64,000 bases of DNA from Nitrososphaerota archaeon (GTDB lineage Archaea > Thermoproteota > Nitrososphaeria > Nitrososphaerales > Nitrosopumilaceae): contig JAJPGU010000006.1 of the NCBI GenBank assembly GCA_021325615.1, forward strand, positions 1-64,000. The letters are read 5' to 3'. The notes under the pieces were generated by a model that did no database searches, was not told the origin of the DNA, and was given only the letters and a program-made list of their open reading frames with translations. The translations under genes were made by a program, and so were the position numbers. Positions 1-64,000 of this stretch are shown here, piece by piece. Each line of letters opens with the position of its first letter. Position 1 is the first letter of the stretch.

Positions 1-2
1 CC

Positions 3-567
3 TCAACTGATGCGGTATCCCGAGCCCACGGCCTCCCAGTACAAACGCTCTCTGAGACACTGGCCGCAACAGACGCAGTAAACAGGACGCACACCATCCC
101 GCCGCAGCTTCTCAACGAGTCCCTCTCCTCAGCCGACCAGGTATCGCGAAGCAGGGTAATCCCGCCACTGGTGATATCGGAGACAGTCTCATCAAGCGAC
201 GCGGCATCAACAACATACCTTGCAGTCCAGACCATTTCTGAGACACTCTCTGCCACAGAGTCGGCAAACAGGACGCACACCATCCCGCCGCAGACATTAT
301 CTGAATCCCTCTCTTCTGCCGACGCAGTATCGCGGGCCCACGGCCTCCCGGTCCAGACCCTTTCCGAGTCATTCTCCTCCTCCGATTCGGCATCCATGAT
401 ACTCAACGCGACACAGACATTATCCGAGTCGCTCAGCCAGTCCGATGCAGTAAACGGCACCCACAGCGCCATCCAGGTAATATCGGAAGCACTCGGAATC
501 TCTGACGCAGCAACCAGGGGCCACCTGACCACCGAGACCCTGTCTGAAACCGTATCAAGCGCAGACG
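3..567 (+). repeat. In-frame tandem repeats encoding 20-21-residue units
   Basis: About nine consecutive units of 60-63 bp are visible, each encoding roughly QTLSESLSSADAVxR plus a short variable spacer such as THTIPP or AHGLPV. Some spacers recur out of simple order, for example THTIPP near nt 100 and nt 280, which suggests duplication of multi-unit blocks. The array probably continues to the left of the window. Confidence 0.85.
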
Positions 568-3416
568 CCGAAACCCTCAAGGGCGGTATCAGGATAGAGG
601 CAAGGGACCAGAACGGCAACCTCGTTCCTGACGCCACCTACTCGATATCTCCAAGCCCTGACGGCTCCAACACGCCTCTATCGGTCGTAGACGGCGGCGC
701 CAACGACGCAGACGGCATCAACAACGGAAGGTCGGTGGTTACACTTGTCCCGTTCGGCCCGTACAACATAACTATCACCACCATCCCGCCAGGATACAAC
801 GTGCTTGGCAACTATACCATATTCACGGTCTCTCCCACCAATCCCAACGGCATAGCGCTGTTCAGGGTGACGCCGGTCTCCACAAACCTCAGCATGCTCC
901 CGCCAACGGTGATAACGTCCGCACCAAACCTCAACGACACGGTGCTCAACACTTGGATCTCGTCCTTTGGGGCGCACCTCCACAACGGCACCCAGCCCGT
1001 AACGCCGATCACGTCAGTGCCGCAGCTGCCGCCGATAATATCAGCCGGGGCCTCAAACGCCACGGCAGTAGCCAAGGCAGTGTCGCAGCAGGCAACGGTC
1101 CAGCTTGACACAAACTTTGGGCCCGGGCAGGACCCGTCATCCATAATCAGCGCGCTCGGAGTCCCGGTTTATTCCGTGCCAAAGACACCTGATGTGGTCT
1201 CTGTCATCCCAAGCATAGTGGCCCAGTCTGCAAACCTCAACGTGCCCACCCAGACGGTGACAACGCCGCCCCTTGACAGGATAGTGCCAGGCCAGCAGAT
1301 GATAATGCCGGTCAACCCGGCCGTAATTCCAAACACCGGCGGCCTCAAGCAGCTTGACATCACCTCAAGCCCGACTGCCGCCACAGGCAACGCGACATCG
1401 GACTGGTTTGTAGTAAAGGTCGACAATACGGTTCCAAGCACACTGCCGCCGCTCTCTGCCAGCGGCATCAAGGACAAGGCAGTGCTCTACGTAAACGTCA
1501 CCTACCAGTGGGAGGTGACAAGCCCCCACAAGGGATTTGACTGGTCCAACCCTGCAAACTTTGCAAGCCCGCCGCACCTGACACTCCAGCTGCCAAAGCC
1601 TGGCACAAACTCGGGAATCCAGACCGACTCGAACGGGTGCCCGGTCTCCGACATCTACCTATATGACCCGTCGACTGCAAGCTGGACCACAAACACGGTA
1701 AGCGTAATCTCGGCTGCGCCTACTGCAGGAAACCCGTCCACCTGTGATGTCGTAGTCCAGGCCCACCACTTTTCCTCGTTTGCACTCGGGTCGCCAGGCA
1801 CATCAGGCGCAGGGCCTGCGCCAGCACCGGACCCAAGTTCCGCAGTGAGCGGAGGCTTTGGCGGAGGCGGCGGGGGAGGGGCGGGACCCTCGTCCTCGTC
1901 TAGCGGACCCTCGTCCTCAGGCGAGGGCTTTGGAGGCATACTTGCGCCGGTATTGAAGATAGACAGCGTCACGTACAACACGTGCCAGAACCAGACCGTA
2001 ACCATGCTTGTCGAGTATTCCGACAGCAACCCCTCCGTGATACTGAGGACGTCGCTTACGGGAGTGGTCCAGGCCTCCGTTGCGAGCTACCAGCCTTATG
2101 CCGCAGAGAACGCCAACTCGACCATCCAGAGGATAGTGTACGAGGCCCCGATAAACCCAAGGGAGCAGTCATTTGAGGTGGTGGCACTCCAGGCCGCGGG
2201 CAACAACGTAAACTCCGTAGGGCAGACAATCGAGATAACTGGATGCGCCGAGACCGTCAACTTTGGAAACGCGCCGGGAGCGCAGCCTGCCGCGGTGGAC
2301 GAGTCCGCACCGCAGATATTTGACGTGAGGTTCCAGCCGGGCAATGGCACCATGGAAACATCAAACGGAAGCAACCAGTTTGCAAGCCCGCAGCCTGTCA
2401 CCGTAACTGCCATAGTATCAAGCCCTACGCCCATAGACCAGGCCCAGCTGAAGTTTGTCAGGGCAGGGGACGTCCCGAGCACGTTTGAGATGATACCAAT
2501 GAATATCTCGCCCCTCCCGATTGCAAACACCACGTATACCGTAACGGGTACCATACCGCAGCAGATGCTGTCCTCCCCCGCCACCACATACTGGGTGGAC
2601 GTGCACAACACGGCGCAAAAGACTTCCGACTCTGAAACATACACGCTGGGGATAGTGCCGCCGTATCCCGTACAGGGCAACCTCCAGATGGACATGAACC
2701 CGTCAAGGGCGCAGGGCACAAGCATGCACCCCGTGGCATACCTCAACAATACGTCCCAGGGCCCTGTCTGGGGCTCGGTCTCGCTTGTATCAAACGGAAG
2801 CGTTGTCTACACGTCACCCCCGCAACTCTTTGGTACCGGACAAACGCCTGTGACGCTCGAGTGGGAGGTGCCAAACATGGGAGCCGTGGCGGACTACAAG
2901 ATGTCCGCAGTTGCAGACATCTACGGCCAGTCGTTTGGCACGGTCCTTGGAGACCTTGACACCTTCCAGTCGGTCCAGACCATGCCCATTTCAAGCGCTA
3001 CTGCCATCAGCACCATAAGCGAGGGCAACAGCACAATTGCCCAGGCAGCGGTGCTCTACTCCTCGTTTAGGAACGACGGCACGATGAGGTACACCGTCAC
3101 GGCCCACGACGGCACATGCGTAATCGGCGGAGCAGGCGGGTGCCTTGTAACCAACTCCACCTACGGACAGAGGGGCGACTTTAAGGCGGTCAACGTGGGC
3201 GGCGAGGCCTACCTCGTGAGGTATTCAGGCCCCGGCGACGCGCTTGAGAGGTTCTCGATAACCTCGGTAGACCCGATACTGGGCCAGTGGAAAGTCGATC
3301 TAGTATCGCAGAGCGGCCTGCTCCCGCAGGCCCAGGCTGCAGGGGGTGTCTTCCTCAAGGTAAAGTATGACGAGTCCAACAGGACGCTTGTAACGCTTCC
3401 TTCCGGGCAGCCCTAG
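3..3416 (+). CDS. Large secreted surface protein, 5' end outside window
   Basis: The frame is open from the first bases to the TAG at 3414-3416, so at least 1137 residues are present and the N-terminus with any signal peptide is missing. The visible N-terminal part is a tandem array of 20-21-residue Ser/Thr/Asp-rich repeats of the form LSES-SSADA. A Thr/Pro/Asn-rich region follows, then a Gly/Ser-rich linker (about nt 1850-1935), then beta-rich extracellular-type sequence with many N-x-S/T sequons. I recognise no enzyme motif. The composition fits an S-layer or adhesin-like protein exposed outside the cell and probably N-glycosylated; that role is inferred. The 3' end overlaps glyS convergently by 4 bp. 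Confidence 0.85.
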   Translation, partial: STDAVSRAHGLPVQTLSETLAATDAVNRTHTIPPQLLNESLSSADQVSRSRVIPPLVISETVSSSDAASTTYLAVQTISETLSATESANRTHTIPPQTLSESLSSADAVSRAHGLPVQTLSESFSSSDSASMILNATQTLSESLSQSDAVNGTHSAIQVISEALGISDAATRGHLTTETLSETVSSADAETLKGGIRIEARDQNGNLVPDATYSISPSPDGSNTPLSVVDGGANDADGINNGRSVVTLVPFGPYNITITTIPPGYNVLGNYTIFTVSPTNPNGIALFRVTPVSTNLSMLPPTVITSAPNLNDTVLNTWISSFGAHLHNGTQPVTPITSVPQLPPIISAGASNATAVAKAVSQQATVQLDTNFGPGQDPSSIISALGVPVYSVPKTPDVVSVIPSIVAQSANLNVPTQTVTTPPLDRIVPGQQMIMPVNPAVIPNTGGLKQLDITSSPTAATGNATSDWFVVKVDNTVPSTLPPLSASGIKDKAVLYVNVTYQWEVTSPHKGFDWSNPANFASPPHLTLQLPKPGTNSGIQTDSNGCPVSDIYLYDPSTASWTTNTVSVISAAPTAGNPSTCDVVVQAHHFSSFALGSPGTSGAGPAPAPDPSSAVSGGFGGGGGGGAGPSSSSSGPSSSGEGFGGILAPVLKIDSVTYNTCQNQTVTMLVEYSDSNPSVILRTSLTGVVQASVASYQPYAAENANSTIQRIVYEAPINPREQSFEVVALQAAGNNVNSVGQTIEITGCAETVNFGNAPGAQPAAVDESAPQIFDVRFQPGNGTMETSNGSNQFASPQPVTVTAIVSSPTPIDQAQLKFVRAGDVPSTFEMIPMNISPLPIANTTYTVTGTIPQQMLSSPATTYWVDVHNTAQKTSDSETYTLGIVPPYPVQGNLQMDMNPSRAQGTSMHPVAYLNNTSQGPVWGSVSLVSNGSVVYTSPPQLFGTGQTPVTLEWEVPNMGAVADYKMSAVADIYGQSFGTVLGDLDTFQSVQTMPISSATAISTISEGNSTIAQAAVLYSSFRNDGTMRYTVTAHDGTCVIGGAGGCLVTNSTYGQRGDFKAVNVGGEAYLVRYSGPGDALERFSITSVDPILGQWKVDLVSQSGLLPQAQAAGGVFLKVKYDESNRTLVTLPSGQP

Positions 3417-4873
3417 GGGAACGCGACTGACCGCGAAATGTACGAGTCAAGGTCTGCAGTGCTCACCCTCTCCTGCGCCATCGAGTCCCTGCTCCTTACC
3501 GTGACGGTCCCGTCCTGGAGCGTCTGGTGGTCTATGGTTACTGCAAAGGGCGCGCCCACCTCGTCAAGCCTCCTGTACCTCCTGCCTATCGCGCCCGAGT
3601 GGTCAAGGAACGCGTCATACCTTGTCCTCATCCTTGAAAATATCTCCTCGGTCTTTTCGGCAAGCCCGTCCTTCTTTACAAGCGATAGCACCCCCACGTG
3701 GACCGGCGCAAGGTACGGTTTCAGCGAGAGCACCACCCTCTCGTTCTCCTTGTCCTCGCGTAGCGAGTGCTCAAGTATGGTGTAAAGGCTCCTGTCTATG
3801 CCCATCGAGAGCTCAAAGACATGGGGGAGGACCTTGGCGTTGTCGTCAAGCACCTCGAACTTTTCCTTGCTCACCTTCCCGTGGCTTGTAAGGTCATAGT
3901 CGGACCTGTAGTTGCACGCGACAAGCTCAAGCCATCCCGTGGCAGTCTCGACCTCAAAGTCAAACGCGACAGACGCATAGAACGCCTTCTCCTTCTCGCC
4001 CAGCTTGCGGAACCTTGAGCGCGACGTGTCAATCCCGGTCTTTTTGTAAAACTCGGCAAGTAGGCCCAGATAGTAAGCGACAAGCTTGTTTGGCACGGTC
4101 CTGCGCTCGTACGCCTCCCGGCATGTCATCGGGCGTATCGTGTCGTCTGCCATGATGTTGAGTACGGTTCCCTCGACCTCGGAGAACCCGTCTATCTCGT
4201 CAAGCCTTCCCGGGTTGCAAAATACCTCAATCTCCGCCTGGTAAAACTCCCTCAGCCTGAGCAGCGACTGGCGCGGCGAGATCTCGTTGCGGAATGACTT
4301 GCCAATCTGTGCAACGCCGATTGGTAGCCTGCCGCGCATTGTCTTGTAAAGCCTTGGAAAATCCACAAATATCGACTGGCATGTCTCCGGCCTGAGGTAC
4401 GCAGGCTCGTCCTGCGGGCCTATGCCGACCCGGAACATCATGTTGAACTTTTTTGCGCCGTCAAGCGCCCCCTTGCACTTGGGGCACCTGATGTTCTTCT
4501 CCGCAATGGTCCTGTCAAACGCCTCAAGCTCGGCAGACTCGGGGATTACGACCGAGCACACCTCCGCAATCATCTTGTCGGCCCGGAATATCGAGCCGCA
4601 CTTTTGGCACTTTACCACGGGGTCTGCAAACGAGGAGAGGTGCCCCGAGGCAAGGAACACCGACTGGGACATTATCTGGGACCCGTCAATCTCCCACATC
4701 CTGTCCCGCCTCACAAGTTCCCTGCGCCACAGTTCTATGAACTTGTTCTTCAGGCTGACCCCGGACGGCCCGTACTCCCAGAACCCCGCCGGGGCGTCAG
4801 GATAGATGCCGCAGCTTGGAAAGTAAAAGCCCCTCTCAAGGGCAAGCTGGATTACCTGCTCGTAGTTCACCAT
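3413..4873 (-). CDS. glyS: Glycyl-tRNA synthetase, archaeal/eukaryotic alpha2 type
   Basis: Charges tRNA-Gly with glycine in the cytoplasm. The N-terminus MVNYEQVIQLALERGFYFPS and the GFWEYGPSG segment are typical of this class II synthetase. Two CxxC pairs (CQKCG and CPKCKG) form the zinc-binding insertion, FRNEISPRQ is motif 2, and MGIDRSLYTILEHS is motif 3, followed by an anticodon-binding domain. At about 486 residues it is somewhat short for the archaeal family but looks complete. The start is either this ATG or a GTG nine bases upstream at 4882, which would overlap the nfo stop as GTGA. It is cotranscribed with nfo. Confidence 0.95.
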   Translation of the reverse strand: MVNYEQVIQLALERGFYFPSCGIYPDAPAGFWEYGPSGVSLKNKFIELWRRELVRRDRMWEIDGSQIMSQSVFLASGHLSSFADPVVKCQKCGSIFRADKMIAEVCSVVIPESAELEAFDRTIAEKNIRCPKCKGALDGAKKFNMMFRVGIGPQDEPAYLRPETCQSIFVDFPRLYKTMRGRLPIGVAQIGKSFRNEISPRQSLLRLREFYQAEIEVFCNPGRLDEIDGFSEVEGTVLNIMADDTIRPMTCREAYERRTVPNKLVAYYLGLLAEFYKKTGIDTSRSRFRKLGEKEKAFYASVAFDFEVETATGWLELVACNYRSDYDLTSHGKVSKEKFEVLDDNAKVLPHVFELSMGIDRSLYTILEHSLREDKENERVVLSLKPYLAPVHVGVLSLVKKDGLAEKTEEIFSRMRTRYDAFLDHSGAIGRRYRRLDEVGAPFAVTIDHQTLQDGTVTVRSRDSMAQERVSTADLDSYISRSVAFP

Positions 4874-4878
4874 GGATA

Positions 4879-5724
4879 TCACCCGGCAAGTTCCTTAACT
4901 TTTTTAAGGTTGCCAAGGTCGTCCCGCCTCTCGTCAATCGGCGTTTCAAGTATTATCGGAATATCCTTTGAGTTGACCGAGTGTATGACCTTTGCAAGGC
5001 CCTTCTCGCCTATGTGCCCAAGCCCGATGTGCTCATGCCTGTCTATGTTGCACCCTATCTCCCCCTTGGAGTCGTTGAGGTGGAGAATCTTGAGGTTCTC
5101 AAAGCCCACAGTCTTGTTGAACTTGTCAAGAGTGTCATGCACCGCCTTGTCGGTCCTAAGGTCGTACCCTGCCGCAAAGGCATGGCACGTGTCAAGGCAG
5201 ACCCCGAACCGCTTGGAAGGCCTGAGCTGCTCGAAAATGGAGGCAAGCTGCCCAAAGTCCGACCCCACGCTGTTCTTCTGGCCTGCCGTGTTCTCAAGCA
5301 GGATCATCACGTCGTCGCCGGTGTCGTCGGCCGCCTTGTTGAACGCCTTGACAAGCTTCTCAATCCCCTTCTTGTCCCCCGCGCCCTTGTGGCTGCCAAG
5401 GTGCGCGACGATATAGGGTATGCCAAGCTTGCTGCAGCGCTTTATCTCGTCGATGAGCGAGCCCAGCGACCTTGCAAACGGGTCGTCCTCGGGCGAGGAG
5501 AGGTTGGGAAGGTATGGCATGTGGGCAACAGTCGCGTACCTGTCTATATCGGACGCACCGAGCTTCTTCCTAAAGTTGGCAACGTCGCCTGCGGCAAGGG
5601 GCTTGGCAGCCCACCCCCTGGGGTTGCGCGTAAAAATCTGAAAGGCAGTGCAGCCCATCGCGACCGCGTTGTCGACGGCCCTGTCGATGGAGCCAGAGAT
5701 GGAGACATGCATCCCTACCTGCAT
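4879..5724 (-). CDS. nfo: Endonuclease IV (AP endonuclease)
   Basis: Cleaves DNA 5' of abasic sites in base-excision repair. The protein (about 281 residues) starts MQVGMHVSISGSID and carries AP-endonuclease-2 TIM-barrel motifs: GCTAFQIFTRNP, the metal-ligand segments LENTAG and GVCLDTCHAFAAGYD, HLNDSKGEIG with DRHEHIG, and a terminal ILETP. I chose ATG 5724 because a TATA-like box lies about 26 nt upstream on this strand, giving a leaderless transcript; an in-frame ATG at 5745 would add seven residues and overlap that box. It overlaps or abuts glyS downstream. Confidence 0.94.
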   Translation of the reverse strand: MQVGMHVSISGSIDRAVDNAVAMGCTAFQIFTRNPRGWAAKPLAAGDVANFRKKLGASDIDRYATVAHMPYLPNLSSPEDDPFARSLGSLIDEIKRCSKLGIPYIVAHLGSHKGAGDKKGIEKLVKAFNKAADDTGDDVMILLENTAGQKNSVGSDFGQLASIFEQLRPSKRFGVCLDTCHAFAAGYDLRTDKAVHDTLDKFNKTVGFENLKILHLNDSKGEIGCNIDRHEHIGLGHIGEKGLAKVIHSVNSKDIPIILETPIDERRDDLGNLKKVKELAG

Positions 5725-5745
5725 GCAGGTTCTTCGATCGGGCAT

Positions 5746-5756
5746 AATTTAAATCC
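5746..5756 (-). promoter_or_regulatory. TATA-like promoter for nfo-glyS
   Basis: The minus strand reads GGATTTAAATTAT just upstream of nfo. Its centre is about 26 nt from the chosen ATG at 5724, the expected distance from an archaeal TATA box to the transcription start of a leaderless mRNA. Confidence 0.55.
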
Positions 5757-5860
5757 GAAGCTTGGAACCGTGCCGCGCAGCCTCATGTGCAAGGGGGGCG
5801 CCGCAGAATCAGATTTTTATGGTCTGGACTGTCAAAGGATGCGTGCTACAGCCCGGCATC

Positions 5861-6853
5861 ATGGACCTTGCCAAGTATCCCTTCCTTGCAGAGGCGGGGG
5901 CCTACCTTAGGGACAAGGGATTCAACCTCGAGCAGCTTGGCCACCCGGACTGGGCGCCCCTTGTCGACAAGGCATACGGGAGGATAGTCGTCGCCTCCTC
6001 GGGCCAGATCTACGGCTCCGACTCGCGCCTTGAAAACCCCGACATGGAAATTCTCTCGTTTATCGTTGCAGTAATACTTCTCAAGGCGGCGTCCGTCCAG
6101 ACCCTTACGCGGCGGTTTGCGCTTGCCGAGGCGCGCCGCGCCGAGCGGTACCTCCAGCAGGACCTCTGGTCAAGCAAGAAGAGCCTCGACCTGCCCCTCA
6201 AGATAATCCGGGAGCTCTTCGGGGTCGAGGTCTCAGTAGAGAGCGACGAGTTTGTCATCAGGGTATCGGACTACCTCAAGAGGGCGGTCCACTTTCACGA
6301 AAAGGAGTGGAAGCTCGTAAACAGGCGGGTAGGCTCGGGCCATGTCCGCCTCACCGCGCACGAGACAGTAAGGCTCATCCGCACCGAGCTTGGCCAGTAC
6401 ATCAACTCGAGGATCCAAGCAGTCTCGCTCCCGCAGATCCCCGAGGCCTTCCAGGCAAGGGTCAGGGATCTAGTCTCGCTTGCATCAAGGTTTTCAGACG
6501 CGGTGGTGGTCTCGTCAGACTATCCCCCGTGCGTCAAGCACGCAATCGAGGTGCTCGAAAAGGGCGAGAACCTCCCCCACTCGGGCAGGTTCCTGCTTGC
6601 AACCTTCCTGCTGTCAAGGGGCCAGACGACCGACCAGATAGCGCCGCTCTTCAAGAACGCGCCGGACTATAACGAGAGGATAACAAGATACCAGCTTGAG
6701 CACATATCAGGCGCCTCGGGCAGGGGAACGAAATATTCCTGCCCCTCGTGCGACAAGCTGAGGAGCGAGAACCTCTGCTTTGCGGTCCCCGAGTGCGACG
6801 GCGTAATAAACCCCGCCCAGTTCGGCAAGAGGAGGCCTAGGCCGAATGCTTGA
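5861..6853 (+). CDS. priL: DNA primase large subunit PriL
   Basis: Non-catalytic partner of the archaeal/eukaryotic primase, which makes RNA primers for replication. The start MDLAKYPFLAEAGAYLRDKG fits the family; an upstream in-frame start at 5762 would add 33 implausible residues. The C-terminal part carries the cysteines of the 4Fe-4S domain: PPCVKHA, then CPSC, then Cys in ENLC and PEC, followed by a basic tail. Length is about 330 residues, usual for archaeal PriL. It overlaps priS by 8 bp, so the two subunits are probably translationally coupled. Confidence 0.93.
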   Translation: MDLAKYPFLAEAGAYLRDKGFNLEQLGHPDWAPLVDKAYGRIVVASSGQIYGSDSRLENPDMEILSFIVAVILLKAASVQTLTRRFALAEARRAERYLQQDLWSSKKSLDLPLKIIRELFGVEVSVESDEFVIRVSDYLKRAVHFHEKEWKLVNRRVGSGHVRLTAHETVRLIRTELGQYINSRIQAVSLPQIPEAFQARVRDLVSLASRFSDAVVVSSDYPPCVKHAIEVLEKGENLPHSGRFLLATFLLSRGQTTDQIAPLFKNAPDYNERITRYQLEHISGASGRGTKYSCPSCDKLRSENLCFAVPECDGVINPAQFGKRRPRPNA

Positions 6854-7970
6854 GCGGGACGCAGCCCTTGTGGAGAACGCAATCAAGGAGTACTACTTCA
6901 ACCACCACGACCTCATACCGGTCCCGCCAAAGATTGGCGAGCGGGAGTTTGGGTACCAAAAGTTCAACGGCGGCATGACAAGGCACATTGCAATACGGGA
7001 CATCAAGGAACTCCACCTGCTCCTGATGAGGGAGACGCCGTCAGACGTCTACTGCTCAAACGCATACTACTCGTTCCCGTCGATGCCGATGGCCGAGAAG
7101 GACTGGAAGGGGGCCGACCTGATATTTGACATTGACGCAAAGGACCTCGCCCTTGACTGCAGGCCGTCCCACTCGGTATCAAGGTGCGGTACATGCGGGA
7201 ATGCGGCACAGGGAAGGCACGCGGCCTGCCCGTCCTGCGCCTCCCCGAAGGTCGAGTCAGTCTCGGTCGCGTGCAGGAACTGCATCGACGAGTCAAAAAA
7301 GGAGGTCGCCAAGCTCGCAGCAATACTGGACGGGGACCTCGGCATAAGCCCCGCCGACGTGCAGGTCTACTTTTCAGGCAACGAGGGCTTTCACATCAAG
7401 GTGCCTAGCCCCGCCTACGAGTCGCTAGGCTCCCACGAGAGGGCCGACCTTGTAGATTATGTGATGTTCAACGGCGCAATCCCCGAGGCCTTTGGCATGC
7501 GCAGGCAAAACTCCGCCAAGTCGTCGCTTCCCGAGCTTGGCGAGCCCGGCTGGCGCGGGAGGGTGGCGTCCGGGATATTTGGCTCAAGGAGCAGGGCGCA
7601 GAAGATATCGCGCCAGGTAGTCCTCGAGGGGTACGCGGCATTCCAGGCAAGGCTTGACGGGCTGAAAAAAACAATCGGCGCAAGGGTCGACCCGAAGGTG
7701 ACGATGGACGTGCACAGGATCTTCAGGCTTGAGGGCTCGATAAACTCAAAGAGCGGCCTTGCAAAGGTGCGCGCCCAGGACCTTGCGTCGTTTGACCCGT
7801 TTACCGACGCCTGCCTGCTTGGCGACGAGAAGGTGGAGGTTGCCGCATGCTGCCCCGTGCCGGTGAGGCTGCGGAACAAAAAGTACGGCCCCTATGCGGG
7901 CGAGAGGGTGTCAATCCCCAAGTACGCGGCGGTATACCTGATCTGCAAGGGCCTAGCTAGTGCCGTCTGA
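6846..7970 (+). CDS. priS: DNA primase small (catalytic) subunit PriS
   Basis: Catalytic subunit of archaeal primase, 374 residues. The metal-binding DID motif is at residues 95-97 (FDIDAKDL), and GNEGFHIKVPS is the conserved nucleotide-site segment. Cysteines at about 114, 117, 128, 131, 143 and 146 form a zinc-binding insertion. The VDPKVTMDVHRIFRLEGSI segment near residue 285 is the third conserved motif. It directly follows priL, overlapping by 8 bp. Confidence 0.95.
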   Translation: MLERDAALVENAIKEYYFNHHDLIPVPPKIGEREFGYQKFNGGMTRHIAIRDIKELHLLLMRETPSDVYCSNAYYSFPSMPMAEKDWKGADLIFDIDAKDLALDCRPSHSVSRCGTCGNAAQGRHAACPSCASPKVESVSVACRNCIDESKKEVAKLAAILDGDLGISPADVQVYFSGNEGFHIKVPSPAYESLGSHERADLVDYVMFNGAIPEAFGMRRQNSAKSSLPELGEPGWRGRVASGIFGSRSRAQKISRQVVLEGYAAFQARLDGLKKTIGARVDPKVTMDVHRIFRLEGSINSKSGLAKVRAQDLASFDPFTDACLLGDEKVEVAACCPVPVRLRNKKYGPYAGERVSIPKYAAVYLICKGLASAV

Positions 7971-8049
7971 GAATCCTACCTTCACTTATTAATAGAGGCG
8001 GGGGCACCGGTAGTTGGGAAGACATTAATTTGACGCGAATGGAGGATGG

Positions 8050-10893
8050 GTGATTTTGTACAGTTCTTCAACTCAGGCAGGCCCACCCCCGCGTGACGCC
8101 AGCAGGTACATCAAGATAGGGATCGCCGCAATCATAGGCATAGTAATTTTTGTCATGGGCTCAAACCAGGCAGTCGTACTTTACATGAACTTTATGGAGT
8201 TTGGCACGCTCTTTACCAAGCCCCTCTACTTCTCGCTTGTCTCGGCCCTGGTCCTCTCCTCGATTGCGCTAATCCGCGTCAACATAAGGAGCCGCTCCTC
8301 GATCTCGTGGTACTCGCTCCATGTCGTCGTGACGCTCTTCCGCAAGGGCACGTACGCCCAGGCCGAAAGCATCCCGTCGTTCAAGGACTACAGGCTCTCA
8401 ATCCCGAACTTTGTGATATGGCAGATTACAAAGGTGCTGCTCTTTGGCGCCTTCTTTACCAACTTGATCTTCGGCTTTGCGATGGTATACATCCTCCAGG
8501 GAAACAGCCTCGACACAAGTTCCGTCTGGAAGATCTTCTCCCTGCCGTTTGTCTCGCCGCCCTCGGACCCAAGCTATGCCACAAACGCCGTCGTGCCGAT
8601 GATTCCGGCCCTGACAATACTTGTGCCGCCGCTGCTTGCGGTGGTGGGCCTCCGCCTGGTGCTGTACGTCGGGCTCCACAATATCGTCAGGGTGATAATA
8701 TCGTACATCCAGGACGCCTCAAAGGGCAAGCCCAAGTTCCTCGACTATGTGTCCACAATCGAGGGCGTAATCGCGGTGGGGGTGATCTGGGCAGCCTTCA
8801 ACATGTTCTTCACCGACCAGATCGACTACAACACCAAGTACGCGATTGCCGGAACCTTTGCGGCAGGCTTTGCACTTGCGGCCTTTTACTTTATCGACAG
8901 GTTCAAGGCGCGGGTAATAATCCACCCGTCAAGGCGGGACGTCTACGTCAGGATATTTACCATAATAATAATAGCAATAATTGCAGGCTCGATAATGGCA
9001 GTCAACAACTCGATTGCCGACGCAAGGAAGATAGAGTACCTCGGGCCCTACAAGGCCCAGCAGATAGGGGTGAACAGGTACCTCGGCCAGCTCGACCAGA
9101 TATCCGTAGTCCCGCACACCGTCAAGATATCGCCAGTCCCGCCCGACCAGATCTCAAGCTATGTGGCGCAGAACAACGACGTGCTTGACAAGGTGAGGGT
9201 CTGGGACCTCGAGGCAGCCCTTGCCAAGCTCAAGCCGGAAATCGGCCTCATCCCGTACGTAAACTTTGCAAACAACGACATACTGAGGTTCAACAACACG
9301 CTCTACTGGACGGTCTCCATGGAGCCCGTGCTGCCAAACTCAGTCTCGGCCGAGAACGTCTGGTACAACCAGCACTTTGTCTACACCCACGTTGACAACG
9401 GCTTTCTCACGCTTGACGCCCACAACGGCACCATAGTGGACAGCAGCCAGCTGTTCAAGCAGAGGATGATATACTACGGCGAGGGCGGGCTCTTCTCCGA
9501 CACCTGGGCCGCATACCCGTCCGGCAGGACCCAGACTGCGGAGCTTAACAACGCCACCTATTCCGGCAGCGGGGGCCTTGACGTTGCGCCGCCCATGTCG
9601 CAGCTCTTCGAGCCTAACTTCTTCCTCTCGTACCCTACCGAGCCCATCCATATCATACGATACAGGGACATACACGACAGGATGCAGCTCCTCTACCCGT
9701 ACTTCCAGTACACCTGGTCAAACGGCGCGCAGATAGACTCGCTGCCCGTGGTAAACGGCAACAAGACCTACTGGCTCATGCCGCTCATAGTGGGGTTTGA
9801 CACAAAGAACGTGCCGTGGTCTGTATCAAACCCGTACCTGAGGCTTGTCGGATACGCCCTGATAGACGTCTACAACGGGAACGTCACGCTCATCAAGACA
9901 GGAAACGACTTTTTCACCGACATGTTCTACTCCCAGTACAAGGACAAGTTCATCCCGATGCCGCAGTGGCTCGACAAGCAGCTGCGCTACCCCGAGGAGC
10001 TCTTCAACTGGAGGGTCGACATGTTCAACATTTACCACGTCACCGACACGTCCACCTTCATCCAGGCAAACAACTTCTACGAGGTACCGGACGGAGTCTC
10101 GACATACTATGTGGAGGCCAAGCCGCCGGGATTCAACAAGATAACGTACCTCGGGCTGCTCTCGCTTGAGCTGCGGGGCTCGGCGGGAAGGAACCTTGCG
10201 GGGTTCATGACGGTCCAGAACGACATATCAAACCTTGGGAAGATGCAGTTCTACCAGGTGCCGCTTGACTCGCCCACCAAGCTCCTCGGGCCCTCGTCGG
10301 TCCAGGAGGCGCTTGACAAGGACTCGGACTTTCGCCAGCTAAAGACGCTGCTCCAGAGCCCGAGGTACGGCGACAACATACTGTACAGGGTCGGGGACCA
10401 CGACGTGTACTTTATCCCGGTATACACGTCAGGCACCGGGGGGGTCGTGACCCAGCTTGGAACCATAGCGGCGGTAGGCGCGGCCTTTGACGGCGAGTAC
10501 TTTGTGGGCCTTGGAAACACGCCCCAGCAGGCCTTTGCCGCGTACCTTGCCAAGCTATCAGGCGTGACGCCGTCAAACGTTACCACGGCGCTAGCCCTTG
10601 ACGAGACCTCCAGGATAAACGCGATAAAGACCATACTCAAGGACGACAAGATTGACGTGGTCATGCCGACTACCATCTCGCTTCCGCTCACCTTCCTTGA
10701 GGGCAACACGACATTTGAGCAGTCGTCGGATATCGACAACGCCAAGACCCTGATTGCCGGGTTTGTAAAGGAATTTGTCCAGCCAAACAACAGGGTCATA
10801 ATGTGGCAGGAGAACAGCACGGTCAACCTCGGCACCATCATAGTAAACAACAACGTGCCCGAGCTGCACTACATCGCAATAGGGGTAGGATAG
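8050..10893 (+). CDS. UPF0182-like multi-spanning membrane protein
   Basis: Protein of 947 residues with about seven or eight predicted membrane helices in the first 330 residues and a long, probably extracytoplasmic, C-terminal domain. The segments GVNRYLGQLDQI, NQHFVYTHVDNGFL and YYGEGG resemble the UPF0182 (COG1615) family, whose function is unknown. The start is GTG 8050 with GGAGG at 8041-8045, or TTG 8056 placed about 28 nt after the TATA-like ATTAATTT at 8023-8030. The next gene starts on the base after this stop, so the two are probably cotranscribed. Confidence 0.75.
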   Translation: MILYSSSTQAGPPPRDASRYIKIGIAAIIGIVIFVMGSNQAVVLYMNFMEFGTLFTKPLYFSLVSALVLSSIALIRVNIRSRSSISWYSLHVVVTLFRKGTYAQAESIPSFKDYRLSIPNFVIWQITKVLLFGAFFTNLIFGFAMVYILQGNSLDTSSVWKIFSLPFVSPPSDPSYATNAVVPMIPALTILVPPLLAVVGLRLVLYVGLHNIVRVIISYIQDASKGKPKFLDYVSTIEGVIAVGVIWAAFNMFFTDQIDYNTKYAIAGTFAAGFALAAFYFIDRFKARVIIHPSRRDVYVRIFTIIIIAIIAGSIMAVNNSIADARKIEYLGPYKAQQIGVNRYLGQLDQISVVPHTVKISPVPPDQISSYVAQNNDVLDKVRVWDLEAALAKLKPEIGLIPYVNFANNDILRFNNTLYWTVSMEPVLPNSVSAENVWYNQHFVYTHVDNGFLTLDAHNGTIVDSSQLFKQRMIYYGEGGLFSDTWAAYPSGRTQTAELNNATYSGSGGLDVAPPMSQLFEPNFFLSYPTEPIHIIRYRDIHDRMQLLYPYFQYTWSNGAQIDSLPVVNGNKTYWLMPLIVGFDTKNVPWSVSNPYLRLVGYALIDVYNGNVTLIKTGNDFFTDMFYSQYKDKFIPMPQWLDKQLRYPEELFNWRVDMFNIYHVTDTSTFIQANNFYEVPDGVSTYYVEAKPPGFNKITYLGLLSLELRGSAGRNLAGFMTVQNDISNLGKMQFYQVPLDSPTKLLGPSSVQEALDKDSDFRQLKTLLQSPRYGDNILYRVGDHDVYFIPVYTSGTGGVVTQLGTIAAVGAAFDGEYFVGLGNTPQQAFAAYLAKLSGVTPSNVTTALALDETSRINAIKTILKDDKIDVVMPTTISLPLTFLEGNTTFEQSSDIDNAKTLIAGFVKEFVQPNNRVIMWQENSTVNLGTIIVNNNVPELHYIAIGVG

Positions 10894-11439
10894 TTGCTCC
10901 TGGTTGTAGACAACGGCTCGGTCTACACCGACTATATAGCAATCTCGCTTGGCGACCTTGGGATACAATACATCATGGTCCCGTCCGGGTCCGTGACTGA
11001 CGACATGGTATCCAAGGCAGGCTCGGTCATACTTTCAGGCAGGAGGAAAAACGACGCGGCGATGAACGCGACAAACTCCAGGATCGTGAAAAGGTGCCTT
11101 GCAGACGGCAGGCCCCTCCTTGGAATCTGCTACGGGGCCGAGATCCTTGCGATAACCCTTGGCGGCACGATAAAAAAGATGGCCCTCCCCCGCCACGGTC
11201 TTGCAGCCGCAAGGACCATACTTGACAACCCGCTGCTTTCAGGCACGGTCTCGGTCTTCGAGTCCCACTCGTACAAGGTGGCAACGCTTGACGCAAGGTT
11301 CCGGACCCTTGCTGTATCCGACGGGTGCGAGTACGAGGCGTTCCAGTACGACGGAAAGAACGTCTTTGGCACGCAGTTCCACCCCGAGATGAGCCCCGAC
11401 GGCAGGAGGGTACTTGCGTGCTTTGCCTCGCTCAGGTGA
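10894..11439 (+). CDS. Class I glutamine amidotransferase (GuaA-subunit-like)
   Basis: Protein of 181 residues starting TTG directly after the preceding stop. The nucleophile elbow GICYGAE holds the catalytic Cys, and FGTQFHPEMSP holds the His and Glu of the triad. Overall it resembles the separate glutaminase subunit of archaeal GMP synthase, which releases ammonia from glutamine for XMP amination. The synthetase subunit is not in this window, and the DNGSVYTDYIA start differs from typical DNGGQY, so the partner enzyme is uncertain. Confidence 0.8.
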   Translation: MLLVVDNGSVYTDYIAISLGDLGIQYIMVPSGSVTDDMVSKAGSVILSGRRKNDAAMNATNSRIVKRCLADGRPLLGICYGAEILAITLGGTIKKMALPRHGLAAARTILDNPLLSGTVSVFESHSYKVATLDARFRTLAVSDGCEYEAFQYDGKNVFGTQFHPEMSPDGRRVLACFASLR

Positions 11440-11514
11440 GGGCGGGCCGGCATCGCGCGCGGCACGGGGGCGCCGTATTGGCATAAATTATCTTGCATGA
11501 GACTCCAAAACTAC

Positions 11515-12462
11515 ATGGAGTCCGGCCAGCCGCTAGACGTGCCAGTGGTAAGCGAGGAGAACATCTGTTTGCCGCTTGTGGTATCCGCAGTTGCCAAGTA
11601 CTGGGGGGTGGACCTCCCGATGGCAGAGGCTGCCGAGATTGCAAAAAAATACCCCGGCGTCAAGGGCTCGATACTTGTCGAGGGCGTCGAGCTTGCGGAA
11701 AGGCACGGCCTTGCGTGCGCCATACTCAACCTGTCGGTAAGGGAACTGAGGAGGCTTGTGGCGTCGGGCATACCTGTCATAGTCATACTTCCGGGCCTGC
11801 GGGACGTGGTCCAGCACGCCTCGCTTGTCATAGGGTATGACGAGGATGAGCGCGCAGTACTGCACTACATCCCCGAACCGGACAAGATAGGCGCGATACC
11901 CGAGGACACCTTTGACCTGCAGTGGCAGGAGGACGACAGGCTTGCAATTGTGATTGCCCCGCCTGATATCATGGCCGAGGCAAGGGTGCCGCGCGACGAA
12001 AAGGCACGGTCAAACAGAAGGTGCTTTGAATCAGAGAAGAAGAGGCTCCAGGGAAAAAACGACGAGGCGCTGTCTGGGCTTGCGGAGGCCCTTGGGACTG
12101 ACCCGTCAAACTCTACCGCGTCGTGCCTCTATGCCGGGATGCTCAACGACATGAACAGGCCCGAGGCTGCGCAGTACTACAACAGGGCCATTCAGGCAAA
12201 CCCAAGGTGCTACCTTGCGTACAGGGGCCTTGGCAACTACTATATCAAGCAGAAGGACTACAATTCTGCTGAAAAATACTATACCATGGCAATCGAGATA
12301 AACCCCTCGAGGTTCGTACCTGTCTTTAAGAACAGGGGCATTGCAAGGATGGAGCTTGGCAACAGGGCGGGCGCGCGCGAGGACCTTGGGAGGTACCTTG
12401 CTGGGATGCCCGACGCGCCGGACAGGGATGCCATATCCCAGGCGATATCTGAACTTGAATAA
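11515..12462 (+). CDS. C39-like cysteine peptidase domain fused to TPR repeats
   Basis: About 315 residues. The N-terminal half (about 10-150) resembles the papain-like peptidase C39 fold: ENICLPLVVSAVAKYWG would place the nucleophilic Cys, and VQHASLVIGYDED the His. The C-terminal half has about three TPR units with phrases such as AQYYNRAIQANPRCYLAYRGLG. No signal peptide is visible, so it is probably cytosolic. I prefer ATG 11515 because a TATA-like CATAAATTA lies about 28 nt upstream; ATG 11497 is the longer option. Substrate and activity are unknown. Confidence 0.68.
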   Translation: MESGQPLDVPVVSEENICLPLVVSAVAKYWGVDLPMAEAAEIAKKYPGVKGSILVEGVELAERHGLACAILNLSVRELRRLVASGIPVIVILPGLRDVVQHASLVIGYDEDERAVLHYIPEPDKIGAIPEDTFDLQWQEDDRLAIVIAPPDIMAEARVPRDEKARSNRRCFESEKKRLQGKNDEALSGLAEALGTDPSNSTASCLYAGMLNDMNRPEAAQYYNRAIQANPRCYLAYRGLGNYYIKQKDYNSAEKYYTMAIEINPSRFVPVFKNRGIARMELGNRAGAREDLGRYLAGMPDAPDRDAISQAISELE

Positions 12463-12494
12463 AATTTTTAACGCGCAGGGCCCGAGTCATGTAA

Positions 12495-12905
12495 TTGGAC
12501 TGCATATTCTGCAGGATTGTATCCGGGGAGGTGCCGTCGGGGAGGGTCTACGAGACTGCAGACTCGGTTGCGTTCCTTGACGCGTTCCCGCTTGCAAGGG
12601 GGCACACGCTTGTGGTGCCAAGGAGGCATTATGCAAAGATACAGGGGATGCCTGCAGGCGAGGCCTCGGACCTCTTTGAGGCGGTAAGGGTGGTATCGGC
12701 AAGGGCCGAAAGGCTTGGGCCCTCGGTCCTGGTGGCTGTGCACAACGGGAGGGAGGCAGGCCAGGAGGTGCCCCACGTGCACGTGCATGTGATACCACGG
12801 AAACCCGGGGACGGCGCGGGGCCCGTTCATAGCATGTTCCGCGACAGGCCAAAGATGTCAGAGGCCGAGACCGGGGAGATACTTGGGATCCTAAGGAAGG
12901 GCTAG
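12495..12905 (+). CDS. HIT-family nucleotide hydrolase
   Basis: Protein of 136 residues with the histidine-triad signature HVHVHVIPR and the N-terminal CIFCRIVSGEVPS with a likely zinc-binding cysteine pair, followed by FLDAFPLARGHTLVVPRRH. HIT enzymes hydrolyse nucleoside phosphoramidates or dinucleoside polyphosphates; the substrate here is unknown. The start is TTG, with the TATA-like run AAATTTTTAAC at 12463-12473 about 26 nt upstream, giving a leaderless mRNA. Confidence 0.92.
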   Translation: MDCIFCRIVSGEVPSGRVYETADSVAFLDAFPLARGHTLVVPRRHYAKIQGMPAGEASDLFEAVRVVSARAERLGPSVLVAVHNGREAGQEVPHVHVHVIPRKPGDGAGPVHSMFRDRPKMSEAETGEILGILRKG

Positions 12906-12918
12906 CTTGGAAATGCCG

Positions 12919-13109
12919 GAATGACATCCCTGCAGAAATGATACTTGTAGTATGATATGCCTCAAGTAATGATATCCCTGCAGAAATGACATCCCTGCAG
13001 AAATGATACTTGTAGTATGATATGCCTCAAGTAATGATATCCCTGCAGAAATGACATCACTGTAGAAATGATACTTGTAGTAATGACATCCCTGTAGTAA
13101 TGCCTGCAG
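12919..13109. repeat. 65-bp tandem repeat, two full copies plus a degenerate third
   Basis: Copy 1 is 12919-12983 and copy 2 is 12984-13048; they differ only at the first base. Copy 3 (13049-13109) is degenerate and shortened. Inside each unit, short blocks of the type AATGAYATCCCTGCAG and AATGATACTTGTAG recur, so the unit is itself built from smaller repeats. No plausible reading frame uses it. Confidence 0.9.
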
Positions 13110-13350
13110 CTTGGGGGGTGCATCTGGGCAGGAAGTACCTGGACGGCCCTGCAGGGTTAGACTGTCTAAAAAAAATTTTTGAAAAAAAAGCTATAGGGGG
13201 GAGTAAATAATATGGGGAGGTCCTAAAGGCATCTTTGCAGTTTTTGGCCCGGCGGTACCAGTCGGTATGTTGCCTTTGGTCCATCTTCGGTATTGATGTC
13301 ATGGAAAATTTTCCAGGGAGTTTGTAACTGCATTTTGTTTCTGCGGCTTT

Positions 13351-13480
13351 CATGGCATCTTGTTATGATGGTATATCATGGCATCTTGTTATGATGGTAT
13401 ATCATGGCATCTTGTTATGATGGTATATCATGGCATCTTGTTGTTGTAGCCTGTCATGGCGTTTTGCTATGGGGGTTTTT
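13351..13480. repeat. 26-bp tandem repeat, three exact and two decayed copies
   Basis: Exact copies of a unit beginning CATGGCATCTTGTTATGATG and ending GTATAT occupy 13351-13376, 13377-13402 and 13403-13428. Units at 13429-13454 and 13455-13480 keep the CATGG start and spacing but have diverged. There are no unique spacers, so this is not a CRISPR array. Confidence 0.9.
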
Positions 13481-13544
13481 CATGGATTGCTGTTCTGCAG
13501 GAAAATTCTGTGCGGCTGTACCGTGTTTTTAGTTCATCTTGGAA

Positions 13545-13587
13545 GGGTGGGGGGACTAGTGGTGTGGGCTTGGGGTGCCATGGGGGG
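13545..13587 (+). other. Clustered G-tracts, potential G-quadruplex
   Basis: Five runs of three to six guanines lie on the plus strand at 13545-13547, 13549-13554, 13566-13568, 13572-13575 and 13582-13587, with loops of 1, 11, 3 and 6 nt. They sit in the non-coding island. Whether the structure forms is untested. Confidence 0.5.
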
Positions 13588-13971
13588 AAAATTTTCTTGT
13601 TATGTAGGTTGCATTACTTTTCGTGTGGTGCCATGTCGATGGCGTGCATTGCGCGTATTCGTTCGTGTTTTCTGGGTTTGAGTCTGCTGACTCGGTATAT
13701 CATCGGCATCTTTGGATAAGAAGATTGCGGACAAAAGATATGTTTGCAAAAATTTAGGTCCACTACATATCATGGATGCCGCGCTATGCCATGACGATTC
13801 CACGGTAAAAGCAGGACAGAAATTTTGTATTGATTATACTGCCAAAGGACTGTTATGTTTCATTTGTACGGTTCCGAACTCCTGCCAGTTGTTCGATATC
13901 ATTGTACAGTGACGGGAATCTGTATCCAATTTGAACAAGGCTTAACTTTGTCGGGACGTAAACAAGGGGGA

Positions 13972-14796
13972 ATGCGCAGTGTGCCAAAGCTTTCGAGCAT
14001 TGGAGTCGTGCTCGCGGTCATCGCGGTATCGGGTGCGGTAGGACCACACCAAAACGCGTGGGCCCAGTTGGTTCATTCCCAGGGTCCTACCAACCCCGCC
14101 ATCGCGGAGCCCCAGTACCAGGGTGCGTCCCCCCTGCCTGTTCCGCAGGTGGTATCGTCTGGCAACGAGACGCTCGTAACCATAAGCGGCAGTGCAACCA
14201 CCTCCATAACCTCCGACGAGGTGACCCTCTCGCTTGGGGTGAACACGGTAAACAAGACCGCCTCGGCAGCCCTTGAGGAGAACGGCATCAGGACGCAGGG
14301 TGTCATAAACGCGCTCGAGTCTGCGGGCGTCCCGGCGGGGGAGATCCACACGTCCTACTTTAGCATCAACCCGATATACCAGAGCGTGCCAGGCACGTAC
14401 GGCCCTGGCAACCTCACGGCATATTCCGTATCAAATACAATAATGGTTACAAGCACTGATATCGGCTCGGTCTCCTCGTGGATAGACACTGCAGTGAAGA
14501 ACGGGGCCACAAGCGTCTACTTTTACTTTGCAATATCAAACGACAAGGTCCAATCAAGCCTCGGCCCGCTGACTTCCCAGGCAATAGCCGACGCGAGGAG
14601 CAAGGCAGACCAGGCTGCATCCGACCTTGGCTTGAAGGTGACAGGCCTCAGGAGCATGTCGGTGTATAACGGCGGGTTTTACTATGGGCCGCTAGCTGCA
14701 TCCTCGGCGGGCAGCTCGGGGGGCACCATCCCCATACTGCCGGGGCAGCAGCAGGTCTCAGTCAGCGTAAGCGCAGTCTATGCCCTGGGGCCCTAG
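13972..14796 (+). CDS. Exported SIMPL-domain (DUF541) protein
   Basis: About 274 residues. A signal peptide (MRSVPKLSSIGVVLAVIAVS ending near AWA) is followed by a SIMPL domain: GNETLVTISGSATTSITSDE, then VTLSLGVNT, the helix around GVINALESAGVPAGEI, and YSVSNTIMVTS. Families with this fold are periplasmic or surface proteins of mostly unknown role. The chosen ATG follows CTTAACTTTG (13941-13950) by about 26 nt; the longer frame back to 13855 would bury the signal peptide. Confidence 0.85.
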   Translation: MRSVPKLSSIGVVLAVIAVSGAVGPHQNAWAQLVHSQGPTNPAIAEPQYQGASPLPVPQVVSSGNETLVTISGSATTSITSDEVTLSLGVNTVNKTASAALEENGIRTQGVINALESAGVPAGEIHTSYFSINPIYQSVPGTYGPGNLTAYSVSNTIMVTSTDIGSVSSWIDTAVKNGATSVYFYFAISNDKVQSSLGPLTSQAIADARSKADQAASDLGLKVTGLRSMSVYNGGFYYGPLAASSAGSSGGTIPILPGQQQVSVSVSAVYALGP

Positions 14797-14955
14797 CGCT
14801 TTTGCATGGAATCAGGTCCTGCATTATGCCAGTACGATATGCAAATCCTTCCGCCCTAGGTCCTACATGATAACAAACATGGATTAAAGTTACGAATCTC
14901 CAAGACAGAACAAATTTTCACACGTCTTATAATTTGCCCTGCCCAAGTAGGGCTG

Positions 14956-15261
14956 TTGCATCGCAATTTTACGGGCCCAAAATCCGGGGACGGGGCTGAG
15001 ATTCGGCGCGGGATTGGCGCACCTGCGCTGCTTGCACTTGGGACTATCATAGGCCTCGCGTTGCTTGTTCCTGGCCAGACATACCTTGCGGGACATATAG
15101 CGCAGTCCTTGGATGGGCAGAATCCCGTACTGCACGGAGTGTCGGGCCTTGTCACCACAAAGCTGTTTCTGCCGGTTGAAAAGGCCGACATGAAGATCGA
15201 GCAGCACATCGGGATCCGCAACCCAACATGGACCGCAGGCCCTGTCAGGCCCGCACCATGA
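14956..15261 (+). CDS. Small single-span membrane protein, unknown
   Basis: Protein of 101 residues with one hydrophobic helix (about 23-45, APALLALGTIIGLALLVPG) and a short polar C-terminal domain containing KLFLPVEKADMKIEQHIG. I recognise no family. The start is TTG; a clear TATA-like CTTATAATTTG at 14926-14936 lies about 26 nt upstream, which is the main reason to accept the gene. The helix could be a signal anchor. Confidence 0.5.
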   Translation: MHRNFTGPKSGDGAEIRRGIGAPALLALGTIIGLALLVPGQTYLAGHIAQSLDGQNPVLHGVSGLVTTKLFLPVEKADMKIEQHIGIRNPTWTAGPVRPAP

Positions 15262-15416
15262 GGAAAGGCCGCGCAGGCAAACCGGGTTGGGGCCCAAAGG
15301 TTTCATCATTTTCATTTCCTGAAAATCAAAACCATCAAGCAGCTGATATTCTTCGTGGCATGGGATGTCTTTGCAAGTCGGGGCCGGGGTGGGCCTGCCC
15401 TGAGAGCCTTTGCCGA

Positions 15417-15427
15417 TTTTAAATATT
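15417..15427 (+). promoter_or_regulatory. TATA-like promoter of the YVTN propeller gene
   Basis: TTTTAAATATT is centred about 26 nt before GTG 15448. This spacing decides the start codon of the downstream gene, because the frame stays open upstream to 15355. Confidence 0.55.
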
Positions 15428-15447
15428 ATCGTACACGAATAACCCGC

Positions 15448-16527
15448 GTGGATGCAAGAACAGGCGTTTTCTTTTCCATGTTATTGCTTGGCATCCTTGT
15501 GGTATCATTTCATGATGCAAGCGCGCTCACGCCAGGCGCGGCAATAAACGTCCTCAGCGGCCCTGACGGCATAGCATACGACTCTGGCCAGGGCGAGATG
15601 TATGTGGTCAATTCCGTTCCAGGGATGGTCTCCGTAATTTCAGACGGCACCGACAAGATCATAGGGACTGTGGACGTGGGCGTCCATTCCATGGGCGCGG
15701 CATACGATTCTGCCAAGGGGGAGATATTTGTGACAAACAACCTTTCAAACAACGTCTCTGTGATATTTGACAGGACGGGAACCGTGGTAGGTACGATCGG
15801 CGTAGGGAGCGAGCCCTTTGATGTGGCATACGATTCTGCCAAGGGGGAGATATTTGTCGCAAACGGGGTCTCAAACAACCTCTCGGTTATTTCTGACGGC
15901 TCAAACTCGGTCGTTGCAACAATAGGCACGGGGAACACGCCGTATGCGGTTGCGTACGACCCGGGCAAGGGCGAGATATTTGTTACAAACATGGGCGACG
16001 GCACGGTCTCGGTCATCTCTGACGGCTCAAACGCGGTGGTTGCTACGATAAAGGTGGGCAACGGGCCAAATGGAATAGCATACGATTCGGGCAGGGGCGA
16101 GATGTTTGTGACAAACAGCGGCGACAACACGGTCTCTGTCATTTCCGACAGTACAAACTCGGTGGTTGCAACGATAACGGTTGGAAATGACCCGGACGCG
16201 GCGGCATATGATCCTGCCAGCGGGACTGTGGCAGTTGCAAACTATGGCTCGGACAATATATCAGTAATCTCCGACAGCAGCAACGCGGTGGTCTCAAAGG
16301 AGGCTGTGGGCGACGGGCCTTCAAGCGCCGCCTACGATCCTGCCAGGGGCGAGGTGTTCGTGACAAACCACAGTTCAAACAACGTCTCGGTGGTGTCGTT
16401 CTTGTCCCCGCGGCAGGCCTCGGCACCCGAGTTTCCAGCAGGCCCTGCAGCCGTGCTTTCCATTTCTGCACTTGCCGCCCTTGTAATGCTTTCATCCTAT
16501 GGGCGCAGGATCCTTCCTGGATTCTGA
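15448..16527 (+). CDS. Exported seven-repeat YVTN beta-propeller protein
   Basis: About 359 residues: signal peptide (TGVFFSMLLLGILVVSFHDASA), then seven 42-residue repeats of the form AYDSxxGExFVTNxxxxxVSVISD, enough for one seven-bladed propeller, then a C-terminal hydrophobic segment (AVLSISALAALVMLSSYGRR) that may anchor it in the membrane. YVTN proteins are common on archaeal surfaces; the binding partner is unknown. A GTG start is preferred over longer frames because of the promoter spacing and the signal peptide. Confidence 0.85.
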   Translation: MDARTGVFFSMLLLGILVVSFHDASALTPGAAINVLSGPDGIAYDSGQGEMYVVNSVPGMVSVISDGTDKIIGTVDVGVHSMGAAYDSAKGEIFVTNNLSNNVSVIFDRTGTVVGTIGVGSEPFDVAYDSAKGEIFVANGVSNNLSVISDGSNSVVATIGTGNTPYAVAYDPGKGEIFVTNMGDGTVSVISDGSNAVVATIKVGNGPNGIAYDSGRGEMFVTNSGDNTVSVISDSTNSVVATITVGNDPDAAAYDPASGTVAVANYGSDNISVISDSSNAVVSKEAVGDGPSSAAYDPARGEVFVTNHSSNNVSVVSFLSPRQASAPEFPAGPAAVLSISALAALVMLSSYGRRILPGF

Positions 16528-16786
16528 GGGCTTATCCCGAGTATTTCGCGGGAACTTATCCCGATTTGTATGTGAAGATGTGCTAGTTTGTTGTGAGAAG
16601 GCCTGTGTCTTGCAAACACCCTGATTATCCTATCTCCCCTTCCAAGCTCATACGCAAATACACGCAGAATCTTTTTGAATTTGCCTTTTACGGCAGCACC
16701 ATGCAATACCCAAGACAATACGATCGTATTGCTGCGAGTATGTGACCACAAGTCAGTTTATGGCAGAGATTGACGGCCCTGAGGCA

Positions 16787-16857
16787 ATGCGGTGAGGACG
16801 GCACTTGTGTCGTGGTGTAAATCGGAGTGCGGAGTGCGGAGTGCGGAATTGAACCCG
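16787..16857. repeat. Duplicated tRNA-Gly 3' fragment plus downstream flank
   Basis: This stretch matches 18069-18133 in the same orientation with about four mismatches and a 6-bp indel. The matching part covers the last bases of the minus-strand tRNA-Gly gene (T-arm and acceptor 3' side) and about 40 bp beyond its 3' end. The 7-bp GAGTGCG block is in three copies here and two at the intact gene. It looks like an attachment-site or duplication remnant bounding the hicBA-hsp20 segment. Confidence 0.75.
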
Positions 16858-17024
16858 ATGCTTATGTGGAAAAAACATCATGAGGTTGAATGTCTATCTC
16901 GGACAATTGTTGGATAGCAAGGCGGCAATCAACATCCCGAGGCGATGATGTTTCTTGGCCTATTGCCATTAAAAGAGGAACCTGCCATATTTTTCAGGCT
17001 CTTGCAAATAGACATGAAGCGTAC

Positions 17025-17033
17025 CATTAATAA
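17025..17033 (+). promoter_or_regulatory. TATA-like promoter of hicBA
   Basis: CATTAATAA lies about 28 nt upstream of the hicB ATG, consistent with a leaderless bicistronic hicBA transcript. Confidence 0.5.
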
Positions 17034-17057
17034 CTTACATCGGCCTAATCAAAATGG

Positions 17058-17249
17058 ATGAAGATAAAAGTGGTATTAGAAAGGGCAGAGGAGGGTGGAT
17101 ATACAGCTTACGTGCCGTCCCTTCCCGGATGTATAAGTGAGGGGGATTCGAAAAAAGAGGCTCTTGACAATATACGTGAAGCTGTAGAACTATACTTGGA
17201 ATATACAGATAAGGCTGAAGGAAAAGAGATTGTTGAGGTGGCAATTTGA
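17058..17249 (+). CDS. hicB: HicB-family antitoxin
   Basis: Protein of 63 residues with the partial RNase-H-like HicB fold: GGYTAYVPSLPGCISEGDS followed by a helix KKEALDNIREAVELYLE. It should neutralise HicA and may repress the operon, although there is no added DNA-binding domain. It ends on the base before the hicA start. Base composition is more AT-rich than in the surrounding housekeeping genes, in keeping with transfer. Confidence 0.9.
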   Translation: MKIKVVLERAEEGGYTAYVPSLPGCISEGDSKKEALDNIREAVELYLEYTDKAEGKEIVEVAI

Positions 17250-17480
17250 TTGCCAAGGCTGCCCGTTGTCTCTGGCAAAGATGCCATAAAAGCACTAAGC
17301 AAGGCTGGCTTTAGGGTAATAAGGCAAAAAGGTAGCCATGTTAGACTGGAAAAAATTCAAGACGATAAGACTATCAAAATCACTATCCCGTTGCACGCCG
17401 AGTTGAAGAGAGGCACACTGGGTAGAATTGTAAGTGGTGCTGGCATGACTATGGAAGACTTTGAAAGGTTGCTTGGATGA
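17250..17480 (+). CDS. hicA: HicA-family mRNA interferase toxin
   Basis: Protein of 76 residues with a dsRBD-like fold: SGKDAIKALSKAGFRVIRQK, then GSHVRL with the catalytic His of HicA toxins, then a C-terminal LKRGTLGRIVSGAGMTMEDF. HicA cleaves mRNA when not bound by HicB. The start is TTG immediately after the hicB stop. The order hicB then hicA is the reverse of the classic Escherichia coli order but common in archaea. Confidence 0.9.
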   Translation: MPRLPVVSGKDAIKALSKAGFRVIRQKGSHVRLEKIQDDKTIKITIPLHAELKRGTLGRIVSGAGMTMEDFERLLG

Positions 17481-17519
17481 TTATGCTGTGAGAACGGGAT
17501 TACTTTCTGAGCCCAGAAA

Positions 17520-17957
17520 TTATACGTGTGGTCCCTTGGTATTTTTTGCAAACACTATCTCCAAGACAGAGTTGTTGACCGTGTTTGATTTCACCGAGAT
17601 TCTCTCTGGCTCTACGCTGCAGGGTATCTGCTTTCTGTATGTACAGTCCTTGAATATCTCGATATCGAGGAACTCGTTATTCACGCTATATCTTACGTCC
17701 TCTTTTCTGATGCCTGGAAGTTCGACGATTATTCGGATAGTGTCCTCAGTTTCTATGACGTCAACGAGGGGCTCTTTTTCCTGCCCGACCCGTATCTTGC
17801 CGGCTGGCTGTGAATCTGCAAGGGAATCAAGCGTGTTGACTTTTAGTGAGTAGTCAATCCCGACAAGCCCGAATCCTTTGGACCTGTCACGGTTGCCGGA
17901 TGTTATCGAGACTATCAGGCCGTCGAGCACTTTTAGGAGCTCGTCAACGTCTATCAT
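17520..17957 (-). CDS. Hsp20/alpha-crystallin-like small heat-shock protein
   Basis: Protein of 145 residues. The core EPLVDVIETEDTIRIIVELP followed by GIRKEDVRYSVNNEFLDIEI is a CS/alpha-crystallin beta sandwich, the substrate-holding chaperone fold. The C-terminus lacks a clear IxI anchor, and the GvpH-like branch of the family is an alternative. It converges on hicA and lies inside the segment bounded by the tRNA duplication. Confidence 0.75.
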   Translation of the reverse strand: MIDVDELLKVLDGLIVSITSGNRDRSKGFGLVGIDYSLKVNTLDSLADSQPAGKIRVGQEKEPLVDVIETEDTIRIIVELPGIRKEDVRYSVNNEFLDIEIFKDCTYRKQIPCSVEPERISVKSNTVNNSVLEIVFAKNTKGPHV

Positions 17958-18068
17958 GTGATGATATTACGTCAATGAAATCTAAAAACCTGGTGTGGTT
18001 TCCTTCTATAGGCACTGTTACCACGCTACATCCATGTGGTATAGATTGAATATTGCACACGTTAGACG

Positions 18069-18133
18069 ATGCGGTGATGACAGCACTTGTGTCCTGGTGT
18101 AAATCAGAGTGCGGAGTGCGGGAATTGAACCCG
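18069..18133. repeat. Partner copy of the tRNA-Gly flank duplication
   Basis: This is the right-hand copy of the repeat seen at 16787-16857. It includes the 3' part of the intact tRNA-Gly gene and its downstream flank, with shared blocks such as GCACTTGTGTC and TGGTGTAAATC. Confidence 0.75.
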
Positions 18134-18183
18134 CGGCCTTCAGCTTGGGAAGCTGACGTCATGCCGGGCTAGACTAACTCCGC
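18110..18183 (-). tRNA. tRNA-Gly, anticodon CCC
   Basis: On the minus strand the acceptor GCGGAGT pairs with ACTCCGC, the anticodon stem TCAGC/GCTGA encloses the loop TTCCCAA (anticodon CCC, reading GGG), and the T-arm is GCGGG-TTCAATT-CCCGC. The span includes the discriminator A at 18110. CCA is not encoded and no intron is seen. Its 3' end is the edge of the hicBA-hsp20 segment. Confidence 0.93.
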
Positions 18184-18204
18184 CTAAAAACTCCCTCCTT
18201 GTTT

Positions 18205-18213
18205 CATTATATA
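18205..18213 (-). promoter_or_regulatory. TATA-like promoter of tRNA-Gly
   Basis: The minus strand reads ACCTATATAATG, centred about 26 nt before the first base of the tRNA, as expected for an archaeal tRNA promoter. Confidence 0.6.
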
Positions 18214-18690
18214 GGTTGATCCTCCGTGTTGCCATCAGTGCCAGAATCCTCATCAGGGGTATTATCCGTCCATGTTCTAGCATGCTGCGCGCATGGCCCT
18301 GGAGGCGACGCCCGGCCATCAGCACAACAAACCCGGGAGTCACAGCAGTCTGGAACCTGCCAGTGCAGGTCTTCCGTCTATCCGCCAAGGGGCAGATGCC
18401 AGAGGATTTCGTCTTCCTTGGCTTGCGATGACCCTTGGTGCCATTGCCCGAATCGCTCTACAACTCTTCCTTGAGAAGAAGACCTGGTAGAGCCCGGGTC
18501 TGCTTGGAAGGAGCTCCCGCATATCCTTGTGTGACCTGGGAATTTCCACGTGCCACATTTTCAAGATGTGCGAGTTTTAATTTAGAATTGTTTGGATGGA
18601 TGAAAAACCAATTGCAAAATATTGCAAACGAGTCCAAGGCTCGGAGCCGATCTCTGGTTCCAAGATGAAACTTGATTCTATAATGATTTC

Positions 18691-18698
18691 TTTTTATA
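18691..18698 (+). promoter_or_regulatory. TATA-like promoter of the giant surface protein
   Basis: TTTTTATA lies about 30 nt upstream of ATG 18725, in an AT-rich run after a gene-free stretch. Confidence 0.5.
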
Positions 18699-18724
18699 GA
18701 AGAAATTTCTAGAATGTTAACCAG

Positions 18725-21700
18725 ATGTTGCGTCATCAAAAAATAAATGCCGCAAACCAACGGGACCTAAAACGCCTCGACCGTAGTTCTAATGGGCACA
18801 GCCGCGCGAAAATAACGGCATCCAAGGTTGTCATCCCCGCAATTTCATTCCTAATTGTAATGGTTCTCTCTCTAGGATCTGCCAGTCCTGCTCATGCTGA
18901 CTCGGCCTACACATTGGATCAGTCATATTGCGAAAACATACTTCAAACCACATGGAGCAATGGCCAATGCATTGTGTCCTCCTCGCTCACGCTCTCCGTA
19001 GCGCAGATTAACCTGCCGTCTGGCGTGACCCTGCTCATCGCCCCCGGTGGATCGCTTTATGTTCAAGGCACCGGCCTTAACGTATACGGAAATCTCATAG
19101 TAGAGGGGGGCATGCAATTAACTCCAGACTCTGGAATGGCCGTAGGCTCCGGCGGCAAGGTCGAGGTTAACCAGGGCATTATCACCTTGGATGGGGCTGC
19201 CTCTTGGTACACCGGCGGCAATGGCGCACTAGGCGAAGTCCAGCAGGGGGGACAGGTGGAGGTCATCAATGGCGGAAAATTTGTTGTGGACGGAACAACC
19301 CTGAACATTGACTCTGGCGGCCAGGTCAACACCCTGGATGGGGGATATGTTACCAGCATAAAGAGCAAGTTCGACTTTAACAGTCCCGCAGTCACCAACT
19401 CGGGCGAGATAACCACAAACTCAAGCCTTACTTTCTATCCTGGCAGCTATCAGGCCCCCGGCGGCACGATATATCTGACAGGCTTTAGGGATGCGACAAT
19501 TTCGCTCAGCGGGGCTGGCACGGTGCAGGTGTCGGGCAATGTCACAATTGACCCGCAGTCAAAGCTAACCGTGGGAACTGGCACGCTACTGGCAATCAAC
19601 CCCGGCATGGTTCTTGAAAACGGGGGAAATCTGGATAACCTAGGCACCATTAACAGCCAGGGTTCCCTATCAAACAACGGCACCATTTTGAATGGTCAGG
19701 GAGGTGTCATCCAGACAACAGGAATATTTACCAACGATGCGACAGTCAGCAACCAAGGTTCAATCGACATCACCATAATCAACTCTCAGTCTGGTTTGAT
19801 GATTAACGATGGCACCATTTCTAACAGCGGCTCCATAACAGGTTTCAACAACTCGATACTTGACAAATGTGCGGGAGCAATCAGCGGCAATCCGCCCACG
19901 CCGGGCTCAATCCAGTACAGCCCATGTGCGCCATTGATTACCTTCCCCCAGTCAGGAATAGTCATATCGGCCAACTCTGTTACCCTGGGCGGAACCTCAA
20001 ACCTTGCATCGAACGGGGGGTCACCCCTTACAATCTTTGTTTCAGATGGCTGTTACCTGTGCTCTGCCCCTCTTGCCAGCGCCGTGACAAATTCGAGCGG
20101 CGCATGGTCTGTGACCGTGCCCCTCTCGCAGGGAATCTATAACCTGTATGCACTTGCAACAACAAACTCAAATGGGTATGGGGCATCCCGCATTGATTCG
20201 CCACCATCAAACGTCATAACAGTCACGGTTGGCCATGCTTTAGACTCGGGCGTGTGCGCAGCGATTCTGGGAGGAAGCTGGGACCCTGGTACGAATACCT
20301 GTACAGTTACAGGCCAGTCTACCATACAGTCAGGCAATTCCTTTCAGATAGGATCCGGGGTAACGCTAAATGTCACCGGAACTGGGTCCATCACAAACTA
20401 TGGTAGCCTGAACAACGACGGCGCCATTTATGTAAATGGCGGAGGCTCCATTGTAAACCAGAACGGCGGCAGCATCGGAAACTACAACATAATATCAAAC
20501 AGGGGCACGATTACAAACAGTGCCGGGTCCACGCTAAGCGATTCTGGAACAATCTCGCCATCTGGCTCAATCATAAATGAGGGAGCGTTTGACATAACCC
20601 TTGACAACTCAACCTGCACAAGCTACCCGTTGGAAGGCACCTCTGACCTAGGCTTTATCGACGCTTGTAACGTACCCGCAACCTCTGCAGTGGCGATAGA
20701 GGGAGGGACCGTGCTGACCATCCCGATAAACTGGATAGTATACAACAGTGGCGCGATTTCAAACCTGGGAACAATCGACAATTCGGGCGCCATAAAGGAT
20801 GAATCGTGCGGTTCGAGCTTTACCGGAAATGCGGTATCTGGAAACCCAGTAGACTATACCGTCCTTTGTCCTCCCGTGATAACTACGCAGTCCGGTGTGG
20901 ACTTGACTGGATCATTGGCAATCTCGGGGAGGTCCAATCTTACATCCAACGGAGGAATGCCTGAATCCATTGCCATTTTTGCAAACGGAACATCCGTGGC
21001 AAGCACCACCACCGATTCGCAGGGGAACTGGTCCGTCAGCCCCACCCCGGGCCTCCTGCCGGGCTTTTATGAGATCTACGCGCTGTCATCAAACTCCCAG
21101 GGAGGAGGCTCCTCGCCTTCCAATTCCATACTGCTAACTTCCAGGTTCCTGGACCAGCAGTCATGCCAGTCACCACTGGGTGGCTCGTGGAATTCTAACA
21201 CATGTGCGATAAATGGAAACATTGAACTTCGCTCGGGAAATACCCTTGAGATCCCTTCCAGCACTACCCTGGCAATTTCCAGCACGGGGTCGTTTACCAA
21301 TAACGGGACGTTAAATGGGGCAGGGACGCTGACAAACTACAACGAACTAACCAATACGGGCATCTATACGGTCTATGGCGGAGGCATGTTTGACAACCAC
21401 GGGCAGATGCACAACGGGCTAGGCTTCTACCATCCCGGTTACTTGGAGATAAATTCGGGCGGCGGGGCGAAAAACTTTGCCGGTGGCTCAATTGACGGGA
21501 CCGGCGAAATTGTAAATTCCGGATCCTTTGACAATTCGGGAAAAATTGACTGTAGCTCCTCCCCTTCATGCATACAAAATTCTGCCGCCTTCTCTAACTA
21601 TGGCTCGATGAATATCACATCTGCCAATATCGAGACACAGGGAACATTCACAAATCCAGGGTCCATCAGCATTTCATTTTCACAGGACCAGCTGCCGGAC

Positions 21701-23989
21701 TTTTCCGTAGACGGCGGATCTTTTAACAATACTGGGACACTTGATATGCTTGGCTTGGGGGTCATGTCGATAAACTCCAATGCGGCAGTGACAAATGCAA
21801 AGTCAGGGCATGTTACAAACCAGTTCGATTTACGGGATGGCGGCGTGCTAAATAACTATGGTAATTTTACAAATGACGCCCCAAGCGCAATGGCCATCGC
21901 AAACGGGGGCGAGTCTTTTTCGGGACTGGTGAGGATTTTTGGCTCATTAAACAACTATGGCGTGATTGATAATCTGGGCAACGTGACTAACAGCGGGGTA
22001 GTCAACAACCAGGATGTGATAAATGACATCTGCGGAGGCATGCTCACAAACTCTGGAATTTTCAAGGGAAATGCGGTAATCACCCTTTGTGATTCCATTC
22101 CACCAACTACGACCGTATCGCTGTCTGGAACGCAGGGAGATAACGGGTGGTATGTGTCTCCGGTCCAGGTTACACTATCAGCAGCGGACAACCCGGGAGG
22201 CTCTGGAGTAAGATCGACATCGTATTCTCTTGACGGCGGTCCCCAGACGGCCTATGCCGCTCCTTTTTCAGTAACAGGCAACGCCAACCACACCCTTGCC
22301 TTCAACTCCACTGACAATGCTGGAAATGTGGAATTGTCGCACCTCATTTACATTGCAATAGATTCAACGCCGCCAGTTATTGCCGTCCCGCCCGACGTTA
22401 CGCAGGAAGCTGCCGGTCCCCGGACCACTGCAAGTCTTGGCACCGCCACAGCATCTGACGCAGTAGACGGCCCCGTCACTGTCACAAACAACGCAACCTC
22501 CTCCTACCTGGTCGGCACCACCATTATCCAGTATTCTGCGACAGACCTCGCGGGAAACACCGCGACGGCATACCAGAAGGTGACCATAACTGACACGACG
22601 CCACCGGCACTCCGGCTGCCAACGCAGGTTATTGTGCAGGCAACAGGGCCGTCGGGGGCGTCCGTATCGTACAAGGCAAACGCCACTGACCTAGTTGATG
22701 GCCCGGTAATCCCGACATGCAACCCCGCATCTGGCAGTACATTTGCATACGGGAACACAACCGTCGCATGCACCGCAACGGATGCGCATGGCAACAAGGC
22801 CTCAGGAACCTTTGATGTCGACGTACAGAACAAGATTCCTCCCCTGGTTTCCATTTCGTCCCCTCATGACACTGCCATAGTGAGCACGGCAACGGTTCCA
22901 GTCTCGGGCACCGCCTCTGACATTGTATCAGTCTCCAAGATATCCTGGAAGGTTGACTCGGGAATTCCATACACAATTTCTGGAATAACGCCCGGTCCAA
23001 GTGTAGGCTGGTCATTTGACACCAATGCTCTTTCCCCTGGAAGCCACATGATTGAGGTCAATGCAACCGACTCGGCGGGGCTTGTGGCAGTATCCTCAGC
23101 CTACATCACCTATGCGGCGCCCTCCGACTCTATACCTGCTCCGACAGGAACCGGAGAGATAACATTTGATACAAACAGGGGGGGATTTACAAGCCTTGAA
23201 TCCATACAAAAGTCAAGCCTAGCTGCATCTCCTCCGCCGGGGCGATATCCCCTAGGGTTCTTCTCATGGGATGTTGCTGGATTTGAGCCGGCAAAATCGG
23301 TAACCATAACTGTGACCTCGCCTGCCTTGCTGCACCACCAGTCCCAATATTTTAAGCTCATAGGAAACGCGTGGGTCGCGGTTCCGGTTTCCGTATCCGG
23401 CAACACCATGACTTTTGACATATCAGACAACGGTCCTTATGACGGCAACCCGGCGACGGGCGTAATATCTGATCCCGGTGCAATTGCAGAGCCCACTGAT
23501 GGCAGGGTAACAGGCGGCGGCAACATAGGGCTTGGAACAAACTTTGGTTTTGAGGTGACATCCGAACTTGGCAAGGGAAAAACGATCAAGGGGAGCTTTG
23601 AGTATCATGACAGGTACGTAAAACTGGACATGCACAGCAACGCGATATCCTTCCTCTCGGTCGATCCAACGGCTTCCCAGGCGACAATTGTGGGTACCAC
23701 GGGCTATGACAGGCATGACAGGAACGACAAGCACGGCACAGACTATACTTTCATCTCTACAATCACTGATCCTGACAAGACAGGAGATCACGACACGTTC
23801 TCGGTAACCGTAGCCAATAGCACGGGTTATGTCGTATACCAAAACGTTGGTACCGTAAAGGGGCACATTGAGATTCACCAGTTTTCAGATCGCGATGCCA
23901 TGTCAGACAGTGGACTGATACCGCATAACAATGGCTTTGGAAACGGCAACAAGCCTGGAAATGGCCGCCTTGGGGACACCCCCGGATAA
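18725..23989 (+). CDS. Giant exported surface protein, beta-solenoid plus HYR and Ig-like domains
   Basis: Protein of 1754 residues. A signal anchor lies at about 36-58 (VVIPAISFLIVMVLSLGSAS, then AHA). About residues 60-1130 are Gly/Asn/Ser-rich short repeats of the type NSGTI and NNGTL, as expected for a right-handed beta-solenoid, broken by Ig-like modules with TLGGTSNLASNGGSP and similar. Then come an extracellular Ig-like module (about 1140-1210), two HYR domains (about 1214-1370), another Ig-like module, and a domain resembling post-COAP-1 (about 1594-1722, starting RVTGGGNIGLGTNFGF). Sequons are abundant. Probable cell-surface or matrix protein; partner unknown. A TATA box about 30 nt upstream supports the start. 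Confidence 0.85.
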   Translation: MLRHQKINAANQRDLKRLDRSSNGHSRAKITASKVVIPAISFLIVMVLSLGSASPAHADSAYTLDQSYCENILQTTWSNGQCIVSSSLTLSVAQINLPSGVTLLIAPGGSLYVQGTGLNVYGNLIVEGGMQLTPDSGMAVGSGGKVEVNQGIITLDGAASWYTGGNGALGEVQQGGQVEVINGGKFVVDGTTLNIDSGGQVNTLDGGYVTSIKSKFDFNSPAVTNSGEITTNSSLTFYPGSYQAPGGTIYLTGFRDATISLSGAGTVQVSGNVTIDPQSKLTVGTGTLLAINPGMVLENGGNLDNLGTINSQGSLSNNGTILNGQGGVIQTTGIFTNDATVSNQGSIDITIINSQSGLMINDGTISNSGSITGFNNSILDKCAGAISGNPPTPGSIQYSPCAPLITFPQSGIVISANSVTLGGTSNLASNGGSPLTIFVSDGCYLCSAPLASAVTNSSGAWSVTVPLSQGIYNLYALATTNSNGYGASRIDSPPSNVITVTVGHALDSGVCAAILGGSWDPGTNTCTVTGQSTIQSGNSFQIGSGVTLNVTGTGSITNYGSLNNDGAIYVNGGGSIVNQNGGSIGNYNIISNRGTITNSAGSTLSDSGTISPSGSIINEGAFDITLDNSTCTSYPLEGTSDLGFIDACNVPATSAVAIEGGTVLTIPINWIVYNSGAISNLGTIDNSGAIKDESCGSSFTGNAVSGNPVDYTVLCPPVITTQSGVDLTGSLAISGRSNLTSNGGMPESIAIFANGTSVASTTTDSQGNWSVSPTPGLLPGFYEIYALSSNSQGGGSSPSNSILLTSRFLDQQSCQSPLGGSWNSNTCAINGNIELRSGNTLEIPSSTTLAISSTGSFTNNGTLNGAGTLTNYNELTNTGIYTVYGGGMFDNHGQMHNGLGFYHPGYLEINSGGGAKNFAGGSIDGTGEIVNSGSFDNSGKIDCSSSPSCIQNSAAFSNYGSMNITSANIETQGTFTNPGSISISFSQDQLPDFSVDGGSFNNTGTLDMLGLGVMSINSNAAVTNAKSGHVTNQFDLRDGGVLNNYGNFTNDAPSAMAIANGGESFSGLVRIFGSLNNYGVIDNLGNVTNSGVVNNQDVINDICGGMLTNSGIFKGNAVITLCDSIPPTTTVSLSGTQGDNGWYVSPVQVTLSAADNPGGSGVRSTSYSLDGGPQTAYAAPFSVTGNANHTLAFNSTDNAGNVELSHLIYIAIDSTPPVIAVPPDVTQEAAGPRTTASLGTATASDAVDGPVTVTNNATSSYLVGTTIIQYSATDLAGNTATAYQKVTITDTTPPALRLPTQVIVQATGPSGASVSYKANATDLVDGPVIPTCNPASGSTFAYGNTTVACTATDAHGNKASGTFDVDVQNKIPPLVSISSPHDTAIVSTATVPVSGTASDIVSVSKISWKVDSGIPYTISGITPGPSVGWSFDTNALSPGSHMIEVNATDSAGLVAVSSAYITYAAPSDSIPAPTGTGEITFDTNRGGFTSLESIQKSSLAASPPPGRYPLGFFSWDVAGFEPAKSVTITVTSPALLHHQSQYFKLIGNAWVAVPVSVSGNTMTFDISDNGPYDGNPATGVISDPGAIAEPTDGRVTGGGNIGLGTNFGFEVTSELGKGKTIKGSFEYHDRYVKLDMHSNAISFLSVDPTASQATIVGTTGYDRHDRNDKHGTDYTFISTITDPDKTGDHDTFSVTVANSTGYVVYQNVGTVKGHIEIHQFSDRDAMSDSGLIPHNNGFGNGNKPGNGRLGDTPG

Positions 23990-24135
23990 ATCCGGGTGGG
24001 TTCCAAGGGCTCTCCTACGGGTCACCGGTCCGGCTTGGGGTTGGCAGAAAATTCCTCCGTAGATGCTACAGTAAGAATATTCTGATAAAATCGTGGGTAA
24101 CTGGTATATGTATCGAAAAACATGCCTCTTCGAAA

Positions 24136-26145
24136 ATGTCGGGACAAAAATCTAGGGAAAGTAATGCCGTTACAACTATAATTCTTGCACTTGCGCTGGT
24201 TTCATCAGGTATCTTTGCAGGCCATGCATACGCCCAGATTCCGTCCACAGGAGGTATCACGCTGCCAAGCCCTTCGCCGATACCGGCAGGGATCATTCCT
24301 ACTACCGGGCCCGGGCTGCCAAGCCAGAATGTGACAGTTCCACAGGTAGTCCCGATCCCCTCAAGCACAAACTATACAGTCAGCAGGGCAGGTTCGGGGC
24401 TTGTGGCATATGACTCGTTTACAAACGAGACTGCCACCAAGGCGCAGCTCCAGTCAAGCCAAGGGTGGTGGATATACGGGGGAGACGCGCCGGGCGAGAA
24501 CGCGCCATATGCCCTGTGGAGGGACCCGCAGGGATTGCACATAGGGGCCCAAGGTCCTGCCAACGGGACATATGCAGGATACTTTGCGCAGACCCCGATT
24601 ACCTCTGCAACGCTATACCACGTAAAGGTGACCGCGCCGGTTGAGACCATTCCGTCAAGCAACAACTACCTTGAGAACGGCATGTACGTGCAGAACGGCA
24701 CGATGGATGTCAACTATGTCACGTGCACCTCCGTTACCACGACCACCGGCACCCAGTGGGCGCTCGTTGCGGCAAACGGAAGCCCGTACGGGGCCACGAC
24801 CTTCAAGTCGCTCTGGTGGACCGGGATGTCTCCAAACCAGCCTCTTACAGTTGACTGTACCATAATCACAAACGGCACAAACTACCTCAAGTTGCTAATG
24901 AACAACGTGCCGGTCTATGAGAGCAGGTCCCTCAACCTGAACATGTCAAGCCAGTTCATCACGTTCATGGAGCCGCAGTCAAACTATGCGGGCCAGCTCC
25001 TTAACGGGACATTCCAGAACTATTATGAAACGGCAGGCGGCAACGTCACGGTTGCCAACGCGCCGCCAAGTGCCGCAATGGTGCGCATCGTCCAGCCGAC
25101 ATCATCGGGCAGCGGCAGCGTGGTGGCATCGGCACCTGTGGACAAGTCCGGAAGGGCGACCCTTTACACGGAGAACCAGCAGATGCCAATGCACGCATAT
25201 GTCATAGTATACGACTCCAAGGGCGATGCAATGGCCTCAACCTCAGGGCCTGTAGACATCTGGGGAGGAGACACCTACTCAGTGGGCGGATCCTCGGTAG
25301 GATATACTGTTGCCACGACAAACGAGCTTCCGCCGCCGACTAACCTTACTGCCACAACGGCATCCCAGTCGCAGATAAACCTGAACTGGACAGCGCCCCA
25401 AAACAGCACCTCTGTCCTTACTGGATACAAGATTGAGAGGATGGCAGGAAGCAGCGCCTCCTGGAGCACCCTGGTTGGCGACACCAACTCGACTGCCACC
25501 TCATACTCGGACAAGGGGCTTGTGCCTGATACGGCATATACGTACAGGGTTTCGGCAGTCTATGGCGGGGCTACAAGCTCGCCTACAAACACGGCCTCTG
25601 CCACAACGCTTGCGTCGCAGTACCAGCTTACTGTAGATTCGGTGCTTGACACGGGGAGTGCGCTAAACGGCATGTATACGGTACTTGCAAACTCCACGGG
25701 GCAGACCGTTGGTACCGGGTGGACCCCTGCATCTTTCATGCTTGACACCGGCGCGCAGTATTCCGTCGCGGTGGGAAACTATGCGACCTATGTCTTTGAC
25801 CACTGGCAGGACAATGGCTCGGCATCGGATCCAAGGCAGGTCTCCATAACATCCAACACAACGCTTACCGCCGTGTTCAGGGACACGGCAGTCCAGGCCT
25901 CGCCTGCAAGCGGCTCCGCCGGGACACTGGTGACGGTGACGGGAACCTCATTTGCGCCAAACTCTACAATCAGTATCACGTTTGACGGCTCGTCTGTTGT
26001 GACAACGCCGCCAATAGTGACTTCAAGCTCGGCAGGGGGCTTTAGCGCAACCTTCCAGGTGCCGCTTGCTGCATCCCAGGGACAGCACACCATAACCGCA
26101 ACCGACGGGACCAACACCCACTCGGCATTGTTTACGGTGAACTAG
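24136..26145 (+). CDS. Exported multidomain surface protein with Fn3 and IPT-like domains
   Basis: Protein of 669 residues. A signal peptide (VTTIILALALVSSGIFAGHA) and a Pro-rich linker precede a lectin-like beta domain of unknown family (about 80-300). A fibronectin type III domain follows at about 395-485 (PPPTNLTATTASQSQINLNW), then an InlB-B-like repeat (about 495-585, with VFDHWQDNGS), then an IPT/TIG-like C-terminal domain (about 585-669). Many sequons are present. It follows the giant surface gene on the same strand but has its own TATA-like box near 24106-24115. Confidence 0.82.
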   Translation: MSGQKSRESNAVTTIILALALVSSGIFAGHAYAQIPSTGGITLPSPSPIPAGIIPTTGPGLPSQNVTVPQVVPIPSSTNYTVSRAGSGLVAYDSFTNETATKAQLQSSQGWWIYGGDAPGENAPYALWRDPQGLHIGAQGPANGTYAGYFAQTPITSATLYHVKVTAPVETIPSSNNYLENGMYVQNGTMDVNYVTCTSVTTTTGTQWALVAANGSPYGATTFKSLWWTGMSPNQPLTVDCTIITNGTNYLKLLMNNVPVYESRSLNLNMSSQFITFMEPQSNYAGQLLNGTFQNYYETAGGNVTVANAPPSAAMVRIVQPTSSGSGSVVASAPVDKSGRATLYTENQQMPMHAYVIVYDSKGDAMASTSGPVDIWGGDTYSVGGSSVGYTVATTNELPPPTNLTATTASQSQINLNWTAPQNSTSVLTGYKIERMAGSSASWSTLVGDTNSTATSYSDKGLVPDTAYTYRVSAVYGGATSSPTNTASATTLASQYQLTVDSVLDTGSALNGMYTVLANSTGQTVGTGWTPASFMLDTGAQYSVAVGNYATYVFDHWQDNGSASDPRQVSITSNTTLTAVFRDTAVQASPASGSAGTLVTVTGTSFAPNSTISITFDGSSVVTTPPIVTSSSAGGFSATFQVPLAASQGQHTITATDGTNTHSALFTVN

Positions 26146-26192
26146 GGGATTTCTTCCGCAAGGATAATGTAGCTCGGGCGCCATGTTATATC

Positions 26193-26369
26193 ATGGATGC
26201 AAAATGCCCCGAGTGCGACAAGGTGGCAGTGCTTGATGACGAGGTAACCACGGTCAGTTGCCCCCACTGCGGGTTTACGGCCAAGTACGACGACTATCTT
26301 GATATCATGAAGGCAAGGGTCGGCTCGATGGTGGACAGCTTCCAGTTTGACCGACCAGGCGGATTCTAG
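26193..26369 (+). CDS. Small zinc-ribbon protein, 58 residues
   Basis: The frame encodes MDAKCPECDKVAVLDDEVTT, a second pair SCPHCG, then an acidic/helical tail ending FDRPGGF. Two CxxC pairs 14 residues apart form a zinc ribbon. The ATG is about 28 nt after the TATA-like GATAATGTA near 26163. Similar short ribbons are common in archaea and often bind nucleic acid or protein; the role here is unknown. It ends 2 bp from the end of a convergent zinc-ribbon gene. Confidence 0.75.
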   Translation: MDAKCPECDKVAVLDDEVTTVSCPHCGFTAKYDDYLDIMKARVGSMVDSFQFDRPGGF

Positions 26370-26371
26370 GG

Positions 26372-26494
26372 CTACCAGAAGTTTCCCTTGTCAGAGCAGT
26401 CAAGGTGAGCCCCGCAATTCGTGCATATCAGGTGGCATGCCTGCATGGATACCATTACCTTCTCACACCTTGGGCACTTTACCTCTTCCTTCAA
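26372..26494 (-). CDS. Small zinc-ribbon protein, about 40 residues
   Basis: From TTG 26494 the product starts KEEVKCPRCEK after Met, with a second pair CTNCGAHLDCSDKGNFW. The minus strand has GTTTAAAATTT about 28-30 nt upstream, which supports this start over a longer frame reaching 26575 that would run through promoter sequence. The function is unknown. Confidence 0.65.
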   Translation of the reverse strand: MKEEVKCPRCEKVMVSMQACHLICTNCGAHLDCSDKGNFW

Positions 26495-26577
26495 CAGGAT
26501 ATCAATGGGGCTTGGAAATTTTAAACAGTATCTTTGGTGTGTCGCACACCCATTGTAGTGGGTAGAGCCGCACAAGG

Positions 26578-26588
26578 ATTATTAATAG
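26578..26588 (+). promoter_or_regulatory. TATA-like promoter of rps6e
   Basis: ATTATTAATAG is centred about 27 nt before the TTG start at 26610. Confidence 0.55.
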
Positions 26589-26609
26589 TGAAACAAGGTT
26601 TTTCACTAC

Positions 26610-27020
26610 TTGGCTACATTCAAGCTGAACATATCGGACAAGAAGGGAAGGACCATATCAAAGGAGGTCAAGGAGAAGGACGCAAGCCCGTTCCTTGGAC
26701 TGCAGGTTGGGTCCGAGATTGATGCAGCACTTGTCGGCGAGGCAGGCAAGCTGAAGATTACCGGAGGCAGCGACAAGTCCGGCGTGCCACTGAGGCCCGA
26801 CATACACGGCGGCGCGCGCAAGTACATCCTGCTATCACCAGGCGTCGGCCTTCGAAATGCCGAGTCGGGCCAGAGGATCCGCAAGCTGATACGCGGAAGC
26901 ACAGTGACAGAGGAGGTCTACCAGATCAACTGCTCGATTGACACCGAGCTCAAGGTGGAGGAAAAGCCAAAGGAAGAAGGCGAGAAAAAAGACGCCGCCG
27001 AGAAACCGAAAAAGGCATGA
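26610..27020 (+). CDS. rps6e: 30S ribosomal protein S6e
   Basis: Protein of 136 residues. ATFKLNISDKKGRTISKEVK after Met, SEIDAALVGE, and the diagnostic GGSDKSGVPLRPD followed by GVGLRNAESGQRIRKLIRG identify S6e. A Lys/Glu-rich C-terminal tail (about 112-136) extends past the usual archaeal core. The start is TTG, leaderless by promoter spacing. It is followed by aIF2 gamma, a common archaeal arrangement. Confidence 0.95.
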   Translation: MATFKLNISDKKGRTISKEVKEKDASPFLGLQVGSEIDAALVGEAGKLKITGGSDKSGVPLRPDIHGGARKYILLSPGVGLRNAESGQRIRKLIRGSTVTEEVYQINCSIDTELKVEEKPKEEGEKKDAAEKPKKA

Positions 27021-27045
27021 GTTATTTAGGCCGCGATTTTAGCTG

Positions 27046-28317
27046 TTGACAGTGCACTGGAAAGAAACACTTCCTGAATGGTACACAAAGAAATACGGTT
27101 ACCAGCCATGCGTCAACATAGGCACGTCAGGCCACGTAGACCACGGCAAGACCACGCTGATACAGGCCCTGACGGGAGTCTGGACGAGCGCCCACAGCGA
27201 GGAGCTCAAGCGTGGCATTACAATCCGCGTAGGCTATGCCGACGCTGCATTTTACAAGTGCAAGACATGCGAGGAGCCACTTGGATATTCCGTTACACCA
27301 ACATGCAACAACTGCGGCAAGGAAAGCGAGCTCTCGCGGGTAGTTTCGTTTGTTGACAGCCCGGGCCACGAGTCCCTGATGGCAAACATGCTCTCAGGCT
27401 CGGCGCTAATTGACGGCGCGATGCTCGTTGTTGCGGCAAACGAAAAGGTTCCGCAGCCCCAGACAAAGGAGCACCTACTTGCACTGCAGACGCTTGGGAT
27501 AAAGCAGATTGTCATAGTACAGAACAAGGTTGACTTGGTATCGTACGAGGACGCGTTGGCAAACCATGCCGACATTGTCAAGTTTGTCAAGGGCACGACT
27601 GCCGCCAAGGCCCCGATAATACCCATTTCGGCGCAGTCAAAGCTGAACATAGACGCCCTCATCGGCGCAATCGAGTCCACCATCCCCACGCCCGAGCGCG
27701 AAAAGACGGGGAGCACCGTAATGCACGTTTTAAGATCATTTGACGTAAACAAGCCCGGCACCAGGATTAAGGACATGAGGGGGGGCGTGATTGGCGGAAG
27801 CCTCACGCAGGGCACCTTCAAGGTGGGCGACGAGATAGAGATCAAGCCGGGCCTTGCAAACGAAAAGAGCGGCAAGTACGAGTCCATAACCACCACGATA
27901 TCGTCACTTGGTACCGGCGCAGGAATAGTCGAGGAGGTCAAGCCAGGCGGCCTTGTTGCAATCGGGACCAAGCTTGACCCGTCCATGACCCGGAGCGACT
28001 CGCTTATCGGCTCGATAATAGGCAAGCCAGGGACGCTTCCTGAAAACTCGTACAGCGCCAAGATGGAGGTCAGCCTGTTTGACACGGCAGTAGGGTCGGG
28101 CGACGAGATGAAGGTACTGCCCATCCAGATGGGCGAGTCGCTGAGGCTGAGCATCGGCACGGCGCCGCTGCTCTCGAAAGTGACAAGCGTCCGCGGCAAG
28201 ACGGTTGAGATCCAGTTCAAGAGGCCTGTCTGCCTCTTTGAGAACAGCAAGGTTGCAATATCAAGGAGGATTGCCGAAAGGTGGCGCCTTATCGGGGCGG
28301 GTGTGGCGGCTGGCTAG
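27046..28317 (+). CDS. eif2g: Translation initiation factor aIF2 subunit gamma
   Basis: GTPase subunit of the heterotrimer that brings Met-tRNAi to the small ribosomal subunit. 423 residues: G1 motif GHVDHGKTT at about 29-37, switch I near ELKRGITIR, a zinc knuckle CKTCEEP...CNNCG, G3 DSPGHE and G4 QNKVD, then two beta-barrel domains. The start is TTG. The alpha subunit is encoded 4 kb downstream on the other strand; no beta subunit is in the window. The 3' end overlaps the PIN gene by 17 bp. Confidence 0.97.
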   Translation: MTVHWKETLPEWYTKKYGYQPCVNIGTSGHVDHGKTTLIQALTGVWTSAHSEELKRGITIRVGYADAAFYKCKTCEEPLGYSVTPTCNNCGKESELSRVVSFVDSPGHESLMANMLSGSALIDGAMLVVAANEKVPQPQTKEHLLALQTLGIKQIVIVQNKVDLVSYEDALANHADIVKFVKGTTAAKAPIIPISAQSKLNIDALIGAIESTIPTPEREKTGSTVMHVLRSFDVNKPGTRIKDMRGGVIGGSLTQGTFKVGDEIEIKPGLANEKSGKYESITTTISSLGTGAGIVEEVKPGGLVAIGTKLDPSMTRSDSLIGSIIGKPGTLPENSYSAKMEVSLFDTAVGSGDEMKVLPIQMGESLRLSIGTAPLLSKVTSVRGKTVEIQFKRPVCLFENSKVAISRRIAERWRLIGAGVAAG

Positions 28318-28689
28318 GATAGTCTGCGACACTAGCTTCCTCATTGCCCTTGCCTCGCGGAATATCAAGAACATCTCCTCGCTTGGGACCGAGATAGGCG
28401 ATCTCGAGTTCGTGGTGCCAGACATGGTCATTTCGGAACTTGAGAGGGTTGCTGCGGGAAGCGGTAAAAAAAAAGTTCAGCCCTTGCGGCCCTTGAAATA
28501 TCGCGGAACCTTGGCAGGATAAAAATTTCAGGGCCCAACGTGGACGAAGCCCTTGCACTGCACGTAAAAAAGTCGGGCGGGTTTGTGGCGACAATAGACA
28601 TGGATCTCAAGAAAAAGATAAAGGAGAACGGCGGGTCGGTCATCTCGCTTTCAAGCGACAGAATTGTACTTGAGCCGAGCAAGACTTAA
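28301..28689 (+). pseudogene. Fcf1/Utp24-like PIN-domain gene interrupted by a frameshift at an A9 tract
   Basis: From GTG 28301 the frame reads WRLARIVCDTSFLIALASRN then ...VVPDMVISELERVAAG, the N-terminal half of a PIN nuclease. It then shifts at nine A's (28466-28474) and stops soon after, at 28522. In the frame one base back the rest continues without a stop: SALAALEISRNLGRIKISG, then ALALHVKKSGGFVATIDMDL and a final IVLEPSKT ending at 28689. A PIN protein (COG1412-like rRNA-processing factor) commonly follows aIF2 gamma in archaea. Sequencing error, slippage at the A tract, or true decay are all possible. Confidence 0.8.
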
Positions 28690-28713
28690 CTCTTGTAGTG
28701 GCGGAAAAAAAAC

Positions 28714-29373
28714 ATGTTTGAATACAAGGGAATAAAGATAAGGTGGCTTGGCCACGACTCGTTCGTCCTCCAAAAGGATATCACGATAGTCACCGACCCG
28801 TACAGGATATCAAAGAAGATTGATGCCGACCTTGTACTGATATCGCACGAGCACTTTGACCACATGAGCCCCGAAGACCTCAAAAAGGTGGCCTCGGGCA
28901 AGACGACTTTGGTTGCTGCAAGCGAGTGCATCCCAAAGCTTGGCGGGATTTCATGCAAGGAAAAGATAGCACTGCGCCCGGGCGAGGAAAAGACAGTCAT
29001 GGGAATCAAGCTAAAGGCAATACCTGCATACAACATTACCAAGATAAACCCAGACACCGGAAGGCCCTTCCACCCAAAGGAGGACGGGAAGATAGGCTTT
29101 CTCATTGACATCTCGGGCACAACCATTTACCATACCGGCGACTCGGATCATGTGCCGGAGATGAAGGGCCTGCAGCCGGATGTCCTGCTAGTCCCAGTAA
29201 GCGGTACATATGTAATGAACGCAAAAGAGGCGACCGAGGCCGTAGAGGCAATAAGGCCAAAGGTTGCAATACCGATGCACTTTGGATCGATTGTAGGCTC
29301 GGTCAAGGACGCAGAGGAGTTCAAGCGCCTGGCAACCCAGTGCGAGGTACACATACCCTCTCCTGAGGCCTAG
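28714..29373 (+). CDS. UPF0173-like metal-dependent hydrolase (metallo-beta-lactamase fold)
   Basis: Protein of 219 residues. The HxHxDH signature is SHEHFDHMSP near residue 50, other metal ligands are HTGDSD and the terminal IPMHFGS, and the N-terminal GIKIRWLGHDSFVL is characteristic of the UPF0173 group. Substrate unknown. A TATA-like ACTTAACT sits about 26 nt before the ATG. Confidence 0.92.
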   Translation: MFEYKGIKIRWLGHDSFVLQKDITIVTDPYRISKKIDADLVLISHEHFDHMSPEDLKKVASGKTTLVAASECIPKLGGISCKEKIALRPGEEKTVMGIKLKAIPAYNITKINPDTGRPFHPKEDGKIGFLIDISGTTIYHTGDSDHVPEMKGLQPDVLLVPVSGTYVMNAKEATEAVEAIRPKVAIPMHFGSIVGSVKDAEEFKRLATQCEVHIPSPEA

Positions 29374-29415
29374 CGCCAAAGGATATTAAGCCGAGGGAAT
29401 TTCATCAAGCGTAGG

Positions 29416-32190
29416 TTGATCTCGGACAGAAAGCTCTTTGCGGTAGGAAGCCGAAACTTTAACCTCCGCCACCTTCTCGTAATCGGCATCCTTATTGCGT
29501 CATTTTCCATTTCCGCGATGGTAAGGTCGCAGGCTGCGGACTATGGATACCAGCTAAACGAGTTTGATCCCTACTTTAACTACAGGGCCACCGAGTACCT
29601 CCTTGACAACGGTATCAACGCCTACGTGCACTGGCACGACACAATGAGCTGGTACCCGGAGGGAAGGGACGTCTTTGCCACGGCCCAGGTCCCGCTCCAC
29701 TTTACCGACGCCATCCTCTTCAAGATATTCGGAGGGGGGATGAGCCTTTATGATTTCACCATATTGTTCCCCGTGGTTTTTGGCTCGATGACTGCCGTTA
29801 TCGTCTTTGCCCTTGTGAGGGTTATAGGCGGCACCACTGCAGGACTCTTTGCCTCGCTCTTCTTTGCTATATCCCCGCCTGTAATAGTGAGGGGCACCAT
29901 AGGCTGGTTCAAGTCCGAGCCGCTTGGCCTCTTTTACGGGCTGCTGGGCGTCTACCTCTTCCTGAGCGGAATCAAGACCGAGAACAGGAAGATAGCGGCG
30001 GCAAAGGTGATAGGCGGGGCAGCGTTTCTCTCAATAGGCTTTGCCTCGTGGGGAGGCGTCGAGTTTTTCATCATACCGCTTGGAATATTCTTTATCGCGC
30101 TGCCCTTTTTGAGAAAGGACCACAAGTTCCTCCTCTGGGCAATCCCGCTCTTTGTGGCCGTGACCATGGCGATCTCGGGCGGAGTGTTTGCAAGGCCCGG
30201 ACCGGGGTTTGTCTTTGGAGAGAGGGGCTTTGCAATGATAGGCCCCGCCCTGCTCATGGTTGCGATAATCCTTGTGCAAAAGTTCAGCAGGGAGGAGGTA
30301 AAGGTGCGCAACGGCCTGCTGGTCCTTGCGGCATGCATTGTAGGCGGCCTTGCAATCTTTGCATCGGGCGCACTCCACAACCCGTCGTTCCGTTACATGA
30401 ACGCGATGGACCCGTTCCTTACCTCGGAGGACCCGCTTGTCGACTCGGTGGCAGAGCACGCGACCCCCACGCTTGCCCAGAACTTTACGTACTTTTCAAC
30501 CCTGATGCTTTTTGCGGGAATAGGAATATGGCTGACTTTCAGGAAGGCAAACGGCAACGGCGCGTCCAGGTTCAACATCAAAAACGACATGACTGTATTT
30601 GCGCTGATCCTGGGGATTGTCGGGGCATATGCGGGGTCGACCTTCTCAAGGCTTGAGCTTCTCACGGCAAGCTCGGTAATCGTTCTTGCGTCAATAGGCC
30701 TCTCGGCCCTCACTGCCGAGGTCCTAAAGAGGGAGGACAGGCCCCAGGTGCCGGAGGTCTCAAAGGAGAACCAGAAGAAGAAGGGAAACCCTCCAAAAAA
30801 GCACGTGGCATTCCTTGGAAGGCCGTCAAAGATTGCATATGTCGCAGTTATTGTAATGCTTCTTACCGTACCAACAGTTTTCCCGGCCGAGGCAAACTGG
30901 ATCTCGATGGTCAAGGCCCCGCCCACAATCCTCAACGGCGGCTCCAACTTTGCAATTTCCACATCTGACTGGCCTGACGCGATGGACTGGCTCAAGAACA
31001 ACACCCCGCCAAACTCCGTCATCGCCTCGTGGTGGGACTATGGGTACTGGATACAGACCCTTGGTGACAGGACTACCTTTGTGGACAATGCGACAATTGA
31101 CACGGCAAAGATTGCGGGAATAGCAAAGATGTTCCTCGAGTCCCCCGACGACGCGTGGAAGACCCTCCGAGACATGCATGCAGACTATATCCTAGTTTAT
31201 GTGGTGGGCCAGAAGTTCAGCTCAAACGGCCAGGACCTCTACATCCTTGGCGGAGGTGGAGACGAGAGCAAGAAGCAGTGGTTCATCAAGATTGCGGGCG
31301 AGGACTCGTCCAAGTTCCTCCAGTCGGACCAGTTCACTCCGACTGACTATTTCTGGCAGAACACGCTCCTTGGGCACATGTTCCCGTTTGCCACAATAAC
31401 ATACTATGACCCTACTACCCACCAAGAGTCCCAGACATACCAGGACGGATATACCGGAATCTATGCAAAGGACATGAAATACCCGATGAACGGCACGGGC
31501 CCGCTCCAGCTTGCATACGAGTCGTCAAGCCTGAACAGGACCGACACGGGAGTGTTCTCAGGCGTTCTGATATACAAGATAAACCCGAACTATGTGCCTG
31601 GAACCTCTACAAATGCCACCTCGGCGCAGGCAAGTACCATAGTACCTCCTACGCCCCCGGCACCTGCGGTGACCCAGGCCAACAGCTCGTCCACCACCAC
31701 TGGTGACACGGCAGTAATTACTACAAAGTACGGCGACATTACCCTCAAGCTGTTCAACGACGTTGCTCCAAAGACAGTTGCAAACTTTGAGAAGCTTGCA
31801 AACTCAGGGTTCTACAACGGGACGCTCTTCCACAGGATAGTGCCGGGATTTGTAATCCAGGGAGGCGACCCGAACACCAAGAGCGGATCGCCTGACACGT
31901 GGGGAATGGGCGATGCGGGATACACCATTCCGCCGGAGTTTAGCAACCTCAACTTTACCAAGTATACGGTAGGCATGGCGCGTGGGCAGGACGTCAACAG
32001 CGGCAGCTCCCAGTTCTTCATTACGGTAGGGGACGCGTCTTTCCTCAACGGCAAGTACACGCTGTTTGGCCAGGTGGTTTCAGGCCAGGATGTGGTGGAC
32101 AAGATTGCATCGCTGCCCACAAACTCGCAGGACCAGCCTCTCAATCCGGACGATGCCAGGATAATATCGGTAACGGCAAACGCGAAATAG
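29416..32190 (+). CDS. STT3/AglB oligosaccharyltransferase fused to a C-terminal cyclophilin
   Basis: Protein of 924 residues. The STT3 part has a signal-anchor helix, the catalytic-site motif EFDPYFNYR (Asp at 51), SEPLGLF in a later loop, about 12-13 membrane helices to about residue 490, and the sequon-binding WWDYGYW at 539-545. After a Thr/Pro/Ser-rich linker (about 725-760) there is a complete cyclophilin domain, about 763-922: ITTKYGDITLKLF, LFHRIVPGFVIQGGDP and SSQFFITVGD, which carry the core peptidyl-prolyl isomerase residues. STT3 transfers lipid-linked glycan to Asn in N-x-S/T outside the membrane, so the cyclophilin should also be outside. The start is TTG with a TATA-like ATATTAAG about 28 nt upstream. 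Confidence 0.93.
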   Translation: MISDRKLFAVGSRNFNLRHLLVIGILIASFSISAMVRSQAADYGYQLNEFDPYFNYRATEYLLDNGINAYVHWHDTMSWYPEGRDVFATAQVPLHFTDAILFKIFGGGMSLYDFTILFPVVFGSMTAVIVFALVRVIGGTTAGLFASLFFAISPPVIVRGTIGWFKSEPLGLFYGLLGVYLFLSGIKTENRKIAAAKVIGGAAFLSIGFASWGGVEFFIIPLGIFFIALPFLRKDHKFLLWAIPLFVAVTMAISGGVFARPGPGFVFGERGFAMIGPALLMVAIILVQKFSREEVKVRNGLLVLAACIVGGLAIFASGALHNPSFRYMNAMDPFLTSEDPLVDSVAEHATPTLAQNFTYFSTLMLFAGIGIWLTFRKANGNGASRFNIKNDMTVFALILGIVGAYAGSTFSRLELLTASSVIVLASIGLSALTAEVLKREDRPQVPEVSKENQKKKGNPPKKHVAFLGRPSKIAYVAVIVMLLTVPTVFPAEANWISMVKAPPTILNGGSNFAISTSDWPDAMDWLKNNTPPNSVIASWWDYGYWIQTLGDRTTFVDNATIDTAKIAGIAKMFLESPDDAWKTLRDMHADYILVYVVGQKFSSNGQDLYILGGGGDESKKQWFIKIAGEDSSKFLQSDQFTPTDYFWQNTLLGHMFPFATITYYDPTTHQESQTYQDGYTGIYAKDMKYPMNGTGPLQLAYESSSLNRTDTGVFSGVLIYKINPNYVPGTSTNATSAQASTIVPPTPPAPAVTQANSSSTTTGDTAVITTKYGDITLKLFNDVAPKTVANFEKLANSGFYNGTLFHRIVPGFVIQGGDPNTKSGSPDTWGMGDAGYTIPPEFSNLNFTKYTVGMARGQDVNSGSSQFFITVGDASFLNGKYTLFGQVVSGQDVVDKIASLPTNSQDQPLNPDDARIISVTANAK

Positions 32191-32193
32191 GAA

Positions 32194-32349
32194 TTATTTG
32201 TACCTGTCCGAGATCCGGTACCTTGCGTACTTGTCGTCCGGGGAATATTTTCCGGGATGGACCGACGCAGTTGGTGCGCCGCACTTGGGGCACTCCTCCT
32301 TCAGGGTGTACCTCTTGCAGTTTGTGCACTTGCGCATCTGGAACTTCAT
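32194..32349 (-). CDS. nop10: H/ACA ribonucleoprotein subunit Nop10
   Basis: Protein of 51 residues starting MKFQMRKCTNCKRYTLKEEC, then PKCG and HPGKYSPDDKYARYR. The zinc ribbon and C-terminal helix bind the Cbf5 pseudouridine synthase in box H/ACA RNPs. It follows the aIF2 alpha gene with a 2-bp gap, the usual archaeal order, so the two are cotranscribed. Confidence 0.95.
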   Translation of the reverse strand: MKFQMRKCTNCKRYTLKEECPKCGAPTASVHPGKYSPDDKYARYRISDRYK

Positions 32350-32351
32350 GC

Positions 32352-33152
32352 CTATCCCTCGCGGGTCTTCTTGGACTCTTCCCTTGTGAACTTGAACGTG
32401 CCGCTGCTCTTGTGAATCGACTGCTCGATTGACGCAAGTATGGGCTTGAGCTCCTTCTCGGCATCCTTGAAGTTCTGGGCCGAGATTGCAAGGCGGTACC
32501 TTGGCGCACCCATGTATGTTATGGAGACGGTGACCTTCTTGTTGTCCATCGCGGAGGTAAGGGAGCGCTTGATTATTTCCATGCCGTCGGGCTTGGTGCT
32601 TGTAAGCTCAAGGACGCCCCTTATCTCTACGTGGGGTATCTGCATCTTTGAGCTCAACTCGGCAATGGCTGATACGCCCTTTTCGGGGATGCTAAGGCCG
32701 TCAAGGACGGAAACGCCCTTTGCTGCAACCTCGCTGAATGCGTCATAAACGGAATCAAACTTGTTTACCAGTACGGCTTCGACCTTCTCGGCCTCGGCCT
32801 TTGAGAGGCCGGACTTGGCCTTGAGGTTCTCGATGAGTGCGGCCTCCTTTTCCTTGCGCTTTATCTCCAGGAGCTTTTTCTTTTTCTGGTCTGACGAGAT
32901 CTGCTTGAGGGAAAGGTCAATCTCTGACCTTCTTGGATCCACACGCTTGACAAGGAGGACCTTCTTCTCGCCAGGCTTGAGAAACTTTTCGACGTTCCTA
33001 ATCCAGCCAGTCGCAATCTCTGAGATGTGCAGGAACCCCTGGATGTTGTTGTACTCGTCAAGGGTCACATATGCCCCTTGGTCCATGATCCTAGTCACGG
33101 TCGCAACCACTATCTCTCCGACCTCTGGAAATTCCTGCATTGCGGTAGACAT
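32352..33152 (-). CDS. eif2a: Translation initiation factor aIF2 subunit alpha
   Basis: About 266 residues. An N-terminal S1 OB domain (GEIVVATVTRIMDQGAYVTL then IQGFLHISEI) is followed by the helical middle domain and the C-terminal alpha/beta domain (VTVSITYMGAPRYRLAISA). It partners aIF2 gamma in initiator tRNA delivery. ATG 33152 lies about 26 nt after the TATA-like ATTAAATTATG on this strand, so I prefer it to the upstream TTG at 33161. Confidence 0.95.
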   Translation of the reverse strand: MSTAMQEFPEVGEIVVATVTRIMDQGAYVTLDEYNNIQGFLHISEIATGWIRNVEKFLKPGEKKVLLVKRVDPRRSEIDLSLKQISSDQKKKKLLEIKRKEKEAALIENLKAKSGLSKAEAEKVEAVLVNKFDSVYDAFSEVAAKGVSVLDGLSIPEKGVSAIAELSSKMQIPHVEIRGVLELTSTKPDGMEIIKRSLTSAMDNKKVTVSITYMGAPRYRLAISAQNFKDAEKELKPILASIEQSIHKSSGTFKFTREESKKTREG

Positions 33153-33243
33153 GGTTTCCAAGCCCTTGGCACATAATTTAATGTTGTTGATGTATTTTTG
33201 GCAAGTTTTACCGCCGAGCTTGTTTTTGGGAAAACTTTGGGGA

Positions 33244-33777
33244 CTAGAAGTCTATTCCCTTCTTTGCCTTGATGCCCGACTTGAAGGGGTGCTTGACCTC
33301 CCTCATCTCCGTTACAAGGTCGGCAAGCTCCATTATGCTTTCGCTGGCATGGTTGCCGGTAAGTACCAGAGTTACAGCGGGGGGCTTGGACTTGATGAGG
33401 CCTATTACATCATCTGCTGGGACCAAGCCGAGGTTTACCGCGTAGTTGATTTCATCAAGGATGACGATGTTGTACTTTTGCGAGCCTATCTTTTGGCGCG
33501 CGATTGCAAGGGCCTCGGCTGCAATCTTCCTGTGGTCCTCAATAGGGCTCTTGTCATCCATTATTCCGACAAATCCCTTTCCGACCGCGGTAAGCTCAAA
33601 CTCCGGCTCGAGCCTCTTCGATGAGGTCATCTCGCCGTAGTGCCAAGAGCCCTTGATGAACTGGATCATGCAAACCTTGTAGTCGTAGCCCACTGCCCGG
33701 AGCGCCATCCCAAGGGCTGCGGTGGTCTTGCCCTTGCCCTTTCCGGTATAAACTATGACAAGCCCGTCCTTTCCCAT
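33244..33777 (-). CDS. cobO: Cob(I)yrinate a,c-diamide adenosyltransferase (CobO/CobA type)
   Basis: Adds the adenosyl group from ATP to the cobalt of the corrinoid. About 177 residues: the P-loop VYTGKGKGKTTAALGMALRA, QFIKGSWHYGE and VILDEINYAVNLGLV are CobO motifs. The starts at 33777, 33786 (both ATG) and 33801 (TTG) are all in frame; the first is about 28 nt after an ATTTTTAC box. It belongs with the cobalamin genes that follow. Confidence 0.93.
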   Translation of the reverse strand: MGKDGLVIVYTGKGKGKTTAALGMALRAVGYDYKVCMIQFIKGSWHYGEMTSSKRLEPEFELTAVGKGFVGIMDDKSPIEDHRKIAAEALAIARQKIGSQKYNIVILDEINYAVNLGLVPADDVIGLIKSKPPAVTLVLTGNHASESIMELADLVTEMREVKHPFKSGIKAKKGIDF

Positions 33778-33873
33778 GAGGTGCATCTCCGATAGCTCCA
33801 AGTAAAAATCTGACGCTTTGCGGCAGACGGGGAAAGAACGGTTATTATCCTAAACGGGGCGCGGTATGGTGTA

Positions 33874-35100
33874 TTGACAAAAACTTATGATTATGACATC
33901 GTTGTGGTGGGAGGCGGGCCTGCGGGACTTTCTGCAGGCTGGCGCGCCGCAAAAAGCGGAGCACGCGTGGCGGTGCTAGAGCGCGAGGAGGCAATAGGGC
34001 TCAACGTAAGGACTAGCGGCGTCACGTGGATAAAGGAGGCCAGGTCTTTTGGAATACCGGAGGAGCTCTACAACCCAATCCAAAACTATGCGTTCTACTC
34101 GCCTAACAATACCATAATGAAGAGGAGCAGGGAGCCCGAGGTGGCGGTGCTTGACGTGAGGCGGACCTACCAGTTCCTTGCATACGAGGCGGCAGGTGCC
34201 GGCGCAGACATTTTTCTCCGCACAAGCGTTACTGAGCCCGTCATCGAGGGCGCGAGGCTTGCAGGCGTCCGGGCCACCTCGCTCAAGGAGGAGGCAGAGT
34301 TTCGCTCAAAGGTTGTAATCGACGCAAGCGGGTTTTATTCAGTCATAGGCAAGGCGACGGGACTTGCGCCGCAGTGGAAGAGGTTTGGAGCCGGTGCGGA
34401 GTTTGAGGCCTATGTCGACAGGGTAGACCCGGACACATGGTATCTGATGGTGGGCCAGGAATACTCGCCTGCGGGATATGCGTGGATATTTCCCCTTGGC
34501 AAGAACAGGGTAAGGATTGGCGTGGGGGTGGGCAAGCCCGAGTCCCAGGCGGACGCAACGCAGCGCCTTCTTGAACTTGTCGCAAAAAAGCCCCGGCCCC
34601 TTGGCGACCTTGGCAGGATCGTGCCGGTCGAGTTCCACTACGGGCTAATCCCAAACGAGGGGCTCCGCCAGGCAACCGCAGGGGACAACATAATACTTGT
34701 GGGCGACTCGGCAGGGCAGGCAAACCCCCTTGTGCTTGAGGGAATCAGGTATGCCATAGAGTTTGGAAGGAAGGCAGGCGAGGTTGCCGCTGCGGCAGTA
34801 GCAAAGGGCAACACCTCAAGGGAGGGCTTGAAACCCTACGAGGACGCGGTGAAAAAGGCGGTGGGATCAAAGATCGCCTCAGCCATAAAGGTGCAGTACA
34901 GGTGGCTGGGCCTTTCTGACAAGGAATGGGACCAGGAGATATCGATAATTGACGACCTTTCAGCGGAGGAGTTCCTTGACTTTGTCAAGGCCGAGTTTGG
35001 GCTTGCAAACATGGTAAAACTTGCAACAAGCCACCCCAAGCTTGCCATCCGGCAGCTCTTCGGCCTCATCAGGGGCGGCCCGCAGAAGGAAGGCATGTGA
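33874..35100 (+). CDS. Geranylgeranyl-reductase-family FAD-dependent oxidoreductase
   Basis: Protein of 408 residues. The dinucleotide-binding motif is VVVGGGPAGLSAGWRAAKSG, and VGDSAGQANPLVLEGIRYAI is the C-terminal FAD motif of the geranylgeranyl reductase family, which saturates isoprenoid chains of archaeal lipids or quinones. The substrate cannot be told from sequence. The start is TTG about 28 nt after TTATTATCC. Its stop overlaps the cbiA start as GTGA, so it is transcribed with cbiA. Confidence 0.88.
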   Translation: MTKTYDYDIVVVGGGPAGLSAGWRAAKSGARVAVLEREEAIGLNVRTSGVTWIKEARSFGIPEELYNPIQNYAFYSPNNTIMKRSREPEVAVLDVRRTYQFLAYEAAGAGADIFLRTSVTEPVIEGARLAGVRATSLKEEAEFRSKVVIDASGFYSVIGKATGLAPQWKRFGAGAEFEAYVDRVDPDTWYLMVGQEYSPAGYAWIFPLGKNRVRIGVGVGKPESQADATQRLLELVAKKPRPLGDLGRIVPVEFHYGLIPNEGLRQATAGDNIILVGDSAGQANPLVLEGIRYAIEFGRKAGEVAAAAVAKGNTSREGLKPYEDAVKKAVGSKIASAIKVQYRWLGLSDKEWDQEISIIDDLSAEEFLDFVKAEFGLANMVKLATSHPKLAIRQLFGLIRGGPQKEGM

Positions 35101-36476
35101 TTCCAAGGGGGCATGTAAGACTGAAGATTCCAAGGATAACGCTTGCGGGCACAAGCAGCGGGGTGGGCAAGACCACCATAACCTCTGCAATCATTTATGG
35201 CTTGAAAAGGAGGGGATATTCGGTCCAGCCCTTCAAGGTGGGCCCGGACTTTATCGACCCCACATATCTTTCCGCGGTATCAGGAAGGCAGGCAAGGAAC
35301 CTTGACGCATGGCTGATGGGCAGGAGCGGCGTGATGAGGGATTTTGTGCAAAATTCCGGAGCCGACATCTCCGTAATAGAGGGGGTGATGGGATACTATG
35401 ACGGGTTTGCAGGCGACTCTAACTTTGCAAGCACATACCACGTATCACAGATAGTGGGGTCCCCGGTGGTTCTGGTGCTTGATGCAAGCAAGGCGGCACG
35501 GTCGGTCGCGGCAACCGCACTAGGGTTTGCCAGGTTCCAGAGGAACTCTAGGATTGCAGGTATCATACTCAACAAGATTGGCAGCAAGAGGCACGAGGAC
35601 CTCTGCAGGAAGGCCCTTTCTGGGCTTGGCATCCCGGTGGTGGGTGCAATCCCGCGGGACACCTCGCAGGAACTCAAGTCAAGGCATCTGGGGCTGATTC
35701 CGGTAGGCGAGGTAAAATCCCTTGAAAAGAAGATAAGGTCGATTGCAAAGGCATGCTCGGACCACATTGACATTGGAAGAATACTTGAGATCTCGCGCGG
35801 GGCGCCCGCCCTTGCGGGCGTGCCTGCACCTGCCAAGAAAAAACCCAGGACAAAGATTGCGGTGGCGCTTGACGAGTCCTTCAACTTTTACTACAAAGAA
35901 AACATTGACTCCCTCCGCAGGGAGGGGGCGACACTTGAGTTTTTCAGCCCGATTCATGACAGGAAGCTGCCGTTGTGCGACGGGCTCTACATAGGCGGGG
36001 GCTTTCCTGAGGTAAAGGGAGAGGCCCTTGAAAGGAACGGTACCATGAAGGATACAATAAGGGAACGGGCGGAGGACGGCACCCCAGTCTACGCCGAGTG
36101 CGGGGGCCTTATGTACCTGACACGGTCGATACGGTACGGGAAGAAAAAGTTTCGGATGGCGGGGCTTTTTGACGCCGATACCGTGATGCAGAAGAGGCTC
36201 AAGCTGAATTACACCAAGGTGGACATTGTACGTCCGTGTCCCGTCTCGGGGGCGGGCGCCGCGGTGCACGGGCACGAGTTCCACTTTTCCGAGCTTGAAT
36301 CTGTGTCCAAGGACTCGAGGTTTGCATACGGGATGGAGATTGGGGTCGGAATTGACGGGAAAAGGGACGGGCTGCTGCAGCAGAACGCCCTTGCGTCATA
36401 CATGCACATGCACTTTGCGGTGCCAAGGGTTGCGAAAAATTTCGTCGAGACCTGCGTCAGGACCTCAAGAAGATAG
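35097..36476 (+). CDS. cbiA: Cobyrinate a,c-diamide synthase
   Basis: Glutamine-dependent amidation of the corrin a and c side chains. 459 residues: a P-loop dethiobiotin-synthetase-like domain (TLAGTSSGVGKTTITSAI), a linker, and a C-terminal class I amidotransferase domain with the nucleophile in YAECGGLMYL and the His in HGHEFHFSE. GTG start overlapping the preceding stop. The 3' end overlaps cbiC convergently by 12 bp. Confidence 0.95.
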   Translation: MIPRGHVRLKIPRITLAGTSSGVGKTTITSAIIYGLKRRGYSVQPFKVGPDFIDPTYLSAVSGRQARNLDAWLMGRSGVMRDFVQNSGADISVIEGVMGYYDGFAGDSNFASTYHVSQIVGSPVVLVLDASKAARSVAATALGFARFQRNSRIAGIILNKIGSKRHEDLCRKALSGLGIPVVGAIPRDTSQELKSRHLGLIPVGEVKSLEKKIRSIAKACSDHIDIGRILEISRGAPALAGVPAPAKKKPRTKIAVALDESFNFYYKENIDSLRREGATLEFFSPIHDRKLPLCDGLYIGGGFPEVKGEALERNGTMKDTIRERAEDGTPVYAECGGLMYLTRSIRYGKKKFRMAGLFDADTVMQKRLKLNYTKVDIVRPCPVSGAGAAVHGHEFHFSELESVSKDSRFAYGMEIGVGIDGKRDGLLQQNALASYMHMHFAVPRVAKNFVETCVRTSRR

Positions 36477-37103
36477 CCTCTGCTTGAGGATGATGTAGAT
36501 GGCGTTCAGTATTGCCGACGCACACGGGCTTCCGCCCTTCCTGCCGATGTTTGTGATGTACGGTATATCCGCAGACCTCAGCCTCTCCTTTGACTCGGCC
36601 GCGCACACAAACCCGACGGGAATCCCTATGACTAGTGCCGGCCTTGCGACGCCTTCTTCTGCCATCTGGATGACCTCCTCAAGCGCGGTTGGCGCATTTC
36701 CAATTGCCACTACCCCGCCGTCTATTTCCTTTGCGCCAAGGCGCATGGCAGTCTGGGCCCGCGTCTTGTTGAGCTTCTTTGCCTCCTCGACGACCTTTGC
36801 GTCCGAGATGCTGCAGATTACATTGTTTCCAAACCTTGCCATGTTGTCCTTGTTTAGGAGGCCTGCCACACCATTGACGTCGACTGTTATGCTGCACCCG
36901 TTCTTGAGCGCGCCTATCGCGCTCTCTATTGCGTCCTTATGGAAGACAATCTTGTTTGCCCTTGCAAAGTCAAAATCTGCAGTGGAATGGATTACGCGCT
37001 TTACTATTGTCCACTCGTCACTGCTGTAGGGGTGGGACCCTATCTCGGCGTCGATAATCTCCATGCTCTTGTCCTCTATTGACTGTCCCTTTGGGGTGAT
37101 CAC
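36465..37103 (-). CDS. cbiC: Cobalt-precorrin-8 methylmutase
   Basis: Moves the C-11 methyl group to C-12 to give cobyrinate. 212 residues with RVIHSTADFDFA (catalytic His), DVNGVAGLL, AIGNAPTAL, IPVGFVCAAESK and GRKGGSPCASAILNAI, all CbiC/CobH features. It is the last gene of the minus-strand run cbiD-cbiG-cbiX-cbiC and overlaps cbiX by 4 bp. Confidence 0.96.
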   Translation of the reverse strand: MITPKGQSIEDKSMEIIDAEIGSHPYSSDEWTIVKRVIHSTADFDFARANKIVFHKDAIESAIGALKNGCSITVDVNGVAGLLNKDNMARFGNNVICSISDAKVVEEAKKLNKTRAQTAMRLGAKEIDGGVVAIGNAPTALEEVIQMAEEGVARPALVIGIPVGFVCAAESKERLRSADIPYITNIGRKGGSPCASAILNAIYIILKQRLSS

Positions 37104-37846
37104 TTCTCCGCCTCCATCGCCCTCTCAAGGACCAGGTCTATCATCCTCTCGTCGGTACCGAGGTGCTCAGATATCAAGACGTTCCCGATGCCAGACGCCT
37201 TGATTGCGGGACCAAGGTCCTCGTGTATGTCGCGCTTGACATGGGCTCCCTTGTGGAGGAAGTATGGGACCACGACAAGGCAGTCGGGGCTGTTCCCCGC
37301 GCAGGTGTCTATCCCCTGCTTTATGTTGGGTTCTTCGATCTCAAGGAAGCAATAGTTGACATTCCTGTAGAGTGGGGCAAGGCCGTCTGCGACATACTTG
37401 AGGGCAGACCTTGCGTCCGGGTCCTTGCTGCCGTGACCGATGACCAGCACGTCAACATTCTTTTTCTGGGATGAGACGCCGTTCGTTGCAAGGGTTCCCT
37501 GGATTTTCTCGTCTACAAGCGTTATGAGGGATGCATGCATGTTCATGGGCTTTGAGATCGAGAGCCTTACCCGCGTCCTTGGCTGGAACTTGGAAGCCGT
37601 GTCCACTGCAGCCTTGACCTTCCTTCCGGGATAAAGGAAATAGGGAACTATGGTAAGGGAATCTATCCCCTCTGAAAGGCACTTCATTATTCCCTCCTCG
37701 ATGTAGGGGGGTACCACCTCGAGAAAACAGTATCCGGAGACGTCGTACCTGCCCTTCTGCCTTGCCTTGTCGCAGATGTACTGGAGCTCGTGCCTGACGT
37801 CGTCCTCGTGGCTCCCCCTGTCGATAAGCAGCAGCCCGCGCCTCAT
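37100..37846 (-). CDS. cbiX: Sirohydrochlorin cobaltochelatase, two-repeat CbiX
   Basis: Inserts cobalt into sirohydrochlorin. 248 residues made of two homologous chelatase halves: LLLIDRGSHEDDVRHELQYI with CFLEVVPPYIEEGI in the first, LVIGHGSKDPDARSALKYVA with CFLEIEEPNIKQGI in the second. The metal-site His is present in GHGSKD of the second half, whereas the equivalent in the first half is DRGSHE. It overlaps cbiG and cbiC by 4 bp each. Confidence 0.92.
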   Translation of the reverse strand: MRRGLLLIDRGSHEDDVRHELQYICDKARQKGRYDVSGYCFLEVVPPYIEEGIMKCLSEGIDSLTIVPYFLYPGRKVKAAVDTASKFQPRTRVRLSISKPMNMHASLITLVDEKIQGTLATNGVSSQKKNVDVLVIGHGSKDPDARSALKYVADGLAPLYRNVNYCFLEIEEPNIKQGIDTCAGNSPDCLVVVPYFLHKGAHVKRDIHEDLGPAIKASGIGNVLISEHLGTDERMIDLVLERAMEAEK

Positions 37847-38910
37847 TTTGTCATCCTCGCTATCGCGATGGTAAGATTTGGGGGGAATTTCTGCTTTTCA
37901 ACGACCAGCGTCCCGCCGGAACTCTTGATGGCGGCAGCTTCCGACACGCTTGGTGTACCCTCAAACGTTTGGACTACCTCCGACGGGTTTGGTATCGTTA
38001 TGTTTGCAAGCTCCTGCTTCTCGTAATAATCTACGGGAACCTTCATCTCTTCTGCAAGCTCACGCAGCCCTGCAACCTGCGCCTCCTTCTTGATTGAGGC
38101 AAATCTTGCTACCGACTTGGGGCTGAGGCCGAACCTTGAGAGGCAGAACTCGAGGCCCTCCCTGATGGTGTCCCGCGCGGTGTCCCAGTGGAGTCCCACA
38201 CCGACAACAAGCGTCTTTGGCCTGTAAATCACGGCGCGGCCAAGCACGGAGCCGTCCTTGACTGCCCTGTCCGATATGATGAGGAACCCCTTGCAGTCTG
38301 AATTTATCATGTCTTCTATATCGGAGTAGACGTGGACGTTCTTTGGCAGTTCCCTCTTGGGGAGCCACCAGTCCCTCTCGCCCGCGTCCTGAAAAACACC
38401 TATCTTTTCCTCGTTTACCATGAATGCGGAAACCTTGGTCACCGTCGAGTCGTCGTCAATCTGCCAGCCAAACTCCCTCCCTACCAAATCCACCGCGATT
38501 GTCTTGTTAACGTCCGCGGCAGTCGTGATGATGGGAGTTGCGCCGATGATCCCTGCGATCTCCTCTGATAGCTGGTTTGCACCGCCAAGGTGGCCCGAGA
38601 GCGTGCTGATTACAAACTTGGCCGTATCGTCGATTACCACAACCGCGGGGTCTGTCTTTTTGTCCCTCATGTGGGGTGCGACAAGGCGTATGACGGCACC
38701 AAGCGAGAATATGCAGACAAGCGCCTCGTGGCTCTTGAAGAGGTCTCCTACCTTTGCCGTCGTGGGCTCTTCAAACCATGTGACTGAGGAATCTCCAGTT
38801 GAGAGCTTGGAGGGGGCAAAGACCTGGGAGGACGGGAACTTGGCCCTGATCCTTTTTGCAATGTCAATGCCGTTCTTTGTAATAGCTATGATGGCTAGTT
38901 TATCCAACAA
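37843..38910 (-). CDS. cbiG: Cobalt-precorrin 5A hydrolase
   Basis: Opens the delta-lactone ring of cobalt-precorrin 5A, releasing acetaldehyde. 355 residues: an N-terminal domain with FSLGAVIRLVAPH and VVIDDTAKFVISTLSGHLGG, a middle domain, and the C-terminal VVGVGLHWDT module with GLSPKSVARFASIKKE. Located between cbiD (30-bp gap) and cbiX (4-bp overlap). Confidence 0.95.
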   Translation of the reverse strand: MLDKLAIIAITKNGIDIAKRIRAKFPSSQVFAPSKLSTGDSSVTWFEEPTTAKVGDLFKSHEALVCIFSLGAVIRLVAPHMRDKKTDPAVVVIDDTAKFVISTLSGHLGGANQLSEEIAGIIGATPIITTAADVNKTIAVDLVGREFGWQIDDDSTVTKVSAFMVNEEKIGVFQDAGERDWWLPKRELPKNVHVYSDIEDMINSDCKGFLIISDRAVKDGSVLGRAVIYRPKTLVVGVGLHWDTARDTIREGLEFCLSRFGLSPKSVARFASIKKEAQVAGLRELAEEMKVPVDYYEKQELANITIPNPSEVVQTFEGTPSVSEAAAIKSSGGTLVVEKQKFPPNLTIAIARMTK

Positions 38911-38940
38911 GGGGTCATCTCTTGGATTGGAACATATCTG

Positions 38941-40041
38941 TTACTCTTTCTTTGGATGCCTTCCGACCACATTGCCGTCAAAATCAAACATGATTACGTC
39001 GATCGCAAACTTTTCCTCGGAGTGCTTTCGGAGCTGGCCGTATACCTCGGCGCATATCAAGTCAAAGTACTTCCTCTCAAAGCCCTTGCCTGAGACAATC
39101 TCGGATACGTGCCTTGCCGTGTTTGCCTTTTTTATCTGAGATAGCACGTCGTCTGACGCGCCGCAACTCCTAGCAAGGCCTGCAAGAAACTCCATGTCCA
39201 CCTTGGAGCCCTTGACGTGGGTCTGCTTGACGCCCATCCCCATCTTTGTCAGCTTGCCTATGAATCCTGCCACGTAGGCCTTTCTGATTCCCTTCTTTGC
39301 ACACTGCTGGACGGTATAGCCTGAAAAGTCGCCCATCTGGACAAAGCAGTGGTCCGGCAGGTCGATTATCTTCCTTGCAAAATCCTCGCTCCTGCCGCCG
39401 GTTGTGAGGACCACGGTGTCGTTTCCCATCGCTATGGTGACGTCTATGCTCTGGCGGATTGATGCCGCAAAGGATGCGGTAGAGTACGGGACTACGATGC
39501 CGCTTGTCCCAAGAATCGAGATGCCTCCAAGTATTCCAAGGCGCGGGTTGTCAGTCTTTGGGGCAATCTCCCTTCCCTTTGGCACCGTGATGAGCACCTT
39601 GATGCCGTTCTTCTTTAGGATGTCATGGGCTGCCTCGGTGAGATTCTCGGCAATCATCTTCTTCGGGGTTGGGTTTATCGCAGCGGCTCCCACCTCCAGG
39701 CCAAGCCCCGGCTTTGTCACCCTGCCAACCCCCTCGCCCCCGTCTATCTCTATCATGCCGATTTTTTCGGTAAGGGATACGGTGGTCTGGATCTCGGCCC
39801 CGTGGGTGACGTCCGGGTCATCGCCGCCGTCCTTTATGACGGTGCATGTTGCCGTGTTCTTGTCAAACTCGCACCGGGCTATGCTAATTCTGATTGTCGA
39901 CTTTTTTGGAAGCATTACGTCGACGGAATCCAACTTTTCCTGCCTGAGGATTGCAAGCACTCCCGCCTTTGCGCCAGCTGTTGCCGATGTCCCGGTGGTG
40001 TATCCGGTCCTCATCTTTCCCCTGGGCCTGTCAGATTCCAT
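38941..40041 (-). CDS. cbiD: Cobalt-precorrin-5B (C1)-methyltransferase
   Basis: Methylates C-1 using S-adenosylmethionine. 366 residues beginning with the CbiD signature LRTGYTTGT-like stretch (MRTGYTTGTSATAGAKAG), followed by VIKDGGDDPDVTHGAEI, GGEGVGRVTKPGL, ILGTSGIVVPYS and FIGKLTKMGMGVKQTH. First gene of the minus-strand cbi run; a TATA-like ATTAATA sits about 26 nt before the ATG. CbiD depends on SAM, and metK lies close by. Confidence 0.95.
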   Translation of the reverse strand: MESDRPRGKMRTGYTTGTSATAGAKAGVLAILRQEKLDSVDVMLPKKSTIRISIARCEFDKNTATCTVIKDGGDDPDVTHGAEIQTTVSLTEKIGMIEIDGGEGVGRVTKPGLGLEVGAAAINPTPKKMIAENLTEAAHDILKKNGIKVLITVPKGREIAPKTDNPRLGILGGISILGTSGIVVPYSTASFAASIRQSIDVTIAMGNDTVVLTTGGRSEDFARKIIDLPDHCFVQMGDFSGYTVQQCAKKGIRKAYVAGFIGKLTKMGMGVKQTHVKGSKVDMEFLAGLARSCGASDDVLSQIKKANTARHVSEIVSGKGFERKYFDLICAEVYGQLRKHSEEKFAIDVIMFDFDGNVVGRHPKKE

Positions 40042-40078
40042 ACGTGAAATTATTTTGATATCTATTAATGCTATATGA

Positions 40079-40534
40079 TTATTTCAGGATCCCGGCAAGT
40101 ATTATCCAGAGGGCGATTGCGCCAAGGCCGCCGTAAAGAATCAGGTGGGTGCCCTTGAACGAGGCCTCCTTTTCCCTAAAGTGGCTGTACTCCTCCTGGG
40201 TGCTTGCGCCAAAGGGGTTCTTGAACCCTGCAAAGTTCGGCCCAAAGTTAAAGTTGTCATTCATGGTGCTGCCCTCGTATTTTTTCCAGAACTGCGCATA
40301 CTTGGCCTCGACGTCCGTATCTGACGCCTTGGCCTGGGACTTTTCCTCGCGGCGCAGTATCTGGTAGGCCTCGGTTATCTGCTTGAACCTCTCCCCGTCC
40401 TGTTGCGTCGAGTTCCTGTCGGGGTGGTATTTCAGCGAGAGCTGCCTGTATGCATTTTTTATCTCCTTCTGGGATGCCCCCTTTTGCACGCCAAGGACCC
40501 GGTAGCAGTCAGCAGGCTTCAAGCACCTAGACAT
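40079..40534 (-). CDS. J-domain protein with C-terminal membrane anchor
   Basis: Protein of 151 residues. The J domain occupies about residues 9-62 with the Hsp70-stimulating HPD in LKYHPDRNS. The middle is polar, and a single hydrophobic helix ([20 protein letters not shown]) ends the protein, so it is probably tail-anchored with the J domain in the cytoplasm. It would recruit DnaK to the membrane; no Hsp70 gene is in the window. Confidence 0.88.
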
Positions 40535-40546
40535 TGTCGCAACATC

Positions 40547-40555
40547 AAAATTAAT
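40547..40555 (+). promoter_or_regulatory. TATA-like promoter of the epimerase-like gene
   Basis: AAAATTAAT lies about 29 nt before GTG 40580 and sets the start of the downstream gene, whose frame is otherwise open back to 40403 through the J-protein gene. Confidence 0.5.
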
Positions 40556-40579
40556 TTGTCGCCCTGCCTGCGGTTTACT

Positions 40580-41428
40580 GTGATCAAGGTTACAATCTCG
40601 GGGGCAAGCGGGTTCGTAGGGCGGAACATCGGCAAGTTTCTCGAGGATGGCGGGTACGAAATCATTGCCCTTTCAAGGGCAAAGTGGCCCAAGTTTGGGA
40701 GGCACGTAATAACAAGGAACCTTGCCGGCAAGGGACTCGAAAGAGCAGTCGTGGGGTCGTCTGCATTCCTGCACTTTATCGGCACGGGCAGGCAGACTGC
40801 AGAGGAGGACTACGAATCCGTAAACGTCGCGCTGACAAGAGCCGCCATATCGCTCTGCAAGAGGTCGGGCATCCGCAAGGTGATATACTTTAGCGGCCTT
40901 GGGGCCGACAGGAGGTCCACCCTTGGCTATTTCATATCAAAGTTCAGGGCCGAGCAGGAGATAATCTCCTCGGGTCTTGACTATACAATATTCCGGCCCT
41001 CATATATCATGGGAGGGGGCGATCCGCTCTCAAAGGTGCTTTTGCAGCAGGCCGCAAGGGGTTCTGTCACGATTCCTGGCTCGGGCAGGTACCGCCTCCA
41101 GCCAATCCATGTTTTGGATGCCGCAAGGATAGTCTCTGCGGCAATCCATGAAAAAAAATTCTCAAGGAAGATAGTAGACCTTGTGGGTCCAAGGACAGTA
41201 ACATACGCCAAGCTTGTGGGGGATCTGGTGGGTAGGTCAAAAATCAGGCACGCTGACTTTGAAAAGGCGTACCACGAGGCACTTGTCTCAGCCAAGCCGC
41301 CGTTTGGGGTGGACGACCTTAGCATCCTTGTAGGGGACTACCTTGGGGACCACCGCAGGCTGGCAAGAATGTCAAAAATAGAGTTCACAGGATATGATGA
41401 TATGCTAAAGGCCTGCAGACTTGCGTAG
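40580..41428 (+). CDS. NAD-dependent epimerase/NDUFA9-like protein
   Basis: About 282 residues. The Rossmann motif is [18 protein letters not shown], with [11 protein letters not shown] and [15 protein letters not shown] typical of the atypical SDR group that includes NDUFA9-like and NmrA-like proteins. YSVNVA-type active-site Tyr-Lys is not evident, so it may act as a binding or regulatory protein. The start GTG 40580 follows promoter spacing. The 3' end overlaps metK by 24 bp, converging. Confidence 0.85.
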
Positions 41429-42583
41429 GATGTCGGCCTTGTCGGTCTTTTCCCAGGTGAAGTTTTCCTCGTTCCTTCCAAAGTGTCCGTATGCCGCAGT
41501 CATCTTGTAGATGGGCCTCTTGAGCTTGAGCTGCGATATGATTGCAGCCGGCCTCATGTCAAAGTTCTTCCTGACCAGGCTCTCTATCTGCTCCTCGGGG
41601 ATCTTGGAAGTGCCAAAGGTGCTGACCATCAGCGATACCGGCTCAGCAACGCCTATTGCGTATGCCACCTGCACCTCGCACCTTTCTGCAAGGCCTGCAG
41701 CCACGATGTTCTTTGCGATGTACCTGCACATGTAGCACGCCGACCTGTCTACCTTTGAGGGGTCCTTTCCTGAAAACGCGCCGCCTCCATGCCTTCCCAT
41801 GCCGCCATACGTGTCAACAATAATTTTGCGCCCAGTAAGGCCTGCATCCCCGGGCGGGCCGCCTATTACAAACCGCCCAGTCGGGTTGACATGGATCTTT
41901 ATCTTGTCGTTCCAGAGGCTGCCGCAGACCGGCTTGATTATCTTCTCGACAAGCTCCTTCTTTATCTGGTCGTTGCTAATCTCAGGCGAGTGCTGCGTCG
42001 AAAGCACTATGGTCTCTATCCTTTTTGGCTTGCCGTCCTCGTACTCTACTGTTACCTGCGACTTGCCGTCCGGCCTTGCCCAGGGAATCTCCTTCTTCTT
42101 CCTTGCCTCGGCAAGCCTGCGCGTAAGCTTGTGAGCCAAAAGTATCGGCATGGGCATGAGCTCCGCGGTCTCGTTGCTTGCATAGCCAAACATCAGGCCC
42201 TGGTCCCCGGCCCCCTGCTCCTTGCTCTCGTTTGCAGAGACGCCCATTGAGATGTCGGGGCTCTGGGCATGAAGCGATACTAGGACGCTGCACGAGTCCG
42301 AATCAAAACCATACTGCGGGTTGTCATAACCAATTTCCTTGATGGTCCTTCTGACCACGTCCTGGATGTCAAACCTTGCCTTTGACGTGACCTCGCCTGC
42401 CACCACAACTATGCCGGTGGTCGTCATGGTCTCTACTGCAACCCTCGAGTCGGGGTCCTGCCTTAGGAACTCGTCAAGTATTGCATCTGATATCTGGTCG
42501 CATACCTTGTCGGGATGTCCCTCGGTGACCGATTCTGAGGTAAAAAGAAAACTTCTGCTCATTTCATCCAATGTCTGGGTCAT
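41405..42583 (-). CDS. metK: S-adenosylmethionine synthetase, bacterial type
   Basis: Makes SAM from methionine and ATP. 392 residues with the bacterial/eukaryotic signatures [32 protein letters not shown] and [16 protein letters not shown]. These are features of the COG0192 family and not of the divergent archaeal enzyme. The start overlaps the Lsm stop as TAATG, so the two genes are cotranscribed and probably translationally coupled. Confidence 0.95.
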
Positions 42584-42825
42584 TACAGCTCGTTTTCTAG
42601 CTTGATAAATAGAACGTTATTTCCTCTTACTATAACCCTGCCATAATTTGCAACGGTCTTGCCATTGCTTATCTCCTCGGCGTCAGTCATAATCAGATTC
42701 ATGTAAGAATCAACGTTGTTCATCTTTCCCTTGTATTCGATGTCGCTTTTCAGTCTGACTATCACCTTTTTGTTTACACCCTTTTGAAGAGTTGTCAGAG
42801 GTCGCTTAGGAGCTGCTTGTGACAA
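42583..42825 (-). CDS. Archaeal Sm-like (Lsm) RNA-binding protein
   Basis: Protein of 80 residues. Sm1 motif: [20 protein letters not shown] with [13 protein letters not shown]; Sm2 motif: [16 protein letters not shown]. Forms a ring that binds U-rich RNA. The start is TTG. It overlaps metK by one base. Confidence 0.93.
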
Positions 42826-42966
42826 TCATTAATTCACTTGTCACCAGTGCTTGTTGACGGAAATAAAAGGGTTCTGTTATATCGGGAATGGATGTGATAA
42901 AAGAACGAAATCCAGCCATACCGCATCTAAAACCATTTAATTTCTCGTATTTTCTAACATATTGAT

Positions 42967-43614
42967 TTGATATCTACCGGTCTTGCACGACTTGACGAGC
43001 TCCTTGGAGGAGGAATTGCGGGAGGCCAGATATACGACATCTTCGGGCCGGCAGGCAGCGGCAAGACACAGCTTGCAATGCAGATTTGCGCAAATGCTGC
43101 CATGGAAAAAATAATTTACCAGGATACCACCGGCACATTCCGTCCCGAGAGGCTGCTGCAGATGATGCGGGCAGGAGGCCACGGCCCGGAACTACTTGAT
43201 AACATCACGGTAGCAAGGATAACAAACACGGCAGAGCAGATATCGGGCCTTGCAAGGATAGGGGAGATGCTGCCCTCCCTCGTGGTAATAGACAGCATAA
43301 CGGACCTCTTCTCTTTCGAGTATGCAAAAGAGTCAAGCTCGCTTGAAAAGCACGTCAAGTTCATGGACTACATGCACTCGCTGAGCCTTGTCTGCGTCAA
43401 GAACCGTATTCCTGCAGTGGTAACAAACGGCGTCAGGGGCACGGGGGAGCAGGAGAGGGAAAACCTTGACAGGTCCATCTCTATTTTCACCCACAGGAAG
43501 ATCCGGCTCTCAAAGATCGGGAGCAGGTTTGCGGCACAGGTCATGCCGGCGTTCGGGCAAAGAAAGGAGGCCTTGTTTGAGATAACGCCTGAGGGGCTTG
43601 CCGCGCCAAGCTAA
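42967..43614 (+). CDS. radB: RadB-like RecA-family ATPase
   Basis: Protein of 215 residues containing only the ATPase core, without the RadA N-terminal DNA-binding domain. Walker A is GPAGSGKTQ at 27-35 and Walker B is LVVIDSITDLF. LARLDELLGGGIAGGQIYDI is the usual start of RadA/RadB cores. Probable recombination mediator or RadA paralog. The start is TTG about 28 nt after CATTTAATTTC. Confidence 0.85.
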   Translation: MISTGLARLDELLGGGIAGGQIYDIFGPAGSGKTQLAMQICANAAMEKIIYQDTTGTFRPERLLQMMRAGGHGPELLDNITVARITNTAEQISGLARIGEMLPSLVVIDSITDLFSFEYAKESSSLEKHVKFMDYMHSLSLVCVKNRIPAVVTNGVRGTGEQERENLDRSISIFTHRKIRLSKIGSRFAAQVMPAFGQRKEALFEITPEGLAAPS

Positions 43615-43617
43615 ATC

Positions 43618-43626
43618 TATTTAATG
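43618..43626 (+). promoter_or_regulatory. TATA-like promoter for the small membrane protein and lhr
   Basis: CTATTTAAT (43618-43626) is centred about 26 nt before ATG 43648, just after the radB-like gene. Confidence 0.5.
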
Positions 43627-43647
43627 CCCTTTGCCCAAACCCACCAC

Positions 43648-43782
43648 ATGGCAGGAATTTTTGATCAGATACCGATTATCACTGTAATCCTTTTTGGAGC
43701 CGGCATAGTTGGTGCAATGGTATACGAGCGATCTAGAACAAGAGAACCCAAGGAATCAGAGTCATCCACTACTGCCACTTGA
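43648..43782 (+). CDS. 44-residue single-span membrane protein overlapping the lhr start
   Basis: ATG 43648 opens a frame MAGIFDQIPIITVILFGAGI, then VGAMVYERSRTREPKESESS and a stop at 43780-43782. It has one hydrophobic helix and a charged cytoplasmic-type tail. The promoter spacing supports it as a leaderless gene. It overlaps the first 25 codons of the helicase in another frame, so either this is a real coupled small gene or the helicase begins later than annotated. Confidence 0.5.
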   Translation: MAGIFDQIPIITVILFGAGIVGAMVYERSRTREPKESESSTTAT

Positions 43783-46477
43783 TCTAGAGAACAAGTTTTC
43801 AAAACTTGGTTTTGAGCACCTGACCGAGATACAGAAAAAGGCAGTCCCGGTCATCTACCAGAAGATTGATTCTCTTGTCATAGCGCCGACGGGATCTGGA
43901 AAGACTGAAACCGCGGTTATTCCGATATTTGACAGGATCTCGCGCTCAAAAAAGCAAGGCAAGATTAAGGCGCTATACATCACGCCGCTGCGCGCGCTAA
44001 ACCGTGACGTGTTCAGGAGGATAATCAAGTACGCCGAGAACGACGGGCTCTCAATCCAGATAAGGCACGGCGACACGTCCCAGTCGATAAGGAAGAAGAT
44101 TGCTGCCGAACCCCCGGACATACTGATAACGACGCCCGAGACCTTGATAATTCTGCTCACCCAGCCTGCCATGCTCTCTGCCCTTGACGAGCTAGAGTGG
44201 ATTGTAATCGACGAGGTCCACGAGCTGCTTGGAAACGAGCGCGGGGCCCAGCTCTCGCTAAGCCTGGAAAGGCTGCAGGCAAACACCAAGTTTTCCGTGA
44301 CAAGGGTGGGACTTTCTGCCACGGTAGGCAACACGGCCGAAGCCGCCAAGTTCGTGGTGGGCACAAGGCGCAAGTGCAGGATAATCGAGGACCACTCCAT
44401 TAGAAAGTATGACGTCGAGGTCAAGTATATCGACGGCACCATAACGGATATCGTAGACCACGTGTCAGACTATGTGTCAAAGAACCACCCGGACTCGCCC
44501 GTGCTGCTCTTTACAAACACTAGGGGCGAGTCAGAGTACCTGGCATCGCTGCTAAAGGAGAGGTCTGGCATCCCAATAGAGATGCACCACGGGTCGCTTT
44601 CCCAGCAGGTAAGGGAGGAGACTGAGGAGACGCTTAGGGCGGGCAGGCCAGGAATCGTCGTGTGCACATCGTCTCTTGAGCTCGGCCTTGACATTGGCTC
44701 TGTGGAGCTTGTCATCCATTACGGCTCGCCAAGGCAGGTGTCAAAGCTGGTGCAGAGGATCGGAAGGTCCAAGCACAGCAGGGGCTCGTCGGCAAAGGGG
44801 CTGATTGTAACAAACAACGCAGACGACGAGTTTGAGGCGCGCGCAATACTTGAGAGGGTGAGGGAAAAGTCAATTGAGGACCAGGTTGTCCACGACGGAG
44901 CCCTTGATGTCCTTGCCCACCACCTTGTCGGGATGACGATGCAGTTTGGGACCGTTCCAGTCGATTTTGCGCTGAAGATGATAAACCAGGCCTATTCCTT
45001 CCGCAAGACAACGCTTGAGGACCTTGCCGCAGTGCTTGAAGTGCTGCAGAACGGCAACATCGTGTTCTTTGACAAGGAGGAGATGGCGTTCAAGAAAAGG
45101 GGCCGTTCGTTTAGGTATTATTTCGAGAACCTCTCCACCATACCTGACATACTAAAGTTCAGGGTCTTTGATACCGTATCAAAGAAGGTGATAGGCAGCC
45201 TCGACCAGAGGTTTGTGGGAGATTACGGCGACCCCGGAAACGTCTTTGTCCTAAAGGGAACGCAGTGGCGCATACTAAACGTGGACGACAGCTCGCTTAG
45301 GATAAACGTCGAGCCAGTCCAGTCAGCAGGCATCAACGTACCGTACTGGGAGGGGGAGAACATACCGGTGGACTATACCACAGCAAGCAAGGTGGGAAAT
45401 TTCAGGACCAAGGCCAAGCAGGAGCGCCTGGCAAACACGCTGATTGAGAGCCTGAAGATAAGCGCCATACCGGACGAAAAGACATTGGTGGTCGAGTCGC
45501 AGAGAGTGCGAAATACCATAGTGCTTCATGCGTGCTTTGGCACCCGGATTAACGCCACGCTTTCAACGCTGCTTTCTGCCATGCTTTCGGCAAAATCCGG
45601 ATACCTGGTGGACTCGAGGTCGGACGCGTACCGGATAATGGTGTCGTCAAGCGGCAGGGTGGGCGAGGACGCCGTGGTCTCGGTCCTCAAGGACGAGTAC
45701 GACCTTGAATCTATTGTCAAGGCGTCGCTTTCAGGTACGCACAATGTGAACTGGAGGACATGGTGCGTCGCAAAAAAGTTCGGAATCGTCGGAAGGGAGG
45801 CTGTATACGACAGAAAGTCGGCAAGGTTCCTCTACGAGAGATATTCGGCCACGCCCCTTGCAAGGGAGGCGCTCCGCGAACTATTTCATGACAAGTACGA
45901 CCTGGGGGGCGCCTCGGACACGCTCAGAAGGATAAGGGAGGGCGCAATAGCGGTCAGGTGGTTTGAGGTGGACTCTTTTTCAAGGCTTGCCGAGCCCATA
46001 CTTGACCATACCACAAAATACTATTCCTCGCCTGCGAACCTCGACAAGGGGGTGCTCGACCTTGTAAAGGGCAGGCTGCAAAAGACAAAGCACAGGCTTG
46101 TCTGCATGAGGTGCGGCAAATGGGAAAAAGTTGTGGAGACAGACGAGGTAGGCGGCATCCTTGCGTGCCCGCATTGCAGGTCAAGGCAGGTCTCCGCCAC
46201 GTTCTATTCGGATTACGACCTCTCAAAGATAGTCCAGAAGAAGATAGCAGGCAAGAAGATCACCGCGGACGAGAACCACAAGTTCAACCGCGCATGGAAG
46301 GTCTCGTCACTCCTTGAGAACTTTGGCAAGACGGCCCTTGTGGTGCTGTCAGGATACGGCGTGGGCGCGGACACCGGTGCAAGGATTCTCAGGAACATGG
46401 TAGGCGAGGAGGAGATGTACCGCCAGATCTACGAGGCCGAGAGGCAGTACGTCACAACGCGAGGATTCTGGGATTAA
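43709..46477 (+). CDS. lhr: Lhr-type superfamily 2 DNA helicase
   Basis: Protein of 922 residues: Q-motif region (GFEHLTEIQKKAVP), Walker A APTGSGKTE at about 60-68, TPLRALN, DEVHELLGNERG, SATVGN, then the second RecA domain with LVQRIGRSKHSRG, a winged-helix/Lhr core, and a CMRCGKWEKVV...CPHC zinc ribbon near residue 795. It unwinds DNA or RNA-DNA hybrids in repair. The start is TTG 43709 or GTG 43712; no later conventional start precedes the Q-motif. Confidence 0.92.
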   Translation: MVQWYTSDLEQENPRNQSHPLLPLDLENKFSKLGFEHLTEIQKKAVPVIYQKIDSLVIAPTGSGKTETAVIPIFDRISRSKKQGKIKALYITPLRALNRDVFRRIIKYAENDGLSIQIRHGDTSQSIRKKIAAEPPDILITTPETLIILLTQPAMLSALDELEWIVIDEVHELLGNERGAQLSLSLERLQANTKFSVTRVGLSATVGNTAEAAKFVVGTRRKCRIIEDHSIRKYDVEVKYIDGTITDIVDHVSDYVSKNHPDSPVLLFTNTRGESEYLASLLKERSGIPIEMHHGSLSQQVREETEETLRAGRPGIVVCTSSLELGLDIGSVELVIHYGSPRQVSKLVQRIGRSKHSRGSSAKGLIVTNNADDEFEARAILERVREKSIEDQVVHDGALDVLAHHLVGMTMQFGTVPVDFALKMINQAYSFRKTTLEDLAAVLEVLQNGNIVFFDKEEMAFKKRGRSFRYYFENLSTIPDILKFRVFDTVSKKVIGSLDQRFVGDYGDPGNVFVLKGTQWRILNVDDSSLRINVEPVQSAGINVPYWEGENIPVDYTTASKVGNFRTKAKQERLANTLIESLKISAIPDEKTLVVESQRVRNTIVLHACFGTRINATLSTLLSAMLSAKSGYLVDSRSDAYRIMVSSSGRVGEDAVVSVLKDEYDLESIVKASLSGTHNVNWRTWCVAKKFGIVGREAVYDRKSARFLYERYSATPLAREALRELFHDKYDLGGASDTLRRIREGAIAVRWFEVDSFSRLAEPILDHTTKYYSSPANLDKGVLDLVKGRLQKTKHRLVCMRCGKWEKVVETDEVGGILACPHCRSRQVSATFYSDYDLSKIVQKKIAGKKITADENHKFNRAWKVSSLLENFGKTALVVLSGYGVGADTGARILRNMVGEEEMYRQIYEAERQYVTTRGFWD

Positions 46478-46507
46478 TCTTATTAGACATTTTGTGCTAG
46501 CCAAGGC

Positions 46508-46708
46508 ATGGCACGATACGTCAAAAAGGACGCGACAGGCCCCCTTGAGGTTAAGGTCGGGGGCGAGTCCAAGTGGATCTGCATGTGCGGGCTTTCAGCC
46601 AACCAGCCCTACTGCGACGGTTCGCACAAAAAGACAGCAGGCGAGGAGCCCGGAAAGATATACTTTTACAAAAAAGACGGGACAAGGATCCAGGTACCGG
46701 AACTCTAA
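46508..46708 (+). CDS. CDGSH iron-sulfur domain protein
   Basis: Protein of 66 residues. CMCGLSANQPYCDGSH gives the three Cys and one His ligands of a 2Fe-2S CDGSH cluster. Small redox or cluster-transfer protein. The TATA-like CTTATTAGA lies about 27 nt before the ATG, giving a leaderless mRNA. Confidence 0.93.
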   Translation: MARYVKKDATGPLEVKVGGESKWICMCGLSANQPYCDGSHKKTAGEEPGKIYFYKKDGTRIQVPEL

Positions 46709-46721
46709 GCCCCACCTGTAA

Positions 46722-46729
46722 TTTTTTTT
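46722..46729 (+). terminator. T-run terminator after the CDGSH gene
   Basis: Eight consecutive T residues lie 14 bp after the CDGSH stop with no gene reading through; archaeal RNA polymerase terminates on such runs. Confidence 0.45.
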
Positions 46730-46807
46730 CAATGCACTAGTGGTTTGCCATTCCTGCCAATGAGAACGGCCGGTATCCAATTAAATATCAAGCACAATAC
46801 CCATGTC

Positions 46808-47218
46808 ATGCAGAAATCTACACAGCAGTTCATCCTGATTGCAACTGCGCTTGTATTTGCAAACAGCGGGATCTACTTCTTTACCGCATACTCACAGATG
46901 CACGAGTCAACCGACGCGGGGAGCCAGATCCAGACGATGCTCTTTACCACCGCTGCGGTGTCCTACCTGCCCCTGGGTTTGTGGATGATAAAGAACAGGC
47001 TTCACACCAGGGCGCCGTACGTGATTGCAAGCCTGATATCCGTGGCGCTCATAGGCCTCTACGTGGTATCCCGGACCGTCAACCTGCCAGTCGTGGGAAT
47101 CCAGGACGATGTAGGGACTTTTGACATCCTTTGCAAGGTGACGCAGGGAGGCATTGTAGTGGTATCGCTGCTCCTGATCCGGAACTGGAGAAAAGAAAAG
47201 ATCCAAGTATCAAACTAG
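46808..47218 (+). CDS. Four-helix membrane protein, unknown
   Basis: About 136 residues with four predicted membrane helices: FILIATALVFANSGIYFF, the LFTTAAVSYLPLGLWMI region, APYVIASLISVALIGLYVVS, and GGIVVVSLLLIRNW. No family is recognised. The ATG at 46808 is placed about 26 nt after ATTAAATAT; the frame extends upstream to 46745 but promoter spacing argues against it. It converges on the regulator gene with a 4-bp overlap. Confidence 0.72.
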   Translation: MQKSTQQFILIATALVFANSGIYFFTAYSQMHESTDAGSQIQTMLFTTAAVSYLPLGLWMIKNRLHTRAPYVIASLISVALIGLYVVSRTVNLPVVGIQDDVGTFDILCKVTQGGIVVVSLLLIRNWRKEKIQVSN

Positions 47219-47559
47219 GGCCTGTCTGAAAACTTTTCCCAGAGCCTCTGAATTTTTTTATCCATTGCAACTTTTTCAAGCTTGCAGAAAATCTCGCCGT
47301 CCTTGAACTTTACATCGATTCCTGAGACCATGCTCATGTAGTAAGACTCGTCAAGGCCCTCAAGCGTGCGTATTATCTTGGTCTTCTTTACAAGTTCCAG
47401 GGCCTCGAGGCTTTTTATCTTCCTGTATGTGGTGGACGTGGGGATGCCAAGCGCATCTGACATCTGCTGCGCAGTCATCTCCTTCTTTGTCAATATGGAA
47501 AGTATCTTCCTGCTGTACTCGTCAGCCAGAACCGATATGATCTCGTCGTCGTTTGCCAT
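47215..47559 (-). CDS. ArsR-like winged-helix transcriptional regulator
   Basis: Protein of 114 residues: a winged helix-turn-helix (SRKILSILTKKEMTAQQMSD, then IPTSTTYRKIKSLEALELV) and a C-terminal beta/helical extension containing LEGLDESYYMSMVSGIDVKF. No metal-binding Cys motif. It lies 4 bp downstream of the membrane protein gene at 47564, so the two probably work together, with the membrane protein a possible sensor or target. Confidence 0.85.
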   Translation of the reverse strand: MANDDEIISVLADEYSRKILSILTKKEMTAQQMSDALGIPTSTTYRKIKSLEALELVKKTKIIRTLEGLDESYYMSMVSGIDVKFKDGEIFCKLEKVAMDKKIQRLWEKFSDRP

Positions 47560-47563
47560 CTCT

Positions 47564-47836
47564 TCAGCTTTTCTTCACTGCCAGGATAAGCACTACGAAC
47601 CCGGCAATCTCAAAGCCCTCCTCTATTATCCTCTGCAGGTCCTCGTTTGCAAGGAATGAAAACCCGTACTCGATGACGGTCTCGCCAAGCACCAGCAAGG
47701 TAAACCCGGCTGCCAGCAGTATCATGGGGGGATACTTTGTCTTTTTGAATGCCTTGGCTGCAAAGAAGACCAGCGTAAAGCCCACTAGGAGGTGGGCGGC
47801 AAGAAGAATGTAATGGGTTGTCGTAAGGTCATCCAT
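47564..47836 (-). CDS. Three-helix membrane protein paired with the regulator
   Basis: Protein of 90 residues with helices at about 7-27 (YILLAAHLLVGFTLVFFAA), 35-56 (PPMILLAAGFTLLVLGETVI) and 70-87 (EIAGFVVLILAV). No recognised family. It is the first gene of a two-gene unit with the ArsR-like regulator. Comparable wHTH/membrane pairs are frequent in this lineage, which is an observation from memory. Confidence 0.7.
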   Translation of the reverse strand: MDDLTTTHYILLAAHLLVGFTLVFFAAKAFKKTKYPPMILLAAGFTLLVLGETVIEYGFSFLANEDLQRIIEEGFEIAGFVVLILAVKKS

Positions 47837-47980
47837 CTGTTAATCATGGTAGGTGCGCGGAAAAGTGCTTTTAACCTATAGCCCCATTCTTACGGGTGGG
47901 AATGCCGGTCATTTTCGGCAGTATTCATAAATTCCCAAAATTAGGGGCAATTTTTAATCAAGGTGTTCCTTTGATTGAGC

Positions 47981-49378
47981 CTAGTTTTTCTTTGTAATGA
48001 CGGAATATGCTGTGAGGAAAACTTCCGTCCTTCCCTCAAGGCCCGGCTTTGCGGTAACGCCCGTTATGCTGATTATTTCCCCCTGGGTGAACTGCTCAAG
48101 CAGCCTTGCCTGGGCGCGCCATCCCTTGACCCAGATCTGGCCCGTGTCGTCCTCGACAAAGGTCTCGGAAAGCGAGACCGACTCGCCTGTCTTGGTCTGA
48201 ATCTCGCGCTTTTGCGGCGACTTGAGTATGATTGCCTCTATGCAGTAGATGCCGTCAGACGGCTTGACGTCCCGGATCTTTGTCCTGGACTCTGCAAGGG
48301 TGGGGATGCCAAGCCCGTCGGATTTTTTCACAGGCGAATCATGCTCTATTGTGATCGTGTTTCCGTAGACCTTTGCGGGCACAATCTCCACCGCATCGCC
48401 TGAATTGAGGTCGGAGGTTAGCGATGATGTGTCCACTATGTTTACAATCTTTTTGTCCTGCTGGACTGCTACAAGCAGCCTGCTTCCAGAATCTGATTTT
48501 GTGGCCGAAAGTATCCTTGCCAGAACCGGTGCAATCTCCTTTGCGCCCTCCACCTCCAGGACCGTGCCCTCGTCGCCGTGCAGTTCAAGGCCCATCTGGC
48601 CCATCTTGGTGCCAACCCCGATGAGGCGGGCCTTGGCGCCTGCAGAAACTACCCTTGGGATGGAATTTTCGTCCTTGTTCCATAGAACGGCCCTCACAAT
48701 GCCTCCGTCCTTTCCCTTGAGCCTCAGCTGGAGGGCCTTTGCCCTCTCGCCCTTGAAGTTGGTAAACTCGGTGGTACGGATGCTTCCGTCAAGGATGCCT
48801 GAGACCACGAGGTTCTGCTGGTTCTCCTTGACGTTTGAGACATCGTCGGTGATTGCATCAAGGGACGGTATCTTGGACTCGGTGTTGTTTGGCTCGACGG
48901 TGGAGCCTGAACCCACGTTGATTATCGGGTTGCCCTTGAGGTCTGACTTGACATAGGCCTTGATTATCTTGACAAGGTCGCCTGGCTTGAGGTTCTCGAT
49001 GCCGGGAAGGTTTGCCTTTTCGTCCCAGAGCTTGACCTTTGCCCTCTGGTTTCCGTCATAAACTGTCATGTTCCTGAGCAGGAACTGCGTCCCGTCCTTC
49101 CTCGAGTACTGCCTTGCGGGATAGACGTTCATTATGCGCGTTTCAAGCGTGATTTCCTTTGCGCCCACGTAAATGTCCTTGAGCGACATCTCCACCTTGA
49201 GCGGCTCGCTCAGTGAGACGCCGAGGTCGGACGCAATCAAAAAGAGCGCTCCCTGGTCCGTAAGGTAGCCTGCCCCTATCTTTTCCTTCTTCCTCTGTAT
49301 CATCTCCTCGAGGTCCTTTCGCGAAAGTTCGGGCTTCTGTTCCAATAACTTGCTCATCAATGAATCAAATTCGGACAA
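47981..49378 (-). CDS. rpa: Replication protein A-like ssDNA-binding protein
   Basis: About 465 residues with several OB folds: TLETRIMNVYPARQYSRKDG with KVKLWDEKANLPG; LVVSGILDGSIRTTEFTNFK with AVLWNKDE; VNIVDTSSLTSDLNSGDAVE; and a last one with GQIWVKGWR. The N-terminal helical segment SEFDSLMSKLLEQKPELSRK is typical of archaeal RPA. The start TTG 49378 lies about 28 nt after TTTTTATTAAC; a frame from 49438 would run through that promoter. Confidence 0.9.
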   Translation of the reverse strand: MSEFDSLMSKLLEQKPELSRKDLEEMIQRKKEKIGAGYLTDQGALFLIASDLGVSLSEPLKVEMSLKDIYVGAKEITLETRIMNVYPARQYSRKDGTQFLLRNMTVYDGNQRAKVKLWDEKANLPGIENLKPGDLVKIIKAYVKSDLKGNPIINVGSGSTVEPNNTESKIPSLDAITDDVSNVKENQQNLVVSGILDGSIRTTEFTNFKGERAKALQLRLKGKDGGIVRAVLWNKDENSIPRVVSAGAKARLIGVGTKMGQMGLELHGDEGTVLEVEGAKEIAPVLARILSATKSDSGSRLLVAVQQDKKIVNIVDTSSLTSDLNSGDAVEIVPAKVYGNTITIEHDSPVKKSDGLGIPTLAESRTKIRDVKPSDGIYCIEAIILKSPQKREIQTKTGESVSLSETFVEDDTGQIWVKGWRAQARLLEQFTQGEIISITGVTAKPGLEGRTEVFLTAYSVITKKN

Positions 49379-49403
49379 ATCAAAAACTGTTAGAATCTGT
49401 GTG

Positions 49404-49414
49404 TTAATAAAAAT
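49404..49414 (-). promoter_or_regulatory. TATA-like promoter of rpa
   Basis: The minus strand reads TTTTTATTAAC, centred about 30 nt before the TTG start 49378. It decides against the longer frame. Confidence 0.5.
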
Positions 49415-49502
49415 TCCCGCGCCTGAGCGATCTAACAAGAATATGTATCGGTTCTACGCCCGCCCAGTAGGTACAATAGGCGGGCAGGAAGACAGACTGT
49501 AA

Positions 49503-50474
49503 ATGCTCTCAGTAGAGGCAAGGTCGCTTTCAAAATCATACGGAAACGTCCCGGCCGTGGACTCGATTGACCTTTCCGTAGGTCCTGGCAAGATCTTCGG
49601 GTTTCTCGGGCCAAACGGGGCCGGCAAGACCACTACCATCAAGCTACTTACGACCCTTATCCCGCCCACAAGCGGCAGGGTGAGCATCCTTGGGATTGAC
49701 GCGTCAAGGGACCCTCTTGGAATCAGGAAGAAGATAGGGGTGGTGCTGCAGCAGCCAAGCTACGAGCCAAACCTCACCGTGGAGAGGTCGCTTGAGAAAT
49801 ACGGGATGATGTGGGACGTTGATTCAAGGACCCGGAGGGAGAGGACCGAGGAGCTTCTGGCAGCCTTTGACCTTGAGGATATCAGGAAGAAGAAGAACGA
49901 CGACATATCGATAGGCCAGAGGAGGCGCGTCCAGGTTGCGCGCGAGTTCATGCACGACATGGACCTTCTATTCCTTGACGAGCCCACGGTGGGGCTTGAC
50001 CCGTCTGCAAGGAGGGGCCTCCTTGACTATATACGGGGCAAGGTAAGGGACGGCCTTACGATATTCTTTACCACGCACATACTTGAGGAGGCAGAGTACC
50101 TCTGCGACGAGATTGCCATCATAAACAGGGGCAGGATTATAGCGGTGGATACGCCCGACGAGCTCAAGAACAAGTTCGGGCGCGAGAAGACGATAAAGAT
50201 ACGCCTGGGCGGGACGCATGACATCTCATCCATGCTTGAGGGGCTGGCAAGTTATGATATTTCGCACGACGAGGGCACCGTGATTACCATACATTCCGCA
50301 GACTCGGAGCGCGCCCTTGCCAGGATACTCCAGGTATTAAGCTCAAACAACATCGGGGTGGAGGACCTAAGCGTCGTCCCAACCTCGCTTGAGGAGATAT
50401 TCCTCAAGGTAGTAAAGGATTCCAACTCAAATGGGGAGAACCATGGTGCATCCAATAATCAGGCTGGTAAATAG
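49503..50474 (+). CDS. ABC transporter ATP-binding protein (DrrA-like)
   Basis: Protein of 323 residues: Walker A GPNGAGKTTTIKLL, Q-loop VVLQQPSYEPNLTV, a variant signature ISIGQRRRV where LSGGQ is usual, Walker B LLFLDEPTVGLDPSARRG, H-loop TTHILEEAEYL. The C-terminal extension (about 215-300) is as in DrrA-type ABC-2 exporters. It overlaps the permease gene by 44 bp. Confidence 0.93.
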   Translation: MLSVEARSLSKSYGNVPAVDSIDLSVGPGKIFGFLGPNGAGKTTTIKLLTTLIPPTSGRVSILGIDASRDPLGIRKKIGVVLQQPSYEPNLTVERSLEKYGMMWDVDSRTRRERTEELLAAFDLEDIRKKKNDDISIGQRRRVQVAREFMHDMDLLFLDEPTVGLDPSARRGLLDYIRGKVRDGLTIFFTTHILEEAEYLCDEIAIINRGRIIAVDTPDELKNKFGREKTIKIRLGGTHDISSMLEGLASYDISHDEGTVITIHSADSERALARILQVLSSNNIGVEDLSVVPTSLEEIFLKVVKDSNSNGENHGASNNQAGK

Positions 50475-51207
50475 GAACCTTACCATATCACTCAACATGG
50501 GGTTTGTGATATGGCAGGTGGTCTTTCCTGTCATATACATATTCGTGGCAGGCTTTGCGTACACGGCCCTCATCCACAACGTGCCGTTCGGATCAAAGAA
50601 CCTAGACTATCCCGCGTTCATTTCGTCGGGGATGATAGGGTTCAACATCATGAACTCGACTCTGATATCAGGCATAATAATATGGAACGACAGGAGGCAC
50701 GGGATGTTCGAGCAGATACTTGTAGGGCCCTTTACGCGCGCGCAGTACATCCTTTCAAACGTGTATACCATTGGGATAATCGGGCTTGTATCTGCAGGGC
50801 TGATTACGGCAATAGGATACCCCCTGTTTTTCAAGTCGGTAGAGTTTAACCTGCTCACAATACCGCTTGTAGTGTTTGCGTCAATCACCGGCGCCATACT
50901 GTTTGGCTCGATTGCGTCAATAATCTCAACCAGATTAAAGTCAAGCGAGGGATTCAACGTCATTATCAATACTGTCTTTCTCTTCTTTGCCTTTGTCAGC
51001 ACGGCCTTTTATCCGGCACAGGGGGCGCCGCCCGTCCTTGCAACCGCGTTCTATCTCAACCCACTGACCTACCTTGTGGATGTGGTCCGAGCGGGAATCT
51101 TTGGAAACTTCACCAGCACCGTGGCATACGAGATGGCGGTGCTTGTCACCGGCGCAGCAGTCCTGTTTGTGATAGCGACAAAGCTCCTCTCAAAGCTTGA
51201 GATCTAG
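50431..51207 (+). CDS. ABC-2 type transporter permease
   Basis: Protein of 258 residues with six predicted helices and the ABC-2 hallmarks NDRRHGMFEQILVGPFTRAQ and FYLNPLTYLVDVVRAG. Partner of the preceding ATPase; together they form a DrrAB-like exporter of unknown substrate (lipid, polymer or drug). The start is ATG 50431 or ATG 50443, both inside the end of the ATPase gene. Confidence 0.92.
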   Translation: MGRTMVHPIIRLVNRNLTISLNMGFVIWQVVFPVIYIFVAGFAYTALIHNVPFGSKNLDYPAFISSGMIGFNIMNSTLISGIIIWNDRRHGMFEQILVGPFTRAQYILSNVYTIGIIGLVSAGLITAIGYPLFFKSVEFNLLTIPLVVFASITGAILFGSIASIISTRLKSSEGFNVIINTVFLFFAFVSTAFYPAQGAPPVLATAFYLNPLTYLVDVVRAGIFGNFTSTVAYEMAVLVTGAAVLFVIATKLLSKLEI

Positions 51208-51266
51208 GCAAAACCTATGCCCGGGGGTAAAGTTGCTTTATATGTTAAATTCACGTTAGATATCGC

Positions 51267-51512
51267 ATGCAGGTTCGAAGGAGAAGCAGCCTCTGGTTCC
51301 TACTGCCCATAGTGTTCAACATACTTGGAGGGCTTGTGGCATACTTTGTAATCCGGGACGACGACCCAAGGAAGGCCCGCAGCTGCCTGCTTCTTGGCGC
51401 AATCCTTGCCGCAATACCGGTCCTGCTCATTTTCGTGCCCCTGCTTGTGGGGATAACAATACTTCCGCACTTTATGCCCCACATCCAGGCCCCGCAGATG
51501 CGTTACATGTAG
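51267..51512 (+). CDS. Small two-helix membrane protein
   Basis: Protein of 81 residues: SLWFLLPIVFNILGGLVAYF, then the cytoplasmic-type stretch VIRDDDPRKARSC, then LLGAILAAIPVLLIFVPLLV. No recognised family. A TATA-like TTATATGTT near 51237-51245 lies about 26 nt before the ATG. Confidence 0.7.
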   Translation: MQVRRRSSLWFLLPIVFNILGGLVAYFVIRDDDPRKARSCLLLGAILAAIPVLLIFVPLLVGITILPHFMPHIQAPQMRYM

Positions 51513-51535
51513 CTTGGCTGAGGAGATCAAATTAT

Positions 51536-51559
51536 ACTTATAAGTAAGAAAATTCTTAC
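51536..51559. promoter_or_regulatory. Palindromic TATA region and inverted-repeat operator of the AbrB-MazF unit
   Basis: ACTTATAAGT (51536-51545) is a perfect palindrome placed as the TATA box about 26 nt before ATG 51567. It overlaps the inverted repeat GTAAGAA-AA-TTCTTAC at 51544-51559, which ends 7 bp before the start. Such symmetry fits autorepression by the antitoxin. Confidence 0.55.
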
Positions 51560-51566
51560 ATTAGGC

Positions 51567-51851
51567 ATGGGAATGCGAGGACAGATTAAATTCAGAACGA
51601 TAAAGGTTTCTGCAAAGGGCCAGATCACTCTTCCCTCTGACATACAAAAGGAAATTGGGATAAAAAAGGGAGATGAAATCCTGCTAATAAGAAAAGGCGA
51701 AAGAATAATTCTTGAGAAACCTGAAAAGCTGGCAAGCAGAATCGAAGACGAATTTGTCGATATGGAGTCGTTGTCTGAAATGTCTCTTAGGAAACTGTGG
51801 TTAAACAAGAACGACGAGATATGGAACCAATACCTAAGTGAAGATAAATGA
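51567..51851 (+). CDS. AbrB/SpoVT-type antitoxin
   Basis: Protein of 94 residues. The swapped-hairpin DNA-binding domain is IKVSAKGQITLPSDIQKEIG with KKGDEILLIRKGERIIL; the C-terminal helical part presumably wraps the toxin. ATG 51567 and ATG 51573 are both possible. ATGA overlap with the toxin gene. AT-rich relative to neighbours. Confidence 0.88.
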   Translation: MGMRGQIKFRTIKVSAKGQITLPSDIQKEIGIKKGDEILLIRKGERIILEKPEKLASRIEDEFVDMESLSEMSLRKLWLNKNDEIWNQYLSEDK

Positions 51852-52183
51852 TCTCACAAAGGGACATTGTCTTATTGTCATTTCCATTCTCAGATCTCAA
51901 AACCTCCAAGGTCAGGCCCGTCTTGGTACTTTCAAACGATGAGTGCAACAAAAAATTTGAAGATTTTGTGGTGGTACCGTTAACGACCAACTTGCGATCG
52001 AGGGATTATTCCGTGCTAATCACGGAAAGGAACCTTGAGAAAGGAAGGTTGATTGTAGACAGCAACATAAAAGTGGACAGAATATTTAGCGTGAGCAAGA
52101 AGCTGGTAAGGGCAAACATTGGAAAAATAAACATGGAAACCCACAACAAGGTAAGAAGGATGCTTTCCGAAATAATCAAATGA
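51848..52183 (+). CDS. mazF: MazF/PemK-family endoribonuclease toxin
   Basis: Protein of 111 residues: QRDIVLLSFPFSDLKTSKVR with PVLVLSND, then VVVPLTTNLRSRDYSVLI and IFSVSKKLVRANIGKIN match the PemK/MazF beta-barrel, with the RP-V segment at the RNA site. Cleaves mRNA when free of antitoxin. Overlaps the AbrB gene by 4 bp. Confidence 0.88.
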   Translation: MISQRDIVLLSFPFSDLKTSKVRPVLVLSNDECNKKFEDFVVVPLTTNLRSRDYSVLITERNLEKGRLIVDSNIKVDRIFSVSKKLVRANIGKINMETHNKVRRMLSEIIK

Positions 52184-52402
52184 ACCCATATGGAAAATAT
52201 CATCTGAAATAAGATGTCACGACACAATCTGTATCGCAGGGCAAAATTGTAGTATCAACTTGATTGGAACTGAGATGGCAGCTTATTAAAGTCAAAAAAT
52301 CGGCTGCCATAAAGAATGCACCCGCACAAACTGCAACCATTTGCAATGTGGATTACTGTTGCGTCATTTTTTTAAGGCGGCACGGGACGATTACAGTCAA
52401 GT

Positions 52403-54115
52403 ATGAACCGTATGCGAGTGCCAAAGGGCAGGCTTGCAATCTTTTCCGCTCTTTCTGTTGTTTTAGTGGCATCAGTGGCTCTGCTTGTGGGGCATCCCGC
52501 CCTGAGCACGAGCCGCCCAGATTTTTCGCACGTTATGGTCAATAATCAGACTGTCCAGTACCTGATTTCGGGAGGCACGGTCAGTTCCGTAAAATACAAC
52601 GAATTTCTGCCATCGCTTGACCTTGTGATCAGGGCCAACTCTGCAGGCAGTGTAACGCTTGACGTGCCAAGGGACCTTCTTGACTACAAGGACAGGTTCC
52701 TGCACGACGCCCCGTTTATCATAACGGTAAACGGAACTGAGACCAGGCCTGATAACGAGCAGGACCAAACATATTCCAGGAACCTTACCATGAGGTTCAG
52801 CGAGGGAACCTCCATTATTGAAATCATCGGCAACGGACATGCAAACCTCAAGGCGCCTGCCCGGGCATCCTATGTCAAGATAACAAACCCAGACCCGCAC
52901 GTCAAGGACCTGTTTGGCGATTCTGTCTCTACCATGGGAGGAGACGTTGTCATCGGTGCCCCGAATGCATTTTCCGACAACGCCACTAGGGGAGGCATGG
53001 TATATCTTTACGACACAAACGGGAGCATGGTTCTTTCAATTGCAGACCCTGACGACAAAGATGGCGACCAGTTCGGGTATGCGGTTGCATCCCTTGGTGA
53101 TTTTATAGTGGTTGGCGCACCGACTGCACAAGTTTCGGGTGTCGAGCAGGGAAAGGTGTACCTCTTTGACAGCGAGGGAAAGCTGACAAGGACCATTCTA
53201 AATCCTGATCCCGGTTCAGGCGGGCAGTTTGGCTCATCCCTTGCGGTGCAAAACGGCCATGTTATCGTAGGGTCTCCTGCCGGACAAAGCGACGTGACAA
53301 GCCCCGGCTCGGTATATGTATTTGACGGGTCAAGCGGCAAGAAACTCCTGGCAATCCGGGATCCGGAGGCGGACCAAAATGATCTGTTTGGATTTTCCGT
53401 GAATACAGTACAAAACGAGATAGCAGTGGGCGCGCCAAACAGCAGCTTTGGGGCACCGGAGGCAGGATCTGTCTTCCTCTTTGATTCCGACTCGGGCAGC
53501 CTGTTCAGGACGTTCTACAACCCAGATCCTGATAACAGGACGGCGCCAAACCAGGGCTGGGACCAGTTTGGCTTCTCGCTTGCAGGCACGGGCAAGTACC
53601 TCATTGTGGGCGAAAGGGGAGGTGATATCAAGAAAATGGTAAACGGGCGTGAGGAATACATGGCTGACCAGTCAGGCAACGTGAGGATATATGATATAAC
53701 AAATGGCACAAATGTCATGACGATCGAAGACCCCACACCAGTACAGAACAACGACTTTGGGGTCTCAGTTGCGGCCTCCTCTGACAAGATACTGGTGGGG
53801 ATGGACCATGATGATACTTCGGGATTTGACTCTGGCTCGGCATACCTTTATGACATCTCAGGCAGGATGCTTGGAGCCGTACAAAACCCCGAGCCCACGC
53901 CGCCTGCCGCAGAAACAATGGGCAACTACTTTGGTTCTTCAACGGCATTCCTTGGCGGATACCTCGTAGTGGGTTCGCCGGGCGACAACACGTGGACCAC
54001 AAACGCAGGGGCAGTCTATGTCATAGAGGAGAACAGCACCAAGCCCCTCCCTCCAAACCAAGGGCAGATGATACACTGCATAGACTGCATCAGATTACCT
54101 CCGCCCACGCCGTGA
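52403..54115 (+). CDS. Exported FG-GAP repeat (integrin-like propeller) protein
   Basis: Protein of 570 residues: signal peptide (LAIFSALSVVLVASVALLVG), an N-terminal beta domain (about 35-165), then about seven repeats of the type DLFGDSVSTMGGDVVIGAPN with SGGMVYLYDT, forming an FG-GAP propeller. Asp-rich loops such as DPDDKDGDQFG suggest calcium binding. Surface protein of unknown partner. A T-rich box about 31 nt upstream of the ATG may be the promoter. Confidence 0.85.
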   Translation: MNRMRVPKGRLAIFSALSVVLVASVALLVGHPALSTSRPDFSHVMVNNQTVQYLISGGTVSSVKYNEFLPSLDLVIRANSAGSVTLDVPRDLLDYKDRFLHDAPFIITVNGTETRPDNEQDQTYSRNLTMRFSEGTSIIEIIGNGHANLKAPARASYVKITNPDPHVKDLFGDSVSTMGGDVVIGAPNAFSDNATRGGMVYLYDTNGSMVLSIADPDDKDGDQFGYAVASLGDFIVVGAPTAQVSGVEQGKVYLFDSEGKLTRTILNPDPGSGGQFGSSLAVQNGHVIVGSPAGQSDVTSPGSVYVFDGSSGKKLLAIRDPEADQNDLFGFSVNTVQNEIAVGAPNSSFGAPEAGSVFLFDSDSGSLFRTFYNPDPDNRTAPNQGWDQFGFSLAGTGKYLIVGERGGDIKKMVNGREEYMADQSGNVRIYDITNGTNVMTIEDPTPVQNNDFGVSVAASSDKILVGMDHDDTSGFDSGSAYLYDISGRMLGAVQNPEPTPPAAETMGNYFGSSTAFLGGYLVVGSPGDNTWTTNAGAVYVIEENSTKPLPPNQGQMIHCIDCIRLPPPTP

Positions 54116-54116
54116 A

Positions 54117-54123
54117 TTTTTTT
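54117..54123 (+). terminator. T-run terminator after the FG-GAP gene
   Basis: Seven T residues start 2 bp after the stop codon and precede the convergent tRNA-Gln gene. Confidence 0.45.
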
Positions 54124-54137
54124 GGTGAATGAGTAGG

Positions 54138-54210
54138 TAGCCCGGCCCAGATTCGAACTGGGGTCAAGGGCTCCAAAGGCCCCTATGCTTGACCGCTACA
54201 CTACCGGGCT
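54138..54210 (-). tRNA. tRNA-Gln, anticodon TTG
   Basis: On the minus strand AGCCCGG pairs with CCGGGCT, the anticodon stem GGGGC/GCCCT encloses CTTTGGA (anticodon TTG, reading CAA), and the T-arm is CCCAG-TTCGAAT-CTGGG. Discriminator A at 54138; CCA not encoded; no intron. Confidence 0.93.
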
Positions 54211-54234
54211 CCGCTCCAACTTCGATTCCGTTCC

Positions 54235-54243
54235 CTTATAATG
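54235..54243 (-). promoter_or_regulatory. TATA-like promoter of tRNA-Gln
   Basis: The minus strand reads CATTATAAG, centred about 28 nt before the first tRNA base. Confidence 0.55.
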
Positions 54244-54294
54244 TATTTGGATTGTTTCTGAACCTTAATTAGGAAAGGCAGGTTTGGGAGAAAC

Positions 54295-54747
54295 ATGCGC
54301 GTCCTGCTTTCCATCATGTTGGTATCCATTCTTGGCGTCTCTTCCATTGGGATGTCGTTTGCCCAGACAGTCGGGCCGCAACAGCAGCAGGTGCTCGGCA
54401 TCTATGCCCAGATTGTAATCCGGGACTCGTCTGGAAACCTGGTCTCGTACCTTGAGACATCGAACGTCAGGATAAACGACCCGTCGCAGTTCAACCAGAT
54501 TATAGACGACAACATAGGGCAGTTCAAGAGGACTGTCGTCACTACAACTTCCGGGGACATTGAGATCCTCCAGGTAAACGAGACGTTCGTCCACCCGTCG
54601 CCAACCATTGTATCGCTGAACCTGATATCCCTCAAGACTGCGGAGGGACCAAAGACCTTGGTAATAGCAGACCATGACGGGTTTCCCGTCATACCGGGAG
54701 ACAGGATGACTACGTACTGGACGATTGTACGGACGGCTCCTTCCTAG
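54295..54747 (+). CDS. Small exported protein, lineage-specific
   Basis: Protein of 150 residues with a signal peptide (MRVLLSIMLVSILGVSSIGM, then SFAQ). The mature part is beta-rich, with VLGIYAQIVIRDSSGNLVSY and an immunoglobulin-like alternation of strands. No known family. A TATA-like CCTTAATTAGG about 26 nt upstream supports the ATG. Its 3' end overlaps the convergent membrane protein gene by 38 bp. Confidence 0.75.
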   Translation: MRVLLSIMLVSILGVSSIGMSFAQTVGPQQQQVLGIYAQIVIRDSSGNLVSYLETSNVRINDPSQFNQIIDDNIGQFKRTVVTTTSGDIEILQVNETFVHPSPTIVSLNLISLKTAEGPKTLVIADHDGFPVIPGDRMTTYWTIVRTAPS

Positions 54748-55999
54748 ACCTGGCCGAAAAGAGCACGCCTGCCCCTATTGCGAAAAAGACGGTAAGCGAG
54801 ACGAACCTGTAGGGCTCGTTTGTCTGCTGGGTAAAACCGGTCAGGAGCGGCGCAGTCATCAGTGTGACAAGTATGAAGAACATCACCGAGTCGGCATGCA
54901 TGATGCCCTTCCTTGAGGCAAAAAAGAGCATTACCGTGAGGGGCAGCAGGAATAGCACCACGACATAGTCAAACCTCATCTGCATTGCCATTGCCGAGAA
55001 CCCCTGCCAGAACTCTGACGCGCCAAACGCAATGCTTGTACCCACAAGGTTTGACTGGAATGTGGCGGCAGCAGCCGCAAGGATGGCACCGACCACCCCA
55101 TAGGAGGCAAGGGAGTAAATCTTGGACCTCTTGGGCAGGGACGAGCGGGCCACAAAGTAAATCGACATGGGGAAAAAGGCAAGCGTCAGGGGTTTTGAAA
55201 ATATGGAAAGGATGTATGGCACGGGCGAGGGGGGCCAGAACTTGGTAACAAGATACAGCGAGAAGAGGTACAGGAGCATCCACGAGTTTTCATAGCTTGC
55301 AGTCGTGCTGTACGCCACAAAGATGTCGCTCTGGAGCAAGAGTACCATGGATATGATTCCTGCAAGCCTCTTGCCCGTGATTTTTTTGGTAAAAAAGTAG
55401 GTCTGCAGCAGAAGGGCTGCGCTTATGGCAAACGGTACGGCCCTTATGTTGCCAAAAAGGTGCAGCGAGGCTGAGAGCAAGAAATACCTGAAATGCGGCT
55501 CGAATGTCTTGCCAAACTGCGACATGTCCCATGTCAGGACCCTCTGCTTGACTGCGGCGTAGTCGACCCATGTCTCTTCGTGCGCCATGGTGCCAGCCGT
55601 TATTGCCGCAAAGATTGCAAAGATTGCCACAACGCCGATTACTGCCTGCTTTTTGGAGATCTCAAACGATGACAGCCTGGACATGACCGCCTTGCACCTT
55701 GACTTTTTGTAGTGGGCAATCCCGATTGCAAGAACGGCGATGTTTACCAGAACAAGCGGGATGGCAAGCTCTCCTGGCTCGAACGGGTTGATTACATCAG
55801 GTGAGAAGACCTGGGCATTGAAGGGGCTTGTGGCCCTCGTGATAAGGGCGGGAAAGACCGCCGGAATGAGGGTGATGAAAACAACTGTAACGGTAGGAAT
55901 GAAGACAGCCCATGACAGCAGATGCGGGCGGATGGAGAACGGTTCCCGCTTTTTCTCCTCGGGCTTTCTGCTGTTCTGGTTTGCCTTTTTGTCAGCCAA
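54710..55999 (-). CDS. Polytopic membrane protein, GT-C glycosyltransferase-like topology
   Basis: Protein of 429 residues with about 10-11 helices. The first extracytoplasmic loop after helix two holds HEETWVDYAAVKQRVLTWDM with acidic residues where GT-C enzymes have their catalytic Asp/Glu, followed by FEPHFRYFLLSASLHLFG. I infer a possible lipid-linked-sugar transferase but no diagnostic motif proves it. The start is TTG about 26 nt after TTTTAAAC. Confidence 0.62.
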   Translation of the reverse strand: MADKKANQNSRKPEEKKREPFSIRPHLLSWAVFIPTVTVVFITLIPAVFPALITRATSPFNAQVFSPDVINPFEPGELAIPLVLVNIAVLAIGIAHYKKSRCKAVMSRLSSFEISKKQAVIGVVAIFAIFAAITAGTMAHEETWVDYAAVKQRVLTWDMSQFGKTFEPHFRYFLLSASLHLFGNIRAVPFAISAALLLQTYFFTKKITGKRLAGIISMVLLLQSDIFVAYSTTASYENSWMLLYLFSLYLVTKFWPPSPVPYILSIFSKPLTLAFFPMSIYFVARSSLPKRSKIYSLASYGVVGAILAAAAATFQSNLVGTSIAFGASEFWQGFSAMAMQMRFDYVVVLFLLPLTVMLFFASRKGIMHADSVMFFILVTLMTAPLLTGFTQQTNEPYRFVSLTVFFAIGAGVLFSARSRKEPSVQSSST

Positions 56000-56038
56000 T
56001 CGAGATTCATTGAAGGAATGGGTTTAAAAGTAAAACGG

Positions 56039-56437
56039 CTAGGTCTCGGTCTTTATTTTGGAAAACACGTCTGCCCATTCCAGGCCCTCCTTCCTTGCCT
56101 GTGCCTGCGCGTTCTCGTAGAGCATCTGGTAGACCCATGATATTATCTCGGACCAGATTGCGGAAAGCGAGGCCTCGTCGGAGAAGAAGACGCTTGTCCT
56201 CACCGCAAGCATTGCAGGTATGTTCCTTGCGTTCTGCATGGGGTCCTGGTGCCACTTTTTGAGGACCCTGTCGCAAAATTCCAGTATGTCATTTTTTGAA
56301 AGGGCAAGCCCCTCTGGATCGTCATTTTTTTTCTCGCGGGAGTTTTTTGCGGCACGCTTTTTTGCGGCCGTTCCGTTTCCCTGCCTTTTTGTGACCCTTT
56401 TCTGTCTTGTGCCGGATGCCTTCCTCATTGGTATCAT
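56039..56437 (-). CDS. Lineage-specific helical protein with basic N-terminal tail
   Basis: Protein of 132 residues. Residues 1-40 are Lys/Arg-rich (QKRVTKRQGN, KKRAAKNSREKK), suited to nucleic-acid binding; the rest is a helical domain with NDILEFCDRVLKKWHQDPMQ and AIWSEIISWVYQMLYENAQA. No family recognised. Confidence 0.6.
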   Translation of the reverse strand: MIPMRKASGTRQKRVTKRQGNGTAAKKRAAKNSREKKNDDPEGLALSKNDILEFCDRVLKKWHQDPMQNARNIPAMLAVRTSVFFSDEASLSAIWSEIISWVYQMLYENAQAQARKEGLEWADVFSKIKTET

Positions 56438-56527
56438 GATATATCACCTAGTCTTTAGCGGTTTTGTTTTTCTGGTACAATGACCGGCTGATCCCTTAAT
56501 AGGAATGGTCCCGTATTGTATGGTGAT

Positions 56528-56722
56528 ATGAACATTTATGACATGAAATCAGTGCGCTGCTCAAAATGTGACAGGTTCATAGGAGAGATAGAGTTCGATG
56601 CGGTGGTCACCCTGCCAAAATGCGGCAGATGCGCCAACCCGATGCCGGAGGGCGATGACAAGGTGCAATACATCGTAAACAAGTTCAACAAAAACCCAAA
56701 GACGTTATCGCAGACCGCGTAG
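56528..56722 (+). CDS. Small zinc-ribbon protein, 64 residues
   Basis: Two CxxC pairs, in SVRCSKCDRFIGEIEFDAVV and then LPKCGRCANPMP, form a ribbon, followed by a helical tail VQYIVNKFNKNPKTL. The ATG at 56528 is about 27 nt after CTTAATAGG; a TTG at 56516 is also in frame. The function is unknown. Confidence 0.72.
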   Translation: MNIYDMKSVRCSKCDRFIGEIEFDAVVTLPKCGRCANPMPEGDDKVQYIVNKFNKNPKTLSQTA

Positions 56723-56762
56723 AGGATTTCTGGAACAATCCACAGGTATTACAGGCCCAGCC

Positions 56763-57353
56763 CTAGGCCTTGGCGGTCTTTTCTTTCTCAAGGACACGCC
56801 TTGAATAGATCAGGCTTGCCACTCCGGCAACTGCCACTGCTGCAATCTCAAAGTATACCCAGTCCGCGCTTGGGAACATTATTGCATGGTTGTAAAACGG
56901 CGTAAAAAGCGGGAAGCTTGAATCCCCGCCTGAAAACGCGTCAAATGACAGGTGTGACAGCAGCCCTGCAAAGGCAGCCGCGCCAAGCCTGTAGTCCCTT
57001 TTCCCAAAGACCGACATCAGGACCGCTATTGCAATTGCGCCAAACGCAAACGAGTGCGACATCCTTGCAAGGGCATCCACGTGAAAAAGAGCTATGGCGT
57101 GATCAGAATCAATCAGTACTGCAAAAAAGCCCGTCACTATGGCATACCTTGCGGACATGAATGCCGCCCCTGCAACAAGACCCCAGAACAAGTGGCCGCC
57201 AATCTCGTGCAGGTTGAGGCCCCCGACGGGGTTGTGGAGCGCAGCCTTTTCCGGAAGGAGAATGCCTGCAACGGAGAACGCGGCAGAAAGGGCGCAGAAA
57301 AGAAGCGAGGTCTTGACTATAAAGGGAATTTCTTTTTTCAAGCGCTGGGACAT
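56763..57353 (-). CDS. YdjM-like membrane-bound metal-dependent hydrolase
   Basis: About 196 residues with four or five helices. The YdjM/LexA-regulated hydrolase pattern is present: LNLHEIGGHLFWG, LIDSDHAIALFH, SHSFAFG and LLSHLSFDAF provide His/Asp metal ligands near the membrane. Substrate unknown. I use ATG 57353 because the in-frame upstream ATG at 57419 adds a non-hydrophobic, Cys-containing lead that looks untranslated. Confidence 0.75.
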   Translation of the reverse strand: MSQRLKKEIPFIVKTSLLFCALSAAFSVAGILLPEKAALHNPVGGLNLHEIGGHLFWGLVAGAAFMSARYAIVTGFFAVLIDSDHAIALFHVDALARMSHSFAFGAIAIAVLMSVFGKRDYRLGAAAFAGLLSHLSFDAFSGGDSSFPLFTPFYNHAIMFPSADWVYFEIAAVAVAGVASLIYSRRVLEKEKTAKA

Positions 57354-57469
57354 TGTAGTTGCATGAGGTGGACAGCCCACCCATTTTAATCTAGATCTGA
57401 CGTTTTGCAGTGCTTGCATTATGGCTTAGAGTTTGCCCGTGTCCGCTGAACTGGACAGAACGGATAATC

Positions 57470-57499
57470 CTTATAAGGTAATACCAAGAAAGTAATACC
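57470..57499 (+). promoter_or_regulatory. Promoter and direct-repeat operator of vapBC
   Basis: CTTATAAG (57470-57477) lies about 26 nt before the vapB ATG. Two copies of GTAATACC at 57478-57485 and 57492-57499, spaced 14 bp start to start, fill the gap between TATA and start codon, as expected for autorepression by a ribbon-helix-helix antitoxin. Confidence 0.55.
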
Positions 57500-57727
57500 A
57501 TGACCACGGTTGTTTCTGCAAAGATACCGGACGAGCTGAGAAAAAAAGCAAGGGAACACCATATCAACATAAGTCAGGTAGTAAGAAAGGCAATCGAGGA
57601 GGAAGTAAAAAGAAGGGAGGCAAGGAACCTGTCAGAAGACCTCGGTAATATAGGTCGCGTGCTGCAAAAAAACGTGAGCAAGAGGGAGATTGTAAGAGCC
57701 GTAAGATCCTCGAGAAATGAAAGATAG
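57500..57727 (+). CDS. vapB: VapB-like ribbon-helix-helix antitoxin
   Basis: Protein of 75 residues. The N-terminal strand-helix-helix TTVVSAKIPDELRKKAREHH, then NISQVVRKAIEEEVKRRE, is a ribbon-helix-helix domain; the basic C-terminal tail likely binds the toxin. It overlaps vapC by 11 bp. Confidence 0.88.
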   Translation: MTTVVSAKIPDELRKKAREHHINISQVVRKAIEEEVKRREARNLSEDLGNIGRVLQKNVSKREIVRAVRSSRNER

Positions 57728-58121
57728 CCTCTTTGACGCTAGCGCCCTGCTGAATCTTTTACGAAACAAGGAATCAAGATCGATAAAAATCCTTGATGAT
57801 CAACACGTGCTGGATCTGACCCTCTACGAGGTCTCAAACGCCATATGGAAACTCTCCTATCGGGAAAACAAACTTACACGCGAACAATCACGTCTCTTGC
57901 TTGATTCCATATTGACCTTGCTATCGCGAATGCAGACGAATAACATCAAGGGACTCGAAAAACACGTGTATGACCTTTCCACAAAGGAAGGTCTTACAAT
58001 TTACGACGCGTCTTACCTTGCAGTAGCGGAAAGATCGGGTCTTGTTCTTGTAACTGATGACCTGCAATTGGCAAAATCGGCAAGAAAATACGTAAAAACC
58101 ATCAAAAGCGACGATCTTTGA
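57717..58121 (+). CDS. vapC: VapC-like PIN-domain RNase toxin
   Basis: Protein of 134 residues. Conserved acidic residues are visible in LFDASALLNLL, LYEVSNAIWK, TIYDASYLAVAE and LVTDDLQLAK, the metal-binding quartet of PIN nucleases. Cleaves tRNA or rRNA in characterised VapC proteins; the target here is unknown. Confidence 0.9.
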   Translation: MKDSLFDASALLNLLRNKESRSIKILDDQHVLDLTLYEVSNAIWKLSYRENKLTREQSRLLLDSILTLLSRMQTNNIKGLEKHVYDLSTKEGLTIYDASYLAVAERSGLVLVTDDLQLAKSARKYVKTIKSDDL

Positions 58122-58139
58122 CCCGCTGCCGACGGCCTC

Positions 58140-59297
58140 TCACAAAACCTCATCGTACATTCTCATAATCTTTTGATACATGGATTCTTGGCTGTATTTT
58201 TCAGCCAATATCCTGTACCCGTTCTGGCCGATACTTTTTGCATTGTCTTGGTTTTTCATTACCTCAAGCAATGCCTTTGCCCACACACTTTCGTCACGGG
58301 GATCAAGCACATAGCCCGTAGTTCCACCAATAACAATTTCAGACATTGGCCTTACATCTGAAACCAGGACGGGCCTTTTTTGTTCGTATGCCTCTAGTAT
58401 TACGAGGCCAAAGCCCTCGCACAGGCTAGGAAACAGTAATGCCGCAGAACCGGCAATTGTTTTTGCCTTGTCCTCCGTGGAAACATAGCCAAGAAATTCT
58501 ATGTTTTCAGATAGGTTGAGGCTTTGGACAAGCCCTTCCAGTGTTTGTTTGTGGGGGCCGCTGCCTATTATCACAAGCCTGATCCCAGGCTCGGTCTTCC
58601 TTGCGATGTCTACCGCCTTTATCGCAACCTCGAGATTCTTGTAAAAGACGAGCCTTCCCACATATGCGAATTGCAAGGGGCTGGGTTTCACGTCGGAAAT
58701 CGTAGTCGGCTCGATGGAGTTGTAAATTACGTGAATCGGCTTTTTTGCCCCGAATTTTATCAGGTCGTCCCTTGTGGCCTCGCTTACAGTATGGATGCAG
58801 TCATGACGAAGTTTTATCATTAGTTTCTCAAAAAACGGCGCAAGAAGGACATTCATCCTTGATATGTCGCTCTGCCTGCCCCATTCCTTCCAGTAGTTTT
58901 TTCCGCACAGCGAGAATATGTCGTGGATTGCGGTAACATGCGGCCTTCCGGTAAGGGATGACAGGACCGAGCCTGCAAGGGCGGGGGCAAAGTTGTTCGA
59001 GTGTATGATGTCAATCTTTTCCTTTTTTATAATGCCAAGGCCCGCCCTGATGGCATTGATGGAATAGCGTAGGTTGTCTGTAAAACCGGGGGGCAGGCCG
59101 CCCTTGTATTCCAGTGTGGGTTTTACGAAAACCACGCTGATGTTTTTGTGCTCCCTGTACTCCTCCCCTGAAATCCTGTTTGTTATGACAAAAACCCTGT
59201 GGCCGTTTTCTGCAAGTTTTTTTGCAATAAGGCTGAAGATGTACTCCCCGCCTCCCCTGGTGGTGGAGAAGAACTGGGATAGCAGGAGGATGTTCAT
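58140..59297 (-). CDS. Family 4-like glycosyltransferase
   Basis: Protein of 385 residues with a GT-B fold: N-terminal FFSTTRGGGEYIFSLIAKKL and VITNRISG, HSNNFAPALAGSVL, then FAYVGRLVFYKNLEVAIKAV and the nucleotide-sugar site FPSLCEGFGLVILEAYEQKR. Retaining transfer from a nucleotide sugar, probably in surface glycan or lipid-linked oligosaccharide assembly. No signal or membrane helix. Confidence 0.93.
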   Translation of the reverse strand: MNILLLSQFFSTTRGGGEYIFSLIAKKLAENGHRVFVITNRISGEEYREHKNISVVFVKPTLEYKGGLPPGFTDNLRYSINAIRAGLGIIKKEKIDIIHSNNFAPALAGSVLSSLTGRPHVTAIHDIFSLCGKNYWKEWGRQSDISRMNVLLAPFFEKLMIKLRHDCIHTVSEATRDDLIKFGAKKPIHVIYNSIEPTTISDVKPSPLQFAYVGRLVFYKNLEVAIKAVDIARKTEPGIRLVIIGSGPHKQTLEGLVQSLNLSENIEFLGYVSTEDKAKTIAGSAALLFPSLCEGFGLVILEAYEQKRPVLVSDVRPMSEIVIGGTTGYVLDPRDESVWAKALLEVMKNQDNAKSIGQNGYRILAEKYSQESMYQKIMRMYDEVL

Positions 59298-59337
59298 GTA
59301 CCTTCTAAAAACACACCGTTCTAGAATCTTTCTAAAT

Positions 59338-60168
59338 TCAGGTGTTCTTCAGCTTGGTCTCAAGAAAAGGCCCAGCCCCGTCCCAGCAGTGTGTGAAATA
59401 GTCAAGGCACCACTCGTGGAACCTTGGGTCGTCCGAGTAAAACCCCTCGCTGATGTCTGGGCTGCCGTCAAGTTTTGGAAACATGATGCAGGCCTCGTTC
59501 TCGTTTAGTACCGCAACAGTCCTGATGCCGTCCTTCATCCTGCGCTCCACCTTTCCCTCCTCTATCATCTTTTTGAAGCCGTGCTTTTCAAGGATCTCCC
59601 TCCTGTCGTTAGGGATGATTGCGGAGCTTGAGAACACGGAACGAAGCTTCACCCCGCCCTTTACCTTCCTTACTATGGGCTCGATGAAATCAGTGGTATA
59701 GGGAACCTCAAAGAGCACGTTGCAGATGTACTTGTCGGCCGAGTCGTAAATCTCCCTCCACTTTTCAAGGACCTTGACAAACCCCTTCACGTGCCTTCCG
59801 GATTCCAAGGCTCCCGCCCTTTGGAGGAACTTGTCCGAGATGTCTGCAAAGCCGTGGCCCTTGAGGTAGGCCTTGTTCTCGGAAAGGAACCTGACAAGCG
59901 TCACCTGGCCGTAAAGGAGCCTGCCGGCGGTGCTTATGGAATATGACCCGTCCGAGTCCTTTGATATCAGGCCTGCCCTTGCAAGCCTCTCAAAGTTCCT
60001 GAACACCTCTGGCACGGTTGCGTCCAGCTCCTTTGCCACTACGGAGACCTTCTGGTTCTGGCCGTAGAGCCGTGAGAGGATCTCAAGCCTCTGCTCGCTT
60101 GCAAGCTCCAAGAACTCTGCCGCTGCAGATCCCAACCCCTCCCTCACGGCCTCTCTAACACATGCCAT
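59338..60168 (-). CDS. FilR1/DUF1724-like winged-helix regulator
   Basis: About 276 residues. A winged-helix DNA-binding domain (LASEQRLEILSRLYGQNQKV, VPEVFRNFERLARAGLIS) is joined to a C-terminal domain like that of archaeal FilR1/DUF1724 regulators: PYTTDFIEPIVRKVKGGVKL, FSSSAIIPNDRREILEKHGF and FYSDDPRFHEWCLDYFTHCW. Such domains are thought to sense small ligands. I use ATG 60168; the frame is open to 60210. It is divergent from the first cyclase gene. Confidence 0.82.
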   Translation of the reverse strand: MACVREAVREGLGSAAAEFLELASEQRLEILSRLYGQNQKVSVVAKELDATVPEVFRNFERLARAGLISKDSDGSYSISTAGRLLYGQVTLVRFLSENKAYLKGHGFADISDKFLQRAGALESGRHVKGFVKVLEKWREIYDSADKYICNVLFEVPYTTDFIEPIVRKVKGGVKLRSVFSSSAIIPNDRREILEKHGFKKMIEEGKVERRMKDGIRTVAVLNENEACIMFPKLDGSPDISEGFYSDDPRFHEWCLDYFTHCWDGAGPFLETKLKNT

Positions 60169-60213
60169 CAATCTAAAGATTATTCCATGCCTTATGAGGT
60201 GGATTTGCATCAG

Positions 60214-60249
60214 GAGCTAACCGGTTGCAGTACAAGCTAAGTTGCGGTT
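60214..60249. promoter_or_regulatory. Candidate operator shared with the Lrp/NitrOD5 intergenic region
   Basis: Between the divergent regulator and cyclase genes, AGCTAAccgGTTGC (60215-60228) is followed by GTACAAGCTAAGTTGCGGTT (60230-60249), two versions of AGCTAA plus GTTGC. The same words occur at 63037-63090. Confidence 0.4.
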
Positions 60250-60262
60250 ATGACTCCATGTG

Positions 60263-60946
60263 ATGAAGATACCAATGATGGGGCGCAGAGGACCTTCCGC
60301 ATATCTCAGGAGAGAGGAGCTTGCCACTCTGGTAAGGGAGAACCTAAAGCGCGCAGACCTCCTTGGGGGCATGTCAAAAAACTACTGCGTCGGGCTTGTC
60401 GACGTAGCCAACTCTACCGTCAATACTGCCCGGATTCCAAGCAGCAAGATGGGCGAGTACTATGGTATCTTCCTTAATGCCATGACTACAATAGTGGAGG
60501 AGTTTGGGGCAAAGGTCATAAAAAACATAGGCGACAGCCTGCTGTACTATTTTCCAAGGACAGACTATGCCTCAGACAGGGACTCTTTCCTTGACGTGCT
60601 AGAGTGCAGCCTTGCGATGGTAGACTCTCATGACACGCTGAACTGCATCATGACAGAGAGGTCCCTTCCGCGGACGGACTATCGGATCTCGGCAGACTAT
60701 GGCATCGTCACAAAATCCCCCACCCGGGGGGGAGAGGACCTCTTTGGGCCGACCGTAAACCTGTGCACAAAGATTAACGGGGCGGCTCCCCCAAACGGGT
60801 TTGTAATCGGCGGGGACCTGTTTCAATTAGTCAAGGCGCTCAGGTGTTATACCTTTGGCGTGCTCGGCTCATACGGCCTTGGTCTAAAGTTCAGCTATCC
60901 CGTATACACGGTACAAAGGCGCGCACCGAACATTAGCTTGCAGTGA
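60263..60946 (+). CDS. Class III nucleotide cyclase domain protein, short form
   Basis: About 227 residues. The two metal-binding Asp are at about 47 in CVGLVDVANSTV and 91 in KNIGDSLLYYF, followed by RISADYGIVT and LFGPTVNLCTKINGAA, in the order and spacing of class III adenylate/guanylate cyclases. No transmembrane or sensor domain is evident; there are about 40 residues before the catalytic core. Product (cAMP, cGMP or other) unknown. ATG 60263 or GTG 60260. Confidence 0.82.
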   Translation: MKIPMMGRRGPSAYLRREELATLVRENLKRADLLGGMSKNYCVGLVDVANSTVNTARIPSSKMGEYYGIFLNAMTTIVEEFGAKVIKNIGDSLLYYFPRTDYASDRDSFLDVLECSLAMVDSHDTLNCIMTERSLPRTDYRISADYGIVTKSPTRGGEDLFGPTVNLCTKINGAAPPNGFVIGGDLFQLVKALRCYTFGVLGSYGLGLKFSYPVYTVQRRAPNISLQ

Positions 60947-61162
60947 TAGGGCTAAGCTCAAAGCGCAAGCTGCTGTAATATGGTACCATGTCCATTAGAC
61001 TGCATGAATCAACATTTCAGAGAGTTTTCCGCAAGGGGAGGCGGCGGTGGCAACCTTATTGCCAGCCTTGGAGACTTTCATGATTGGACCCCGGCGTACC
61101 GGCAATAGAATAATCTTCTAGAACCATCTACTTATTAGAAGCGGGATTGCAGTTACCCTTGT

Positions 61163-62572
61163 TTGCTAAAGGCAAGGGCCGGTCACAAGATAAGGAAGAT
61201 TGCCGAGGTGCTGGGCCTGCTAGAGGAGAAGGGCAAGGGCAGGGACTGGCTTCTTGAGGAGCTGAGGAGGCACAAGATAAAACTCGCAGTGGTTCCGACA
61301 AACGCATATGACATTCTTTGTGCGGCCCCGAGTGATTTTATATCGCACATTTCGAGGCTGCTGCAGAACGACGAGTTCCTAATCGAGGACGTCCGCACGC
61401 TTACCAGCACGTACCACTGGTTCTTTACGGATATCGTGGGAAGCTCAAGCCCCTCGATATCGACAAAGGAGCAGGCCCGCAAGATACTTGTATTGACAGA
61501 CCTCATCCGCAAGTCCGATACCTTCCGCCACAACCCAGCCTCGTCGGTTGTGCTGACTACGGGCGACGGCATGGTGATCGGGTTCTCTGACAGCCCGGAA
61601 AAGCCGCTCAGGCTTGCCATCGAGACCCAGAAGGCGATCTCGCGCTACAACCTCCTGCGTACCACGCGGGAGAAGCTGCTCATCAGGGTTGGAATTGACA
61701 CGGGGCCGGTATACTCGATTGACGACCTGAATGGAAACAAGACCTTCTGGGGCCCTGGAATAATCACGGCTAGGCGGGTGATGGATCTCGGGGGCCCGAT
61801 GCAGATCTTTGCCTCGTCTAGGATTGCAGATGACATCAGAAGGCTCTCGCCCGAATACAGGGCAATCATGCACCCAGTCGGTGATTATGCGGTAAAACAC
61901 GGGGAGCAGCTCCTGATTTACAACATTTACGGCGACGGGTTTGGGAACAGGAACGCGCCAAAAAAAGGGAAGGTGCAAAAGAGCAGGGCTGCGGAGCAGG
62001 ACCTCAAGAACAGCAGCACGTTCTACTTTTCATCAATAGACCTGGGAGTAGACATAACGGACCCAAGGAGGATGATGGCGCGCCACACTTGGACATGGGA
62101 CATAAAGAACATATCTCCCGAGCCAAAGGACCAGATATTCTACTACCTTGACGGCGACACGCCGCGCGACTTTGCAGACATGAATGTCACGGTAACTGAC
62201 GGCGAGGGCAGGGAGCTTGAGATAATATCGCTCAGCGTAAACAAGCCGTACCACAAGGAGTTTATCGTAAAGCTCTCAAGGCCGCTTAGGCCAAACCAGA
62301 AGGGCCAGAGGATAACCCTCCAGTACGACTGGGAGGAGCCCGAGCGCAACTTTTTCTACAAGATATCTTCTGATTGCAAGCGGTTAAGGTACAGGTTTAC
62401 CATGCCCAAGGGCCCGGAGGTCAAAAACAGGGTGCTGATGATAGACCCTGAGACGGGCTCAAAATCTCATGCCTCGCCTGCCGCAAAGGTGAGGTCCCTC
62501 AGGGGCAGGACTGAGATAACCTGGCAAAAATCCGACCTTGCCGCATACGAGGCCTACAGGTTCGAGTGGTAA
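61163..62572 (+). CDS. Class III nucleotide cyclase domain protein with C-terminal beta domain
   Basis: Protein of 469 residues. A helical N-terminus (about 1-80) precedes a cyclase core with Asp90 in WFFTDIVGSSS, Asp135 in LTTGDGMVIGFSD, RVGIDTGPVYSI and TFWGPGIITARRVMDLGGP. The C-terminal part (about 265-450) is an unassigned domain with HTWTWDIKNISPEPKDQIFY and LQYDWEEPERNFFYKIS, all-beta in appearance. TTG start; TATA-like CTTATTAGA about 32 nt upstream. Lies 0.2 kb after the first cyclase. Confidence 0.8.
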   Translation: MLKARAGHKIRKIAEVLGLLEEKGKGRDWLLEELRRHKIKLAVVPTNAYDILCAAPSDFISHISRLLQNDEFLIEDVRTLTSTYHWFFTDIVGSSSPSISTKEQARKILVLTDLIRKSDTFRHNPASSVVLTTGDGMVIGFSDSPEKPLRLAIETQKAISRYNLLRTTREKLLIRVGIDTGPVYSIDDLNGNKTFWGPGIITARRVMDLGGPMQIFASSRIADDIRRLSPEYRAIMHPVGDYAVKHGEQLLIYNIYGDGFGNRNAPKKGKVQKSRAAEQDLKNSSTFYFSSIDLGVDITDPRRMMARHTWTWDIKNISPEPKDQIFYYLDGDTPRDFADMNVTVTDGEGRELEIISLSVNKPYHKEFIVKLSRPLRPNQKGQRITLQYDWEEPERNFFYKISSDCKRLRYRFTMPKGPEVKNRVLMIDPETGSKSHASPAAKVRSLRGRTEITWQKSDLAAYEAYRFEW

Positions 62573-62598
62573 GGCTTCCCTGCCTGATAGCCTTGGTT

Positions 62599-62724
62599 CT
62601 AGGATTCCGGCCAGTCCCCGCCGCAGTCGGGGCACCTTCCCCTGAACCCGTGGTATTTCGGCTCGTGGACCACCAGGGCATTGCCACACCCGCATGACTG
62701 GCACTGGGTCGTCTCGTAAACCAA
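62599..62724 (-). CDS. Small zinc-ribbon protein downstream of the Lrp-like gene
   Basis: From TTG 62724 the product is about 41 residues: VYETTQCQSCGCGNALVVHE after Met, then GRCPDCGGDWPES, with two CxxC pairs. It begins 2 bp after the Lrp-like stop codon, so it is cotranscribed. The function is unknown. Confidence 0.6.
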   Translation of the reverse strand: MVYETTQCQSCGCGNALVVHEPKYHGFRGRCPDCGGDWPES

Positions 62725-62726
62725 CC

Positions 62727-62996
62727 TCAGAGCCCCGCCTTGGTGCAGACAAGCGTCGTAGTGCAGCGGATCTCGGGGATGCGCCGGATCTTTGACGCAA
62801 TGATGTAACCCAGCTCCTCCGCGGTCTCGGCCTCGACAAGAGCCAGGATGTCGTGCCTCCCTATTGTGAGGGTGCACTCCTTTATCTCGGGGAACGTGCT
62901 TATCTCGTCAAGCACGTGCCCCTCCGAGCCCGACTCGCAGTTTATCATCAGGTATGCCCTTGACCCAACCCTGTCAATTTGGAACATTTCTGACAT
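62727..62996 (-). CDS. Stand-alone Lrp/AsnC ligand-binding (RAM) domain
   Basis: About 89 residues: VGSRAYLMINCESGSEGHVL, FPEIKECTLTIGRHDILALV, RRIPEIRCTTTLVC form the beta-alpha-beta-beta-alpha-beta RAM fold that binds amino acids. There is no helix-turn-helix, so it probably modulates a full-length Lrp partner. ATG 62996 is chosen because residues before it (from 63071) do not fit the fold. Confidence 0.85.
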   Translation of the reverse strand: MSEMFQIDRVGSRAYLMINCESGSEGHVLDEISTFPEIKECTLTIGRHDILALVEAETAEELGYIIASKIRRIPEIRCTTTLVCTKAGL

Positions 62997-63036
62997 GATA
63001 TCATACCAGCACGATGCCATGTATCCCGAGCTTGCG

Positions 63037-63090
63037 GTACAAGCTAAGGACTTGACACCCAAGCTAAGCATGTGATATCAAGTTGCGGTT
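63037..63090. promoter_or_regulatory. Candidate operator matching the one at 60214-60249
   Basis: GTACAAGCTAAG at 63037-63048, AAGCTAAG again at 63061-63068, and AAGTTGCGGTT at 63080-63090 lie between the divergent Lrp-like and NitrOD5-like genes. Identical words flank the first cyclase gene. Confidence 0.4.
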
Positions 63091-63105
63091 CGAAGTTACG
63101 AAGGT

Positions 63106-63387
63106 ATGGCGTCAAAGAACAACATAAGGGAGGCAATAGTGTCATACGCGATTGAAAAGGCGCTGGTTGAATACGGCAATTCCGCCTACGAGGAGGTGTA
63201 CTACAAGCTGCACAGCGAGTACGCGCTCCACTTTGTAGACTGCTTCCACAATCCTGACACACTCCGCAAGGTCCTCCTTGAGACATTCGGCGATGCCTAC
63301 TGCAACGTGGTCGAGCTTATCCGTGCCCAGCTGGGGGAGTATTCAAGCCAGGAGCATGTGCGCAAGTTCCTCAAGGCGCTAGAATAG
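63106..63387 (+). CDS. NitrOD5-like small output-domain protein
   Basis: Protein of 93 residues, all helical: IREAIVSYAIEKALVEYGNS, YKLHSEYALHFVDCFHNPDT, then LLETFGDAYCNVVELIRAQL and EHVRKFLKAL. The pattern resembles the thaumarchaeal NitrOD5 output domain as I remember it; I could not confirm this by search. Such domains are thought to act in signalling or transcription control. Confidence 0.62.
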   Translation: MASKNNIREAIVSYAIEKALVEYGNSAYEEVYYKLHSEYALHFVDCFHNPDTLRKVLLETFGDAYCNVVELIRAQLGEYSSQEHVRKFLKALE

Positions 63388-63429
63388 TCCCGTACGGTCC
63401 GGTATGTGCAAACGATATATTTGAAACTC

Positions 63430-64000
63430 TTACCTGTGAGATTCCTGGCATGTAAGGACCGACCCTTCGCCAAACCTGGACGCATAGATTACGGCATGGT
63501 GGTTCTTCTGCAACCTTTCCATCCATTCCTTTTTCCTAGTGGGCTCTATCTTGGAGATGTCGTAGGGACAGATTAGCGAGCCGCCAAAATCCTCAAAGGC
63601 AGAGTGGGTCAGCTCCTCAAGCTCCATCTCGACTGACATTCCCTTCCTTGTGCTGACGTCGGCTACAATCCTTGACACTATGCGAAAGGGCATGCTCAGG
63701 CTTGAAAGCAGGATGCCGATGTTCCGCTTGCAGTCGTCCATTATCTCCTTCTGGTCCCCCTCTACCCTGTGAATTTGGTGTACCTTGAGCATCCCTGTCT
63801 GGAAGTATTTCAGGGGGATGCCGTACGTGAGCATGCGGATGACCACCGAGCCTGAATCCTCGTCGGTTGCATACACGCACTGCTCGTCAAGGGCAAGCCC
63901 GTTCCGTATGAACCTGAACTCGATAAGCCTTGCGTATTCCGGCTCCTCATAAAAAAGGCAGATGTGCTGCTTGTCCCTTATTGAATCGATAAACCTGAAC
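63430..64000 (-). CDS. MEDS (DcmR-type sensory) domain protein, 5' end outside window
   Basis: The frame is open from the window edge to the stop at 63430-63432, giving about 189 C-terminal residues. HICLFYEEPEYARLIEFRFI followed by NGLALDEQCVYATDED is the MEDS pattern found in DcmR and other archaeal sensor proteins with a RecA/KaiC-like fold. The part upstream, possibly with an HTH or kinase domain, lies beyond the window. Confidence 0.8.
   Translation of the reverse strand, partial: FRFIDSIRDKQHICLFYEEPEYARLIEFRFIRNGLALDEQCVYATDEDSGSVVIRMLTYGIPLKYFQTGMLKVHQIHRVEGDQKEIMDDCKRNIGILLSSLSMPFRIVSRIVADVSTRKGMSVEMELEELTHSAFEDFGGSLICPYDISKIEPTRKKEWMERLQKNHHAVIYASRFGEGSVLTCQESHR

Follow-up and report, generated by a model that had tools for sequence, protein, structure and literature searches.

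Does the compact group of sensor, cyclase and regulator genes at positions 59,338–64,000 form one signalling circuit, and would such a circuit link ligand sensing to cyclic-nucleotide production and transcription, as the sequence-only reading of this DNA had proposed? The window, i.e., the whole stretch of DNA analysed, covers bases 1–64,000 of an 81,814-base contig in a 1.83-Mb genome. Among named organisms, the cluster's closest relatives are found in Candidatus Nitrosotalea sp. TS and FS (further relatives occur in Thaumarchaeota MAGs), indicating that the host is a Nitrosotalea-type ammonia oxidiser. Here, "Nitrosotalea" denotes 37 genomes of the same genus, a label resting on the matching contigs of the cluster's relatives. 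The literature searched gave no description of a regulon or cyclase circuit of this kind for these archaea. The analysis below favours, as the probable explanation, an autoregulated signalling regulon of Nitrosotalea and its close relatives.

Gene content of the cluster

The leftmost gene (59,338–60,168, − strand) encodes a winged-helix transcription regulator of 276 aa when read from the ATG at 60,168 (the ORF is open to 60,210), as judged by helix-turn-helix (HTH) matches, fold and tree. It had been called a FilR1/DUF1724 protein. That label stood only in part: the score against PF08350 (FilR1_middle) was 15.8 bits (E = 0.015), below the cut-off of 27, the best match in the regulator family reached E = 8e-4, and the profile search recorded no PF08350 match in the genome. 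The best Foldseek matches were to TrmBL2 (E = 1.9e-6, probability 1.00, TM 0.37 over the whole chain), obtained with a model of modest confidence (mean pLDDT 71) whose C-terminal part is of low confidence, and "TrmB/FilR1-like" is thus a fair description. TrmB/TrmBL2 and FilR1 regulators of archaea appear to share with it an N-terminal winged helix plus a C-terminal sensory-type domain; unlike them, the regulator studied here falls below the FilR1_middle cut-off, has no receiver domain and is linked to a cyclase/sensor regulon with a tandem operator of 20-bp period.

The remaining genes were mostly borne out at or near the places first proposed. A stand-alone RAM (Lrp/AsnC ligand-binding) protein of 86 aa without an HTH lies at 62,727–62,987 on the − strand (ORF open to 63,071; PF01037, E = 1.1e-11), one of 17 RAM matches in its genome. 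Directly after its stop codon comes the zinc-ribbon microprotein (62,599–62,724, − strand; 41 codons, TTG start, ending in WPES), which is conserved in module loci and is probably co-transcribed with RAM. Zinc-ribbon proteins of 40–60 aa, all ending in WPES, also lie beside class III cyclases in several genera of ammonia oxidisers (L093, L095, L097–L099, L101, L102, L109). The MEDS-domain protein (200–212 aa, − strand) runs from 63,430 to the window's edge at 64,000 and on to about 64,032–64,068, and its PF14417 match (E = 8.8e-12; 45.6 bits versus a cut-off of 29.8) confirms the original call.

The NitrOD5 label given to the 93-aa protein (63,106–63,387, + strand) was not upheld, with PF11537 matching nothing in this protein, in its family or in the whole genome. 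The protein belongs to no Pfam family and is a member of a multi-copy Nitrosotalea family with four matches in its own genome. Since N. devanaterra is reported to carry seven stand-alone NitrOD5 copies (Galperin et al., PMC5847659), the 93-aa protein may have a remote NitrOD5 link that PF11537 misses. The two genes called as cyclases, described below, are both of class III cyclase type by profile matches, the large one also by predicted fold.

Conserved gene order and a shared tandem operator

A comparison of gene order had been suggested as one check on the grouping, and the order proved to be conserved in Nitrosotalea, so the objection of missing synteny falls away. The full block (93-aa gene, RAM, large cyclase, small cyclase, regulator) was found in the window and in four other genomes (G005, G026, G016 and G020). 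In a further genome, G018, a contig end cuts off the 93-aa gene and the rest of the block is present; in G023 the locus is in fragments. In most of these genomes, MEDS adjoins one end of the block; the best MEDS match of G020 is found on a different contig. Reduced versions of the block, made up of MEDS, regulator, small cyclase and RAM, occur in G022, G032 and G036; G014 has a similar set, and G011, G034 and G035 have other subsets of the module. Outside the genus, regulator and cyclase genes are next to each other in L093, L095, L099 and L108 and only a short way apart in L112 and L114. The cluster genes are under purifying selection (dN/dS of about 0.05–0.15 where dS was measurable) which, together with the conserved order, argues that the cluster is more than a product of chance.

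Comparison of intergenic regions revealed a repeat, AGCTAA-N14-AGCTAA, that resolved into a shared operator, TTG-N7-AGCTAA-N4-TTG-N7-AGCTAA. This element is new, being absent from the sequence-only reading. Its logo shows TTG (−10), AGCTAA (0), TTG (+10) and AGCTAA (+20), flanked by ATAT/TATA-like boxes at about −23 and +33. By pattern scan, one operator lies between the divergent regulator and small cyclase genes (60,205–60,240, + strand; perfect core 60,215–60,240) and another between the divergent RAM and 93-aa genes (63,032–63,067, + strand; perfect core 63,042–63,067). The scanned core, AGCTAANNNNTTNNNNNNNNAGCTAA, has exactly two mismatch-free copies in the 1.83-Mb genome, at 60,215 and 63,042, both within the cluster. 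The MEDS promoter in the window lacks an operator. A degenerate third operator (60,933–60,958, − strand) has one mismatch in the AGCTAA halves and no TT at its centre; at the equivalent place, G026, G018, G016 and G020 have a perfect copy.

Between this third operator and the large cyclase is a conserved gap of about 200 bp, which in six genomes holds an open reading frame of 34–35 codons, always with its ATG 45–46 bp from the operator. Variable sites at codon positions 1, 2 and 3 number 13, 11 and 21, respectively, and relatives contain the stretch ..GGGGGNLVAT... In the window, this frame corresponds to a 34-aa microprotein (61,004–61,108, + strand), the first gene before the large cyclase, which is unannotated and was absent from the sequence-only reading.

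Next, we scanned 61 genomes, i.e., the 37 of the genus and 24 of an outgroup. Perfect sites numbered 49, in 18 of the 37 genus genomes, with none in the 24 outgroup genomes; the reversed pattern, used as a control over the same 61 genomes, gave 3, ruling out the operator as a chance repeat. With every site placed, 45 of the 49 were found to precede a gene of a module family by 15–221 bp: small cyclase (13), regulator (13), RAM (12), 93-aa (12), MEDS (10) and large cyclase (6), where each divergent site is counted twice. The upstream windows make up an estimated well under 1% of a genome, so this placement is not due to chance. Two of the other four sites precede secreted-protein genes like the one at 70,512 on this contig (G022, G035), one is inside a ferritin-like gene, and one is near a secreted NHL-repeat-type protein. 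The operator sits just upstream of the TATA region, roughly 36–54 bp from most first-gene start codons, and accompanies the module families even where their genes are scattered (G011, G024, G027). This specificity for the same gene families, even when they are dispersed, argues that the cluster belongs to one regulon: across genomes, the member genes share a specific cis-element upstream, as regulon members would. At the level of sequence, the syntenic set with tandem-operator promoters comprises the regulator, the two cyclases, RAM, the 93-aa protein, MEDS, the zinc ribbon and the second microprotein. The proposal that these genes form one circuit is supported, and better than the sequence-only reading could have foreseen, by conserved synteny and by a family-specific common operator in 18 genomes.

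Which protein binds the operator? The regulator family tree separates a slow-evolving core clade, with about one member per genome, from a faster-evolving, cyclase-linked accessory clade, to which the window's regulator belongs. The accessory-clade regulators examined adjoin module genes, except for the copy in G023, where no small cyclase was found. Among the 19 genus genomes that are at least 94% complete, the accessory regulator occurs in 10 of 10 operator-positive and 0 of 9 operator-negative genomes (Fisher about 1e-5, phylogeny ignored). MEDS is likewise present in all 10 operator-positive genomes of this set, and it has no DNA-binding domain. One 80%-complete genome, G027, has operators and no regulator match at E ≤ 1e-20. 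Because the accessory regulator tracks the operator and MEDS lacks a DNA-binding domain, the former is the best candidate and likely binder. We infer its identity from co-inheritance, which falls short of proof, as regulator, MEDS and operator are inherited together and the binder is not isolated among them.

Several other features flank the cluster. Overlapping CcdA/VapB-like antitoxin and PIN toxin genes lie at 57,500–58,121 of the window; other Nitrosotalea genomes also have them close to the cluster or to cyclases (L066, L067, L079). To the right of the cluster, contig C28 encodes large secreted proteins (64,198–72,236; L001): a subtilase-like protein of 1,515 aa, a metalloprotease-like one of 526 aa and one of 574 aa that belongs to no Pfam family. 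Proteins related to these turn up again close to the module, and the operator stands upstream of the genes for two relatives of the 574-aa protein. Further on (73,263–74,758; L001 18,264–19,759) are adjacent lookalikes, judged by eye, of an AbiEi-type antitoxin and an AbiEii nucleotidyltransferase toxin.

The two cyclase-type proteins and their inputs

Class III cyclases use two metal-binding Asp residues, a purine-reading Lys/Asp pair and a catalytic Asn and Arg. The small cyclase-type protein (60,263–60,946, + strand; 227 aa) has no Pfam match, and its family profile matches the adenylate cyclase CyaC (1wc0) at 2.5e-8. In the family alignment, Asp47, Asp91, Lys87 and Asp159 are invariant; we take the first two to be the metal ligands and the other two to be the adenine positions, counting from an invariant Gly-Pro. 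Asn166 is kept in all aligned members except that of G022 (Ser), and Lys170 stands where the catalytic Arg is expected. All of the class III residue set is present but the Arg, and these residues make it plausible that a cyclic purine nucleotide is produced by the small cyclase at least. In strain TS (G016), its gene is split by a frameshift (G016:C10:17660-18323, L067), and the rest of the module is intact.

The large cyclase-type protein (61,163–62,572, + strand; 469 aa) matches PF00211 (E = 1.9e-5), and the structure model places N-terminal helices at residues 1–68, a class III cyclase fold at 81–255 and a C-terminal all-beta domain at 287–469. Asp90 and Asp135, presumed metal ligands, and Arg205 are invariant. 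The other positions are substituted (Lys to Leu131, Asp to Thr/Asn, Asn to Ile/Leu), the metal-binding, purine-reading and catalytic roles being those usual for class III cyclases. The protein is cyclase-like, departs from the class III residue set and is not predicted to be a canonical purine cyclase; that it catalyses cyclase chemistry is doubtful.

For the fold of its beta domain, the top 50 matches of a PDB search were to the cyclase domain alone. The domain resembles Ribophorin_I in 8 of 15 members (best 2.9e-4) and in an HTH-fused copy (1.2e-6), a likeness that points to no function. Elsewhere, it is fused to an HTH-like stretch (L024, 1,303–2,016) or forms a separate protein near a TrmB regulator (L033, 1,489–1,992), and these associations suggest a sensory role. 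Homologues of the large cyclase that lack the operator reside inside gene clusters for sugar nucleotides and polysaccharides (L070, L071, L079).

The statement that no member of the cluster is a classical two-component protein holds, but close relatives of the small cyclase are tied to receivers and kinases. In Nitrosotalea, relatives are fused to receiver domains (L068, 5,569–6,687; L072, 10,143–11,333), the L068 fusion lying about 3 kb from the module. Relatives follow a sensor kinase and a receiver in Nitrososphaera (L111, also L113) and a receiver in Nitrosopumilus (L112). Three Nitrososphaera loci (L111, L113 and L110, the last with its receiver uncalled) have a dCache sensor histidine kinase, a stand-alone receiver and a class III cyclase in a row, which suggests a two-component route to cyclase in the phylum. 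These receiver-linked enzymes of ammonia-oxidising archaea belong to the same cyclase subfamily (about 40–46% identity), whereas the window's cyclase has neither receiver nor kinase and is associated instead with a winged-helix regulator, MEDS and RAM. Judging from gene context, this setting appears to replace the phosphorelay input in the Nitrosotalea small cyclase.

Alternative explanations and the question of a receptor

Bacterial one-component CRP/cAMP regulons likewise combine cyclases with a DNA-binding regulator that has a defined operator. The system described here differs in lacking a CRP/PF00027 domain and in placing the cyclases themselves under the operator. The CRP-type cyclic-nucleotide-binding domain, PF00027, was found in none of the 37 genus genomes; the same search was positive for 10 of 14 named controls and, above the cut-off, for 8 outgroup genomes. 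A rival reading, with which this absence agrees, is a purely transcriptional circuit in which the cyclase-fold proteins sense nucleotides without catalysis and no cyclic nucleotide is made. The large protein, without purine-reading Lys/Asp and catalytic Asn, and the small one, with Lys for the catalytic Arg, would fit such a role. However, both metal-binding Asp residues are invariant in both families, and receiver domains and kinases apparently act through relatives of the small cyclase, as one would expect if it were an enzyme, which leaves this reading unlikely, though worth keeping in mind. We give a similarly low probability to the idea that the accessory regulator, or some other member of the regulon (for example, the zinc ribbon or the 93-aa protein), serves as a new, non-CRP receptor for the cyclases' nucleotide.

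Two further explanations appear far less probable. The first is that lineage-expanded sensor families merely came to lie side by side without forming a unit: RAM (17 matches) and the 93-aa family (4 matches) are indeed expanded in the genome, and the proteins have no known interaction. Conservation of the order in many genomes, and a cluster-specific operator that follows the families even when they are dispersed, contradict a grouping by chance or convenience, which we regard as very improbable. A Pycsar-like anti-phage system, i.e., a pyrimidine cyclase with a cyclic-nucleotide-gated effector, would share the class III cyclase fold with PycC (which acts with PycTIR or PycTM), and PADLOC PycC models do match the small cyclase (1.4e-6) and members of its family (up to 1.3e-12); the contig also carries toxin-antitoxin and AbiE-like genes. 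Yet conserved, one-per-genome housekeeping cyclases match the same models much more strongly (E about 1e-28), which marks the match as generic. Moreover, the small cyclase retains the adenine-reading Lys/Asp, PF00027 is missing from all 37 genus genomes, and no cyclic-nucleotide-binding effector neighbours the cyclase. Given the stronger housekeeping matches and the lack of such an effector, we rejected this explanation, to which we attach minimal probability.

In the autoregulated signalling regulon that we favour, the accessory TrmB/FilR1-like regulator would likely bind the operator and control its own gene along with the sensor and cyclase genes. Plausible sensors of small molecules would be MEDS, RAM and the large cyclase's beta domain, and the small cyclase, at least, could plausibly produce a cyclic purine nucleotide. 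Ligand sensing would thereby be coupled to cyclic-nucleotide production and to transcription. The cluster bears on the open question of what archaea do with cyclic mononucleotides: cAMP measurements exist for several archaea, yet which enzymes produce it is unclear in the model organisms investigated (PMC8646023). In the present case, a single conserved unit joins class III cyclases to a transcription regulator and a defined operator in organisms that lack a CRP-type receptor, which narrows the receptor question to a short list of candidates and one operator. If one of these candidates were indeed a non-CRP receptor, this would be, according to the literature searched, the first cyclic-nucleotide-responsive transcription circuit known in archaea.
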